IMG/VR virus record: IMGVR_UViG_3300033146_002014
Span: 1 to 41,405 of that record
DNA length: 41,405 nucleotides
Source of the DNA: a virus
Direction: 5' to 3' (one strand)
In this document: piece by piece, positions 1-41,405 of the stretch
Layout of the letters: the number at the start of each line of letters is the position of its first letter
Position numbering within the stretch: the first letter of the stretch is position 1
The notes under the pieces: generated by a model
Told to the model about the DNA's origin: nothing
Database searches by the model: none
What the model saw: only the letters and a program-made list of their open reading frames with translations
Program-made: the position numbers and the translations under genes

Positions 1-10
1 TTTATCCATA

Positions 11-244
11 TTATTCAAAGTTAATTATTTCGATATCCTCATCATCATTTTCCTCACTTTCAAAAGTTGGATATCTAGAATCTTTAATATCGTCCAATGT
101 CATTTCATCACATGGGTTTTTAGGTCCATATAAATCATCATTATCAAAAATATAATCAAAATTATGATTAGAAAATAATTCTGAATTACCATTTGCTAGG
201 GCTTTAAATAAATCCCCGAAATCATTTAAATACTTTTCCCCCAT
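11..244 (-). CDS. Small acidic hypothetical protein
   Basis: A 77-residue protein I do not recognise. The C-terminal third is strongly acidic, with a run of Glu and Asp before the end, and no membrane segment or cysteine motif is visible. Its ATG lies inside the last codons of the frameshifted gene upstream, so translation of the two may be coupled. It is the last member visible of a minus-strand group of four genes that runs from the promoter at 1184-1215. Confidence 0.55.
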   Translation of the reverse strand: MGEKYLNDFGDLFKALANGNSELFSNHNFDYIFDNDDLYGPKNPCDEMTLDDIKDSRYPTFESEENDDEDIEIINFE

Positions 245-490
245 ATATTTTATATTCTTTAATTTGTTTTAATTCAAACTTATTATTATAATAACCATCA
301 ATACTCGCTTCTAAATCACAATCATACCCATCATCATTTTGTATTAAAGCATTTCTAACACGCCCACTAGATGTAATAGTTAACCCGTCACCCTCTTCAT
401 TTTTTTTTTGAATTTAGGTAAGTTAAAGTCAATCTGGAAGTTCTCCAAAACATTTAACTTCCATTCGCCATCGATACTTTTCGTTAACAT
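222..490 (-). pseudogene. Frameshifted small protein, poly-A tract
   Basis: Reading from the ATG at 490, the frame stops at 380 after about 36 residues. Shifting by -1 at the ten-A tract (plus-strand T run at 400-409) opens a frame that continues to a TGA at 222-224. The joined product would be about 89 residues, with FNLPKFKKK before the tract and EEGDGLTITSSGRV after it. I do not recognise the family. Three explanations fit: a lost A in the read or the genome, programmed -1 frameshifting on the slippery A run, or transcriptional slippage. It sits between the YqeY-like gene and the small acidic gene in the same orientation. Confidence 0.55.
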
Positions 491-495
491 AAAAA

Positions 496-900
496 CTATT
501 TTAATTTATTTCTAACAATTTCACTAGCAGTTTTACCATCGTATTTACCACCATATTCTTTGTTTAGTTTACCCATAACCCTACCCATATCATTAATCGA
601 TTCGGCATTAACAATAGTTATAATAGACGTGATAGCTAACTCTAATTCATCATTTGTTAAGGTCTTTGGTAAAAATGGGGTTAGATATTGATTCTCAACT
701 TCACAACCAGTTAATTTATTATTATCAACCATTTTCTTTATTGTAGAAATAATCTTTGATTCTGGTATTGTTTTAATACCATTAATGATTTCTGGTTCAA
801 GTCTATCTAATTCACCCAATAAAGTACCAAGAACAACTGATTCGTCTTTATTACCATTTTTCTTTGCAATCATTCGTTGCTTTTTAATTTTATTTATCAT
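496..900 (-). CDS. GatB/YqeY-like domain protein
   Basis: A 134-residue protein with the pattern of the YqeY family, which is related to the tRNA-binding tail of the GatB amidotransferase subunit. The N-terminus is basic and helical. The C-terminus has the family signature: a DMGRVMGKL stretch, then a Gly-Lys-Tyr-Asp-Gly-Lys turn and a final SEIVRNKLK helix. Stand-alone YqeY proteins are thought to bind tRNA or related ligands, and their exact role is unsettled. Its ATG overlaps the end of the preceding gene by 11 bases, which suggests coupled translation from the promoter at 1184-1215. Confidence 0.7.
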   Translation of the reverse strand: MINKIKKQRMIAKKNGNKDESVVLGTLLGELDRLEPEIINGIKTIPESKIISTIKKMVDNNKLTGCEVENQYLTPFLPKTLTNDELELAITSIITIVNAESINDMGRVMGKLNKEYGGKYDGKTASEIVRNKLK

Positions 901-1168
901 TACTATTAAATTTAGCTACGTTTTTAACTATGTTTGGTATTTCACTATTTTCTAAATCTTTTAAACAAATAAGGACTGATTTTTCTAAATCAACAATAAG
1001 TTCCCCATTATCAATTGATTTTGTAACGGTAGGTACTTCATCTAAATTTAAATAGATTAATTCGGCACCATCATCTTTTCTTGTTATTAACGCAAAATCG
1101 AAAACCTTTTTGAATTCTGGTTGTTTACCACTAACTACAAATTCTTCGCTTAATTTTTCTATTTCCAT
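890..1168 (-). CDS. Hypothetical protein, first gene of minus-strand operon
   Basis: A 92-residue protein of mixed alpha/beta character that I do not recognise. No transmembrane segment, metal-binding cluster or nucleotide motif is visible. It is the first gene behind a clear host-type promoter (TTTG at 1212-1215 and TATCTTTG at 1184-1191 on the minus strand), with a leader of about 15 bases. The stop overlaps the start of the YqeY-like gene. Confidence 0.6.
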   Translation of the reverse strand: MEIEKLSEEFVVSGKQPEFKKVFDFALITRKDDGAELIYLNLDEVPTVTKSIDNGELIVDLEKSVLICLKDLENSEIPNIVKNVAKFNSNDK

Positions 1169-1183
1169 ATATTAATTTTTCAA

Positions 1184-1215
1184 CAAAGATATGATTAAAA
1201 TACCAAATAATCAAA
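1184..1215 (-). promoter_or_regulatory. Bacteroidota-type promoter (minus)
   Basis: On the minus strand, TTTG (1212-1215), a 20-base gap, then TATCTTTG (1184-1191), matching TTG-N20-TAnnTTTG. It drives the minus operon and is divergent from the promoter at 1222-1253. Confidence 0.75.
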
Positions 1216-1221
1216 TAAATG

Positions 1222-1253
1222 TTTGGATAATTAAAAAAAAAGTATTATCTTTG
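1222..1253 (+). promoter_or_regulatory. Bacteroidota-type promoter (plus)
   Basis: TTTG at 1222-1225, exactly 20 bases, then TATCTTTG at 1246-1253. The ATG of the CYTH gene follows only 4 bases later, so the transcript should be nearly leaderless. Confidence 0.75.
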
Positions 1254-1257
1254 CGGT

Positions 1258-1887
1258 ATGAAGAATAAGGAAATTGAAAGACGATTTTGGGTTGATATTG
1301 ATAATATCCCAGATTTATCGAAATACGATTATAGAGATATAACACAAGGTTATGCTAATGGTCTAGGTGATTATCAATTTAGATTACGACAAGTAATTAA
1401 TATGACACCAGATGAAGCACCTCTCGGTGAACAGTATTATCAAACCATTAAAAGTTTTGGTAATATGGTACGTGATGAATTTGAGATTCATTTATTAAAA
1501 CCTCAATTTAGTACTTTATGGGGGTTATGTATGGATAAAACTTTACATAAGCACCGATATAAATTAATTGGTACAGATGACCCTACTATTGTTTTAGATG
1601 TATTTAAAAACGATTTAGATGGTTTAATACTTACTGAAGTTGAATTTAACAGTGTTGAAGAAGCAAACGCGTATAAACCAGAGAGTTGGTTTGACTTTGA
1701 GGTGACTGATGATTATCGTTTCAAAAATTATAATTTAACTAAACATAAGTTAGCTGACATTTTAAAAGATGGTACCTTAAAATTAGAATGCCTTGATTGT
1801 GGTAAGCTATTTAATAGTGCGCGACCACATAAATGTGTTAATGATGTTAAGAATAATACACCAAATTTTAAATTAATAAAAGGATAG
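1258..1887 (+). CDS. CYTH-domain (triphosphate tunnel) protein with C-terminal zinc knuckle
   Basis: A 209-residue protein. It opens with EIERRF, the ExExK/R-type signature of CYTH or triphosphate tunnel metalloenzymes, which hydrolyse tripolyphosphate-bearing substrates or act as class IV adenylate cyclases. FRLRQ, a lysine in the following strand, the acidic LTEVEF strand and a late EVTDDYRF segment fit the tunnel residues. After the CYTH core, C178, C181, H191 and C193 form a CxxC-x9-HxC cluster that could bind zinc, an addition I do not expect in the basic family. It is the first gene behind a host-type promoter, and the next gene begins one base after its stop. Substrate cannot be told from sequence. 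Confidence 0.72.
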   Translation: MKNKEIERRFWVDIDNIPDLSKYDYRDITQGYANGLGDYQFRLRQVINMTPDEAPLGEQYYQTIKSFGNMVRDEFEIHLLKPQFSTLWGLCMDKTLHKHRYKLIGTDDPTIVLDVFKNDLDGLILTEVEFNSVEEANAYKPESWFDFEVTDDYRFKNYNLTKHKLADILKDGTLKLECLDCGKLFNSARPHKCVNDVKNNTPNFKLIKG

Positions 1888-1888
1888 T

Positions 1889-2239
1889 ATGGCAACTAAA
1901 TTAGAAAAAGATTTAATTCGGGAATCAACTACAATGATTGGTGACCGTGCTATTATGGTTACAATAACAAAAGACCAAACAATTTCATTGAAATTAAAAG
2001 GGATGAAATCTGGTGCATTAGAAATACCTATTGGGGAATTGTATAATCAATTAAATGGTGATGATATTGAGGCTCCGAAAATAGTTAAGAAATCAAGGAA
2101 TAATGTTTCTGATAATATACCTATAATTAATTTACATGATTTTAGGTCACAATATTTAATTGACCCTGGTTTTACATTGGAAACTAAAATTAAACTTGAG
2201 GGGATTACTACTAGATTAATCAACGAATTAAAAAAATAA
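1889..2239 (+). CDS. Hypothetical protein
   Basis: A 116-residue soluble protein that I do not recognise. The first half looks like beta strands (AIMVTITKDQTISLKLKG), followed by a basic linker (KIVKKSRNN) and a C-terminal helix. It follows the CYTH gene by one base and precedes the first membrane-anchored paralogue by two bases, so it belongs to the same transcription unit. Confidence 0.6.
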   Translation: MATKLEKDLIRESTTMIGDRAIMVTITKDQTISLKLKGMKSGALEIPIGELYNQLNGDDIEAPKIVKKSRNNVSDNIPIINLHDFRSQYLIDPGFTLETKIKLEGITTRLINELKK

Positions 2240-2241
2240 AG

Positions 2242-2802
2242 ATGGAGTTATTAATTTTAATAGGTGCAATATCGGCACCAATATTAGTTGTTTTATTACT
2301 TTTTTGTACAAAGACTAAAAAAAATGAAACTGTTATTGTCAAAAAACAATGTCAAGAGAAAAAATCAGAAATTATAAACCAAGTAAATATTGGTGCAATC
2401 GGGTTAATTGAGGATGATGATACTTTTTTCGTAAATGGTTATGATGAAGAAATTGATTATAAAATCGAGGTTCAGTTGGTTAGTAAATATGGGGTTAATA
2501 GAATCAAAGTTAAAATAATAAATGTATTATTTGCTGAACCAACTGACGATTCAAATTCTATTGCTACGATGAATAAAATTATATCTGAATTTAACGAACG
2601 TTATTTTGTAGGAAATGAATTAATTGTGTATAACAATAAAGTTGATTGGGAAGATAATGAAATTGGTTCATCTGTATCTATTAGTAATAAAGATTTAAGT
2701 AAATTAGTTAAAACTGGTGAAGTTAATATTGATGGGTTAAATGTGAAATTAACTGAAGACTGGGATTATAAAAGGGCGTTAGAAATTGTAATAGAATCGT
2801 AA
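2242..2802 (+). CDS. Membrane-anchored protein, paralogue 1
   Basis: A 186-residue protein with one N-terminal transmembrane helix (about residues 3-22, ending before a Lys-rich stop-transfer segment), then a soluble alpha/beta domain. The C-terminal half closely matches that of the next gene: both have a DLSxLVKTG strand, then a DWDYKRALEIVIES or NWDYKRALEIVIES ending. The two are therefore a tandem duplication that kept the membrane anchor. Function unknown; a cell-envelope role is an inference from the anchor. Confidence 0.65.
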   Translation: MELLILIGAISAPILVVLLLFCTKTKKNETVIVKKQCQEKKSEIINQVNIGAIGLIEDDDTFFVNGYDEEIDYKIEVQLVSKYGVNRIKVKIINVLFAEPTDDSNSIATMNKIISEFNERYFVGNELIVYNNKVDWEDNEIGSSVSISNKDLSKLVKTGEVNIDGLNVKLTEDWDYKRALEIVIES

Positions 2803-3291
2803 AATGAGAGCAATAATAATATTAGGGATAATAATTTTTGTAATAATTTTTATATTATTAGTAAAAAGAAAAACTAGAAAAGATAAGATTAACAATGGTG
2901 TCAAAGGTGTTTTTAAGGGGCAATTACTAAAAGTATTATATAGTAATTACTATATTGATTGTGTTTTCGAGGTATTATTAATTGAAGAATATGATGATAA
3001 TACGGTTAAAGTTCAAATTATTAATAAACATAGTGTTTCATCTAAAACTCATCGTTTAACTGATTATTTCATTCAACAATTTAATGAAGAATTTGGGTTA
3101 TATGATACAATTATAGTTTCAAATGATGATATTGCTTGGACCAATAAAGTTAATGATAATAAAATGTTTGAATTATCATCAGAAGATTTAAGTATATTAG
3201 TTAAAACTGGTAAATTAGAATTAAAAGATATTGAGTTAACATTAGGTGATAACTGGGATTATAAAAGGGCGTTAGAAATTGTAATTGAATC
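2761..3291 (+). repeat. Direct repeat, 38 bases, one mismatch
   Basis: Bases 2761-2798 and 3254-3291 are identical except for one position. They encode the shared C-terminal residues of the two tandem membrane proteins. The copies are more alike than the rest of the paralogues, which suggests gene conversion or strong constraint. Confidence 0.85.
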
Positions 3292-3301
3292 AACCAAATA
3301 A
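2804..3301 (+). CDS. Membrane-anchored protein, paralogue 2
   Basis: A 165-residue protein with a hydrophobic N-terminal helix (about residues 3-20) ending in a KRKTRKDK stop-transfer segment, then a soluble domain related to the preceding gene. It is shorter between anchor and domain than paralogue 1. It starts one base after the stop of paralogue 1. No catalytic motif is visible. Confidence 0.65.
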   Translation: MRAIIILGIIIFVIIFILLVKRKTRKDKINNGVKGVFKGQLLKVLYSNYYIDCVFEVLLIEEYDDNTVKVQIINKHSVSSKTHRLTDYFIQQFNEEFGLYDTIIVSNDDIAWTNKVNDNKMFELSSEDLSILVKTGKLELKDIELTLGDNWDYKRALEIVIESTK

Positions 3302-3304
3302 TTG

Positions 3305-3317
3305 TATATTTATTATT
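3305..3317 (+). promoter_or_regulatory. Late-type AT motif before 3318
   Basis: TATATTTATTATT immediately precedes the ATG at 3318. It matches the ATATTTATTATAAA-like motif seen before many late genes here. Confidence 0.4.
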
Positions 3318-3824
3318 ATGGGAAATGAAGAAAAATATACTGAGCATAAAATTGGTGATGAATTAAGGTTGGATTATAAATCTGACCAAATCAATTATGT
3401 TCCTTTTATGAAGGAATACACTTCTAAATTAAAATTAGTTAACAATAAGCTTAATTTATTGTATAACAAGATTACTAGTAATACGATAAGTGATTTATTA
3501 GACGATTATTCATTAATAATTAAAAGTAATGATGTAATTGGGGCTTACTACAGCGAAATACAAAAATTAGAATCTAAGGCTAGTAAATCATATGATAAAT
3601 TATGTAATCAAATTGCTAAAGAAAAAGGTGTCAACTTCGATGATTTAAGTATTAGTATTGATGGTAAAGATTTAGATATTTTAATTTCAGAGATGACACA
3701 AAAATTAAAGATGAAGGTTGATAGTCTTGAGGATGTTATTAATGGGTTAAACAAATTTTTATCGAATGGGTCTGAACGAAGGATTTTATCCGCATTCGAT
3801 GATATAGAAATAATTAAAATATAA
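3318..3824 (+). CDS. Hypothetical coiled-coil protein
   Basis: A 168-residue, mostly helical protein with likely coiled-coil segments (KLKLVNNKLNLLYNKI and the QKLKMKVDSLEDVINGLNKF region). I prefer the ATG at 3318 over the upstream TTG at 3285: it follows the AT motif directly and avoids overlap with the previous gene. The stop overlaps the ATG of the DUF3307 gene. Function unknown. Confidence 0.6.
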   Translation: MGNEEKYTEHKIGDELRLDYKSDQINYVPFMKEYTSKLKLVNNKLNLLYNKITSNTISDLLDDYSLIIKSNDVIGAYYSEIQKLESKASKSYDKLCNQIAKEKGVNFDDLSISIDGKDLDILISEMTQKLKMKVDSLEDVINGLNKFLSNGSERRILSAFDDIEIIKI

Positions 3825-4186
3825 TGATTCAATTATTTTTACATTTAATCGGTGATTATATTATTCAGAATGACTGGATGGTCTTGAATAAAAAGAAAAG
3901 GTCTATTACTGGTTGGTTAGCTTGTCAAATACATTGTCTAACGTATTCATTACCATTTTTATTTATCGGTAGCTGGGCAGCAGTTAGTGCTATTTATATT
4001 TCACATTATATTTTAGATAGAACTAATATAGTCGCATGGTTTATTGCCATGAAAAATGGTGTTTCTGATATCGATAATTTTGGATATTCTTATGAAAGAC
4101 CATTCTCAATAAGTATTTGGTTATTAATCATAACCGATAATATTTTTCACTTAATATTTAATTATTTATCATTATTTTACTTATAA
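3824..4186 (+). CDS. DUF3307-family membrane protein
   Basis: A 120-residue hydrophobic protein with about three membrane segments. The start, HLIGDYIIQNDWM, is the conserved DUF3307 opening (His-x3-Asp-x3-Gln), and a second His-Tyr-x2-Asp motif lies in the SHYILDRTN segment. DUF3307 proteins are small membrane proteins of unknown function found in bacteria and some phages. The gene overlaps the previous stop by one base and is the last before a new host-type promoter. Confidence 0.7.
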   Translation: MIQLFLHLIGDYIIQNDWMVLNKKKRSITGWLACQIHCLTYSLPFLFIGSWAAVSAIYISHYILDRTNIVAWFIAMKNGVSDIDNFGYSYERPFSISIWLLIITDNIFHLIFNYLSLFYL

Positions 4187-4187
4187 A

Positions 4188-4219
4188 TTTGGAAAATTAA
4201 AATATTTTTCTTATCTTTG
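4188..4219 (+). promoter_or_regulatory. Bacteroidota-type promoter
   Basis: TTTG at 4188-4191, 20 bases, TATCTTTG at 4212-4219. It lies upstream of the lipoprotein gene and leaves a leader of about 15 bases. Confidence 0.75.
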
Positions 4220-4241
4220 TATAAACTTAAAGAAAGTCGCA

Positions 4242-4823
4242 ATGAAGAAAATATTTTATTTATTTTTTAGTATTTTAATTCTTACTACAGTTAGTTGTAA
4301 GAAAGAAGAAGTAGAATTACCACCACAAAATGAAGTACAAATTGAAAATGAGATTTCTGTTTGGGGTGTTTGGGAATTAGTTTCTGGTAAGATGTATGTT
4401 GATAATTTAGAGACTGGTGAGAAAATAGTTTATAACCATTTTGGTGGTACTAAGACATTATCCAGTTTAAGATACTCTGGGACTATTTTTAATATTGAAG
4501 AAATAGAAATGGGTGTTACTACTTGGGAATTCATAAAACCAGTTAATAGTACTGGTATTGGTGTTGGTACATTTATATTAAATGGTGATACTGAGCACCC
4601 ATATGGTTTTAATGTGACCCAACATAATTGGACTATAATTGAACACCCATTAGCTACGGAAGCAGAATATATACAATTAGGTGGTTCCGCTAGGCCAATT
4701 AGTTCAACAATTTATGACTATAGTAGTCAAGAAGTTAGGTTTAGATTACAAGAGGGTTACGAAAATATAAATGGATATAATTGCCATTATTTCAATGAAT
4801 TAATTTTTAGAAAAATACAATAA
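4242..4823 (+). CDS. Lipoprotein, possibly lipocalin-like
   Basis: A 193-residue protein with a classic lipoprotein signal: Lys-Lys start, hydrophobic core, then the TTVSC lipobox with Cys19 as the lipidated residue, followed by KKEE. The mature part is rich in beta strands and begins with GVWELVSG, reminiscent of lipocalin-like lipoproteins common in Bacteroidota. Export and lipidation would be done by host Lgt and signal peptidase II. In a phage, a surface lipoprotein may serve lysogenic conversion, superinfection exclusion or phage-receptor masking, but that is inference. It has its own host-type promoter and is one base from the glycohydrolase gene. Confidence 0.7.
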   Translation: MKKIFYLFFSILILTTVSCKKEEVELPPQNEVQIENEISVWGVWELVSGKMYVDNLETGEKIVYNHFGGTKTLSSLRYSGTIFNIEEIEMGVTTWEFIKPVNSTGIGVGTFILNGDTEHPYGFNVTQHNWTIIEHPLATEAEYIQLGGSARPISSTIYDYSSQEVRFRLQEGYENINGYNCHYFNELIFRKIQ

Positions 4824-4824
4824 T

Positions 4825-5796
4825 ATGGGGTTAACAAAAGATATTATTATTGGAAAAGCAGTCGGTGACGCATTAGGGGTACCAGTAGAATTTTATGATA
4901 GGTCAGTATTAAATGATAACCCTGTTATTACTATGCGTGAATATGGTTCACATAAACAACCTAAAGGTACTTGGTCTGATGATACTTCAATGGCGTTATG
5001 TATTATCGATGGAATCAACAAACATGGTGAATATAATTTACAAGAAATTGCAAATAATTTCAGTAATTGGTTATTTAATAATGAATTTACACCTCATGGT
5101 GAAGTATTTGATTACGGTATGACAACTAGGCGTTCAGTTACTAGAATTTTAAATGGTATAGATTTACGAAAAACTGGTGAGACATCCGAAAATTCAAAAG
5201 GAAATGGTGCTTTAATGCGAGTATTAGCTTTAATACCATTATTAAAAACTATTGACGATATTGATGAACGCTGGAGGGTTATAATTGAAGTATCTGGATT
5301 AACGCATAATACATTAACAAATCACATTGCGTGTATGTTTATAACTGAATACGCATTAGTTTTAGATGAATTTAAAAATGGTATTTTTTCAGAATTCGTA
5401 GCATACCAAGCCTTTGTTCATACACAAGATATCATGACTGAATTCTTATTATCAAATTCAGTCCCAGCAAACGGTTTTGAGCGAATATTAAGTGAAGAAT
5501 TCGAAAATCTACCAATAAATGAAATTCATTCTAGTGGGTATGTGATACATACTTTAGAAGCGTCTATTTGGTGTTTAATTCGAAATGTTGATTTTGAAGA
5601 AACTGTTTTAGCGGCTGTTAATCTAGGTGATGACTCAGATACAACTGGTGCTGTAGCTGGTGGTTTAGCTGGGTTATTATATGGTTACGATTCAATACCA
5701 AGAGACTGGATTAATGATTTAACCAAAATTAATTATTTAGAAGGATTAAGTGATACTCACGATGATATCATCTCAAAAATAAATAACGATAAATAG
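4825..5796 (+). CDS. ADP-ribosylglycohydrolase family protein
   Basis: A 323-residue protein of the DraG/ARH family, which removes ADP-ribose from proteins or nucleic acids using a two-metal centre. Visible signatures are GKAVGDALG near the N-terminus, GTWSDDTSM at about residue 48 (metal-binding Ser/Thr-Asp-Asp), NSKGNGALMR in the middle and GDDSDTTGAVAGG at about 268 (the second metal-binding group). Length and motif order are those of complete enzymes. It is co-transcribed with the lipoprotein. In a phage it could reverse ADP-ribosylation made by host defence enzymes or by the phage itself; the substrate cannot be predicted. Its 3' end overlaps a convergent minus-strand gene by 29 bases. 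Confidence 0.88.
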   Translation: MGLTKDIIIGKAVGDALGVPVEFYDRSVLNDNPVITMREYGSHKQPKGTWSDDTSMALCIIDGINKHGEYNLQEIANNFSNWLFNNEFTPHGEVFDYGMTTRRSVTRILNGIDLRKTGETSENSKGNGALMRVLALIPLLKTIDDIDERWRVIIEVSGLTHNTLTNHIACMFITEYALVLDEFKNGIFSEFVAYQAFVHTQDIMTEFLLSNSVPANGFERILSEEFENLPINEIHSSGYVIHTLEASIWCLIRNVDFEETVLAAVNLGDDSDTTGAVAGGLAGLLYGYDSIPRDWINDLTKINYLEGLSDTHDDIISKINNDK

Positions 5797-6064
5797 CGGC
5801 TATTATTTCATCTCGTTTAAAACCAAATACGTTATATAATATATTATATAACTGTGTTACTAATGACCTAGAATGATAGTAATTTGATAGATAATATTTT
5901 GTCTCTTGTGTTTCCGTGAATTTAGTGTCTATGATGATACCTCTTTGGAATCTCTTTTTCTTTGGGTTTTTAATTCTAGTGATAGGGAAGTGCCTGGCTA
6001 AAAATTTAGTCAACATTATTTGAGACTCATCCATCATATCGTTTTCAATCAATTTATATTTCAT
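5768..6064 (-). CDS. Hypothetical small helical protein
   Basis: A 98-residue basic protein starting MKYKLIENDMMDES. I prefer the ATG at 6064 because it directly follows a late-type motif at 6065-6078 on the minus strand; the longer frame from 6178 would run through the divergent promoter of the next gene. The C-terminus (YNVFGFKRDEIIAAIYRYL) resembles endings of the next two small proteins (IYGFSYKELFSYIKMFF and VLGYSQSDLIDEIIDEFL). The 3' end overlaps the glycohydrolase gene tail-to-tail. Confidence 0.5.
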   Translation of the reverse strand: MKYKLIENDMMDESQIMLTKFLARHFPITRIKNPKKKRFQRGIIIDTKFTETQETKYYLSNYYHSRSLVTQLYNILYNVFGFKRDEIIAAIYRYLFLR

Positions 6065-6078
6065 ATATTTATAAATAG
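6065..6078 (-). promoter_or_regulatory. Late-type AT motif (minus)
   Basis: CTATTTATAAATAT on the minus strand directly before the ATG at 6064. This copy contains TATAAATA, the sequence of the T4 late promoter. Confidence 0.45.
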
Positions 6079-6109
6079 TTGCATAATATAATAATTTATT
6101 GTAATTTTG
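6079..6109 (+). promoter_or_regulatory. Bacteroidota-type promoter
   Basis: TTG at 6079-6081, 20 bases, TAATTTTG at 6102-6109. The ATG of the next gene follows 4 bases later, so it is nearly leaderless. Confidence 0.65.
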
Positions 6110-6113
6110 TAGT

Positions 6114-6419
6114 ATGAGTGAATCTGGTTTATTACGTTTTTTCATAATAGTTAGTGAATTGAGTGTTATAACATTCATTGAATCTGGATTTACATCATAT
6201 ACAAATTGGTATAAATATCATAAAATTATGGTAACATCTGGGACTTTAACAGATGTTGGTAGAAATGAATCATTAGGTAAGATTTTAATGCGTTTAGAGT
6301 CCATTTACGGGTTTTCATATAAAGAATTGTTCTCTTACATTAAAATGTTTTTTGAAGACGAGGAAACGCTTAATTATTATGATTTTACTAAACACACGTA
6401 TAAATCACATATTCGATAG
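6114..6419 (+). CDS. Hypothetical small protein
   Basis: A 101-residue protein of unknown function. The N-terminal 30 residues are hydrophobic (LLRFFIIVSELSVITFIESGF) and could be buried or membrane-associated. The C-terminal helix pair around IYGFSYKELFSYIKMFF resembles the ends of neighbouring minus-strand proteins. It has its own host-type promoter and overlaps the 3' end of the convergent gene at 6405 by 15 bases. Confidence 0.55.
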   Translation: MSESGLLRFFIIVSELSVITFIESGFTSYTNWYKYHKIMVTSGTLTDVGRNESLGKILMRLESIYGFSYKELFSYIKMFFEDEETLNYYDFTKHTYKSHIR

Positions 6420-6608
6420 AAATTCATCGATTATTTCATCAATTAAGTCTGATTGTGAATAACCTAAAACAGATTTCACTTCTATTAGAATGAAGACACG
6501 TGAAACTCTTTTACCATTATCACCTTTTTCACGATAGAGTTTAATCACATCGTCATCATAACTATATCTGGATTTTAAAAATTTTGTAATTAATATTTTA
6601 TCATTCAT
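6405..6608 (-). CDS. Hypothetical small protein
   Basis: A 67-residue protein starting MNDKILITKFLKSRY. An ATG two codons upstream (6614) lies on the edge of the palindromic AT motif, so 6608 is the more likely start. The ending, VLGYSQSDLIDEIIDEFL, is similar to the endings of the two genes to its left, marking a family of short related proteins. Function unknown. Confidence 0.5.
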   Translation of the reverse strand: MNDKILITKFLKSRYSYDDDVIKLYREKGDNGKRVSRVFILIEVKSVLGYSQSDLIDEIIDEFLSNM

Positions 6609-6613
6609 CACCA

Positions 6614-6629
6614 TATTTATTAATAAATA
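6614..6629. promoter_or_regulatory. Palindromic late-type motif, divergent promoter
   Basis: TATTTATTAATAAATA is a perfect 16-base palindrome placed between two divergent genes (ATG at 6608 on minus and 6635 on plus). It contains the late-type core in both directions, so it could fire both genes. Confidence 0.55.
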
Positions 6630-6634
6630 GTAAT

Positions 6635-6949
6635 ATGAACATATTAAATCTATATAATAAATTAATTACTGAAACGATACAAACTATCGCGGTTAAGAAA
6701 ATTGTAAAATATTTAGATACATTTTACAAACCAGTTGAAAATACGTATCCAGTTGCTGATGAATTTATCAGTAAACGTATGATTGAAAAGTTAGTTGATG
6801 GTGAAGTAATTAAACCAATAAACTTATTAAAATATATCACATCTAAATTCCCACAATATAACGAAAATTTCATTAAACAAGTGATTAATGATTGGGCTGA
6901 TGGGAAGGTTAGTTATGATTATCGATTAAGTAAAAATATTAAAATGTAG
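6635..6949 (+). CDS. Hypothetical protein
   Basis: A 104-residue basic helical protein with no recognised motif. It starts 5 bases after the palindromic AT motif, and its TAG stop shares a base with the GTG start of the next gene, so the pair is probably translationally coupled. It has the same general shape (short, helical, paired aromatic and hydrophobic C-terminal helices) as the neighbouring small proteins. Confidence 0.55.
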   Translation: MNILNLYNKLITETIQTIAVKKIVKYLDTFYKPVENTYPVADEFISKRMIEKLVDGEVIKPINLLKYITSKFPQYNENFIKQVINDWADGKVSYDYRLSKNIKM

Positions 6950-7272
6950 TGAGAAATAGAATAAAGACAATATTACGAGAATACTATGGTGATTTTACCA
7001 CCAATGTGGAATCGTTATATGTTGATACTATTACCGAAAATCTTTTAATAAACGACTACCAACATAGATTAGCTTGGGCCACATATAACCAAGTGATATT
7101 AGAATTAAAATTAAACCCAAAAAATAGATTAAAACTTCAAGAATTACAATACAAATTATGTGATAATGAGGACCCTAATAAAATTTGTATTGAAATAATC
7201 CAAGAAGTTGATGATGTTAGTGAAGAACTAGAAAGATTGTATTATAAAATAAATAATTTTATACCAGATTAA
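6949..7272 (+). CDS. Hypothetical protein, GTG start, paralogue of 7380 gene
   Basis: A 107-residue helical protein. The start is GTG overlapping the previous stop in TAGTG. Its C-terminal half aligns with that of the gene at 7380: QYKLCDNEDPNKICIEII here against KYQLTGDTDPNDVMLEII there, preceded in both by a helix of similar length. Function unknown. Confidence 0.6.
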   Translation: MRNRIKTILREYYGDFTTNVESLYVDTITENLLINDYQHRLAWATYNQVILELKLNPKNRLKLQELQYKLCDNEDPNKICIEIIQEVDDVSEELERLYYKINNFIPD

Positions 7273-7340
7273 TACCTAATTAATTACGATTAAGGTTATT
7301 AAAAATTACTGTTATTATGTAATACCAGGATGTTTGGGTG

Positions 7341-7350
7341 ATATTTATAA
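7341..7350 (+). promoter_or_regulatory. Late-type AT motif before 7380
   Basis: ATATTTATAA followed by a TATATAATA stretch, about 30 bases before the ATG at 7380. The rest of the 107-base gap 7273-7379 holds nothing I can name. Confidence 0.35.
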
Positions 7351-7379
7351 GTATATAATATTAACTAAATACTGTTAAA

Positions 7380-7709
7380 ATGGGAAACACTTCTTTCACA
7401 ATTAAAACAACTAAAGGTAAGTATAATTTTTTAGATAGAACTTACTTAAATTTAATCCTAGAGAACACAAAAATTGATGCAGACTTAGAACGATGGGAAA
7501 TTTATTCAATTATTATTGAAGAAGTAATTAAATTAAGTGGCTCAAAAGAATTTCAAAAAATAAAATATCAATTAACAGGTGATACAGACCCAAATGATGT
7601 TATGTTAGAGATTATTGATAATTACTCTGAAGATAGTGAATTATTAAGTAGTTTACGAAATATAATATTAGAATTTATTGATGAAGATTGGTTAAATCAA
7701 TTTTTTTAG
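7380..7709 (+). CDS. Hypothetical protein, paralogue of 6949 gene
   Basis: A 109-residue acidic protein with a short beta-like N-terminus (FTIKTTKGKYNF) and a helical C-terminal part related to the preceding gene by the TDPNDVMLEII segment. No catalytic motif is seen. The duplication suggests a small family that this phage has expanded. Confidence 0.6.
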   Translation: MGNTSFTIKTTKGKYNFLDRTYLNLILENTKIDADLERWEIYSIIIEEVIKLSGSKEFQKIKYQLTGDTDPNDVMLEIIDNYSEDSELLSSLRNIILEFIDEDWLNQFF

Positions 7710-7717
7710 AATATTAG

Positions 7718-7748
7718 TTGTTTAATTCATAAAAAAACTATATATTTG
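7718..7748 (+). promoter_or_regulatory. Bacteroidota-type promoter
   Basis: TTG at 7718-7720, 20 bases, TATATTTG at 7741-7748, leaving a short leader before the ATG at 7771. Confidence 0.75.
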
Positions 7749-7770
7749 TCTAAAATTAATTAAAGTTTTT

Positions 7771-9303
7771 ATGAGTGATAAACAATTAGTCAATAAAAAA
7801 GAGTTTAGAAAGCAAAATAAGACTGAAAGTCGGTTAGAATTTCTTGCTAGAAAATTTAATGTTTTTGAGACCCCAGTTGGTCTTGAGATGATTGAGTTGA
7901 ATAAACAGGAGTTGGAGATTGACCACTTAGCTGTCAGATTACAACCTATTTTTGATAATCAAACCATTAATATTGATAAACCGAAGGGGGAATTAATTGT
8001 CATTAAAAAGGTGTATCCGACAAAAATTCGTGGTGAAAGACCAAAAATTGAATATTTAATTAGTGAATTTGTTTTTACTAATATGGTAATTGCTGACCCG
8101 ACTGAAAATAAATCTAATGTTCAATGGATGTTACAAACATTTATGAATATTATAACCGAAAATGAAGAAGAAGGTATTAGATTTGTAACCGAGGATTTAG
8201 GTTTAGCCAATATTTATTTAGAACTTTTTGAGAAAAACAAAAAGAAAAAATTATTTAAAGAATGGGCTAATAAAAATGAATTCAGAAAATGGTCATTAAA
8301 TAATCGAAATAAAACTATTGAAGATTGGAATGAATTAAGATATAATCCATCTGATATTACTCAATATAAAAGTTTATCACAATTATTTGATGCTGTTGAC
8401 CCATTTAGAGAACGTTCACACTCTGATTTAGAAGACGCGATGAATAGATTTGTCCATATGGGTGAAGCTGTTATTGATTATCGAGATAGATTTTGGACTG
8501 TTTTCATACCCAAAACAAAATCAGCTAATTGTGTGATGGAAAATTTCGCTGGTTGGTGCACCGCTCAACCGAGTCAAGGTATGTTTGATAGTTATGTTGA
8601 GGGTAATCGAAAACCAGATGGTGAAAAGAGTGATATTTATGTCATAGTTAATAACAATTTATTTGAAGGGAAATCTGATGAGACATATCAAATCCATTTT
8701 GAGAGTAAACAGATTAAAGATAAGAATAATGGTGCAAATGTTGACTTATATGAATTAATATTTTCAAAACGTGGTGGTGAAGGTATTCACGAATACTTCC
8801 ATTCTGAGTTAGATAGGTTAGCTAGGATGAGTAAAAATGCTATTACTAATAATAAATACATCGACCAATTAATCGAATTTGGTTTCTCAGAAAGTTTATT
8901 TGATTATATCGATGAAGATGAAAATGTTATTAGTTTTCATGGTAATAAGAAAATACCAAAATTACCAGATTTAAGTAGGTTTAAAAAGTTAGACCAATTA
9001 ATGTTAATGAATGTGGGACTACGAGAAATCCACCCATCAGTCTTTAATAATGATAAATTAAATTTATTGGCATTATCAGATAATAAATTAACTGAATTAC
9101 CAAGTGGTATAGGTAAGTTGAAAAATTTAGATTTATTAAATATTAAAGGTAATCCAATTACTAAAGTATCTGATGATATTGCTGAACTGGATAAAAGTAG
9201 GGGTGGAAATCTTTATAGATTATCAGTAGATGTTAAGGATGTTGGTGAAGAAATATTCCTTAAACTAAGGGAATTGTTACCATCAGCAGTTGTTGATTCA
9301 TAA
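7771..9303 (+). CDS. Leucine-rich-repeat protein with GWCTA motif
   Basis: A 510-residue protein. The N-terminal 170 residues are charged and helical. The middle has a strongly marked segment with AGWCTAQPSQGMF, then strands around DIYVIVNNN and YQIHFESKQIKD, a combination I associate with uncharacterised phage proteins but cannot name. The C-terminal 100 residues carry three to four leucine-rich repeats (LDQLMLMNVGL, LNLLALSDNKL, LDLLNIKGNPI), usually a protein-binding surface. It has its own host-type promoter and a strong terminator, so it is a single-gene unit. No signal peptide is present, so it should act in the cytoplasm. Role unknown; binding a host protein through the LRR is a guess. 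Confidence 0.7.
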   Translation: MSDKQLVNKKEFRKQNKTESRLEFLARKFNVFETPVGLEMIELNKQELEIDHLAVRLQPIFDNQTINIDKPKGELIVIKKVYPTKIRGERPKIEYLISEFVFTNMVIADPTENKSNVQWMLQTFMNIITENEEEGIRFVTEDLGLANIYLELFEKNKKKKLFKEWANKNEFRKWSLNNRNKTIEDWNELRYNPSDITQYKSLSQLFDAVDPFRERSHSDLEDAMNRFVHMGEAVIDYRDRFWTVFIPKTKSANCVMENFAGWCTAQPSQGMFDSYVEGNRKPDGEKSDIYVIVNNNLFEGKSDETYQIHFESKQIKDKNNGANVDLYELIFSKRGGEGIHEYFHSELDRLARMSKNAITNNKYIDQLIEFGFSESLFDYIDEDENVISFHGNKKIPKLPDLSRFKKLDQLMLMNVGLREIHPSVFNNDKLNLLALSDNKLTELPSGIGKLKNLDLLNIKGNPITKVSDDIAELDKSRGGNLYRLSVDVKDVGEEIFLKLRELLPSAVVDS

Positions 9304-9313
9304 AAAGAAAAAC

Positions 9314-9346
9314 CCCCTTAATACTATTTACAATTAAGGGGTTTTT
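9314..9346 (+). terminator. Rho-independent terminator
   Basis: Nine-pair stem CCCCTTAAT / ATTAAGGGG (9314-9322, 9333-9341), then TTTTT. It closes the LRR gene. Confidence 0.85.
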
Positions 9347-9377
9347 AATAGTTAGTAGTAAAATAAAAAGAAAAATT

Positions 9378-9724
9378 ATGAAATGGTACAGAGCAAATAA
9401 TGGTCGAATAGATGTACCAATAGTTGAGTACATCGAAGAATTAATTAAACTTGAACGTGAACGTGGTTATAATGTTAGTGTTGCAATAGGTACTGACGCG
9501 CAAAAACGTGGGAAAAGACATAAGTTTGTTACAGTAATTGCTGTTATTACGGAAGGTAAAGGTGGTAAAATTGTTTATACGACTGATTACGATAAGAGTA
9601 AACTTTCTATGAATAGGTATTAGCTCAATCAGTTGGGTATATATTAGGTATGGGGTATGATTATAAAGTTAAACCAGATGCATATGCCAGCTCATATTGT
9701 GCTGATAGGATATCAAAACGATAA
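9378..9724 (+). pseudogene. Decayed DUF458 (YkuK-like) protein gene
   Basis: The first frame (9378-9623, 81 residues) has the DUF458/YkuK N-terminus: an IGTDAQKRG strand-turn, then FVTVIAVITEG and a KLSMN segment. Those proteins have an RNase H-like fold. The C-terminal family signature, VGYILGMGYDYKVKPDAYAS and a DRISK ending, appears from about 9629 to 9724 in a different frame. The middle, roughly 50-60 residues in intact proteins, is missing. So an internal deletion shifted the frame and removed the core. The N-terminal fragment could still be made, but not an active enzyme. No promoter of either class is evident; the region is flanked by terminators. Confidence 0.7.
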
Positions 9725-9728
9725 TTAA

Positions 9729-9760
9729 AAAAAAAAAGTACTAAATAGTACTTTTTTTTT
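9729..9760 (+). terminator. Bidirectional-looking terminator
   Basis: A run of A, stem GTACT / AGTAC with loop AAAT (core 9738-9751), then nine T. The A and T runs extend the stem to 14 pairs. Confidence 0.8.
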
Positions 9761-9788
9761 TATAATAAGTTACTTTAATTTTTTAATA

Positions 9789-9802
9789 CATATTTATATT
9801 AA
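9789..9802 (+). promoter_or_regulatory. Late-type AT motif before 9842
   Basis: CATATTTATATTAA, about 40 bases before the ATG at 9842. It resembles the late motif but sits further from the start than most copies. Confidence 0.35.
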
Positions 9803-9841
9803 GATGGGTTATCCAATAAAAAAATTAAATTTAAATTTATT

Positions 9842-10060
9842 ATGACAAAAAGTACTGAAAAAACACAAAAAGTGATTAAAATTCCAGAAACTAAATTAAT
9901 TGGAATTATTGAAAATATTGTTGTAGAAGCTGTAGCTGAAGAAAAGAAAAAATGGTTACGAGAACAAGCTGAAAAACAAAAAGGTTTAACTGAGTCTAAA
10001 ATAGATTCAATTGTTGAGGCTAAAGTGGCTGAAATTTTAGCTGCTAAGTTTAGTAAATAA
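9842..10060 (+). CDS. Small helical hypothetical protein
   Basis: A 72-residue, highly charged helical protein (Lys/Glu rich, with an EEKKKWLREQAEKQK stretch), probably a coiled coil. I do not recognise it. It is isolated between a strong terminator upstream and a hairpin terminator downstream, with a late-type motif in front, so it is likely a single-gene transcript. Confidence 0.6.
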   Translation: MTKSTEKTQKVIKIPETKLIGIIENIVVEAVAEEKKKWLREQAEKQKGLTESKIDSIVEAKVAEILAAKFSK

Positions 10061-10088
10061 AAACCTTAAAATATTAAATATCAAATAC

Positions 10089-10123
10089 TTGCTCGTGATA
10101 TTAATTTATCATGGGCAATTTTA
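10089..10123 (+). terminator. Hairpin terminator
   Basis: Eleven-pair stem (10089-10099 with 10108-10118, two G-U pairs) followed by TTTTATT. It closes the small helical gene. Confidence 0.65.
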
Positions 10124-10135
10124 TTGTCAAAAAAC

Positions 10136-10166
10136 TTGTTAAATTGAAAATTTAACCTTATATTTG
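10136..10166 (+). promoter_or_regulatory. Bacteroidota-type promoter
   Basis: TTG at 10136-10138, 20 bases, TATATTTG at 10159-10166, ahead of the transglycosylase gene. Confidence 0.75.
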
Positions 10167-10187
10167 TGTGAACAAAAATATGATTAT

Positions 10188-10982
10188 ATGACAAGACGTG
10201 ATATATTATTAGGTTCAATAATATTAATATTATTGATAACAACCTTCTTCAGTAGTAAAGAATCTCTGAATAAAAACGATATTATTGATACGATTTCAGA
10301 TGAAAACGATTCTTTAAAAATTCAATTAAATAATTTAAACGATTCGATTAATAATTTATCATCATCTTTAGTTAAAACTAAAACCGATAAATTCGAATTA
10401 GTATATAATAGATTTCACCATTTTAATCGAAATATTAACGATGTGACAGTTAATAAGTTTATTGAGGTGACAGATGAATTTAATTTAAACGAATCTGATA
10501 GATTATTTGATGTTTGCATTTCACAAATTTGTGTAGAATCTGGTGCGAAACAAAAAACAAAAACTGGTGAAGTACTAGAAAGTTCTGGGAATGCTATTGG
10601 TATTACTCAGATAGTTCCTACTACGGCACATCATTATCTTAGAAATATATTATCAAAAGAAGATTTTAAAATTTTTAAAGATTTAGGTGCAACTGATTTT
10701 AGTTTCATAAAAAAACAACCTAGATACTCCATGAATAGTAATGAAAGGGGGGTTATTAAAAAATGGTTAAGTAATGAAACTAATAATATAATTTTATGGG
10801 GTTATATTATGAGATATAATTTAAATCGTAATCATAGTAATATACCTAACACTTTATTAGCTTATAATCAAGGAAATGGGTTTTTACATGATTATATTAA
10901 AGATGGGTATCATCCAAGAAACCACATTTATGTTTTAATGGTTGAAGATACGATAAAGAAATTAAATGGTACAATTATTTAA
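10188..10982 (+). CDS. Membrane-anchored lytic transglycosylase (SLT-type)
   Basis: A 264-residue protein starting MTRRDILLG. The ATG at 10188 is preferred over the TTG at 10164, which lies inside the promoter's -7 box. One N-terminal transmembrane helix (about residues 7-22) anchors it with the rest in the periplasm. A coiled-coil linker follows (LKIQLNNLNDSINNLSSSL), then an SLT-type lysozyme domain: catalytic Glu117 in CVESGAK, GITQIVPTTA, and LLAYNQGNG near the end. Such enzymes cleave peptidoglycan between MurNAc and GlcNAc. Its host-type promoter could suggest expression outside the late class. It may be a lysis enzyme of signal-anchor type or a wall-remodelling factor. Its end overlaps the convergent minus gene by 4 bases. 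Confidence 0.82.
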   Translation: MTRRDILLGSIILILLITTFFSSKESLNKNDIIDTISDENDSLKIQLNNLNDSINNLSSSLVKTKTDKFELVYNRFHHFNRNINDVTVNKFIEVTDEFNLNESDRLFDVCISQICVESGAKQKTKTGEVLESSGNAIGITQIVPTTAHHYLRNILSKEDFKIFKDLGATDFSFIKKQPRYSMNSNERGVIKKWLSNETNNIILWGYIMRYNLNRNHSNIPNTLLAYNQGNGFLHDYIKDGYHPRNHIYVLMVEDTIKKLNGTII

Positions 10983-11596
10983 TGACCTCTTAATCTAATT
11001 AAATAATCATCATTTAACCTTTCGAAATATATCTTCTCCCAAAACACACCAGAAAAATTCATATTAACTACATTATTATTTGGTGATACAACCATTTTAT
11101 CAATTTTATTATTGGTATTCCATAATGAGTTTATCGCATCTTTAATAACTTGTATCCCCTTAAATTTATCATTTAAATTGATTTTAAGTATTTCAAATGC
11201 TGGGCTACCATTTAAATCAATTATTTGTACTAACATAGTACCAGCTAAATGGTCATTAGCATAAATTTTATAAGTTATATCTGAAGGTGTTTCATCAACA
11301 ACTTCTAGATTCTCATATTCGTATAATAACGATTGTAGTTTCTTTTGTATTACTTCAGATTGTAATTTCTTTTCCATATTAATTAAACCATTTTTACTAG
11401 AATAATAATCATAAAATTCAGCAACATGGTCCATAGCAATTTCTCTTGCTTTAGCTTTTGACGATGTATGTTCCATCTCAATTTTAGTACCGAGTTCAAT
11501 TTCTTGCTCAATAGTCCCAATAAATTGAGAGTGTTTTCTAGCGATATCTTCTGGTGTTAAATTATCAGCTTTCCCACCTTTAATTTGGTCCTTCAT
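10979..11596 (-). CDS. Hypothetical protein with DUF5661-like N-terminal motif
   Basis: A 205-residue protein. The N-terminal part has GTKIEMEHTSSKAKAREIAMDH, a helical motif I associate with DUF5661-like proteins of large phages. The C-terminal half looks alpha/beta (TYKIYANDHLAGTMLVQII, then NDKFKGIQVIKDAINSLW), a pattern seen in acetyltransferase-like folds, but no diagnostic acetyl-CoA loop is clear. It has a late-type motif directly upstream (11602-11619), so a virion role is possible. It is separate from the clpC-like gene, with a strong hairpin between. Confidence 0.5.
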   Translation of the reverse strand: MKDQIKGGKADNLTPEDIARKHSQFIGTIEQEIELGTKIEMEHTSSKAKAREIAMDHVAEFYDYYSSKNGLINMEKKLQSEVIQKKLQSLLYEYENLEVVDETPSDITYKIYANDHLAGTMLVQIIDLNGSPAFEILKINLNDKFKGIQVIKDAINSLWNTNNKIDKMVVSPNNNVVNMNFSGVFWEKIYFERLNDDYLIRLRGH

Positions 11597-11601
11597 AATT
11601 A

Positions 11602-11619
11602 GTATTTTATAATAAATAG
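11602..11619 (-). promoter_or_regulatory. Late-type AT motif (minus)
   Basis: CTATTTATTATAAAATAC on the minus strand, 5 bases before the ATG at 11596. This is a full match to the late-type motif. Confidence 0.55.
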
Positions 11620-11620
11620 T

Positions 11621-11648
11621 ATGGGGTCATGAAAAATCATGACCCCAT
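11621..11648 (-). terminator. Perfect 11-pair hairpin between two minus genes
   Basis: ATGGGGTCATG (11621-11631) pairs perfectly with CATGACCCCAT (11638-11648), loop of six. No clear T run follows on either strand. It lies after the clpC-like gene and touches the late motif of the next gene. It may be a terminator or an RNA-processing or stabilising structure. Confidence 0.6.
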
Positions 11649-11673
11649 CTAAAAAGCGTATATGAAAGATAAA

Positions 11674-14163
11674 TTAATTTGTTACTTTAACAACCATCTT
11701 TTCTTTAGTTTTACTATATGAGAATGTTAAAGTATCACCCTCTTTAGTTTCACCATTTAGGATAGTCTCAGCAATTTCATCTTCAATTAAATCTTGGATT
11801 GCTCTGGTTAGTGGTCTAGCACCATATTCTACATCGTAACCAACATCAGCTATTTTTTCAATTGCAGATTGTTTAAACTCTACTGTATAGTTGATATCCA
11901 ACATTCTAGTTTTAAGTTTTTTTAACTCTAACTTAATTATTTTGACAATATTATCTTTACTTAGTGTATTGAATATAATTGTGTCATCAATTCTATTTAA
12001 GAATTCTGGTGGGAATTTCTTTTTCAATGATTTTTGTAAAATCTCATGAATACGTTCCTCATTTTTACCAACACTAGCCTGTGTTTCAAAACCCATCCCA
12101 GAACCAAAATTATTTGCCTCTTGAACTCCAATATTAGAAGTCATTATAATTAAGGTATTTTTGAAGTTGACTTTTCTACCTAAACCATCGGTTAAATGAC
12201 CCTCATCCAATAACTGTAACAATGTTTTAAAAACATCTGGATGCGCTTTTTCTATTTCATCGAATAGTATTACTGAATAAGGTTTTCTTCTAACTTTTTC
12301 AGTTAATCTACCCCCTTCTTCGTAACCAACATATCCTGGAGGTGCCCCAATTAATTTAGAAACGGTATGACGCTCTTGATACTCCGACATATCAATTCTA
12401 ACTAAAGCGTCTTCATCATTGAATACTAATTTAGCTAACATCTTAGAAAGATATGTTTTACCAACACCAGTTGGGCCTAAGAAAATGAATGAACCAATCG
12501 GTTTTTTACCATCTTTAATACCCAGACGATTACGTTTTAATGCTTTAACTACTTTAGCAACAGCTTGGTCTTGACCAATTACCGAAGTTTTAACTTCAGA
12601 ATCCATACCAGTTAACTGACTAGTTTCTTTACTTGAAATTTTATTTAATGGAATTCCAGTAATCATTGATATTACTTCACCAACAACCTCTTCGTCAACA
12701 GTTGATATTTTGACATCGTTTTCTTCGTTCCAAGCTTTTTTCAATCGAGATATTTCGGTATCAACCTCTTTTTCTCTTTTACGAACTAAAGCTGCATTTT
12801 CATAATCTTGCTCTGCAACTAATCTAGTTTTTTCCTCAAGAATTTCATCTTTTTCTTTCTTTAAGTCAAGAATTTCTTGTGGTAATACAATATCAGAATT
12901 AGTCGATGCACCAGCTTCGTCCAAAATATCCAATGCTTTATCTGGCATAGCTCTATCGGTAATATAACGTTCAGCCAATTTTACACATTGTGTGATAGCT
13001 TCATCAGTATAAACACAATGATGATGTTCTTCATATCGACTTTTAACGTTCATTAAAATCTCATGAGTTTCCTCAATTGTAGTTTCTTCAATTAAAACTT
13101 GTTGAAAACGTCTAGTTAAAGCCGCATCTTTTTCAATATTTTCTCTAAATTCGTCTAACGTTGTAGCACCAATTAATTGAATTTCACCCCTAGCTAATGC
13201 TGGTTTGAAAATATTTGATGCATCCATAGACCCACTTGAATTTCCAGCACCAACCAAATTATGTAATTCATCGATGAATATAATTATATGTGGGTTTGCT
13301 ATTAATTCTTCTAATATCGCTTTCATTCGTTCTTCGAATTGGCCACGATATTTTGTACCAGCTACTACTGATGTCAAATCTAAGACATATATTTTTTTAC
13401 CTAATAAGTTTCTTGGCGCTAACCCACTATCAATTCTTTGGGCTAATCCCTCAACTACGGCAGTTTTACCAACACCAGCTTCACCAATAATAACTGGGTT
13501 ATTCTTTTTCTTACGTGATAAAATTTGTCCAATACGTCTTATCTCAACCTTTCTACCAACAATTGGGTCTAAACGATTTTCTTTTGCGGCTTGTGTCAAA
13601 TCAATACAGAAATTATCTAGTACTGGTGTTTTAGATTCTTTTTCTCTATCACTAGTACGTCTATTTTTAATTATATCATCTTCTTCATCGTCATGAAAAC
13701 CAGCACCATTGTTGGTTGGTGATAATTCGATAACTTTATCTTTAACATTTTCAAACGTTATACCGTATTCTTCAAGGTATTCCTTACTTTTAGTGTTTAT
13801 ACTAAAAATGCCTAACATTATGTGAATTACATCGGTTTCATCTGACCCTAATTGATTTGCTTCAACTTCAGCCATGTTTAAAACTTGCTTTGTAATTAAA
13901 GCTGGTGGTACCATTTTAGAATTAGTAGAATCCACTCTAGGGGTTAAATTAACCGTACTTAAGTAATCACTTAATTTGTTACTATACTCTATAATATCAA
14001 CACCCAATGATGTTAAAATTTGAGTAGCTGTTGAAGATTCATCTTCGACAATTGAAAACATAACATGTTCTGGTCTCAATTTAACATCATTATAGTTATT
14101 GGCTATAGAAATAGCATTTTGCATAACTTTTTTAGCACTATTTGAAATTTTATTACTTCCCAT
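11674..14163 (-). CDS. ClpC-like AAA+ protein unfoldase
   Basis: An 829-residue HSP100 protein. The N-domain (about 1-150) has the double Clp_N repeat. NBD1 has Walker A GEAGVGKT (about 227) and Walker B IIIFIDE. The middle region is short, with a UVR-like stretch EQDYENAALVRKREKEVD, which is ClpC-type rather than the long ClpB coiled coil. NBD2 has Walker A GPTGVGKT (about 563), GAPPGYVGYEEGG and Walker B VILFDEIEKA. A GMGFE segment in NBD2 sits where ClpC and ClpA carry the hydrophobic-Gly-Phe loop that docks ClpP. So it may work with host ClpP, as no clpP is visible here. It has its own host-type promoter. A full-length phage copy could redirect host proteolysis, remodel virion parts or clear defence proteins. 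Confidence 0.9.
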   Translation of the reverse strand: MGSNKISNSAKKVMQNAISIANNYNDVKLRPEHVMFSIVEDESSTATQILTSLGVDIIEYSNKLSDYLSTVNLTPRVDSTNSKMVPPALITKQVLNMAEVEANQLGSDETDVIHIMLGIFSINTKSKEYLEEYGITFENVKDKVIELSPTNNGAGFHDDEEDDIIKNRRTSDREKESKTPVLDNFCIDLTQAAKENRLDPIVGRKVEIRRIGQILSRKKKNNPVIIGEAGVGKTAVVEGLAQRIDSGLAPRNLLGKKIYVLDLTSVVAGTKYRGQFEERMKAILEELIANPHIIIFIDELHNLVGAGNSSGSMDASNIFKPALARGEIQLIGATTLDEFRENIEKDAALTRRFQQVLIEETTIEETHEILMNVKSRYEEHHHCVYTDEAITQCVKLAERYITDRAMPDKALDILDEAGASTNSDIVLPQEILDLKKEKDEILEEKTRLVAEQDYENAALVRKREKEVDTEISRLKKAWNEENDVKISTVDEEVVGEVISMITGIPLNKISSKETSQLTGMDSEVKTSVIGQDQAVAKVVKALKRNRLGIKDGKKPIGSFIFLGPTGVGKTYLSKMLAKLVFNDEDALVRIDMSEYQERHTVSKLIGAPPGYVGYEEGGRLTEKVRRKPYSVILFDEIEKAHPDVFKTLLQLLDEGHLTDGLGRKVNFKNTLIIMTSNIGVQEANNFGSGMGFETQASVGKNEERIHEILQKSLKKKFPPEFLNRIDDTIIFNTLSKDNIVKIIKLELKKLKTRMLDINYTVEFKQSAIEKIADVGYDVEYGARPLTRAIQDLIEDEIAETILNGETKEGDTLTFSYSKTKEKMVVKVTN

Positions 14164-14188
14164 ATCTAATTTTATATATTTAACACCA

Positions 14189-14219
14189 CAAATATAAGGT
14201 ATTTTTTTTTAATAAACAA
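14189..14219 (-). promoter_or_regulatory. Bacteroidota-type promoter (minus)
   Basis: On minus, TTG at 14217-14219, 20 bases, TATATTTG at 14189-14196, then a leader of about 25 bases to the clpC-like ATG. Confidence 0.75.
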
Positions 14220-14243
14220 GTGGATTTTGTAAAAAAAATGTTA

Positions 14244-14251
14244 TATTTTTG
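14244..14251 (+). promoter_or_regulatory. Bacteroidota-type -7 box
   Basis: TATTTTTG, 4 bases before the ATG at 14256. At the expected -33 place the sequence is TGG rather than TTG, so the upstream half is weak. Confidence 0.55.
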
Positions 14252-14255
14252 TTTT

Positions 14256-14696
14256 ATGATAAAGAAAAAGAAAAAAATAAACGAAGAAATCGTATGTTCA
14301 TACGACTCATCTAACATCTTAGCCTCTAAATACGAACCTAAATCTAAGAAGTTAACAATAACATTTAATCGTGGTACACAGTATCTTTATTTAGGTGTTG
14401 AACCTAATGAATATAAAGTATTCGAAGAAGCGAAAAGTCAAGGTGTTGAATTTAATAAGATAATTAAAATTAAAGATTTTGAAAAGCTTGGTGATGTTGA
14501 CCCAATAAAATTAGTTGAAGAGATTGAGAAGGGTGTAGTAGAAAAAACTGATTTAGATAAAGATGAAAAACAATTAGTTGTTGCTATGGAAAGTTTCTTA
14601 ATATTCCATAAAACTAAAAATACATTAGATATTGCTGAATTAACTGATTTAAAATATTTTTTAGATAAAGTTTTAGACCAAAAAAATAAAAAATAA
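14256..14696 (+). CDS. KTSC-domain protein
   Basis: A 146-residue protein with a KTSC domain at about residues 12-65: DSSNILASKYEP, then TITFNRGTQYLYLGV, an EYKVFEEAKSQG helix and FNKII. KTSC is a small domain of about 60 residues named from lysyl-tRNA synthetase tails and found in many phage and stand-alone proteins; its ligand is unclear. The rest is acidic and helical. I use the ATG at 14256, four bases after the -7 box; the TTG or GTG further up would lie in promoter sequence. The capsid-like gene starts directly after its stop. Confidence 0.75.
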   Translation: MIKKKKKINEEIVCSYDSSNILASKYEPKSKKLTITFNRGTQYLYLGVEPNEYKVFEEAKSQGVEFNKIIKIKDFEKLGDVDPIKLVEEIEKGVVEKTDLDKDEKQLVVAMESFLIFHKTKNTLDIAELTDLKYFLDKVLDQKNKK

Positions 14697-15230
14697 ATGG
14701 GTGTTCTAGGTTTACCTAATAAAGAAGATATTGATAGCCCATTTTCACTTATTTATGACGAACTCAATATAGAGGATTATTTAGTTGAGCTAGAATGGGA
14801 TTTTACATTAAACCATGTAGATGGGTGGAATGAAACCTTGATTACTAAAATTAATGAAGTTTCGGGTCATGTACATCATACCACACTTAGGGGTGGTGTT
14901 GATACGATTTATATCAACGAAGGTATACTATTCGTATTCCAATCTTTAATCGGTTTTAAAGATATGACACTTTATGGTCGATATTCAATCGTAATTGACA
15001 ATACATTAAGGCCAGATACTATTATTTGTGTACAGACACCGAACCCAGCTCTTGAAGATGCTGGGTTAATCGAAGTTGTTAATAAAGTGACGATGGACGG
15101 TGATATGATGAATGAGTTTACCTTTGAAATTTGTAAGAAAGATGATATTGATGACTTAAAATTAAAAAATCTAATTAAGAATACTAAAGGAATAATTAAA
15201 ATAAAAAATTTAAGTCAATGGGTGTATTAG
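14697..15230 (+). CDS. Truncated paralogue of the major capsid protein
   Basis: A 177-residue protein. Residues 44-67 (WNETLITKINEVSGHVHHTT then LRGG) align with residues 427-450 of this phage's capsid protein (WNQTLITKVNQISAQIHKST then LRGG). The following hydrophobic strand and TLYGRY (91-96) match TLNGRY (491-496) in the capsid protein. It therefore holds only a C-terminal part of the HK97-fold capsid core and lacks the N-terminal three quarters. The first 14 residues, MGVLGLPNKEDIDS, are not capsid-like but match the start of the next gene. It is co-transcribed with the KTSC gene from a host-type promoter. It cannot be a normal capsomer; a capsid-binding regulator, decoy or decayed duplicate are options. 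Confidence 0.75.
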   Translation: MGVLGLPNKEDIDSPFSLIYDELNIEDYLVELEWDFTLNHVDGWNETLITKINEVSGHVHHTTLRGGVDTIYINEGILFVFQSLIGFKDMTLYGRYSIVIDNTLRPDTIICVQTPNPALEDAGLIEVVNKVTMDGDMMNEFTFEICKKDDIDDLKLKNLIKNTKGIIKIKNLSQWVY

Positions 15231-15670
15231 ATTTACCAAACGAAGAAGATATTAATAGTATTTGCGAATTTGGGTTATTAAAACCTTTTGGTTGGTATAT
15301 GAATTTAGGGGAAAAGTTATTTCAATCCGATAATTCAAAAACCATTTGGTTTACTGATGATAGAGAAGAGCGATATGGTATGTTAATCGTTAATAAGATG
15401 ATTAATTTAAGTTTTAATAGTGAATCTAATGAAAATGTTAAAGAAAGTGTGGTAGATTATTTAGATTTCTTTAAGGAGTTATCTAAATACGATATAGGTG
15501 TAAGTAGGGCACCTCAATTCACTTATGGTGATACAAATTTTTCTATCAACACCTTAATATTAAATAAAGATACCCTTAATGATTTTAAATTTTCATCAAT
15601 TTATATTATACATGATATAAAATTTCATTTTGATGGAGTGATTACCTTACGAGTGATACTTAAAAATTAA
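15218..15670 (+). CDS. Hypothetical protein sharing N-terminus with capsid-like gene
   Basis: A 150-residue protein starting MGVLDLPNEEDINS, almost the same peptide that starts the preceding capsid-like protein; the remainder (FGWYMNLGEKLFQSDN onward, with a beta-rich C-terminus) is unrelated to it and unknown to me. The ATG lies inside the last codons of the preceding gene (13-base overlap), so the two are translationally coupled. Confidence 0.6.
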   Translation: MGVLDLPNEEDINSICEFGLLKPFGWYMNLGEKLFQSDNSKTIWFTDDREERYGMLIVNKMINLSFNSESNENVKESVVDYLDFFKELSKYDIGVSRAPQFTYGDTNFSINTLILNKDTLNDFKFSSIYIIHDIKFHFDGVITLRVILKN

Positions 15671-15675
15671 AAAAT

Positions 15676-15846
15676 ATGTTAAATAAAGTAGATAAAGTTT
15701 ACCATGAGTTAGTCGATGATATCCTAACAAATGGTAAGAAAAAAAATGAGAAAACCAAAACCAAAGAGGTATTTATAGGGTTTTATGTGGTGGTAGAAAA
15801 ACTTGTTGTGGTTTTAAATGGGAATATTATAATAATAAATAAATAA
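15676..15846 (+). pseudogene. thyA N-terminal fragment joined to endonuclease tail
   Basis: An open frame of 56 codons. The first 25 residues (LNKVDKVYHELVDDILTNG, then KKKNEKTKTK) mirror the start of the intact thymidylate synthase next door ([19 protein letters not shown], then [10 protein letters not shown]). After that the similarity ends. In another frame the DNA at about 15768-15837 reads GIYRVLCGGRKTCCGFKWEY, which looks like the C-terminal end of NUMOD-bearing HNH homing endonucleases (pattern G-K/R-R-K-T-x2-G-F-K-W-x-Y). This looks like the scar of an older thyA copy invaded by a homing endonuclease and then mostly deleted. It is unlikely to yield a working protein. Confidence 0.6.
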
Positions 15847-15852
15847 TAAAAA

Positions 15853-17173
15853 ATGAGTAAAAATTTAAACAATGTTGATATGGTCTATCACACACTTGTT
15901 AAAGATGTGTTAGAAAATGGTACCATACGAAATGATAGGACTGGCACGGGAACTATTTCTGTTTTTGGTAGAATGATTAGGTTTAATTTAGAAGACGGTT
16001 TTCCGTTATTAACAACTAAAAAGATGTGGATACCTGGTATTATACATGAATTATTATGGTTTTTGAATGGTGATACAAATATTAAATACTTAGTAGATAA
16101 TAAAGTTCATATTTGGGATGAATGGGCCAATGAGAATGGAGACCTTGGACCAGTTTATGGTCATCAATGGGTGAATTGGCCTAACCCAATAATATTAGAC
16201 GATGGTAGTGGTGAAGGTTGGTTTGATGATGGTATTAACCAAATACAAAATGCTATTAATACTTTGAGAACTAATCCAGATTCTCGTAGAATTATGGTTA
16301 GTGCATGGAATGTTAGTGATTTATATAATATGGCGTTATTACCGTGTCATTACGCATTTCAATTTTATACAACTGAATTAACTTTAGAAGAACGAGTTAA
16401 TCTATTAAAACCTTACGGTTTTGATGCTTTGACAACTGAGGCTAGAGATAAGTTCATGAAAGAACATAATGTACCAACCCGTAAATTATCGTTAAAGTGG
16501 AACCAACGTAGCGTAAACAAAAACTGCGCCTTAATACAGTAATGTATTTCGAATAACTTACCTAAACGGGGGAACTCTAAACAAGTTAGGTTGTAGACAA
16601 TCCCGTACTAAATTTTATAATAATATGGTTATAGGACTACCTTTCAATATCGTGAATTTAAATCGTTATCTGAATGTGCTAGATACTACAATGTAAGAGT
16701 GATAATTTTCCAGAATATTATTATAAATAAATGTGTAACGACTATCCCGAAAGGGAGTACATTCAAGTGAATGGAAATGGTAAGAACCCTAAATTTGGGT
16801 TGTGATATAGTCTAATCTGTATGGAAACATACAGCAGTTCATAAGAGAACGGTATATGATTAACGACCATATACGAATATAATGGGACACAGGATTAGGT
16901 TTACCATATAATATTGCGTCATATGCATTTTTAACACATATGGTGGCACAACAAGTTAATATGGTGCCAGGTGAATTGATTGCTGATTTAGGTGATACAC
17001 ATATTTATTTAAATCATGTTGATAAACTTAAAGAACAATTAGAGAGGGATTCATATAATCTACCAAAATTAGAACTAATGAAAGCAGATGATATTTTTTC
17101 ATATAGTTTTGAAGATTTTAAAATTGTTGATTATCAATCACACCCAACAATAAAAATGGATATTTCTGTATAA
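15853..17173 (+). CDS. thyA: Thymidylate synthase, split by a group I intron
   Basis: Exon 1 is 15853-16514 and exon 2 is 16885-17173; joined they encode 316 residues in frame. The enzyme methylates dUMP to dTMP with methylene-tetrahydrofolate. Signatures present are [35 protein letters not shown], the catalytic Cys165 in [17 protein letters not shown] joined to [13 protein letters not shown] across the splice, and [11 protein letters not shown]. Reading through without splicing stops after 229 residues. An insertion of about 30 residues before the WNQRS motif accounts for the length over the 264 of E. coli ThyA. T4 td is interrupted by a related intron near the same conserved motif. A terminator follows directly. 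Confidence 0.93.
16515..16884 (+). ncRNA. Group I intron, T4 td-like
   Basis: A 370-base intron with the core of subgroup IA phage introns. The 5' splice site GCGU (16511-16514) pairs with GCGC shortly downstream, with the expected terminal U-G pair (P1). ACGGG (16566-16570) pairs with CCCGT (16602-16606). The R and S elements GACTAT (16740-16745) and ATAGTC (16807-16812) form P7. CTGTATG-GAAA-CATACAG (16817-16834) is a hairpin with a GNRA tetraloop, P9-like. The intron ends in G at 16884. The stretch around ACGGGGGAAC and GTAGACAATCCCGT is very close to my memory of the T4 td intron. No intact endonuclease gene lies inside. Confidence 0.9.
16642..16722 (+). pseudogene. Remnant of intron homing endonuclease (NUMOD1-like)
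   Basis: Within the P6-side loop, one frame reads [19 protein letters not shown], similar to the NUMOD1 helix-turn-helix (F-K-S-L-S-E-A-A) found at the end of many HNH or GIY-YIG intron endonucleases. Stops flank it and no start is present. T4 td carries I-TevI in a corresponding P6 loop, so this is plausibly what is left of such a gene. Confidence 0.5.
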
Positions 17174-17175
17174 AA

Positions 17176-17200
17176 AAAAAGGCGCTAACAGCGCCTTTTT
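17176..17200. terminator. Bidirectional terminator
   Basis: GGCGCT (17181-17186) and AGCGCC (17190-17195) with loop AAC, flanked by A and T runs. It serves thyA and the convergent minus-strand gene. Confidence 0.9.
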
Positions 17201-17207
17201 AAATTTG

Positions 17208-17882
17208 TTATAATTTCTTACATTTTTTAATTAGTTTTGTTAAATCACCATTAAATGATGCATAAATTTTCGTTACATCACCCATAGATATTTTCATCGC
17301 TATATAATATAAATCCAATAAGAAGTCTATCTTGTCTTCGGTTGTTTTATATAATAAATGATGGTCTCTAAATGTTTCATCAGCAATTCCTTTAATAAAT
17401 GTTATTGTTTTTTCATGTATAACATTAAAACCCTTTTCTGGGTGCTCCATTACTAAATTATATATTTCGTCACCGAATTCATTCTTTATTTTAATATTAT
17501 AGTCATCAACAATTTTAGTCATATTTTTAAGTATCAATCGATAAAAATCATCACCATCATAATCTTTACCATTGCAACTATCTATTAATTCACTAGATTT
17601 AGTTAAAATTGAATCGTATTTGATTAGTAATAATTCTTGGAAAAGTTTACTTTTTTTCGTATCACCAACATCAATAGATTTAATTTTATGGATTAAAAAT
17701 GATTTTTCAAGATAGATTCTATGTTTATATAAATCACGAATTTCCTTCTTTTTTAATAACCTAAATATTTCTTTTCTATATAAAAAGACGATATTCGCTA
17801 TAAGCATTATTGCTGCGAAAATTATTTGTAACGATAATGGTAAGTTACTACCTGGAACACTTAATAAAATTGTTTGTAACAT
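17208..17882 (-). CDS. Hypothetical membrane protein
   Basis: A 224-residue protein with a hydrophobic N-terminal segment (about residues 15-37, LSLQIIFAAIMLIANIVFLY) followed by a very basic stretch and a long helical cytoplasmic or periplasmic part. It has one membrane span, no signal cleavage site and no recognised domain. A late-type motif lies before its start. Size and topology (short N-terminus, one span, large soluble domain) resemble the T4 holin in outline, but no sequence similarity is evident, so that is only a possibility. Confidence 0.55.
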   Translation of the reverse strand: MLQTILLSVPGSNLPLSLQIIFAAIMLIANIVFLYRKEIFRLLKKKEIRDLYKHRIYLEKSFLIHKIKSIDVGDTKKSKLFQELLLIKYDSILTKSSELIDSCNGKDYDGDDFYRLILKNMTKIVDDYNIKIKNEFGDEIYNLVMEHPEKGFNVIHEKTITFIKGIADETFRDHHLLYKTTEDKIDFLLDLYYIAMKISMGDVTKIYASFNGDLTKLIKKCKKL

Positions 17883-17888
17883 GTTAAA

Positions 17889-17908
17889 TATATTTTATAA
17901 TAAATATC
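17889..17908 (-). promoter_or_regulatory. Late-type AT motif (minus)
   Basis: GATATTTATTATAAAATATA on the minus strand just before the start at 17882. Confidence 0.5.
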
Positions 17909-18010
17909 CATAAAATTCAATGGTAACACTCATTTATATTAAATAATACTTTTTTTTTTAATAATCATACTAATTTTTAATTTAAAGAACGATTTATTAG
18001 TCGAAAAGAT

Positions 18011-18025
18011 TATATTTATTATTAA
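18011..18025 (+). promoter_or_regulatory. Late-type AT motif
   Basis: TATATTTATTATTAA directly before the ATG at 18026. The 143-base gap 17883-18025 otherwise holds only AT-rich sequence and the divergent copy. Confidence 0.5.
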
Positions 18026-18742
18026 ATGAATAAAGAATTTATAAATGAAATAGAAGCTGGTGAGATAAATTTAAGCTCATTTAAGATTCACGATGAATTA
18101 AATCCTATGGTTTGGGTCAATTTTAAGATGAAGAGTAAAATTCGTACCAAGTTATTAAAAATTGCGGATGATTTTATCGATGAGTTAGATATACCGTGGG
18201 TTACTGTTAAAGATGTAATCCTTACTGGTAGTCTAGCTAATTTTAATTGGTCTAAATATTCAGATTTTGATTTACATATTGTTTTAGATTTCAATGATGT
18301 TGGTGAAAACCAAGAGTTCATCAAAAATTATTTTAATTCACAAAAAAACTTATGGAATAATAATCATGATATTAATATTTATTGCTTTGAGGTTGAGGTC
18401 TATGTACAGGATGAGAATGAGGAACATACATCTTCTGGTGTTTTTTCATTAGAAAATAATGAATGGCTTGTTAAACCAGATAAAACAAAACCAGTTATAA
18501 ACAAAACGCTTATAAAAGAGAAATCTGCTAAAATTATTTCACAAATTGAGGATGTTATCAAAAGGTTCAATAATGGTGAATATAAAAATGTGATGAAATA
18601 TTACGACATCATTAATAATAAGATAAGGAACATGAGGAAATCTGGATTAGATAAGGGTGGTGAGTACTCGTATGAAAATATAACATTTAAAGTACTAAGA
18701 CGCAGTGGCTTTTTAGAGAAACTTACTAATATATTTATATAA
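18026..18742 (+). CDS. Nucleotidyltransferase-fold protein
   Basis: A 238-residue protein with the polymerase-beta superfamily signature: Gly68-Ser69 in LTGSLANFNWSKYSDFDLHI and the Asp80-x-Asp82 metal pair, with a later acidic strand (CFEVEVYVQD) that could give the third carboxylate. Such proteins transfer nucleotides to nucleic acids, proteins or small molecules. The C-terminal half is helical and basic. It has a late-type motif in front and small virion-like genes behind, so it may be packaged or act late. Substrate unknown. Confidence 0.75.
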   Translation: MNKEFINEIEAGEINLSSFKIHDELNPMVWVNFKMKSKIRTKLLKIADDFIDELDIPWVTVKDVILTGSLANFNWSKYSDFDLHIVLDFNDVGENQEFIKNYFNSQKNLWNNNHDINIYCFEVEVYVQDENEEHTSSGVFSLENNEWLVKPDKTKPVINKTLIKEKSAKIISQIEDVIKRFNNGEYKNVMKYYDIINNKIRNMRKSGLDKGGEYSYENITFKVLRRSGFLEKLTNIFI

Positions 18743-18745
18743 AAA
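18731..18745 (+). promoter_or_regulatory. Late-type AT motif over a stop codon
   Basis: ATATTTATATAAAAA overlaps the last codons and stop of the nucleotidyltransferase gene and lies 7 bases before the next ATG. Confidence 0.5.
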
Positions 18746-18752
18746 AAAGATT

Positions 18753-18992
18753 ATGGTTTTTAAAAATTCAGTAATACACAAAATAGCCGATGCAAATGTA
18801 ACAGCTTACACATATAATACAATTGTTGTTGGTTCATCATCAGCAAGTTTTACTATAAATAACGTATCAGTGTCGTTAGCACCAGGTACGGTTTTAGATA
18901 TAAAAGTTAATAATATTAGTGGTAGTGGTGATGTTTATTTATTAGGAACGCAAATAAATGTTTATACTGGGTCTAATACATTACCAAACTAA
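18753..18992 (+). CDS. Small beta-rich protein, probable virion component
   Basis: A 79-residue protein rich in Ser, Thr, Val and Asn, made of short predicted strands (TIVVGSSSASFTINNVSVSL, then VYLLGTQINVYTG). No signal or metal site is visible. Such composition is common in phage decoration or fibre-associated proteins. It is flanked by late-type motifs on both sides, which fits a virion role; this is inferred rather than recognised. Confidence 0.55.
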   Translation: MVFKNSVIHKIADANVTAYTYNTIVVGSSSASFTINNVSVSLAPGTVLDIKVNNISGSGDVYLLGTQINVYTGSNTLPN

Positions 18993-18994
18993 AT

Positions 18995-19010
18995 CATATT
19001 TATATAATAA
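18995..19010 (+). promoter_or_regulatory. Late-type AT motif
   Basis: CATATTTATATAATAA, about 24 bases before the ATG at 19034. Confidence 0.5.
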
Positions 19011-19033
19011 TAAACGCGTTTAATTAAAATATT

Positions 19034-20626
19034 ATGAGAAGAAAAGAAAATATTGTAAACCCAGTTGGGTTTAAAGGTCATGAAAAAATGGACCATATTC
19101 TAGGTTTAATGGGTAAACTATCTAATTAGAGAAAATTCTGATTATTTTATTAAAATAGCTGAAGCTAAAGATAATTTATCAATAAAAGATTTCAATTATA
19201 TTGGTGGTCTACAAAATAAACGAGATTTCGCATTTGAAACATATAATAAAGCTACTAGAGTTTTAAATAATAAATTAACTAGTTTATTTGAAGCTTATGG
19301 TATGACAGCTAATGTTGATACATTTAAATCTGATGGTTTAGTAACAGAAGAAACAGCTTTTTCACATGGTTTTGTAGATGAAACTGAAGAAGAAATAGAT
19401 GAAGAAATTACTGAAACTGAAGATATGTCTGATTTAGAAAATACTAAAGAGGATAAAGATACTTCTGGTGATAATCTAGAAGGTGGGTTTGTTGAAAATT
19501 TTGGTGGTGAAGCGTCTAAAATCCCATCTATATCTGAAGCCTTAAAGAGCGATGACCCAATTTACCCAGAGGGTTACATGGATTTAATGTTTAAAAAAAA
19601 AAATCAAAAATAAGTGAAGCTTATAACACATACGCTATTTGCACCGATTCAATAGCTAAAACCGCTGGTACTAGTGAACGTTCTGAATGGTCAGAAGAAG
19701 AATTAGAACGATACGAGAAATGTATTAAAGATTTAAAAGGTAAAGAAGGTTATAAATTAGGTGAAACAGACGTAAATGAAACTAAATTTAAATTGAAGGT
19801 TCCAAGCTCGGAGCCTTCTTTTGATAAACCCAATCAAGATTTTAACGATGATTTAGGTGGTGAAGACTTTGGTGACTTTGAAGACGATTCTTCTGAAAAA
19901 CCATTCGATGATGAACCATTCGATGCTGGTGTTGAAACTTCTGAGGATGAAGACCCTAAGAAATATATCGAACAATTATCTGGAAAAATTGGTCAAAGTC
20001 TACGAGATTATACTGAAAAACAAGGTCACCCAGATTTCGAATTAGAAAAATTCGCAATAAATTCCTTATTATCTGCAACACATACAAGTGAAATGGATGA
20101 AGAGGATAGAAATGATATAATTAATAAAGTTGAGGAAGCTGGTGAAAATGATGATTCAGATAATACTGAATTAGATAACGATTCACACAACGACTTAGAT
20201 GGTGGTGATGATTTTGGTGATGAAGATTTTGATGGGGAAACTGACGAAGGATTAGTTCGCGAGATTGATTGGGATGAATCACAAACACCAGAAGAAGCAG
20301 ACCCAAAATTATACCCAGATGGCTGGAAAGATATGGGTGGGATGTTTATGGGACCGAATTCTATTAAAAAAAAGCTAGAAAACTTGTCTAAAGAAAATAA
20401 AAACCGTATCTTTGACCAAAATAATGGAAACGAAGAAGATATGTTACTAGATGAATTAATTAATAAGGAATTTGGTGGTGACCCACAAGAGGCACCTGTT
20501 GAAACACCTGTTGAAACACCTGTTGAGAAACCTAATACTGATGACCCAACACCTGTTAGACGTGTGGATAAACCTTGGAAAACTCCTGGAATTGAAAATG
20601 ACCCAGACCCAAAAGCATCAAAGTAA
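19034..20626 (+). pseudogene. Large acidic probable virion protein, frame broken twice
   Basis: Coding sense is continuous from the ATG at 19034 to the stop at 20626, but in three frame segments. Segment 1 runs 19034-19129 (MRRKENIVNPVGFKGHEKM onward). A +1 change between about 19110 and 19128 leads into segment 2, with YLIRENSDYFIKIAEAKDN and later DDPIYPEGYMDLMFKKK, to 19613. A -1 change on the eleven-A tract at 19593-19603 leads into segment 3, with SKISEAYNTYAICTDSIAK and then a long Asp/Glu-rich region. The joined protein would have about 530 residues, very acidic, with LYPDGWKDMGGMFMGPN and TPVE repeats near the end. A late-type motif precedes it. It is either truly broken, sequence error, or expressed by frameshifting. 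Confidence 0.6.
20499..20535 (+). repeat. Short tandem repeat, TPVE codons
   Basis: Three near-perfect copies of a 15-base unit around CCTGTTGAAACA encode a Pro-Val-Glu-Thr linker near the end of the acidic protein. Confidence 0.75.
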
Positions 20627-21037
20627 ATGAAAAAATTATTTCTAATATACATAAATGTGCTAGGTGAAAATTGGCGTGGTCAAAATGTTTACGAATTTTT
20701 ATTTTCAGATACAACCGAAGATGTAGACGGTGAATTTTGGGATAAATTTCCAGCCGCTGGAAATCCAGAGCCACCACATAGTCGTTTTGTTAAATTAGTT
20801 GGTATATTAACCACTGATAAAACATTAGAAGTGTTACAAGATAGTGATACATATGCAATGTGGGATGGAATGGATGGGGTAATCTCTATAGCGTGGGAGG
20901 ATTTATCTGAATATGAAGTTTACCCAGATAAAAGATTATTTTTTAGGTTTGGTGAAGAGATTGAAGTTGTTAAAGAGAAATTATATACAACTGATAATGT
21001 ATTACAATTTAATGAAGACGATGGCAAAATTAACTAA
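20627..21037 (+). CDS. Hypothetical protein
   Basis: A 136-residue protein with alternating strands and aromatic residues (ENWRGQNVYEFLFSDTTED, FWDKFPAAGNPEPPH, then YAMWDGMDGVISIAWEDL). I do not recognise the family, but the mix looks like a folded globular protein. It begins directly after the acidic protein's stop, and its end overlaps the start of the next gene by 17 bases. Context suggests a late virion or assembly role. Confidence 0.6.
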   Translation: MKKLFLIYINVLGENWRGQNVYEFLFSDTTEDVDGEFWDKFPAAGNPEPPHSRFVKLVGILTTDKTLEVLQDSDTYAMWDGMDGVISIAWEDLSEYEVYPDKRLFFRFGEEIEVVKEKLYTTDNVLQFNEDDGKIN

Positions 21038-22715
21038 AAATAATTTATTAGTATTAAAATTATTAAAGGAGAGTGGAGAAGTATCCAACGATACTTATGA
21101 GGTACTTAAAGATATTTTTTCTAAAAACCCAGAACTTAGACAAAAACTAAGTCATGTAAACACTGATAAAGAAAGAGCTGGTTTATTAAAAGCATTTATC
21201 GATAAAATTGGTGTACCACCTAATAAATTATCTGATATTGAAAATAGTGTTAGAGATACCGCGAGTAAACATGATGACCAAAATATTGATACTTTTGATG
21301 ATTCTAATGTAGATTCATCTAATACTGATACAAGTTTCGATAAACGAGAAGATGAGAATGGTGAACCAACTAAATACCATAACACTTCCGTTGATGGTGG
21401 AAAACCTATTCATAATGAAGAGGTAAAACCAAAAATAAAAAAAAATGAGTTATTAACTATAATAGCAAAAAATAAAATGGGAACTGATAAATGGAGAAAA
21501 ATAGCTGAACGAGCTTTAGCTAAATCAAATGGTAAATCGTTAAATGAATCTAGGATTGATTATGGTGATATGGAAGAACGAATGTTACCTAAATTAGAAC
21601 GAGAATTAAGAGAAAGAAAACATTCTTTAGGTACACACCCAATATTCCCAGAAAGTGATGAAACACATTTTGAAGAAAAGATTATAAATCAAAGATTTAT
21701 CGATGTTGTAAATAGTGTTAAAAGACACTTTGATGTTAATAAAATTGATAATAATTTTTTAATACAAAATATGGGTGTTCTTGTTGGTGATTCGATGGAA
21801 ACTGAGGATGGTCACCAAAAAGAATTAGAAGATTTAGCGGTTAGAATGGTTATCGATGAATATGATATACCAGATGGTGCTATAGAATTTGATGTAAAAT
21901 TAGAACCACAAATAAATTTATTTGGTACTAAACCTAACCCAACACCAAAAACTGTTGAAACTGAATTTGAAAATCATGATGAGATTGAATTAGCGAATAA
22001 AGAAGTTTATAAGCGTAGATTCATTAACGCAATGACACAGGGTGCTGCTAAAAAGTCTACTCATATGTTTCATTTAGTCGATGATGAGTTAGCTAGAATT
22101 GACCCTCGATTACCTAATCAGTATAGTAAAATGATGTCTGCTGCTGATTATATGTATTATATTTATGATGGTAGTACAGATGCTGGTAGAGTAAACGGTG
22201 GTGTGGTACGAGTTGAGTTTCCTAAAAATGAGGGTGAGGTACCAAAAATTATTGCACGAGCAGTAGTTTTCCCAGTCTTAATACATGAGATAGTTAAAGG
22301 TGTTATGGAGATATTAGCATCACACGGTTTACCTAGAGATAGTAAAATACAAAAATGGGTTATTGGTAAAGCAGACTTTGTATCAGCTGAAGCTTGGGAT
22401 ATGAGATTGGGTCCAGGATTATGGGGTAAATTTACAGAACTAATCCCAACCGAAGATTTTAATCTAAAACATCAAATTTACATGGAATTAGTAGTGTTAC
22501 CAGTGGACGATTTCAATGTTTCTATGAGAGAAATTATGGCTGGTACTAATACTGGTAAAAAAATTATAACCGATATTATTAGTAATATTAAAACTGAGAT
22601 GGAAACTGAAGCATTTGAAGAGGCCATGAACGAAAAAAGAGAAACAGATGATGATATTGGTGGGAATCTGGGTCAAGAAGATTTAGATGATTTTAATTTA
22701 GATAATTGGATTTAG
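21021..22715 (+). CDS. Large hypothetical protein, probable virion or assembly
   Basis: A 564-residue protein from the ATG at 21021; an upstream ATG at 20913 would overlap the previous gene by 125 bases. The first 200 residues are charged and low in complexity, with Asp/Ser stretches. A folded region follows at about 270-540: NQRFIDVVNSVKRHFDV, RRFINAMTQGAAKKSTHMFH, YSKMMSAADYMYYIYDG, ARAVVFPVLIHEIVKGVMEI and KADFVSAEAWDMRLGPGLW. I know no function for it. It is followed by a strong terminator and lies just ahead of the packaging genes. Confidence 0.65.
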   Translation: MAKLTKNNLLVLKLLKESGEVSNDTYEVLKDIFSKNPELRQKLSHVNTDKERAGLLKAFIDKIGVPPNKLSDIENSVRDTASKHDDQNIDTFDDSNVDSSNTDTSFDKREDENGEPTKYHNTSVDGGKPIHNEEVKPKIKKNELLTIIAKNKMGTDKWRKIAERALAKSNGKSLNESRIDYGDMEERMLPKLERELRERKHSLGTHPIFPESDETHFEEKIINQRFIDVVNSVKRHFDVNKIDNNFLIQNMGVLVGDSMETEDGHQKELEDLAVRMVIDEYDIPDGAIEFDVKLEPQINLFGTKPNPTPKTVETEFENHDEIELANKEVYKRRFINAMTQGAAKKSTHMFHLVDDELARIDPRLPNQYSKMMSAADYMYYIYDGSTDAGRVNGGVVRVEFPKNEGEVPKIIARAVVFPVLIHEIVKGVMEILASHGLPRDSKIQKWVIGKADFVSAEAWDMRLGPGLWGKFTELIPTEDFNLKHQIYMELVVLPVDDFNVSMREIMAGTNTGKKIITDIISNIKTEMETEAFEEAMNEKRETDDDIGGNLGQEDLDDFNLDNWI

Positions 22716-22740
22716 AAAAGGTGGGATTTCCCACCTTTTT
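22716..22740 (+). terminator. Rho-independent terminator
   Basis: GGTGGG (22720-22725) pairs with CCCACC (22730-22735), extended by A/T pairs and followed by a T run. Confidence 0.9.
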
Positions 22741-22742
22741 TA

Positions 22743-22773
22743 TTGCTTTTTATTATAATATATCATATTTTTG
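22743..22773 (+). promoter_or_regulatory. Bacteroidota-type promoter
   Basis: TTG at 22743-22745, 20 bases, TATTTTTG at 22766-22773. The ATG follows 4 bases later, a nearly leaderless arrangement. It partly overlaps the end of the terminator. Confidence 0.75.
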
Positions 22774-22777
22774 TTGT

Positions 22778-23395
22778 ATGGGAATACTAAATCTTAATGA
22801 CATATCAAATGAGTATTACAATATTGGAGATTTTAATTTTTATACTAAATCATATGATTATAAATTAAGTGATACTCAGCAATCATTTATTAAATTACTC
22901 GAAAATAATTCATCGAAAATTATTTTTGTACAAAAAAGTAGACAAGTTGGGTATACGACATCAGTTAGCCTTTTTAGTTTCAATTCAATCCAAGAGAATA
23001 AAAACATTTTACATATTTCATCAACATCATTTGGTGCTAAATATGCTATTGATAAAATTAGAGGGTTAGTTACCAAATATAAACCTAGTATGTTGGCTAA
23101 TAAACGAAATTCTTTTAATTCTAAAGAAATTGTTACTAATAAATCAACATTTAAATCTATTTTTAATAGAATGGTTTTAAATGAACAATGTAAGCGATAT
23201 GATTATATTTTTATTGATGAATATTCTAGTCAATATAAAGTTGAACTAGGTCAACTTTTAGCTTATTGTTTACCATTAATAAAAGTTGATGGTACTATAG
23301 TTATTTCGAGTGATAAACAATTATATTTAGGTGAAGAAGGTACGACCCATTTTGATTTTACTGAACCACAATTTAATCGATTTGTACTAAAATAG
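22778..23395 (+). CDS. Stand-alone terminase-type ATPase domain protein
   Basis: A 205-residue protein resembling only the ATPase half of a large terminase. It has KSRQVGYTT at residues 53-61, a deviant Walker A like the KPRQAGVST of the terminase next door and the KSARVGYSK of lambda gpA, then a strand and helix (NILHISSTSFGAKYAIDKI) matching the terminase ILILANKQDMAQEFLGKI segment, and Walker B YDYIFIDE at 141-148. No nuclease domain follows. The ATG at 22778 is supported by the promoter. The N-terminus MGILNLND resembles MGVLGLPN of the capsid-like gene. It lies immediately before terL but under its own host-type promoter. Possible roles are packaging regulator, interference factor or decayed duplicate. 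Confidence 0.65.
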   Translation: MGILNLNDISNEYYNIGDFNFYTKSYDYKLSDTQQSFIKLLENNSSKIIFVQKSRQVGYTTSVSLFSFNSIQENKNILHISSTSFGAKYAIDKIRGLVTKYKPSMLANKRNSFNSKEIVTNKSTFKSIFNRMVLNEQCKRYDYIFIDEYSSQYKVELGQLLAYCLPLIKVDGTIVISSDKQLYLGEEGTTHFDFTEPQFNRFVLK

Positions 23396-23415
23396 TGGTT
23401 TAAAGAGGTTTTAGC

Positions 23416-23430
23416 ATATTTATTATAAAA
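23416..23430 (+). promoter_or_regulatory. Late-type AT motif before terminase
   Basis: ATATTTATTATAAAA, 7 bases before the terminase ATG. Confidence 0.6.
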
Positions 23431-23437
23431 AATAAAT

Positions 23438-26400
23438 ATGTTAACAAAACAACAACAATTAGAAGAATATGCTAAATGTATAATTAACCCAGCTTACGCT
23501 ATTGAAAGTTTTTTAGAAACTTTTGATAAAACACAAGAGGGTTTCGTACCATTTAAATTGTTTGAAAAACAATTAGAAATCATTGATGGTTATGAGAATC
23601 ATCGTTTTAATATTGTTGCTAAACCTAGACAAGCTGGTGTTTCGACAACCACAGCGGCTTATGCAGCTGTTAAAGTTGGTTTTGCCGACCCAGATAACCC
23701 AGAAAAAATTCTAATCTTAGCTAATAAGCAAGATATGGCCCAAGAATTTCTTGGGAAGATTAAAGATTTCCTAGCACAACTACCAAGATGGATTTGGGGT
23801 AGTGATTATTATGGTACATCAGAAAAAGAAAAGAAATCAATTTTCATTACCGATTCAAAAAAACACTTAATATTACCAAATAAATCAGAAGTTAAAGCTG
23901 TTGCGACATCTAAAGATGCTCTAAGGGGTTATACCCCAACACATCTAATAATGGATGAGGCGGCATTTATTGACGATGGTGAGATAGTATTTGGTGCGGC
24001 CCTTACATCGTTAGGTTGTTTAGTAAAAGATACATTAATATTAACTAATGATGGTTTAGTAGAATTAGATGAATTGGTCACCGAAAAAGAAAAAATAGGT
24101 TTTACTGATTTAGATACACCACATAAAGTTTGTAATATGGACGGGAATATTGTTGATGCTACCCAAACATTTGTTAGTGAATACGCAACAACCTATCGAA
24201 TTTTAACTAAAACAGGTATAGAATTAGAGGGTAGTTTTAAACACCCATTATTAGTAAACGATGAATGGGTTAAAATGGAAGAATTAAAAGTAGGGGATGA
24301 AATTAAAGTTGGTTATAATCAAAATATATTCGGTAATCACGATATTTTTGAATTCGATTATAAATTACACCCAAATGAATTCGATATTAATATCCCTAGG
24401 GATTTATCACAAAATTTAAATTTCGTCTATTTAATGGGGTTATTTGTTGCTGAGGGCAATTTCCAAAGTCGTGGTATAACAATAACTAATGTTGGTCCCG
24501 ATATTGTTAATTTTTTATTAAATGACGACGCTAATTTAGGTAAAGCTTTCACTAAGGTAGATGATAGACATTATTCATTATCGTCTACTAAATTAATTAG
24601 GTGGATGGATGCATTTGGTTTGAAAAAACATAATGCGAAAAATAAAGAAATCCCATTACCAATTTTGAAAATGTCGAAAGACGTTATTTCAGCTTTTTTA
24701 CAAGGGATGTTCGATGGTGACGGAATGTCAACATATAAAGAGATTAAATATTCCTCAACATCTAAAAAATTAATTAAACGTCTCCAAACTATTTTATTAA
24801 ATTACGGTATTAAATCACATATACATTATGTTGAGGAGGAAACTAGTGAGTCATCTATAATACCTAATAAAAGCCACGTTTGTAAATTATACAATTTATT
24901 TATCTATTCTAACCACGCGTTAAATTTTTATGATAACATAGGTTTTAGATTAAAACGAAAACAAGTTAACCGCAATAAGTTAATAAATAAAAAAGTTAAT
25001 TCAAGGTTCGTTGAAGTGACGCAACAAAGTATTTTAAAGATACTTAAAAAATATCATATCCCTAAATATAAAGTTAGGTTTTTAGATAGATTTTTTAATA
25101 GTAAGTATGCACGATTATCATATGACAGTTTGGGTAAATTAATTGATTACATTAAACACTATTATAATACGATTGACGGTGATTTAGATGAATTATTAAC
25201 CCAAAAATATTATAATGAAAATTATTTTTATGATGAAATAGTTGATATAATCGTTTCAAAAGATTATACTTACGATTTACACGTACCAGAAACACATTCA
25301 TTTATTAGTAATAGCGTTATTAGTCACAATACTGGTGGTCACGCAACACTGATTAGTTGTGTTGTTGACGATACTTTCGTTTTTACCGACAAAGGGATAA
25401 GGCAAATTAAAGATTTTATTCCAACACAAAACAACGGACCACATTTAATTGAAGAGTACCATGTTTTAGGTAAAAATAAATTACGAAGTGGTAATATATT
25501 CCATAATAATGGATTAGTTAATACTATAAAAATAAAAACCGTTAATAGTGAATTAGAAGGTAGTTACCCACATAAATTATACGCTTATTCAAACGGTAAA
25601 TATGGTTGGGTTAAAATGGAAGATTTAAAAGTTGGGGATTATGTTGCTCATCAATATGGTATGGGTATTTGGGGTAATGACGATAAGGTTAATTTTAAAT
25701 ACGAACCATCAACGAAAGAAAAAAACAGCCTTGGTGAAATAAATGAAATTACTAACGAAATGGCTTATTTTTTGGGGTTATATCTAGCAGAGGGTTCAGT
25801 TTACAAATCAATTAATAACGATGGTGACCATATTGGGACATCGATAACGTTAACGTGCTATGATGATATGACACCTGTATTTAATGGTATTGGTTTGCAA
25901 GTACAGTCATATGATAATTTACACTATACTGTTGGTTCTAAAGAGTTGGGTGCTTTTATGGAGTATTTAGGGTTTAATTTATCATTACACGCCAATGATA
26001 AAGTGATACCGAATAAATTATTAAGTCTATCAAAAGAAAAAACCAAATATTTGTTACGCGGTATATTCGATGGTGATGGTTTTAGTAGAAAAGATAAGGG
26101 TTATATTGGTATTGGATTGAGTTCCGAAAAATTAATCAAACAAATAAGGGTATTATTGAATAATTTTGGTATATTAACTGACTACTTCGTTGTGAACACA
26201 AAACCAACAAAATTAGTTAAAAGTTATTCAATGAATTATCGAATACAAACCAATGCAGTTTCAGCTAAAATATTCTACAAAGAAATTGGGTTTGGGTTTG
26301 AGAGGAAGCAAGTGAATGAACATGTCTTAAATGATAAAAAAATTGATTATTCCGACCCAAGAGATATTATACCTAATTCTAAAGAGTTAGTTAAAGAAAT

Positions 26401-27868
26401 TTATAGAGAATATAATGGGACTCAGAAACATCTAAAAGACATGGGGGTTTACATTCTACCAAATGGTAGTGGTAATAAAAGTAGGATGGGGCTTCTTAAA
26501 TTAATTGATTATGTTAAAGACGATTTAAGTGACGAGTTATTATCTAAATTAAATAAACACATTTCATATAATTTAAAATGGTGTAAAATAAAAGAAATAT
26601 CATACCACGAAAACTATACATATGATTTTTCACTACCAAATGATAATAATGATTTTTGGGCCCATTCAGTTATTTACAACGGTATTTTAGGTCATCAAAC
26701 GCCAAATGGTTATGATAAATTATATTATAAAACGTATGATGGTGCTCAAACTGGTGATAACGATTTTAATATTATTGAGATGCGTTGGTATCAAGACCCT
26801 CGTTATAATAAAGGTTTAATTTGGACTAAGGGTGATGAAACTATTACTGAAACTATATTCACAGTAGAATGGTTAGAAAAACGTAGACAAGATGGGTGGA
26901 AACCATCATCATCGTGGTATGAAGCGATGTGCCGTGGTATGAATAATGATAAACGAATGATTGCTCAAGAATTAGATGTTTCATTTGTTGGTTCTGGGGG
27001 TAATGTTATAGACGACGAATATATTATGTATCACGAAGAAAACTATGTTCAAGAACCAGAATGGATAAGTGGTAAAGATAATGAATTTTGGATATGGAAA
27101 AAGCCGATTGAGGGACATCAATATCTTTTAAGTTCTGATGTTAGTCGTGGTGATGGTGAGGATTCATCAACATTTACTATCATTGATTTCACTACAATGG
27201 AACAAGTAATGGAATATAAAGGTAAAATTCAACCAGATTTATTAGCACCATTGATTGATGAATATGCATCATTATACAACGCATATACCGTGGTTGATAT
27301 TACTGGTGGATTAGGGGTTGCAACTGTATTAAAACTATTGGAAATCGGTTTCAAGAATCTACATTATGATGACCCACGAAATAAAATATTATCTAGTAGA
27401 GCTGATTTACAAAAATTTGCCAAAGATAATGGTCGAAAAATCCCAGGATTAAATGTTAACTCAATACGATTACCAATGATTGCACTATTCGAACAATCAA
27501 TAAGAGAAAATTTAATTAAAGTTAGGTCTAAAAGATTAATATCTGAAATGAGAACATTTGTTTATCGTAGTGGTAGACCAGACCATATGGTTGGTTATCA
27601 TGATGATTTATTAATGGCAATGGCTATGGGTTTATGGGTTTTAGAACACGCATTTAAAAATTTAGAAAAATTAGAGAAACAAACAAAAGCGATGTTGAAC
27701 AGTTGGACTATGACTGGTGGAAATGTTGTTGAGGATAAAACTGAAGCCGTTTTTGTATCTAAAGATAAAAAAGTAATAAGGAGCAAACCTAAATTTCACC
27801 CAACCGTTTCTAAAAATATGCAAGACCCACGTGGGGAGTATTTATGGTTGTTTAGTGGAATGAGATAA
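23438..27868 (+). CDS. terL: Terminase large subunit (gp17-like) with two inteins
   Basis: A 1476-residue precursor. Residues 194-631 and 641-1087 are inteins, leaving a mature protein of 591 residues, close to T4 gp17 (610). It packages DNA into proheads by ATP hydrolysis and cuts the concatemer. The ATPase part has deviant Walker A KPRQAGVSTT (62-71), Walker B LIMDEAAF (D173, E174) and coupling motif LIS-TPNG, which is split by intein 2. The RNase H-like nuclease part has SSDVSRGDGEDSS, YTVVDITGG and GYHDDLLMAM, supplying the metal-binding acids. Both inteins have N-terminal Cys and Thr as the next extein residue. A late-type motif precedes it. The nine residues TGGHATLIS between the inteins belong to the enzyme. 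Confidence 0.93.
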   Translation: MLTKQQQLEEYAKCIINPAYAIESFLETFDKTQEGFVPFKLFEKQLEIIDGYENHRFNIVAKPRQAGVSTTTAAYAAVKVGFADPDNPEKILILANKQDMAQEFLGKIKDFLAQLPRWIWGSDYYGTSEKEKKSIFITDSKKHLILPNKSEVKAVATSKDALRGYTPTHLIMDEAAFIDDGEIVFGAALTSLGCLVKDTLILTNDGLVELDELVTEKEKIGFTDLDTPHKVCNMDGNIVDATQTFVSEYATTYRILTKTGIELEGSFKHPLLVNDEWVKMEELKVGDEIKVGYNQNIFGNHDIFEFDYKLHPNEFDINIPRDLSQNLNFVYLMGLFVAEGNFQSRGITITNVGPDIVNFLLNDDANLGKAFTKVDDRHYSLSSTKLIRWMDAFGLKKHNAKNKEIPLPILKMSKDVISAFLQGMFDGDGMSTYKEIKYSSTSKKLIKRLQTILLNYGIKSHIHYVEEETSESSIIPNKSHVCKLYNLFIYSNHALNFYDNIGFRLKRKQVNRNKLINKKVNSRFVEVTQQSILKILKKYHIPKYKVRFLDRFFNSKYARLSYDSLGKLIDYIKHYYNTIDGDLDELLTQKYYNENYFYDEIVDIIVSKDYTYDLHVPETHSFISNSVISHNTGGHATLISCVVDDTFVFTDKGIRQIKDFIPTQNNGPHLIEEYHVLGKNKLRSGNIFHNNGLVNTIKIKTVNSELEGSYPHKLYAYSNGKYGWVKMEDLKVGDYVAHQYGMGIWGNDDKVNFKYEPSTKEKNSLGEINEITNEMAYFLGLYLAEGSVYKSINNDGDHIGTSITLTCYDDMTPVFNGIGLQVQSYDNLHYTVGSKELGAFMEYLGFNLSLHANDKVIPNKLLSLSKEKTKYLLRGIFDGDGFSRKDKGYIGIGLSSEKLIKQIRVLLNNFGILTDYFVVNTKPTKLVKSYSMNYRIQTNAVSAKIFYKEIGFGFERKQVNEHVLNDKKIDYSDPRDIIPNSKELVKEIYREYNGTQKHLKDMGVYILPNGSGNKSRMGLLKLIDYVKDDLSDELLSKLNKHISYNLKWCKIKEISYHENYTYDFSLPNDNNDFWAHSVIYNGILGHQTPNGYDKLYYKTYDGAQTGDNDFNIIEMRWYQDPRYNKGLIWTKGDETITETIFTVEWLEKRRQDGWKPSSSWYEAMCRGMNNDKRMIAQELDVSFVGSGGNVIDDEYIMYHEENYVQEPEWISGKDNEFWIWKKPIEGHQYLLSSDVSRGDGEDSSTFTIIDFTTMEQVMEYKGKIQPDLLAPLIDEYASLYNAYTVVDITGGLGVATVLKLLEIGFKNLHYDDPRNKILSSRADLQKFAKDNGRKIPGLNVNSIRLPMIALFEQSIRENLIKVRSKRLISEMRTFVYRSGRPDHMVGYHDDLLMAMAMGLWVLEHAFKNLEKLEKQTKAMLNSWTMTGGNVVEDKTEAVFVSKDKKVIRSKPKFHPTVSKNMQDPRGEYLWLFSGMR
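24017..25330 (+). mobile_element. TerL intein 1 (LAGLIDADG type)
   Basis: 438 residues. It starts at Cys in SLG/CLVKDT, has the block B His in GSFKHPLLV, two endonuclease motifs (LMGLFVAEG and LQGMFDGDG) and ends SHN before Thr. All expected splicing residues are present. It is inserted just after the Walker B region. Its domains resemble those of intein 2 (RLKRKQVNRNK against GFERKQVNEHV). Confidence 0.93.
25358..26698 (+). mobile_element. TerL intein 2, C-terminal Gln
   Basis: 447 residues, in the coupling motif between LIS and TPNG. It starts CVVDDTFVF, with block B His in EGSYPHKLY and endonuclease motifs FLGLYLAEG and LRGIFDGDG. It ends GHQ before Thr: the usual terminal Asn is Gln. A few natural inteins with terminal Gln are known to splice. 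It is a likely sister of intein 1. Confidence 0.92.
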
Positions 27869-27882
27869 TATTTATAAATAAA
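27866..27882 (+). promoter_or_regulatory. Late-type AT motif
   Basis: ATAATATTTATAAATAA region just after the terminase stop, 8 bases before the next ATG. It contains TATAAATA. Confidence 0.5.
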
Positions 27883-27889
27883 GATTAAT

Positions 27890-28135
27890 ATGAGTTTAAA
27901 AGGAAAACAGAAAATATTTTATAGAACACCAGATGTTGGGTCACAATATAAATGGTCACCAGACACTTTTAATAAAAAAATAAACCTTAAAAAAATTAGG
28001 GTTAAAACGAGAAAAGATTGTACTGCTTTACCAAACACTCAAGGTGAAGATTTTAATACTGGTTATGTTTATAAATTAGTTGCTGGTGGTGATGAACATA
28101 GATATGCGTATGTTGCATGTGATTATGTGGAATAA
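27890..28135 (+). CDS. Small hypothetical protein between terminase and portal
   Basis: An 81-residue basic protein with a beta-rich C-terminus (YVYKLVAGGDEHRYAYVACDYVE). I do not recognise it. In T4 the interval between genes 17 and 20 holds tail sheath and tube genes; here only this small gene is present, so the tail genes must lie elsewhere. A late-type motif precedes it. Confidence 0.6.
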   Translation: MSLKGKQKIFYRTPDVGSQYKWSPDTFNKKINLKKIRVKTRKDCTALPNTQGEDFNTGYVYKLVAGGDEHRYAYVACDYVE

Positions 28136-28178
28136 CTATTGATTTATTCAAATAATTTACTATTTTAAAAATAAAAAA

Positions 28179-31100
28179 ATGGGAACTGATAAAAATAATG
28201 GTAAACAATTAACCGTCTTCCAAAGAATGAATAAAGTTTTTGGTCCAGAAGGTGTTAAAGTACCTCAAAATAAAACTAATCGTTATTCTTTAGGTAATAA
28301 AGAAATTCTTAGGACACAATCTAAGAGTGAATTAGAAAAAACAAAATTACAAGCACAACAAAATTTACATCTTAGTCAAACTTGGCGAAAAGTAGATGGT
28401 GAAATGTATCAACAATCGATACATTATGAAACAACTAGGATTGGTTCTTATACTGATTTTGAATCAATGGAATTTTTCCCAGAGATAGCAGCCGCATTAG
28501 ATATTATGATGGAAGAATCGACTACACCTAATGATAAAGGTGTTATTGTTAATATTCATTCATCATCTAAAAGGGTTAAACAAATATTAGAAGATTTATT
28601 TTTCCATAGATTAGAATTACATACTAATTTACCAGCATGGGCTAGGAATGTGTGCAAATATGGGGATAATTTTGTATTTTTAAATATTGATGATAAAGCT
28701 GGTATTATTGGTTGTAGACAAATGCCTAATTTTGAAATGGAAAGGCGAGATGGTGATTTACATAGTGAACTGTTATCTAAGAATAATATTGATAGTAGTG
28801 GGTCTGAATACGATAATAGAATTAAATTTAATTGGAAAACTAAGGATATAGAATTTAATTCATGGCAAATTGCGCATTTTAGATTATTAGGTGACGATAG
28901 AAAATTACCATATGGTACTTGTTTAAAAGGTGATACTAGAATTAATATCGATAATGGTGTTAAATTCATTTCTGATATAACCAAAGGTGATATGGTTTAT
29001 AGTTTTAATACTAAAACACAAGAAAAAGAATTATCACCAGTTTTAGATACGGTTAATTCTGGGAAAAAAGAATGTTTTAAAATTAGTACTAGACATAATT
29101 TTATTGATGTTACAAAAGAACATAAAGTAATGGTGTTAAACGATGACCACGAATTTATTTATAAAAATGTGGTGGATTTGAAATTGGGTGATTTATTAAT
29201 AATAAATAAAAATGAACACACAAATAAGTTAATACCGATTGATAAATCAAAACCTATTGAAAATAAAAATGGTTGGTTTAATCAAATTGATTTAATACCA
29301 TCGTTCGTTGACGAAGAATTTGCACAATTATTTGGGTTTCTAATTGGTGATGGATGGATTAATCATACAGTAAATACCGTTTCATTCGCGTTAGGTGTTG
29401 ACGAAGAGGTGAACGAATATTATATTGATTTATTAAGGCGTTATTCTGGTGGAAACCCTAGAGTTGATAATAACGGTAAACAAGTTGTTTTATCATCTAA
29501 GTTATTAACAACCATTTTAAAAAGAATGGGTTTTGGTGGTAAATCTTATGAGAAACGATTACCAGAATGGATTTTTAATACAACACCAGAAATCCAAAAA
29601 TCATTATTAGCTGGTTTAATGGATGCCGATGGTTGGTTTACTAAAGATGAATGGACAGTTGGGTTCCATATTGAATTAAACAATAATCAATTGGTTAAAG
29701 ATTTAAAAATATTATTACAGCGAATTGGTTATAAATCTGGGTCTATTAGAAGTCGACTACGTAATAAACCAATCATTGAAGGTAGGGAAATTAAAACAAT
29801 TAGAAAAAGTTATATGATAACCTTCTTTGATTCGTATCTGAAACAAATGATAAAATATGATAATAAGAATAGGTTAACTGATGACTATATATTAGAACCA
29901 ATTAATAAAATAGAATCAATTGGGTTACATGAAACTTATGATATCTACGTTGAAAATGAGAATCATAATTTCTATGCAAACAACATTATTGTTCACAATT
30001 CCTTTTTAGAAAAGGCTAGACGTATTTGGAAACAATTATTATTATCCGAAGATGCTATGCTAGTGTACCGTGTAACAAGGGCCCCAGAACGTAGAATATA
30101 TAAAGTTTATGTTGGAAATATAGATGATGCCGATGTTGAGGCTTATGTAAACAACATTGCTGATAGATTTAAACGAGCTCCAGTAATAGACCCACAAACT
30201 GGTCAAATTGATTTAAGATTCAATCAAATGGGTCAAGACCAAGATATTTTCGTCCCAGTTAGAGATGAGAATGCACAAACACCTATCGATACTTTACCTG
30301 GTGCAGCTAATCTTGACGCTATCGCAGATATAGAATATTTACAAAATAAGTTATTCACAGCTTTACGCATACCAAAACCATTTTTAGGTTTTGATAGTGC
30401 AATTGGTGATGGTAAAAATTTAGCTATTCAAGATATTAGATTTTCTAGGACTATTAATCGTATTCAACAAGCGCTTATAATGGAGTTAAATAAAATCGCC
30501 ATTATACATTTATATTTATTGGGTTTAGAAGATGATTTAGATAACTTCACATTGACATTAAATAACCCATCAACACAAGCCGAAATGTTGAAAGTTGAAC
30601 ATCTGCAAACTAAGATTAATTTATATACATCAGCGGTTGTTGATTCTGGTAATGGTTTCGCACCAATGTCTATGACAAGAGCTAAACGTGAAATATTACA
30701 TATGTCTGATGATGAAATTAAACAAGATTTATTAGAACAACGTATAGAGAAAGCTGCTGCGGCTGAATTAGCTAAAACTGCTGCAATTATTAAACATACT
30801 GGTTTCTTTGATAAAGTTGATAATATTTATGCTGACCCAGAAGCTTTAGCTAAAGCCGATGAATTAGGTGATGAAGAAAATGGTGGTGAAGGTGATGAAG
30901 ATTTAGGAATGGGTGGTGGCTCATTCGGTGGTGGTGGTGACCTAGATTTTGGCGACGAAGGTGATGAAGAAAATATCGATATTGAAGATGCTGCTAATGA
31001 TTTAGCTGATACCGAAGGTACTGAAAATAACGATGAGGATTTAGGTGATTTTGGTGAATCATTAAAGAAAACAAATAAGTTATTAAATGAAGCTAAACAT

Positions 31101-31286
31101 AAGTATAATGTTAAATTAAATCAACGTATCATTAAGCATCGCAATAATTATTTTGATAAACTAATTAAAACCGTTAACCCTAATTCTAATGTCATTGAAG
31201 AATCAATGAAATTATCTGATAAAGGTATGAAATTTAATGATGATATTAATGATATGATTTCTAGGATTGATAAAAAACTTGGCTAA
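28179..31286 (+). CDS. Portal protein (gp20-like) with one intein
   Basis: A 1035-residue precursor; removing the intein (residues 248-607) leaves 675 residues. The portal forms the dodecameric vertex through which DNA enters. The exteins contain EFFPEIAAALDIMMEESTTP, the joined PYGT-SFLEKARRIWKQL, EDAMLVYRVTRAPERRIYKV and FLGFDSAIGDGKNLAIQDI, which follow gp20 of T4-like phages. It is about 150 residues longer than T4 gp20 (524), because of an Asp/Glu/Gly-rich region with GMGGGSFGGGGD near the C-terminus and a helical tail. The start is an ATG after an A-rich leader without a Shine-Dalgarno sequence. Confidence 0.92.
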   Translation: MGTDKNNGKQLTVFQRMNKVFGPEGVKVPQNKTNRYSLGNKEILRTQSKSELEKTKLQAQQNLHLSQTWRKVDGEMYQQSIHYETTRIGSYTDFESMEFFPEIAAALDIMMEESTTPNDKGVIVNIHSSSKRVKQILEDLFFHRLELHTNLPAWARNVCKYGDNFVFLNIDDKAGIIGCRQMPNFEMERRDGDLHSELLSKNNIDSSGSEYDNRIKFNWKTKDIEFNSWQIAHFRLLGDDRKLPYGTCLKGDTRINIDNGVKFISDITKGDMVYSFNTKTQEKELSPVLDTVNSGKKECFKISTRHNFIDVTKEHKVMVLNDDHEFIYKNVVDLKLGDLLIINKNEHTNKLIPIDKSKPIENKNGWFNQIDLIPSFVDEEFAQLFGFLIGDGWINHTVNTVSFALGVDEEVNEYYIDLLRRYSGGNPRVDNNGKQVVLSSKLLTTILKRMGFGGKSYEKRLPEWIFNTTPEIQKSLLAGLMDADGWFTKDEWTVGFHIELNNNQLVKDLKILLQRIGYKSGSIRSRLRNKPIIEGREIKTIRKSYMITFFDSYLKQMIKYDNKNRLTDDYILEPINKIESIGLHETYDIYVENENHNFYANNIIVHNSFLEKARRIWKQLLLSEDAMLVYRVTRAPERRIYKVYVGNIDDADVEAYVNNIADRFKRAPVIDPQTGQIDLRFNQMGQDQDIFVPVRDENAQTPIDTLPGAANLDAIADIEYLQNKLFTALRIPKPFLGFDSAIGDGKNLAIQDIRFSRTINRIQQALIMELNKIAIIHLYLLGLEDDLDNFTLTLNNPSTQAEMLKVEHLQTKINLYTSAVVDSGNGFAPMSMTRAKREILHMSDDEIKQDLLEQRIEKAAAAELAKTAAIIKHTGFFDKVDNIYADPEALAKADELGDEENGGEGDEDLGMGGGSFGGGGDLDFGDEGDEENIDIEDAANDLADTEGTENNDEDLGDFGESLKKTNKLLNEAKHKYNVKLNQRIIKHRNNYFDKLIKTVNPNSNVIEESMKLSDKGMKFNDDINDMISRIDKKLG
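28920..29999 (+). mobile_element. Portal intein (LAGLIDADG type)
   Basis: 360 residues, from Cys in YGT/CLKGDT to VHN before Ser. Block B is VTKEHKVMVL; endonuclease motifs are LFGFLIGDG and LAGLMDADG. All splicing residues are canonical. Confidence 0.95.
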
Positions 31287-31309
31287 TAGATTCTTTTAGG
31301 GTTTATTGA

Positions 31310-31325
31310 CTATTTATTATAAAAA
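31310..31325 (+). promoter_or_regulatory. Late-type AT motif
   Basis: CTATTTATTATAAAAA, 8 bases before the ATG at 31334. Confidence 0.55.
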
Positions 31326-31333
31326 GAATTAAT

Positions 31334-32107
31334 ATGAAAAATTTTGGTGAGATAAAAAATAAATTTTCTGAAGTATTCGTAGAAGCTATATTACGAAAAG
31401 ATAAAGATTTAAAGAAAATCGTAAACAAATATCTTAAATTGGTAAAAGAAAATGAAGCTATTAGATTACAAACAATGGTTTATACTAATTTAGAGAGTAT
31501 TTCATCTGATGATGAAAAATATATCGATGAATATATCACTGAAAATGTAAATATATTACGAAGTTTAGAAAAATCAACTATTAAAGAAGCTAATAAAAGT
31601 TTAGAAAAATTATTTGAGAATGATTTGGTTAAGAAAGTTAAAATTGAGTACTCTGATGATTTAAAAAAATTACATGAAAGTATTAATAATTTAGTTAATG
31701 GAATTTATGACGTTGATATGATTATTGAATCTAGAAATAATATTAATAAATTAGTTTTAAACCGAGAACCAAAATCAGATATTAGTGAGAACTTAATACC
31801 AACTAAAATTTTAACTAATATTACAATTAAAAAATTCAATCAAAAGTATGAATCATTAGATGAGAATGATAAACGAGTAATTAAAATATTAACCAATTCA
31901 ACAACTGATGAAAAAGAGGGTTTAATGAATGACTTAACAACAGAATGTATGTCTTTAGTTAATGATAAATTAACGAAGTCAGATATTGAGGTAAAAGAAA
32001 AATTATTGGCTGTCAAAGAACGTTTATTAAATAGTAAATTTGTGGTTGAAACATTTAATACGGATATAATGAAATTAGTTGAATTGAAGAATACTTTAAC
32101 TGATTAA
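31334..32107 (+). CDS. Helical protein, probable prohead core or assembly factor
   Basis: A 257-residue, almost wholly helical and charged protein (Lys, Glu, Asn rich) with likely coiled coils. I do not recognise it by sequence. It lies between portal and prohead protease, where T4 has the small core genes 67 and 68, so a prohead-core role is suggested by position. It is preceded by a strong late-type motif and followed by a terminator-like hairpin. Confidence 0.6.
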   Translation: MKNFGEIKNKFSEVFVEAILRKDKDLKKIVNKYLKLVKENEAIRLQTMVYTNLESISSDDEKYIDEYITENVNILRSLEKSTIKEANKSLEKLFENDLVKKVKIEYSDDLKKLHESINNLVNGIYDVDMIIESRNNINKLVLNREPKSDISENLIPTKILTNITIKKFNQKYESLDENDKRVIKILTNSTTDEKEGLMNDLTTECMSLVNDKLTKSDIEVKEKLLAVKERLLNSKFVVETFNTDIMKLVELKNTLTD

Positions 32108-32131
32108 AATACATTTAGAACCTTGACAAAT

Positions 32132-32172
32132 AACCGAATTTTGTTTATATTATAACAAATTCGGTTTTTTTT
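32132..32172 (+). terminator. Terminator-like hairpin abutting a start codon
   Basis: A stem of 13 pairs with one bulged T (32132-32145 with 32154-32166, loop of eight), then a run of eight T. The ATG of the next gene follows with no gap. It may stop transcription from the upstream gene or act as an attenuator for the downstream one. Confidence 0.75.
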
Positions 32173-32610
32173 ATGAAAAGAGGTAAAGATATAAAATTAG
32201 AAAAATATCATAATTACAGAGTTAATTATGGTACTATGAATACAAGTAATAATAAATCAATATATATCGATATTAATGCTTGGTGTGAAGTGTTATTAAA
32301 AGATGAGTTAGATTATACTAAAGTAATTAAAGGTATTAGAAAAAAAATTAAAAATTATTTATTTAACTTGGAAACAACACTATTCAATAAAAATAATGTT
32401 ATAATTGATTTTGATATGCGTGAATCTGGAATTAGGTTTGGTAAAAGTAGTTATATGGGTTGTGAAATATCATTATTTCAAACTGAGATGTTATCTTTGA
32501 ACGATAATCGATTAATTTCAGAAATAGAGTTTATAATTGATGAATTGATTAACGATGTTTTCGAAAAGAATGAACATTTTAAATTCACAGTAAATAAAGG
32601 TAAAAGGTAG
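32173..32610 (+). CDS. Hypothetical protein
   Basis: A 145-residue protein of mixed alpha/beta character (SIYIDINAWCEVLL, then VIIDFDMRESGIRFG). I do not recognise it. The ATG sits directly after a terminator T tract. A TTGACA at 32123-32128 and TATATT at 32147-32152, 18 bases apart, could make a sigma70-like promoter overlapping the hairpin. It is closed by its own terminator, so it looks like an independently regulated insert in the head operon. An ATG at 32236 is an alternative start. Confidence 0.55.
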   Translation: MKRGKDIKLEKYHNYRVNYGTMNTSNNKSIYIDINAWCEVLLKDELDYTKVIKGIRKKIKNYLFNLETTLFNKNNVIIDFDMRESGIRFGKSSYMGCEISLFQTEMLSLNDNRLISEIEFIIDELINDVFEKNEHFKFTVNKGKR

Positions 32611-32632
32611 GTTAATGACTTACCTTTTATTT
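32602..32632 (+). terminator. Hairpin terminator
   Basis: Eleven-pair stem (32602-32612 with 32618-32628, one G-U pair) overlapping the stop codon, followed by ATTTT. Confidence 0.65.
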
Positions 32633-32639
32633 TAACAAC

Positions 32640-32654
32640 ATATTTATTATAAAA
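32640..32654 (+). promoter_or_regulatory. Late-type AT motif
   Basis: ATATTTATTATAAAA, 8 bases before the protease ATG. Confidence 0.6.
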
Positions 32655-32662
32655 TAGATGAT

Positions 32663-34399
32663 ATGGATGATTTAAAAATATTGAAACCAGGTGAATTCGG
32701 TACCAAGGGATATTTAATTGAATATGACGCTGGTTATATCGACCCAAAAGATAAACGTAATCTAGCGTTTGTTAATGAGGTCGCTAAAATTGAAAGAAAA
32801 GAAACGGTAATCGCTGAACCCTTAGTTGTAACAGTAGTTTTACAAAAATATGGTGTTGAAAACGCTAATGGTAGGATATACCCAGAACCAATTTTAAGAA
32901 GAGAAGCTGATTTATACCAAACGTTAATACAAGAGGTAAGAGCTGTTGGTGAGTGTGTTACAAAGGAAACTGAAGTTTATACAATTAATGGGTGGGTTCC
33001 AGCTAATAATGTTAAAGTTGGTGATGAAATTTACACATTAAATTTGGAAACGAATCAAATACAAATACAACAAATCACGCATTTAAGTGATACGATTTAT
33101 AATGATGAACTAATACACATATATAATAAATCATCGTTAGACATGGTTGTAACTAAAAACCATAAAATTGTTTTATGGGATAGGAATAATAACCCTTATG
33201 TTTTAAGAGCCGATGAATTATATGATAAAATTAAAAATAATGATTCAAAAGTAAACCATTCATATATAAAGCGTGGTGGTGATTGGATAGGTGAGGATAA
33301 AGAGACTATTGAAATCTCTGGTTATGAAATACCAATGGAAGACTGGGTTGCTTTTATGGGTATTTATTTATCTGATGGTCATTCTACTGGTACGAAAGGT
33401 GGTAAACAAACAAATTCAGTTATTATAACACAAGTTAAAGAAATTTCATCTAAAAAAATCGTTGAATTATTAGACCGTTTACCATTTGATTACACTTTGT
33501 CTAATAACAGACAATATATAATAAACGATAAGGATTTACATGATTTGTTGTATCAATTAGGTAATTCATACACTAAATATATACCAGATTATATTAAAAA
33601 TTTATCGCAAAAATATTTAAACATTTTAATAGAATGGTTGTTATTGGGTGATGGTTGGAATAGACATGATAGTAAAGGTGTAACGTTGCGCGAATATTAT
33701 ACAACATCACGTCAATTAGCTGATGATGTCAATGAGGTGTTTTTAAAATTAGGTAAAGGTGGTAGTATACACACTCGAACACCTAAAGATAGGTTGATTG
33801 AAGGTCGATTAATTTTAAGTGAAAATTCTAAAACATTATATGTTGTTAGTGAACATAAAACAAAGGGTGTTTATTTAGATAGTAGATTTACTAAAGTTGA
33901 AAAAATAAAATACAATAACCATGTATATGGTATTACTGTTGATAATGGTACTTGGTTGATGCGATATAACAACAAAATAAGTTGGACACATAATAGTGAC
34001 CATCCAGAAAGTTCAATAATATCCGTTGAGAGAATATCCCATAATATTACAAAGATTTGGTGGGAAGGTGCAACTCTAATGGGTGAAATGGAAATTTTGA
34101 TGTCACCAGGTTTTATTAATTATGGTATAATTTCTTGCCAAGGTGACCAAATCGCAAATTTATTACGAAAAGGTATTAGAATCGGTGTTTCTTCAAGAGG
34201 CGTTGGTTCATTAGAAGAAATAGATGGTAAGAACATTGTTCAAGACGATTTTGAAATAATCGGTTGGGATATTGTAGTTTCTCCATCAACACCTGGGTCA
34301 TGGATGTTCAAAAATAGAGAAGAAGCACAACCTTTTGTTGAAAATAAGATAAAAAATAAGAATTTATTGGTTGATAAACTGAACAATTTCTTATTATAA
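32663..34399 (+). CDS. Prohead core protease (gp21-like) with one intein
   Basis: A 578-residue precursor; removing the intein (residues 98-444) leaves 231 residues, close to T4 gp21 (212). It is the serine protease that matures the prohead by cutting core and capsid proteins. Visible are ENANGRIYPEPIL near the N-terminus, the catalytic His in the joined VGE-SDHPESSII, and the nucleophile Ser in IGVSSRGVGSL, which follow the herpes-type prohead protease pattern. The intein interrupts the gene two residues before the His, so the unspliced protein should be inactive. It lies between the core-like genes and the scaffold as in T4. Confidence 0.9.
   Translation: MDDLKILKPGEFGTKGYLIEYDAGYIDPKDKRNLAFVNEVAKIERKETVIAEPLVVTVVLQKYGVENANGRIYPEPILRREADLYQTLIQEVRAVGECVTKETEVYTINGWVPANNVKVGDEIYTLNLETNQIQIQQITHLSDTIYNDELIHIYNKSSLDMVVTKNHKIVLWDRNNNPYVLRADELYDKIKNNDSKVNHSYIKRGGDWIGEDKETIEISGYEIPMEDWVAFMGIYLSDGHSTGTKGGKQTNSVIITQVKEISSKKIVELLDRLPFDYTLSNNRQYIINDKDLHDLLYQLGNSYTKYIPDYIKNLSQKYLNILIEWLLLGDGWNRHDSKGVTLREYYTTSRQLADDVNEVFLKLGKGGSIHTRTPKDRLIEGRLILSENSKTLYVVSEHKTKGVYLDSRFTKVEKIKYNNHVYGITVDNGTWLMRYNNKISWTHNSDHPESSIISVERISHNITKIWWEGATLMGEMEILMSPGFINYGIISCQGDQIANLLRKGIRIGVSSRGVGSLEEIDGKNIVQDDFEIIGWDIVVSPSTPGSWMFKNREEAQPFVENKIKNKNLLVDKLNNFLL
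32954..33994 (+). mobile_element. Protease intein (LAGLIDADG type)
   Basis: 347 residues, from Cys in VGE/CVTKET to THN before Ser. Block B is VTKNHKIVLW; endonuclease motifs are FMGIYLSDG and LIEWLLLGDG. All splicing residues are canonical. Confidence 0.94.
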
Positions 34400-34420
34400 C
34401 GAAAAAAAATAATCGTAAAA

Positions 34421-34456
34421 ACCACGTTAAAAACTTAATTTTAATGTGGTTTTTTG
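34421..34456 (+). terminator. Rho-independent terminator
   Basis: Twelve-pair stem (34421-34432 with 34439-34450, one G-U pair) followed by TTTTTT. It closes the protease gene. The rest of 34400-34580 is AT-rich spacer with one late-type motif. Confidence 0.8.
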
Positions 34457-34529
34457 GTTTAATATACCCTAAAACCATTGTTTTAAACATTTAAAGAAAA
34501 ATAAAATAACTCTTTTTCGATTTTAGAAC

Positions 34530-34543
34530 ATATTTATTAGAAA
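34530..34543 (+). promoter_or_regulatory. Late-type AT motif
   Basis: ATATTTATTAGAAA, about 37 bases before the scaffold ATG. Confidence 0.5.
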
Positions 34544-34580
34544 ACAATAATAACTTTTCATTAAAAAACGAAAAAAAGAA

Positions 34581-36104
34581 ATGGCTGAAAAGAAGAAAAC
34601 AATAATTGACGAGGCTATTTTGGATATCGAAGCTATCCAAGAAGCATTAATGAACAATACGAAAGAAATACTTCGTTCTACTATGAAGGAAGAAATTGCA
34701 AATGTTGTTAAAGAATCTCTTACTGAAGCAGAATACGACGAAGAAGACGTAGACGACCTAGAAGGTGGTAACGTAGAAGATGTTGTAACTAATGATGATG
34801 AAATAACTGACGAACCTGGTACTGATGACGTAGATATCACTCCAGATACAGATGTTGTTGATAACGCAGAAGAAACTAGTGTTGAAGAACCTGTTGCCGA
34901 TGCAAGTGATGAATTACCAATGGTATCATCAGACGGTGAAGAAGAATTTGATACTATGGATATGACTGGTGCATCAAATGATGAAGTTATCTCGGTTTTC
35001 AAAAAATTAAACGGTGAAGATGAGATTGAAGTAATCTCAGATAAGGAAGTTAAAATAACTGACCCACAAAGTGGTGCTGAATACCAAATTAAATTAGGTG
35101 ATGATTCAGTAGAAGAACCAGTAGTAGAACCAGAAATGGGATTAGATTCAGAAATTGGTGAAGAACCAACAATGGATTTAGAACCAGAAATGGAATTAGA
35201 TGACGAAGAAAACATCTATGAAGTTACTATTGAGGAAGACATTATTAGAGGTCCTGGACACGATGTGAAAAATGGTAGTGGTGAAGTTAAAGATAGCCCA
35301 GCTCCAAATAGTGGAGATATTGAAGGACAGACTGCTGAAAAAGATAAGGAAATTACTGGTGACAATTTAACTGGTGGATTCCCAGAGGATGAAGCAACTA
35401 CTGGTGACGGACACGCAGAACATGTAATGGGTGCGGATGGTAAAACAGGTCCAGAAACTAAACCTACAGTTTCTACTTCTAAACCAGCAGAGGAAACTAC
35501 TAATGGTTCAGAAGGAAATCACGGTGACCATGTAATGGAAGGTGAAGAAACTGACGAAGAGGAAGTTGAAGAAATAGACGAAGCAATACCAGTTGGTAAC
35601 GCTCAAGCTAGAAGAGAACCTGGAAGAAACACACCAATTAAAGGTGCTGGTGCAAAACAACCAACAGAATGGAGTCCAGAGATAAAAGAAACCGTTGCAA
35701 AATATAACTCACTTTTAAAAGAAGCTAAATCACTTAAAGCTGAAAATGAAAATTTCAAAGAAGCATTAGGTAAATTTAGAACTACTTTAGGTGAAACAGT
35801 TGTTTATAATTCAAATTTAACTTATGTAACTAAGTTATTTATGGAACATTCAACAACTAAAGAAGAAAAAGAAAATATAATGAAAAGATTCGATGAAGAA
35901 GTATCTACCGTTAAAGAATCTAAAGCATTATATAAATCTATCAACGCTGAATTAAAGAACAAGAAAACTGTTGTTGAATCAGTAGATAAAAAAATAAATA
36001 ACTCTGTTAAACCAGCTACTAGCAATTTAAATGAATCAACAGTATATGCTGACCCATCTACATCTGCTATTAGAGATTTAATAAATAGAGTTGAGGGTAG
36101 ATAA
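34581..36104 (+). CDS. Probable prohead scaffold (gp22-like)
   Basis: A 507-residue protein placed between protease and capsid protein, where T4 has the major core protein gp22 (about 270 residues). The N-terminal helix (EAILDIEAIQEALMNNTKEI) is followed by about 250 residues rich in Glu, Asp, Pro and Thr, then a long helical part (KYNSLLKEAKSLKAENENFK, later KNIMKRF-like segments) typical of scaffold coiled coils. The core should fill the prohead and be degraded by the protease. The extra acidic region makes it nearly twice the T4 length and resembles the acidic stretches of the portal and the 19034 protein. Identification rests mostly on position and shape. Confidence 0.75.
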   Translation: MAEKKKTIIDEAILDIEAIQEALMNNTKEILRSTMKEEIANVVKESLTEAEYDEEDVDDLEGGNVEDVVTNDDEITDEPGTDDVDITPDTDVVDNAEETSVEEPVADASDELPMVSSDGEEEFDTMDMTGASNDEVISVFKKLNGEDEIEVISDKEVKITDPQSGAEYQIKLGDDSVEEPVVEPEMGLDSEIGEEPTMDLEPEMELDDEENIYEVTIEEDIIRGPGHDVKNGSGEVKDSPAPNSGDIEGQTAEKDKEITGDNLTGGFPEDEATTGDGHAEHVMGADGKTGPETKPTVSTSKPAEETTNGSEGNHGDHVMEGEETDEEEVEEIDEAIPVGNAQARREPGRNTPIKGAGAKQPTEWSPEIKETVAKYNSLLKEAKSLKAENENFKEALGKFRTTLGETVVYNSNLTYVTKLFMEHSTTKEEKENIMKRFDEEVSTVKESKALYKSINAELKNKKTVVESVDKKINNSVKPATSNLNESTVYADPSTSAIRDLINRVEGR

Positions 36105-36141
36105 TAAATAAAAAATAATAAAAAAACTAAATTAACAAATT

Positions 36142-37884
36142 ATGTCACATTTATTAACATCTGGCGCAGTAGGAAACATTGGTTTAAACCATATGAAAGC
36201 TGTTCGTCAACAAACACAACAAAAATGGGGTAGTTTAGGATTCCTAAACGGTCTTAAAGGGCACGTGAAAGAAAACGTAGCTCAATTGTATGAGAATGAA
36301 GCTTCATTCTTAATGAACGAATCTACTATGGCCGATGGTTCATCTGGTTCTTTTGAAACAGTTGTATTCCCTATTGTACGTAGAGTATTCTCAAAATTAT
36401 TAGCGAATGATATCGTATCAGTACAAGCATTAAATATGCCTATTGGTAAGTTATTCTTCTTCATCCCAGAAACATCTGAGAGATTATCTGATGGTAGACA
36501 TTCATCAAATATGTCAGACCAAGGTGCGTATGACTGTGTAAGCGGTGTATGTTCATCAACTGAGTGGAGAAAGAAAAATCTTTACGATATTTATTACAAT
36601 GACGGTTTATTCGACGCTTCTAAAGGTGCGTTAACATTAGCTTCTATAACTGGTACTCCAGTAACAATGGATACTGATGGTGAATTTACTGTAGCAACTA
36701 GTTTCCCAACAGCTACTGACGGTACTGTAAGAACAGTTATGATGAAAGTTACTGGATGGTATTCTGCAAACGCTGGTCGTTTAACAGGTCCAGACGGAAA
36801 CGAAATGGATACTGAGTCATTCTTAGCTTCATTAAAAGTTATTAATGATGGTGGTTTAGGTAACATTGTTGACCCAGATAACCAAGTAATAATCGCTAAC
36901 GGTGCTGAAGTACCATTTAGATTAGTAACACAAAAATACGGTAAAGGTATCGTATCATATAACGATATTTGCGACGCTGACGGTGCATTATATATTGAGT
37001 TAGATTTATCTCACCCAGTATCACCTAACGCAACTGTTGAAACATTTGATGGATATATTGGGACAAGCGGTTTAACTGCTGATTCAAGTTCATTCTCTGT
37101 AACATATGCTCAATACGACACATTAGAACTAGAAACTGAAATGGGTGAAGTAACATTCAAACTAGATGAGGTTGTAGTTTCTGTTGAAGAACGTAAATTA
37201 AGAGCTACATGGTCACCAGAATTAGCGCAAGACGTTAGTGCATTCCATAATATCGACGCTGAAGCTGAGTTAACAGCAATGTTATCAGAGCAAGTAGCAG
37301 CTGAGATTGACCGTGAAATCTTAAGAGATTTAAGAAAAGCGGCTGCATGGCAAATGAGATGGGATTACAATGGTTGGAGAAAAGCTTCTACAGCTGCAAG
37401 TCCTTACACTCAAAAAGACTGGAACCAAACTTTAATTACTAAAGTTAACCAAATTTCAGCACAAATCCATAAATCAACTCTAAGAGGTGGTGCAAACTTC
37501 GTTGTTGTTTCTTCTGAAATTTCAGCTGTATTTGACAACCTTGAGTACTTCCACGTATCGGATGCAAATCCAGAGGAAGACCAATACAACATGGGTATTG
37601 AGAGAATAGGTACATTAAACGGTAGATACCAAGTGTATCGTGACCCATATGCACCATATTACTCAATGATTATTGGACATAAAGGTAAATCATTATTGGA
37701 TACTGGTTACATTTACGCACCATACGTGCCATTGCAATTAACTCCAACAATGTATAACCCATTCAACTTCGCACCAGTGAAGGGTATTATGACACGTTAC
37801 GCTAAAAAAGTTGTCAATAATAGGTTCTATGGAGGAATCAGAGTGGATGGAGTTCCTACATTTAATATCAACGAATTACGATAA
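36142..37884 (+). CDS. Major capsid protein (gp23-like)
   Basis: A 580-residue HK97-fold capsid protein of the T4 type (T4 gp23 521). Signatures are the N-terminal LYENEASFLMNESTMADGS region, FETVVFPIVRRVFSKLLAND, IGKLFFFIPETSE, RKLRATWSPELAQD, AELTAMLSEQVAAEIDREI and the late YIYAPYVPLQLTPTMYNP and GIMTRYAKKVVNNRFYGG. The leader is A-rich with no good late motif, so it may be read from upstream. The codon choice has more C and G at third positions than in neighbouring genes, as expected for a highly expressed gene. A strong terminator follows. Residues 427-496 are the part mimicked by the gene at 14697. Confidence 0.95.
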   Translation: MSHLLTSGAVGNIGLNHMKAVRQQTQQKWGSLGFLNGLKGHVKENVAQLYENEASFLMNESTMADGSSGSFETVVFPIVRRVFSKLLANDIVSVQALNMPIGKLFFFIPETSERLSDGRHSSNMSDQGAYDCVSGVCSSTEWRKKNLYDIYYNDGLFDASKGALTLASITGTPVTMDTDGEFTVATSFPTATDGTVRTVMMKVTGWYSANAGRLTGPDGNEMDTESFLASLKVINDGGLGNIVDPDNQVIIANGAEVPFRLVTQKYGKGIVSYNDICDADGALYIELDLSHPVSPNATVETFDGYIGTSGLTADSSSFSVTYAQYDTLELETEMGEVTFKLDEVVVSVEERKLRATWSPELAQDVSAFHNIDAEAELTAMLSEQVAAEIDREILRDLRKAAAWQMRWDYNGWRKASTAASPYTQKDWNQTLITKVNQISAQIHKSTLRGGANFVVVSSEISAVFDNLEYFHVSDANPEEDQYNMGIERIGTLNGRYQVYRDPYAPYYSMIIGHKGKSLLDTGYIYAPYVPLQLTPTMYNPFNFAPVKGIMTRYAKKVVNNRFYGGIRVDGVPTFNINELR

Positions 37885-37910
37885 TAATTCGTTAATAAAT
37901 AAAATTAAAA

Positions 37911-37941
37911 AGGTTAGATTTATTCTAACCTTTTTTTTTTT
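37911..37941 (+). terminator. Rho-independent terminator
   Basis: AGGTTAGA (37911-37918) pairs with TCTAACCT (37924-37931), followed by eleven T. It closes the capsid gene. Confidence 0.92.
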
Positions 37942-37977
37942 GTTTAAAAATAAACAATAGATTTTATGGTTGTTTTG

Positions 37978-38008
37978 TTGACAAATACATAATTATATAA
38001 TATATTTG
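37978..38008 (+). promoter_or_regulatory. Bacteroidota-type promoter
   Basis: TTG at 37978-37980, 20 bases, TATATTTG at 38001-38008, 4 bases before the endonuclease ATG. Confidence 0.8.
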
Positions 38009-38012
38009 TATT

Positions 38013-38705
38013 ATGAGAAAAAAGATTATATTTGAAGGTGATAATTTAAAAGAAATTATTAGGTTATATACCGAAGAAAAAATGGGTACACCTTCTATTA
38101 GTAAATTATTTAAAATTGATAAGAGTGTCATTAATCGAACACTAAAAGAAAATGGTGTTAAATTAGATACACCTGGTAGAAGAAATCTTGGTGGTAGGTC
38201 AGAAGCTCAAAAACGATATGAGAGTAAACCAGATGTTAAGAATAAACGTAAAAAGTATTATAGTAAATGGTCAAAAGAAAATAGGGATAAATTACGAGAT
38301 TATCACGCACAGTGGCGGGAAAAAAATAGAGAACATGTAAATGAATATGGTAAAAATTACGAACGTAAACGACGTGCGGAAGACCCTAAATATAGATTGG
38401 GTGTTAGAACTCGTACAGCAGTTTACACATGTCTTAAAGAAAAAGATATAGCAAAATATAAATCAACGTTTGATATACTTGGTTATACGTTAGATGATTT
38501 AATGAACCACCTTGAGGGGTTGTTTATCGATGGTATGACGTGGGATAATTACGGTGAATGGCACGTTGACCATAAAATACCTATGAGTAGTTTTAATTTT
38601 ACATCGGTGGATGATGAAGAATTTAAATTATGTTGGTCTTTAAATAATCTTCAACCATTATGGGCTATTGATAATTTACGCAAAGGTACATCTTTAATAT
38701 TCTAG
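38013..38705 (+). CDS. Free-standing HNH endonuclease
   Basis: A 230-residue protein. The N-terminal 50 residues form a helix-turn-helix (GTPSISKLFKIDKSVINRTL). A very basic central region follows (about 60-130). The C-terminal HNH domain has WHVDHKIPMSSF (His184, Asp186, His187), CWSLNNLQPLWAIDN and a final NLRKG, the usual HNH zinc-free pattern with Asn and a late basic residue. Free-standing HNH genes in T4-like phages act as homing or marker-exclusion nucleases. It sits between the capsid terminator and the minus-strand cluster, with a nearly leaderless host-type promoter, as a self-contained insert. Confidence 0.88.
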   Translation: MRKKIIFEGDNLKEIIRLYTEEKMGTPSISKLFKIDKSVINRTLKENGVKLDTPGRRNLGGRSEAQKRYESKPDVKNKRKKYYSKWSKENRDKLRDYHAQWREKNREHVNEYGKNYERKRRAEDPKYRLGVRTRTAVYTCLKEKDIAKYKSTFDILGYTLDDLMNHLEGLFIDGMTWDNYGEWHVDHKIPMSSFNFTSVDDEEFKLCWSLNNLQPLWAIDNLRKGTSLIF

Positions 38706-38713
38706 ACCTTTTT

Positions 38714-39091
38714 TTATTGTTCTAAATCGTCTAATTCGTATTTATCAAAATTTTTCAAAAATAAATTAACTTTCATGTTATCATATAATGAACAATCAAC
38801 TAATTTATTATGTATATCACCAATTTCTTCATAACGATTTAAAGAATATGTTAAATCATTAACATCTTTTTCTAGACGACTTATTTTATTCTTAGCCTCA
38901 ATTAATTCTAATTTTAATGTTTCAATTTGAGATAATGGCTTCACAACCTCATTAGAAAGCAATTCTGAGTACCTAACATCCATTTTCTTAATCAATTCAA
39001 TAGATTTACCAATTGATGCTTGTTCTACCCAAAAACGAGCCCTTTTAAGTTCTAATTCTAATTCTGGAATACTTAATTTTTTAATTTGCAT
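38714..39091 (-). CDS. Coiled-coil hypothetical protein
   Basis: A 125-residue, mostly helical protein. A central heptad-like stretch (QIETLKLELIEAKNKISRLE onward) predicts a coiled coil, and the C-terminus is acidic. Its ATG overlaps the end of the preceding coiled-coil gene by 19 bases. It is convergent with the HNH gene. Function unknown; it may partner the neighbouring coiled-coil protein. Confidence 0.6.
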   Translation of the reverse strand: MQIKKLSIPELELELKRARFWVEQASIGKSIELIKKMDVRYSELLSNEVVKPLSQIETLKLELIEAKNKISRLEKDVNDLTYSLNRYEEIGDIHNKLVDCSLYDNMKVNLFLKNFDKYELDDLEQ

Positions 39092-39426
39092 ATATCTTCT
39101 AATGTTATATTAGGTAAAATATTAAAAAACTCATCAATCACCAATGCTTCATAAACTGTTGCTGGTTCATGATAATAATCTTCATCATAATCTTCAAATT
39201 CTGCTAACCCTACTAATTGTTCTTCTAATTCACAATTCTCACGAATTAGTTCACTTTTACTATCTTCCAAATCACTAACCTCTTCTTCTAACGTTGTAAT
39301 TTCCGATGCTAATCCAATTAATTTGTACTCAAGGTCACCAACCTTTTCTTCTAAATCATTAACTTCTTTTTCGAGTATAGTTATTTTTTCTAATAATGAT
39401 TGAATATCTTCTCGTTCTTCTTCCAT
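39073..39426 (-). CDS. Coiled-coil hypothetical protein
   Basis: A 117-residue protein. About residues 5-75 are nearly pure heptad coiled coil (LEKEVNDLEEKVGDLEYKL, then LEEEVSDLEDSKSEL); the C-terminal 40 residues look globular (TVYEALVIDEFFNILPNI). It overlaps the upstream ATPase gene by 37 bases and the downstream coiled-coil gene by 19 bases, a tightly coupled trio. Confidence 0.62.
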   Translation of the reverse strand: MEEEREDIQSLLEKITILEKEVNDLEEKVGDLEYKLIGLASEITTLEEEVSDLEDSKSELIRENCELEEQLVGLAEFEDYDEDYYHEPATVYEALVIDEFFNILPNITLEDICKLKN

Positions 39427-40037
39427 TGCTCTTTAATTTTTATATTACATGGGTTAGTTGTGAAAGTACACAAAAATTGCTTTTCACAACCATATCTATT
39501 TTTTATTATCCCAATACTCATTCTATTACGTATTGGTGCTAAATATTCATCATCACTTATTTTATTAATATTAAATATTAAATGTGATGATTGTGTTAAA
39601 TATGTATTTGAATTATATGTAGTTATAATAACGCTTAATGTAGAATTCATAATTACAATTCTATGTAAATGCGCTAACGTATCATTATTATATCTTACCA
39701 TATCAACATCAATTATGATGGATAAATTTGAAAAATCGGCTTGACTATAAAAACTAAGTGTGCGGATAACATCTTCAAAAGTAGTTACATTCATAACAAC
39801 TAAATAATTATTCGTATTTAAATGATTTTTAGAACGATTTATTTCACTGGTGAATAAAAGTACTCTATTATCATTCCTTGTTAGCTCATTTACTAAATTA
39901 TAAACAAAGAGAGATTTACCACTAGCAGCACCACCCATAACAGTTGTTAAACCATACGGGATATAATTATAAAAATAATCTTTTTTATAATTTAATTCAC
40001 CAATTTCAAAATTATCTGGTACACTTAATACTGACAT
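39390..40037 (-). CDS. RecA/DnaB-fold P-loop ATPase
   Basis: A 215-residue protein with Walker A GGAASGKS (35-42) in the strand-loop-helix context of RecA/DnaB-type ATPases (IPYGLTTVMGGAASGKSLFV), a following strand RVLLFTSEI, a Walker B-like SNLSIIIDVDMV and a late GIIKNRYG resembling the C-terminal strand and loop of DnaB-type helicases. It lacks the N-terminal domain of replicative helicases, so it is a minimal ATPase. The N-terminus MSVLSVPDNFEI resembles the shared starting peptide of three other genes here. It overlaps a coiled-coil gene downstream and follows the ATP-grasp gene by two bases. Function unknown. Confidence 0.75.
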   Translation of the reverse strand: MSVLSVPDNFEIGELNYKKDYFYNYIPYGLTTVMGGAASGKSLFVYNLVNELTRNDNRVLLFTSEINRSKNHLNTNNYLVVMNVTTFEDVIRTLSFYSQADFSNLSIIIDVDMVRYNNDTLAHLHRIVIMNSTLSVIITTYNSNTYLTQSSHLIFNINKISDDEYLAPIRNRMSIGIIKNRYGCEKQFLCTFTTNPCNIKIKEQWKKNEKIFNHY

Positions 40038-40039
40038 AT

Positions 40040-40780
40040 TTATACTTTAATTAAAAGACCAATATATTCATAAAACCATTTAGCGAACATATGTGGTAAT
40101 ATTTTATAATCATCGAACCCATATAACCCACAACTAAAAAAATCATGCACTTCAATTATAAATGTTTCTGGGCTTGGTGGGAATTCATTATTTACCCCAA
40201 TATCTAATGTATAAGCAATTGGTGCATCTTTGAAGTTATGAATCATTAGATATATTTGACCCATATCTGGAAATAGTGTGAAATCACCAGAATAGTGTTT
40301 TAAACCAACTAATTCACCACGATAAATAAAACAACGATATTCAGAATCAATATTTATTTCTTCTGAAATTTGGTAATTACCTTCTGGTAAATTATTTTTT
40401 AACCCAAAATCTCTTAATTCAGTAAAACCTTTTATTTTATCGTTTGATTTAACAAATTTATGACCTTTAATATCTTCTTTTGTTCCATTAATCACCTTAC
40501 GTTTTGTAAAATCTTCTATTAATAAAGATTCTGGGATATTTCTAGGTTTTGGTTGCAAATCATATAATTGTTCTAAATACGCACTAACAAAATCAACTGA
40601 ACCGATTGGGATGAGCCCCTTATAATCGATATCAATCGTATCACCAAGTTCCCAATTAAGATAAATAATTGTGAAATTAAATGATGAATCTAACCATTCA
40701 TTGTATTTAATCGATTCTATTAATTCACGACTAAAATCATGTATTGGTAAATTATTTTCAGTTTGTATTAAAAATTTCAT
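40040..40780 (-). CDS. ATP-grasp (DUF4343-like) protein
   Basis: A 246-residue protein starting MKFLIQTENNLPI. I choose the ATG at 40780 because it is 4 bases after the -7 box; the ATG at 40798 lies upstream of that box. The C-terminal half fits ATP-grasp ligases: GHKFVKSNDKIKGFTEL, YQISEEINIDSEYRCFIYRG, DFTLFPDMG, APIAYTLDIGV and FIIEVHDFFSCGLYGFD, the last two holding the metal-binding and ATP-contacting acids. Phage DUF4343 proteins of this kind are known but their substrates are not. It heads a minus-strand unit with the RecA-like ATPase and the coiled-coil genes. Confidence 0.78.
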   Translation of the reverse strand: MKFLIQTENNLPIHDFSRELIESIKYNEWLDSSFNFTIIYLNWELGDTIDIDYKGLIPIGSVDFVSAYLEQLYDLQPKPRNIPESLLIEDFTKRKVINGTKEDIKGHKFVKSNDKIKGFTELRDFGLKNNLPEGNYQISEEINIDSEYRCFIYRGELVGLKHYSGDFTLFPDMGQIYLMIHNFKDAPIAYTLDIGVNNEFPPSPETFIIEVHDFFSCGLYGFDDYKILPHMFAKWFYEYIGLLIKV

Positions 40781-40784
40781 ACCA

Positions 40785-40815
40785 CAAATATACGACAAAA
40801 AAAAGAGAATAACAA
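40785..40815 (-). promoter_or_regulatory. Bacteroidota-type promoter (minus)
   Basis: On minus, TTG at 40813-40815, 20 bases, TATATTTG at 40785-40792, 4 bases before the ATG. The -33 part lies inside the loop of the upstream terminator. Confidence 0.75.
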
Positions 40816-40828
40816 TATATTCTCTTTT
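40797..40828 (-). terminator. Terminator of the zinc-ribbon gene
   Basis: AAAAGAGAATA (40801-40811) pairs with TATTCTCTTTT (40818-40828). On the minus strand a T run follows. It overlaps the promoter of the next gene. Confidence 0.8.
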
Positions 40829-40854
40829 TTTGATTAACTCTTAGTTTATTTTTT

Positions 40855-41094
40855 TTAAAGTTTATTTCCACATTGTGCACAAAATTTATCGTTTTGATGA
40901 ATTTTAGCTCTACATTGTGTACAATATTTTCTGATTAATTTATCACTAGTTACATTTTGTCGTGACGTTGGTAATAATTTATATGTTACAGTATGAAACG
41001 CAAAGGAACTAAAAGACTTATCCACAAATTTCATCTCTTGTTTCGAAGCACTACCTTTTTCAACTTGACCTGTTTCTATTTTTTTACCCATCAT
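40855..41094 (-). CDS. Small zinc-ribbon protein
   Basis: A 79-residue protein with a C-terminal zinc ribbon: two CxxC pairs in YCTQCRAKI and KFCAQCGNKL, spaced by 12 residues. The N-terminal part is basic and unrecognised. Its ATG overlaps the end of the upstream partial gene by 11 bases (a second ATG one codon later is also possible). A terminator follows. Confidence 0.7.
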   Translation of the reverse strand: MMGKKIETGQVEKGSASKQEMKFVDKSFSSFAFHTVTYKLLPTSRQNVTSDKLIRKYCTQCRAKIHQNDKFCAQCGNKL

Positions 41095-41405
41095 AATTGG
41101 TCAATGTTGCATTATAATCACCACTAATATCGACATTACCGCTAACACTACTATTAGATGTTGAAATAGAATCATTTAGTTCAAATGTGGTATTACTAGT
41201 GTTATAAAATATATCACCAATGTAATATGGTTGATTAGGGTTAAACGGTGGTGTTGGGAATTGTGGTAAACAAATTCCACTTAAGTCAATATCTATTTTT
41301 TCATTAAAAAATTCAATTTTTAATTTTCCATTATCAGATATAGCTTCTTGAACTTCTTTAGTATTGGATACTGTATATGTTGTGAATTTGAATTTTTTTG
41401 CAACA
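41084..41405 (-). CDS. Partial hypothetical protein, cut by window edge
   Basis: An open frame of about 106 codons enters from the right edge, with its start outside the window, and stops at 41084-41086. It has FKFTTYTVSNTKEVQEAI, a FPTPPFNPNQPYYIGDIFY segment and a Ser/Asn-rich, beta-type end (STSNSSVSGNVDISGDY). I do not recognise it; its coding sense is supported by composition and by the short overlap with the zinc-ribbon gene. Confidence 0.5.
   Translation of the reverse strand, partial: VAKKFKFTTYTVSNTKEVQEAISDNGKLKIEFFNEKIDIDLSGICLPQFPTPPFNPNQPYYIGDIFYNTSNTTFELNDSISTSNSSVSGNVDISGDYNATLTNYDG

Follow-up and report, generated by a model that had tools for sequence, protein, structure and literature searches.

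The gene P0002, found in a 41,405-nucleotide stretch of viral DNA (positions 1 to 41,405 of IMG/VR record IMGVR_UViG_3300033146_002014; the whole stretch is called the window below), is an intact chimera in which about 31 new residues at the N-terminus precede a diverged copy of the final third, the A-domain region, of a gp23-type capsid gene (Table 1). Judging from its sequence, it looks like a real, one-off accessory protein and is probably functional. The explanation that we tentatively favour, at a probability of roughly 0.4, is that after partial duplication of a capsid gene the A-domain was kept folded as a free protein that would act by binding or mimicry.

Table 1. Coordinates in the window of P0002, its parts, its capsid counterpart and the flanking genes
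Feature	Position	Strand	Remarks
P0002 chimeric gene	14697..15230	+	ORF with exactly these limits; ATG start, 177 codons (177 aa); capsid A-domain-like body
N-terminal peptide MGVLGLPNKEDIDS of P0002	14697..14738	+	common to the next ORF
P0002 core, residues 44-84	14826..14948	+	homologous to capsid residues 427-467
P0002 second homologous block, residues 91-143	14967..15125	+	capsid residues about 491-545
P0002 residues 144-177	15126..15227	+	MAFFT-aligned to the capsid tail; not significant alone
gp23-like capsid protein	36142-37884		Pfam Gp23, E=5e-71
gp23-like capsid C-terminal third, residues 405-580	37354..37881	+	region homologous to P0002
KTSC-domain gene	14256..14696	+	PF13619, E=8e-13; stop codon abuts the P0002 ATG
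Downstream orphan ORF, 150 aa	15218..15670	+	13 nt overlap with P0002; same N-terminal peptide; relatives not found
56-aa ORF	15676..15846	+	first ~34 residues repeat the start of the adjacent thymidylate synthase (E=8e-9, 48% identity)
Nucleotidyltransferase-like gene	18026-18739		far flank of the insertion

Homology of P0002 to the gp23-type capsid protein

In BLASTP, residues 44-84 of P0002 align with residues 427-467 of the window's own capsid protein, encoded 22 kb away, with 46% identity and 73% positives (E=2e-11), and in a comparison of all ORFs of the window with one another this is one of eight pairs with E<0.01 (9e-10). Further along, TLYGRY at residues 91-96 matches TLNGRY at capsid residues 491-496, and the block of residues 91-130 scored better than 1000 of 1000 shuffles (z=4.2). 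Against the capsid proteins of relatives, BLASTP aligned residues 32-143 at 27-30% identity over 117-139 aa, with E values down to 7e-10 against 8,957 ORFs. The order of the capsid sequence is preserved across this region with two internal deletions: one has removed about 10 capsid residues ahead of W44, the other about 17 from the stretch that joins L84 to the TLxGRY block. MAFFT carries the alignment on to the capsid C-terminus; taken alone, residues 145-177 score no better than shuffles and the similarity of residues 26-43 to the capsid is not significant. The N-terminus of non-capsid origin comprises residues 1-31 and ends at about position 14789.

The preliminary description of this DNA had aligned both blocks to the capsid protein correctly, and the similarity reaches beyond them, over residues 32-143. 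Its view of P0002 as a C-terminal piece only, taken from a gp23-type capsid gene and fitted with a new N-terminal peptide, is borne out by the BLASTP and shuffle results. Derivation from such a gene is nearly certain from these comparisons, and common descent with gp23 sequences is detectable over residues 32-143. The description had also named the window's own capsid gene as the source; the gp23-type origin stands but this part is not supported, the identity being 44% to the own capsid protein and up to 49% to those of relatives. When P0002 was placed on a tree of capsid proteins its branch ran to the limit, so that its position there is meaningless. In the Pfam search no match of P0002 to PF07068 (Gp23) was seen at E<=1. 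Matches to PHROG 8863 (E 0.02) and Pfam PF20950 (E 0.29) are weak and were dismissed as chance.

Predicted fold

P0002 has no counterpart of capsid residues 1-404 and so does not comprise a complete HK97 fold. Prediction with AlphaFold from the P0002 sequence alone gave no usable model (pLDDT 31), and with 19 capsid rows the pLDDT was 73-83 across roughly residues 41-110. Chains of gp23 lead the Foldseek list for the capsid-row model and rank high in the VIA list, 6uzc superposing with a Z of 10.4 over 118 aligned residues (rmsd 3.5). The preliminary description had staked its proposal on a structural match to the HK97 fold; such a match, to gp23, is found, and because capsid rows were fed into the model it shows compatibility, not proof. 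The model also superposes on PF0899 of Pyrococcus furiosus (PDB 2pk8), a 94-aa protein of unknown function, with a Z of 7.9 over 86 residues (rmsd 2.9); like P0002 it is short and stands alone. That protein, however, is archaeal and 15% identical, the likeness is structural, and so middling a Z, below 8, can reflect no more than an arrangement that is common among proteins.

Selection or decay

The codon-position GC of P0002 resembles that of real genes, and 177 stop-free codons would arise by chance with a probability of 8e-8 in a genome of 29% GC. The main rival to a retained, folded domain is a young, still-open relic, which the preliminary description had offered as a fossil: P0002 would be a functionless partial copy in a region that gathers broken duplications, with stops not yet acquired. 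Neutral decay from the capsid sequence would be expected to have produced 6.3 stops, where none is seen (P(no stop)=0.001). In the core pN is 0.35 against a pS of 0.78, the synonymous differences being saturated, and the changes are conservative when set against a no-stop neutral simulation that starts from the window's own capsid sequence (mean BLOSUM, P=0.0003), a signal that is weak when other capsid sequences are the starting point (P 0.03-0.13). Hydrophobic core positions have stayed hydrophobic in 16 of 18 cases. The second block, on the other hand, has about equal values (pN 0.57, pS 0.59), which tells against the favoured reading; against the neutral decay named in the preliminary description stand the absence of stops and the conservative core changes. 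Neutral decay is on balance unlikely, and a relic, though still a rival, is made rather doubtful.

The residues that P0002 retains are not concentrated at the capsid-invariant columns (p=0.66). No capsid-like constraint is thus seen, a point against the favoured reading, and P0002 has evidently not been kept as a shell subunit; the same observation counts in favour of a relic. Our reading is that P0002 would be a folded domain freed from the constraint of building shells.

P0002 lies in an accessory insertion

On sequence grounds, P0002 sits in an accessory insertion built partly from pieces of other genes. The insertion, of about 3.3 kb, holds P0002, two orphan ORFs, an intron-split thyA and a minus-strand gene. 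It is absent, and P0002 with it, from six syntenic relatives (L114, L115, L119, L125, L133 and L150), so that the copies which the preliminary description had suggested seeking at this locus in related phages were not found there; in these relatives the KTSC gene adjoins the nucleotidyltransferase-like gene or is separated from it by at most one unrelated ORF. Over their first 14 codons P0002 and the next ORF are identical at 11 of 14 residues, with a pS of 0.63 and a pN of 0.09, the differences being mostly silent, and the two sequences then diverge. This N-terminal motif was not found elsewhere in IMG/VR. The next ORF was also considered as a second capsid derivative, and its similarity is not significant. 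The 56-aa ORF likewise begins as a copy of a gene start and diverges from ThyA after about 34 residues.

These surroundings cut both ways for a relic. A partial thyA copy, a repeated gene start and a split thyA within one insertion are what a region collecting broken duplications would contain, but P0002 is tightly coupled to both neighbours and the peptide that it has in common with the next ORF has changed mostly silently. On the favoured reading, the KTSC gene, P0002 and the next ORF would be expressed together.

A group I intron (Rfam RF00028, scoring 43.1 bits and so under the gathering score of 50, E=9e-10) interrupts the thyA gene (15853-17173), with exons placed by eye at about 15853-16514 and 16885-17173, an arrangement reminiscent of the T4 td gene.

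The preliminary description had ascribed to P0002 a host-type promoter and, probably, synthesis outside the late class. Sites of the form TTTG-N17-23-TANNTTTG are not found close to P0002, and sigma70-like matches occur here less often than in shuffled sequence. With that promoter not found and the ATG placed directly after the KTSC stop codon, expression outside the late class is left unsupported. The late-promoter-like sequence TATAAATA is not enriched over shuffles either. Elsewhere in the window, matches to the Bacteroidota-type promoter TTTG-N17-23-TANNTTTG stand just before gene starts at 1184-1215 (-), 1222-1253 (+), 4188-4219 (+) and 37974-38008 (+), the total count in the window being not above chance.

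Rarity and origin of P0002

No homologue of P0002 was found in 99 related virus records (49 + 50 whole records chosen by capsid or ClpA-like similarity), in 50,697 phage records or in scans of IMG/VR and GTDB. IMG/VR was searched by protein, by the shared N-terminal motif and by TLRGGVDT; all of these scans, those of GTDB and of the phage and virus records included, are at their best with close relatives. Orthologue searches with P0002 matched capsid genes only. The C-terminal third of the capsid protein, used as query, finds 2,462 matching places in 2,459 phage records, and second copies that can be detected at this level are therefore nearly absent; among 58 related virus records the window alone has a second capsid match longer than about 45 residues, counts that are valid for close relatives of this capsid protein, since more diverged fragments could escape. 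An orphan in all searches is what would be expected of a relic.

Smaller partial copies do occur in relatives, and these too count towards a relic. In G007 (L214:1191-2053, -) an inserted acetyltransferase-like gene follows the capsid gene, and behind it the final 26 residues of the capsid protein are encoded a second time. In G086 (L215:6781-7236, -) a 152-aa frame has a capsid-tail-like segment near its start (TNYANKMVDGKFYGVINV; E=1.5e-4) and a cysteine-rich, zinc-ribbon-like C-terminus; within the phage collection a relative exists for the C-terminal part of this frame alone. The capsid-tail peptide was not seen as a recurrent tag in the related loci. An extra profile match in G046 falls inside a ClpA-like ATPase and was taken as chance.

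An origin of P0002 by recombination is plausible because relatives hold partial capsid copies, the window holds inteins and an intron, and in T-even phages homing endonucleases can bring about segmental amplification (PMC13096335). The event would have been an illegitimate duplication that took in part of a capsid gene from this lineage.

Possible roles of a free A-domain

With the N-arm, E-loop and long P-domain helix missing, P0002 alone cannot build a shell. It would seem possible that selection has retained its folded A-domain for a purpose other than shell building and that the free domain binds as a capsid mimic, occupying a partner of the capsid A-domain; the partner might be adjacent subunits of the capsid, or else a protein, from the host or from a competitor, by which the capsid protein is recognised. 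In HK97-fold shells the A-domains contact each other at the capsomer centres.

Comparison with known proteins places P0002 apart from each of them. It shares descent, over residues 32-143, with the A-domain region at the C-terminus of this lineage's gp23 (PF07068) and its model matches gp23 chains, but it represents the last third only, without N-arm, E-loop or spine helix, has two deletions and gives no score against PF07068. The T4 vertex protein gp24 is likewise a gp23 paralogue in a T4-type phage; it is, however, a full-length shell subunit encoded beside gp23, whereas P0002 is a 177-aa fragment far from it. T4 Inh, a minor head protein and inhibitor of the head protease, resembles P0002 in being a small accessory head-related protein; membership of the Inh family was rejected as there is no sequence similarity (best E 3.2). 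Among the titles and abstracts listed in an open-access library, no precedent was found for truncated capsid paralogues or capsid-fragment decoys.

A parallel in kind is Ccm of SaPIbov5, likewise a diverged copy of a capsid protein outside the capsid gene. Ccm is a 24%-identical full-length capsid homologue that enters helper shells as pentamers and alters their shape (PMC8569155). It has all capsid domains and is borne by a satellite, whereas P0002, known from sequence, has one domain and lies in the phage itself, on a contig with terminase and capsid genes. By extension from Ccm, and in line with the capsomer binding and interference suggested in the preliminary description, a free A-domain could enter shells at their capsomer centres, whether these are the phage's own, those of co-infecting phages or satellite-redirected ones, and poison or redirect their assembly, which the mutual contacts of A-domains would allow. 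This is quite improbable: P0002 lacks the intercapsomer elements, does not preferentially retain capsid-invariant residues and is encoded outside the head cluster, the window gives no evidence of a satellite, and constant self-poisoning would harm the phage.

Capsid proteins are also sensed by host defences. In a model, CapRel-SJ46 touches both the P-domain and the A-domain of a capsid protein from a phage (PMC9712102), and Gp23 of T4 triggers CmdTAC via the chaperone CmdC (PMC11618068). P0002 might accordingly be a decoy that takes up a CapRel- or CmdC-like sensor but leaves it untriggered, and a variable accessory insertion would suit an anti-defence gene. We consider this very improbable, as such a sensor might just as well be triggered by a piece of capsid protein and a decoy would have to be expressed at a particular time.

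Short of choosing between such partners, a free A-domain kept for binding could, by analogy, act through the contacts used in the CapRel, CmdTAC and Ccm cases. The more specific proposal is that this T4-like phage has turned an A-domain from its own capsid lineage into a free accessory mimic of capsid protein that blinds capsid-sensing host defence or poisons the assembly of competitors; we hold it to be improbable. Several bacterial defences are triggered by major capsid proteins, which satellites also target, and a free single-domain copy carried by a T4-like phage would offer a natural reagent for asking whether phages use capsid mimicry. If non-functional, P0002 would still be a clear example of a new phage gene made from a piece of a capsid gene.

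Other features of the head cluster

The head cluster of the window is unusually rich in inteins, the window as a whole containing several inteins and a group I intron. The terminase gene (23438-27868) holds two LAGLIDADG/intein stretches, and similar inserts are shared by two ORFs whose positions suggest a portal-like (28179-31286) and a protease-like (32663-34399) product. Directly upstream of the terminase gene lies an orphan 205-aa ORF (22778-23395; PHROG 5989, E=0.003), which weakly resembles the N-terminal part of the terminase ATPase (24% identity to its neighbour) and may be another case, after P0002, of a free-standing protein derived from a head gene.

Follow-up and report, generated by a model that had tools for sequence, protein, structure and literature searches.

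The open reading frame directly ahead of terL in a T4-like phage very probably encodes a stand-alone paralogue of the ATPase domain of the large terminase subunit (TerL), which ends just past motif III and, as an accessory gene, occupies an insertion site. Judged by its sequence, this product, P0001, is TerL-ATPase-like and not a TerL. Its phage represents the third lineage in which a short TerL lies beside the complete one, the others being the Rak2-like and phiM12-like phages, and a TerL ATPase without a nuclease beside a real terL is now recorded in three separate T4-like lineages. The arrangement was already known from the Rak2-like jumbo phages and from the Sinorhizobium phages phiM12 and phiN3.

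The gene and its insertion site

The window, i.e., the whole 41,405-base virus record that was analysed, belongs to a T4-like phage with a terL, a T4-type portal and a T4-type major capsid protein (MCP), and relatives are present in IMG/VR, with MCP identities of 58-83%. The P0001 reading frame occupies exactly 22778-23395 (+) and starts with ATG. Its codon use is like that of the other phage genes (+0.20 bits/codon in frame), with the alternative frames of the locus scoring -0.26 and -0.16 bits/codon on the forward strand and between -0.33 and +0.07 on the reverse. The locus is made up of the following elements.

21030-22715 (+): upstream conserved gene UP600, the left border of the insertion site, syntenic in ~50 relatives (start approximate)
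22713-22742 (+): intrinsic terminator of the upstream gene, overlapping its stop codon, with a 13-pair stem and a T tract
22743-22773 (+): host-type promoter-like site TTG-N20-TATTTTTG, directly after the terminator, of an enriched class
22778-23395 (+): P0001, a very probable stand-alone TerL ATPase-domain paralogue of 205 aa, by codon use, TerL HMM, motifs and predicted structure
23415-23437 (+): late-type motif CATATTTATTATAAAA before terL, of an enriched class and conserved in relatives
23438-27868 (+): terL, with full ATPase and nuclease and two inteins (PHROG 2, E 2.4e-34; Intein_splicing, E 3.1e-18)

The insertion site lies between the terminator of the upstream gene and the late promoter of terL, a position that holds no gene in ~50 relatives. 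The gap between UP600 and terL measures 12-147 bp in the relatives, usually with a terminator and a late motif, and 722 bases here. Across 12 kb, two intrinsic terminators were detected, of which this is one, and most relatives have a terminator hairpin at this place. terL, which is intact but for its two inteins, is separated from P0001 by 42 bp. Unrelated cargo has also entered the site, namely a 344-aa gene in locus L022 (814-1848), a small gene in L005 and a 190-aa gene in L138 and L139 (L138:3267-3839), and this terminator/late-promoter site before terL is a cargo hotspot.

A stand-alone TerL ATPase, matched by the TerL ATPase profile, is found at the same site in two IMG/VR contigs, L124 (247 aa, E 6e-22) and L143 (217 aa, E 5e-24). 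A tree of 38 TerLs places the three carriers (the window, L124 and L143) in a single clade, with support of 92/91 and recovery in 94% of the bootstrap trees. Within this clade the TerLs are 66-70% identical and the short proteins 31% or less, as would suit a single gain and fast divergence afterwards. The short proteins of L124 and L143 match each other (E 8e-15) and P0001 has no BLAST match to either, so that its orthology with them rests on the position, the clade and the common TerL-ATPase profile. A scan with all three short proteins recovered, besides L124 and L143, only true TerLs. A 553-aa gene, probably of endonuclease type, with DUF723 and DUF4379 treble-clef matches, lies beside the short TerL ATPase of L143 (L143:2137-3798 (-)).

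Motifs, profiles and predicted structure

The first-pass annotation had described a terminase-like ATPase with a Walker A (KSRQVGYTT) and a Walker B (FIDE) that stops before the nuclease. Both motifs are present and the protein does end before that domain, and its reading as a terminase-like ATPase was borne out by the profile, the motif order, the structure comparison and the synteny. The motifs of P0001 are the following.

22877-22879 (+): Q34, the adenine-binding (Q) motif, invariant in a 33-sequence TerL alignment
22934-22960 (+): KSRQVGYTT (aa 53-61), a deviant Walker A with a shifted Lys, K53, and an Arg, R55, aligning with KPRQAGVST in the TerL of the phage
23210-23221 (+): FIDE (aa 145-148), Walker B and catalytic Glu (D147, E148), by profile and alignment
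23303-23311 (+): ISS (aa 176-178), motif III (coupling motif), aligning with IST of TerL

Q34 and motif III, which stands in the context DGTIVISS, are additional to the motifs named before, and with them the TerL ATPase order is kept throughout (Q34, K53SRQVGYTT, FIDE, ISS). All five invariant columns of the 33-sequence TerL alignment are found in P0001, the lysine of its Walker A is in front and the arginine in the loop, as in its own TerL, and the ILHISSTSFGAKYAIDKIRGL stretch between Walker A and FIDE aligns with ILILANKQDMAQEFLGKIKDFL of that TerL. The two proteins are 22% identical, and the RG pair that precedes Walker B in most of the aligned TerLs is missing from P0001. Its C-terminus lies ~27 aa past motif III, so that both the lid subdomain and the RNase H nuclease are absent. 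A search of all of IMG/VR for K-[S/T]-R-Q-[V/I]-G-Y-T-T gave two further stretches, both in bona fide terminases.

P0001 was matched with 24.3 bits (E 2.3e-6) by a diverse HMM of TerL ATPases from which the sequences picked for their likeness to it (L094 and L095) had been left out; the best of 2000 composition shuffles reached 9.7. The first diverse HMM, which included L094 and L095, picked by their P-loop, had given E 5e-8, and an HMM also without the lambda/Mu-like members gave 19.1 bits (E 8.8e-5). Significance was reached only with the diverse TerL set: a narrow profile of close relatives only gave a non-significant 4.9 bits, with some shuffles higher, and in the profile-profile comparison with this narrow profile P was 0.0025, one of 200 shuffles scoring higher. 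Among the 38,880 PHROG families searched, PHROG 5989, “terminase large subunit”, is the only terminase family that matches P0001, and does so weakly (E 0.0029); the Rak2-like and the phiM12-like short copies both belong to it (GAP32_268, E 6e-81; PHIN3_97, E 3e-76). The similarity to terminases is remote, given that single-sequence searches of Pfam and the PDB gave no significant terminase match. Relatives were found neither by tblastn in phages and plasmids, nor in 20 related phage records, nor by scanning IMG/VR and the GTDB genomes with sequence patterns, a kind of scan that reaches close relatives only, and an Rfam search gave no match.

The AlphaFold model, for which P0001 was aligned with TerL domains of related loci, has a pLDDT of 70.6 and a pTM of 0.70, and its best superpositions are terminases, i.e., 8dgc_E from PhiV-1 (Z 13.6), T4 gp17 (2o0j, Z 13.1) and 3cpe (Z 13.0). 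The comparison with the gp17 ATPase, which had been suggested as a check on the initial reading, gives a superposition in the model, and this terminase match is partly circular because TerLs were in the model's alignment; a single-sequence model had a pLDDT of 34. The predicted structure favours the terminase identity, without proving it.

The terminase superpositions stand only 1-2 Z above those of DEAD-box and reverse-gyrase domains (Z 11-12), and Pfam UvrD gives E 0.037 (14.2 bits, below the cut-off of 23), as might be seen if P0001 belonged to another P-loop family, such as an SF2 or UvrD-like helicase, with a convergent likeness to terminases. The RQ Walker A, the TerL profile, the superpositions and the proximity to terL all favour a terminase. 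The first-pass annotation had named a closer fit to some unrelated P-loop family as contrary to its reading, and this was not seen, UvrD remaining below its cut-off. We consider an origin in another P-loop family very improbable.

There is next to no probability that P0001 is one half of a split TerL, left by a split intein or a broken gene. Campylobacter phage F365 offers a precedent, with a 238-aa N-terminal TerL piece that ends in an intein start, but no intein end is present in P0001, and the ATPase motifs of the adjacent terL are complete, which contradicts a split. In the F365 “large terminase” (L113:3793-4509 (-)), the intein starts right after Walker B (FIDE-CVAGDTKI), and the piece would seem to be the N-terminal half of a TerL with a split intein; its gene is present in 40 Campylobacter phage records. 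In the window, TerL (23438-27868) contains two inteins, of which one lies directly within motif III, and single inteins are found in the portal and in the likely prohead protease (28179-31286, 32663-34399).

Promoter patterns

The site TTG-N20-TATTTTTG ends 4 bases before the start codon of P0001, and the transcript is possibly leaderless. This site fits the Bacteroidota consensus, TTG-N17-23-TAnnTTTG, and the class TTG-N20-TAnnTTTG presumably points to a Bacteroidota host. The motif CATATTTAT at 23415 precedes terL. In the 70 bases upstream of the 43 window genes, the host-type pattern TTG-N19-21-TAnnTTTG was seen 7 times versus 0.17 expected (at most 2 in any of 300 simulations). For the late-type pattern, [C/T]ATATTTAT, 6 occurrences stand against 0.47 expected (at most 3 in any simulation). 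The first-pass assignment of a host-type promoter to P0001 and of a late motif to terL holds as far as sequence patterns go, with both classes above chance.

The two promoter classes are thus real patterns, with P0001 and terL in different ones, and the class of P0001 predicts expression apart from that of terL. Separate timing, which the first-pass annotation had thought probable, is not general to the short-TerL arrangement, given that the short copy abuts or overlaps terL in the Rak2-like and Sinorhizobium phages, and that the candidate orthologue in L124 has a late-like motif in place of the host-type one.

Short TerL copies in other lineages

A short TerL ATPase (~230 aa) lies directly upstream of the complete terL in phages GAP32 of Cronobacter, CBB of Pectobacterium, XbC2 of Xanthomonas, Kaldavass and SNUABM_12 of Erwinia, and BF of Serratia, and the same arrangement is present in the Sinorhizobium phages phiM12 and phiN3 (~195 aa). 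The paper on CBB reported a truncated large terminase, which was called unusual, and named phiM12 and phiN3 too (PMC5259590); no paper giving a function to the short copies was found in a literature search. P0001 falls within the ATPase-only range of ~190-250 aa, ends soon after motif III, and likewise lies directly upstream of a complete terL.

In the Rak2-like and Sinorhizobium lineages, the short copies are less similar to one another than the TerLs are, with identities of 41% vs 87% between GAP32 and BF, 57% vs 97% between GAP32 and CBB, and 82% vs 99% between phiM12 and phiN3. The dN/dS of the short genes is 0.15-0.29, which is 4-7 times that of TerL (0.03-0.045), and the short copies of these two lineages are constrained, but loosely, being under purifying selection and evolving faster than TerL. 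Their dS is also raised (0.48 vs 0.10 for phiM12/phiN3 and 1.46 vs 0.55 for GAP32/CBB), which may reflect allele exchange. The Rak2-like copies have DD or DS where DE is expected and lack the Walker A lysine, whereas the phiM12 copies keep both. In an ATPase-domain tree, the short copies fall outside their own TerL clades, with P0001, L143 and one TerL on long branches, and AU tests, subject to these long branches, rejected neither a common origin of all the short copies nor a grouping of P0001 with the local TerLs (p 0.27-0.28).

A functionless decaying duplicate, or a gene fragment, would be short, as P0001 is, and could have come to share just 22% of its residues with its own TerL and to lack the RG before Walker B. 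Against such decay are the open frame, the phage-like codon use, the retained catalytic residues and the promoter of its own, as well as the dN/dS of the paralogues elsewhere and the tree of ATPase domains, which places P0001, without significant support, outside the clade of its own TerL. The short copies as a whole are hard to dismiss as broken duplicates, given that they occur in three lineages, that purifying selection is combined with fast change in two of these, and that the Glu has been lost in one; for P0001 we hold decay to be improbable.

Possible roles

A gene that most relatives can dispense with, that lacks the nuclease and has lost the catalytic Glu in one lineage, and is yet selected beside terL, probably works through its TerL-like surface. 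The roles considered rank as a packaging accessory, then a decoy for TerL sensors, then the blocking of rival phages. We tentatively favour, at somewhat less than even probability, the first of these, in which P0001 is a non-motor mimic of TerL that modulates the phage's own motor, and it is rated highest because the link to terL recurs. P0001 would not translocate DNA; it would dock where the ATPase domain of TerL docks, whether on the portal, on the small terminase or on TerL, and from there would modulate how the phage's own packaging motor is assembled or used. Since K53, R55, D147, E148 and motif III are kept, P0001 may at least bind ATP and may also hydrolyse it. The homology, the motif set, the missing nuclease, the position, the promoter classes and the restriction to one clade are observed, whereas the binding partner, the effect and the timing are what we infer for this mechanism. 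It is not a needed part of the motor, since ~50 relatives package DNA without a P0001-type gene. The much faster evolution relative to TerL fits a role in conflict as well as, or better than, that of an accessory, and the promoter class of P0001, with the separate expression that it predicts, also counts against an accessory.

The second role, which is possible though on balance unlikely, is that of an immunity decoy, in which a nuclease-less TerL ATPase, made before or with TerL, would occupy a TerL sensor (Avs, STAND) without triggering it. Avs1-4 recognise TerL and the portal (PMC12931631), TerL being the mark of infection to which Avs systems bind. A decoy accounts best for the fast evolution seen as the raised dN/dS of the short copies in the two other lineages; the loss of the catalytic Glu from the Rak2-like copies would mean that shape, not catalysis, is kept, and the occurrence at the cargo site is patchy. 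The top superposition, 8dgc_E, is a TerL seen bound to Avs3, but other terminase structures score like it, so that this match reflects the TerL fold only. Moreover, a literature search found no published decoys of such a kind, and the ATPase domain of TerL might itself trigger the sensor. Were the decoy true, the conservation of shape and the fast change would both be explained, and a new class of counter-defence would be added.

Other genes of the same phage bear on the decoy, beginning with the N-terminus of P0001.

22778-22807 (+): N-terminus MGILNLNDIS of P0001, resembling the start of three other proteins of the phage

The start M[G/S][V/I]LxL/V[P/N], a motif chosen after being seen, is found in 4 of the 43 window genes (14697, 15218 and 22778 (+); 40037 (-)) versus 1 of 1399 ORFs in related loci, and a scan of IMG/VR with the pattern gave only chance matches inside another protein. 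This common start could be a localisation or interaction tag. The gene at 14697-15230 (+) encodes 177 aa, of which aa 43-86 match the phage's own MCP (46% over 41 aa). The HMM match has E 1.2e-8 and 30.8 bits, compared with 5.6 bits for the best shuffle, and the product may be read as a truncated mimic of the capsid protein. Major capsid proteins are a kind of protein sensed by other defences, and several truncated self-mimics in one phage could be decoys. In a wider form, which we regard as rather doubtful, P0001 and the MCP piece of the 14697 protein, in accessory clusters and with a common N-terminal start, would be decoy antigens that sequester Avs-like sensors, and the Rak2-like and phiM12-like copies would act likewise.

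The gene at 39390-40037 (-) encodes a 215-aa P-loop protein with the same start motif and GAASGKS, weakly like ATPases of the RecA/KaiC/DnaB type; relatives of this protein and of the 14697 protein were searched for and none were found. At 15664-16542, a ThyA reading frame (229 aa) is apparently cut short, and a separate ORF immediately upstream repeats its first 38 residues with 45% identity.

The third role, which the first-pass annotation had put forward beside a regulation of packaging, is that of a weapon between phages, in which an early, dominant-negative TerL ATPase would poison the packaging ring of a co-infecting phage. The host-type promoter, the ATPase-only form and the accessory-gene position are all in keeping with it, and Tab, a prophage moron beside terminase genes, blocks the virion assembly of other phages (PMC10884400). 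On the other hand, the phage's own motor would be threatened too, unless the poison were specific, and the short gene of the Rak2-like and Sinorhizobium phages lies next to terL or overlaps it, in keeping with a late role. We judge this weapon to be unlikely, and return to the packaging accessory as the preferred role.

Comparison with known systems

The fold and motif order of the ATPase domain of T4 gp17 and PhiV-1 TerL are common to the P0001 model, but P0001, unlike these proteins, lacks the end of lid subdomain II and the nuclease, and is encoded by a separate gene beside a full TerL. L124 and L143 resemble P0001 in the site between UP600 and terL, in the TerL clade and in the ATPase-only form, and differ from it in having SE or TE in Walker B, where P0001 has DE, and in that no exact host-type promoter was seen.

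The Rak2-like copies (CBB_274, GAP32_268 and BF_0272) are similar to P0001 in having the ATPase fold only, in lying directly upstream of a complete terL and in evolving fast. They overlap or abut terL and begin at the TerL N-terminus. P0001 has a host-type promoter of its own, and it keeps the Walker A Lys and the catalytic Glu that these copies lack. The gp17.2 of phiM12 and phiN3, with no similarity to the P0001 sequence by tblastn or BLAST, lies between terS and terL in overlapping frames and has a classical ATGKTT Walker A, unlike P0001, but, like it, is ATPase-only, ends at motif III, lies upstream of a complete gp17, and keeps the active-site residues.

Follow-up and report, generated by a model that had tools for sequence, protein, structure and literature searches.

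The MCM-a and MCM-d inteins of haloarchaea occur as none, a, d and ad alleles, with double occupancy above expectation. The parts of that study drawn on here present no evidence of co-homing and describe inteins that home well alone or into single-intein alleles and poorly together (PMC10643990). In mycobacteriophages, the terminase large subunit (TerL) is an intein hotspot, and the sites TerL1-a and TerL1-b can be one residue apart; according to the sections of the paper considered, these sites lie at the P-loop of terminase_1 proteins, and two inteins in one protein are not described for them there (PMC5050341). Two inteins in one TerL are known from Microcystis phage Mic1 (PMC7156551, MN013189). 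Two inteins per protein are also found in T. kodakarensis Pol and P. abyssi CDC21, where the extein spacing is 85 and 48 residues, respectively (PMC8966425). These are the closest explicit values in the literature searched, outside which many intein papers lie, and no published spacing shorter than nine residues was found in it.

The window analyzed here, that is, the whole stretch of DNA examined, is an IMG/VR contig of 41,405 bases. Its ORF 23438-27868 on the plus strand (1476 aa, free of internal stops) encodes a T4-type TerL with two inteins, termed a and b, that are separated by nine residues (Table 1). The locus resembles the haloarchaeal MCM-a/MCM-d system in that two putative homing inteins share one ATPase gene and all four allele states exist. 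It differs from that system, as far as the cited parts of the mcm study go (PMC10643990), in its host, a phage terminase instead of an archaeal helicase, in the distance of 27 bp or nine residues, and in a linker that provides evidence for separate movement. Unlike the mycobacteriophage sites, again as described in the sections considered (PMC5050341), sites a and b lie beside the C-motif of a T4-type TerL and are filled in the same protein. The ATPase-domain intein of Mic1 sits at the C-motif position of intein b (LLTG-C...SHN-TPKG), whereas the second Mic1 intein lies hundreds of residues off in the nuclease domain, and site a is empty in that phage. Inteins in TerL (known from the parts considered of PMC5050341) and two inteins per TerL (Mic1, PMC7156551) are therefore not new as such; the nine-residue spacing with both sites filled, its recurrence across lineages and a linker recording separate arrivals appear to be new, within an incomplete coverage of the literature.

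Table 1. Intein and extein segments of the TerL gene and further inteins in the window.
Feature	Position	Strand	Length or residues	Remarks
TerL N-extein	23438..24016	+	residues 1-193	Walker A KPRQAG, Walker B MDEAAF, C-end SLG; from ORF/translation and gp17 profile match
Intein a	24017..25330	+	438 aa, residues 194-631	Cys1, block B GSFKH, C-end SHN, +1 Thr
Middle extein TGGHATLIS	25331..25357	+	nine residues (632-640)	C-extein of intein a and N-extein of intein b
Intein b	25358..26698	+	447 aa, residues 641-1087	Cys1, block B GSYPH, C-end GHQ, +1 Thr
TerL C-extein and stop codon	26699..27868	+	residues 1088-1476	TPNG motif, nuclease domain DVSRGDG, HDD
Intein in portal protein (gp20, T4-like)	28920..29999	+	360 aa	
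Intein in prohead protease (Peptidase_S77, gp21)	32954..33994	+	347 aa	

The linker DNA at 25331-25357 (27 bases) reads ACTGGTGGTCACGCAACACTGATTAGT and encodes TGGHATLIS. Translation of the ORF upheld to the base the boundaries given by the first-pass annotation, which had placed the SHN end of the first intein at 25330 and the Cys start of the second at 25358 with the 27-base TGGHATLIS segment between them. Site b is located within the TerL C-motif (S-TPNG), and site a nine residues upstream of that motif. Joining the exteins yields a 591-aa protein that aligns from end to end with intein-free TerLs at 55-63% identity, in agreement with the earlier proposal that excision of both inteins restores a continuous terminase segment from Walker B to TPNG. 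This protein has the Walker A and B motifs, C-motif and nuclease domain of a T4-type terminase large subunit. T4 gp17 was matched by a profile of the intein-free alignment (E 3e-45) with both the ATPase and the nuclease domain covered, and Pfam Terminase_6N scored slightly below its cut-off. The genes downstream are also of T4 type, namely portal (gp20), prohead protease (gp21) and major capsid protein (gp23). The nearest named TerL relatives are distant (30-34% identity) and belong to Microcystis phage Mel-JY01, the Flavobacterium phages immuto and an uncultured 484-kb phage.

Some further features of the window were recorded. The head-assembly genes carry four inteins within 10 kb, two in TerL and one each in the portal and prohead protease genes. 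TerL is immediately preceded by a short TerL-ATPase-like ORF (22706-23395) whose resemblance is limited to a weak Walker A match; the upstream ORF of records L007-L009 (322 aa) shares 44% identity with TerL across the ATPase region. A thymidylate synthase gene is interrupted (15853-17173), its N-terminal ORF stopping at 16542 and an apparent C-terminal part spanning 16940-17173. The approximately 400 bp inside it could be an intron, and a search of the region against Rfam gave no match at the gathering score.

Intein-free TerLs have the equivalent residues TGG[RHK]...LIS directly before TPNG, and the matching segment in T4 gp17 is slightly longer. Since the intein-free homologues contain them, the nine residues are, as judged by alignment, terminase and no part of an intein, just as the first-pass annotation had read them. 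Empty alleles at sites a and b display the precise in-frame absence of both inteins from homologous host genes. Intein a has the residues of a class 1 intein (C1, H76, H437, N438 and +1 Thr), and so does intein b (C1, H72, H446, Q447 and +1 Thr), its terminal Gln being an accepted variant; in both cases these residues are invariant across eight aligned members. The C-motif (site-b) intein family nearly always ends in Gln (GHQ, at 26696-26698 in the window), a rare terminal residue, and its TerL hosts are very diverse. Gln-ended inteins are known to splice, some of them slowly (PMC4031507).

The ends of intein a agree exactly with the matches to the NCBIfam models intein_Nterm and intein_Cterm (ORF residues 194-273 and 610-632), and TIGR01445 and TIGR01443 both exceed their cut-offs for it. 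On intein b, TIGR01445 scored 19.2, below the cut-off of 24.5; because the splicing-domain sequence models score this intein under cut-off, its fold was modelled. The AlphaFold models (intein a, pLDDT 83 and pTM 0.85; intein b, pLDDT 85 and pTM 0.88) both match the TliVMA homing intein 7qss (E approximately 4e-22), and other solved inteins match as well. Each intein is thus predicted by these models to be a Hint fold with a LAGLIDADG domain. TliVMA, a Hint plus LAGLIDADG endonuclease protein and the closest solved fold for both inteins, differs in its host, an archaeal V-ATPase, and in sequence (18% identity in the structural alignment). Pfam LAGLIDADG_3 (PF14528) matches both inteins, and the acidic residues of the LAGLIDADG motifs are kept (GLFVAEG and GMFDGDG in a, GLYLAEG and GIFDGDG in b), so that the two endonuclease domains of the window appear intact by motif. 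End models for intein a, and LAGLIDADG_3 matches, modelled Hint folds and precise empty alleles for both inteins, support the initial view that these are two genuine inteins. In several other doubles, one or both endonucleases are degenerate by motif, and intein a of L032, L034 and L147 is cut down to 226 aa. Inteins pass through a cycle of gain, fixation and decay, and the apparently degenerate endonucleases of some doubles fit this cycle.

The degenerate pattern HN-TGGxxx(L)I(S)-C has an expectation of 0.00 in shuffled window sequence, which excludes chance. It matched 14 IMG/VR records, 13 of which are in-frame double inteins; one match, L027, was rejected as a double and judged to be a chance hit. 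A GTDB genome scan with the double pattern gave two matches (L348 and L349), both by chance, and thus pointed to no bacterial host. Protein scans for the intein families raised the count to 19 IMG/VR doubles besides the window, including L157, which was counted on a length equal to that of L155 together with an identical intein b. Exactly nine residues separate the inteins in all 14 distinct doubles that were cut out, and such doubles occur in several TerL lineages. The first-pass annotation had called two inteins this close unusual; the spacing is indeed unusually short, but the same double recurs in about 19 other records.

Allele states, called from patterns and profiles on contigs, were of four kinds: empty (e.g., L005-L013, L022), a-only (L015, L021), b-only (L017, L177) and double. 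As in neighboring double inteins of the mcm type, each site is also singly occupied in related alleles. A TerL survey with an intein-independent pattern matched at least 120 stretches; among the matches listed, 118 TerLs were classifiable, and these comprised 114 empty at both sites, three b-only and one a-only. Inteins also occupy other positions of T4-type TerL, at either Walker motif, at HDD and at the nuclease motif that precedes DVSRGD. Three-intein TerLs are present in L025, L029, L033, L035, L138 and L156, in combinations of the Walker A, a, b, nuclease DVSRGD and HDD sites. In L190, L191, L192, L193, L198, L203 and L219, TerL is apparently split at Walker B into a short N-terminal ORF followed by a separate ORF. 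The second ORF of L190 starts with an intein C-half (...SSN-CAFIE), resembling fractured genes with split inteins, and L190 and L191 combine the Walker B split with inteins a and b.

Regarding ancestry, the site-a inteins of other phages share 61-64% identity with intein a of the window, and their site-b inteins share 42-51% with intein b; the two window inteins are 29% identical over their full length. In a tree of 94 inteins, built like the other trees by quick methods, all 50 b inteins form one clade (support 98) and 29 of the 31 a inteins form one main clade (support 99). The a inteins of L155 and L223, which have Ser-Asn ends, are weakly placed outside the main a clade and suggest a second, separate colonization of site a. 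A 33-row tree puts all a and b inteins on one side of a branch of modest support (82). Forcing the two window inteins to be sisters was rejected (delta lnL 323, p-AU 0.0004). As judged from these trees, each site has its own old, site-specific intein family, found alone in other phages too, and the similarity of a and b would reflect at most an old common ancestry of the two families.

The movement of the inteins can be followed relative to their hosts. The TerL DNA of L047, which is empty, is 99.7-99.8% identical to that of L125 and L140, in which intein a is cleanly inserted, and this is a very recent gain or precise loss of intein a. The minimum number of changes on the extein tree is at least 9 for the double state, at least 19 for site a and at least 14 for site b. 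The doubles L124, L030 and L138 are placed on different TerL branches among intein-free relatives, and their inteins are 91-97% identical compared to 75-80% for the exteins, a pattern that points to horizontal spread. At the DNA level, these three and L028, all four from different metagenomes, have inteins that are 93-98% identical in terminases that are mostly 72-80% identical. For L124 and L030, identity is 97.9% in intein a and 97.8% in intein b, compared to 79.5% in the N-extein, 72.2% in the C-extein and 21 of 27 bases in the linker; synonymously changed codons amount to 2-4% in the inteins and 35-41% in the exteins.

Because host DNA sits here between two mobile elements, the 27 bp of linker record whether these arrived jointly or separately. 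Five of the nine linker codons differ between L124 and L030, a divergence reached by none of 875 nine-codon intein segments (maximum 3) and by 158 of 327 nine-codon extein segments. Similarly, five codons differ between L124 and L138 (7 of 811 intein segments as diverged) and six between L124 and L028 (0 of 718). In these three of six pairs, which concern four phages and 27 bp with the true donors outside the sample, the linker diverges like terminase, and the DNA between the inteins does not appear to have been inherited with them as in a composite co-homing element. A linker that diverges like terminase and not like the inteins suggests that a and b home independently of each other and that their conversion tracts are very short. 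Inner tracts of this length are unexpected, as homing in T4-type phages generally co-converts flanking exon DNA (PMC2988022). In the parts considered, the haloarchaeal mcm study points the same way as the linker (PMC10643990).

The linkers of L030 and L138 and those of L138 and L028 differ by two bases each, and partial co-transfer is possible in these pairs. The left 14 bp of the L030 linker are identical to L124; they include a CGA codon for Arg, which 1 of 36 empty sites has. Ahead of site a, L030 and L124 both carry a GGA codon, present in 1 of 83. The right 13 bp are one base off L138 and L028, and the last 12 bp that all three have in common, ACACTTATATCC, were found in 0 of 155 empty sites. 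The L030 linker thus looks like a mosaic, and two separate conversions with edges meeting inside the 27 bp would be its simplest reading. TerLs with site a filled carry b in 8 of 17 cases versus 3 of 117 in the survey (p 1.6e-6). This co-occurrence could hint at linkage, but we claim no statistical link, as significance is lost in phylogenetically independent pairs (median p 0.13-0.22).

We consider it likely that the two inteins of this TerL are independent homing elements whose separate target sites lie 27 bp apart, the doubles having probably been built stepwise. Each intein would fold as its own Hint domain and excise itself by the standard four-step reaction, to give ...SLG-TGGHATLIS-TPNG..., with the nine residues acting as C-extein and then N-extein, or the reverse. 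Each endonuclease would recognize its own site plus about half of the 27-bp linker as the inner half-site. Each intein may then have invaded an allele whose matching site was unoccupied, with hardly any conversion, or none at all, beyond its own half of the linker, and the double state would probably have been assembled one intein at a time. A more specific version is put forward tentatively and seems to us possible though rather doubtful: two endonuclease half-sites would together make up the linker, homing would proceed via ultra-short gene conversion (approximately 15 bp or less on the inner side), and the inteins would enter, leave and swap independently at sites that nearly touch in an essential motor gene.

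The closely related a and b pair in TerLs that are only 75-80% identical, and the strong raw co-occurrence of the two, could instead mean that both inteins and the linker co-home as a single mobile element, as would be expected from double-strand-break repair with empty recipients. Such a block would carry its linker along, and the diverged, host-like linker between near-identical inteins (L124 versus L030, L138 and L028) therefore argues against it; so do the mosaic-like linker of L030 and the very inefficient co-homing into empty alleles reported in the parts of the haloarchaeal mcm study considered (PMC10643990). Unsupported by the linker DNA in three of six pairs, block transfer is in our opinion improbable. 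The first-pass annotation had also suggested a jump to a nearby site as a possible origin of one intein from the other, here taken as a local duplication or jump over nine residues. The full-length identity of a and b is in line with this, and the branch grouping all a and b inteins allows an ancient common origin. However, both inteins are closer to same-site inteins of other phages, their clades are faithful to site, and, because the sister pairing of the window inteins was rejected, a local jump did not make the pair of this phage. A recent jump in this phage is ruled out by the tree and the AU test, and derivation of one intein from the other next to it is highly unlikely in general.

The double might also be kept for terminase regulation, with conditional splicing delaying packaging, and not as two parasites. 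TerL inteins have been proposed as sensors in phage Mic1 (PMC7156551), and some doubles persist with both endonucleases degenerate (L032/L034/L147). Terminase nevertheless works without inteins, given the 114 of 118 TerLs surveyed among the matches listed that are empty at both sites, and the frequent gain and loss at both sites as well as the precise empty allele at near-identical DNA speak against a retained function; we regard regulation as very unlikely. Cys1 and +1 Thr at both sites make it chemically conceivable that cross-splicing excises both inteins together with the linker to give a shortened alternative TerL. That product would lack the nine residues beside the C-motif, a segment that all intein-free homologues shown contain, and each intein is modelled with a complete Hint domain, which leaves cross-splicing barely plausible. 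All records being metagenomic, an assembly artefact or chimeric contig had to be weighed too, but it is hardly credible in view of the 19 other records, mostly from different metagenomes, that carry the double in frame with inteins 32-98% identical between records.

With two independent homing inteins side by side, as favored here, this locus is a natural minimal-distance test of how neighboring inteins affect each other, by help, by blocking or not at all; so far this has been studied in haloarchaeal mcm. Protein splicing, too, is put to a hard test here, with a single peptide of nine residues doubling as C-extein and N-extein, and the many phage alleles, which cover all four states, are usable for experiments. 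If the ultra-short conversion proposed above were true, doubles would arise only stepwise, each step leaving its trace in a mosaic linker. The short linker suggests that these inteins have spread through phage terminases singly, and that the pair has neither travelled as a unit nor arisen by one intein copying itself into the next slot.
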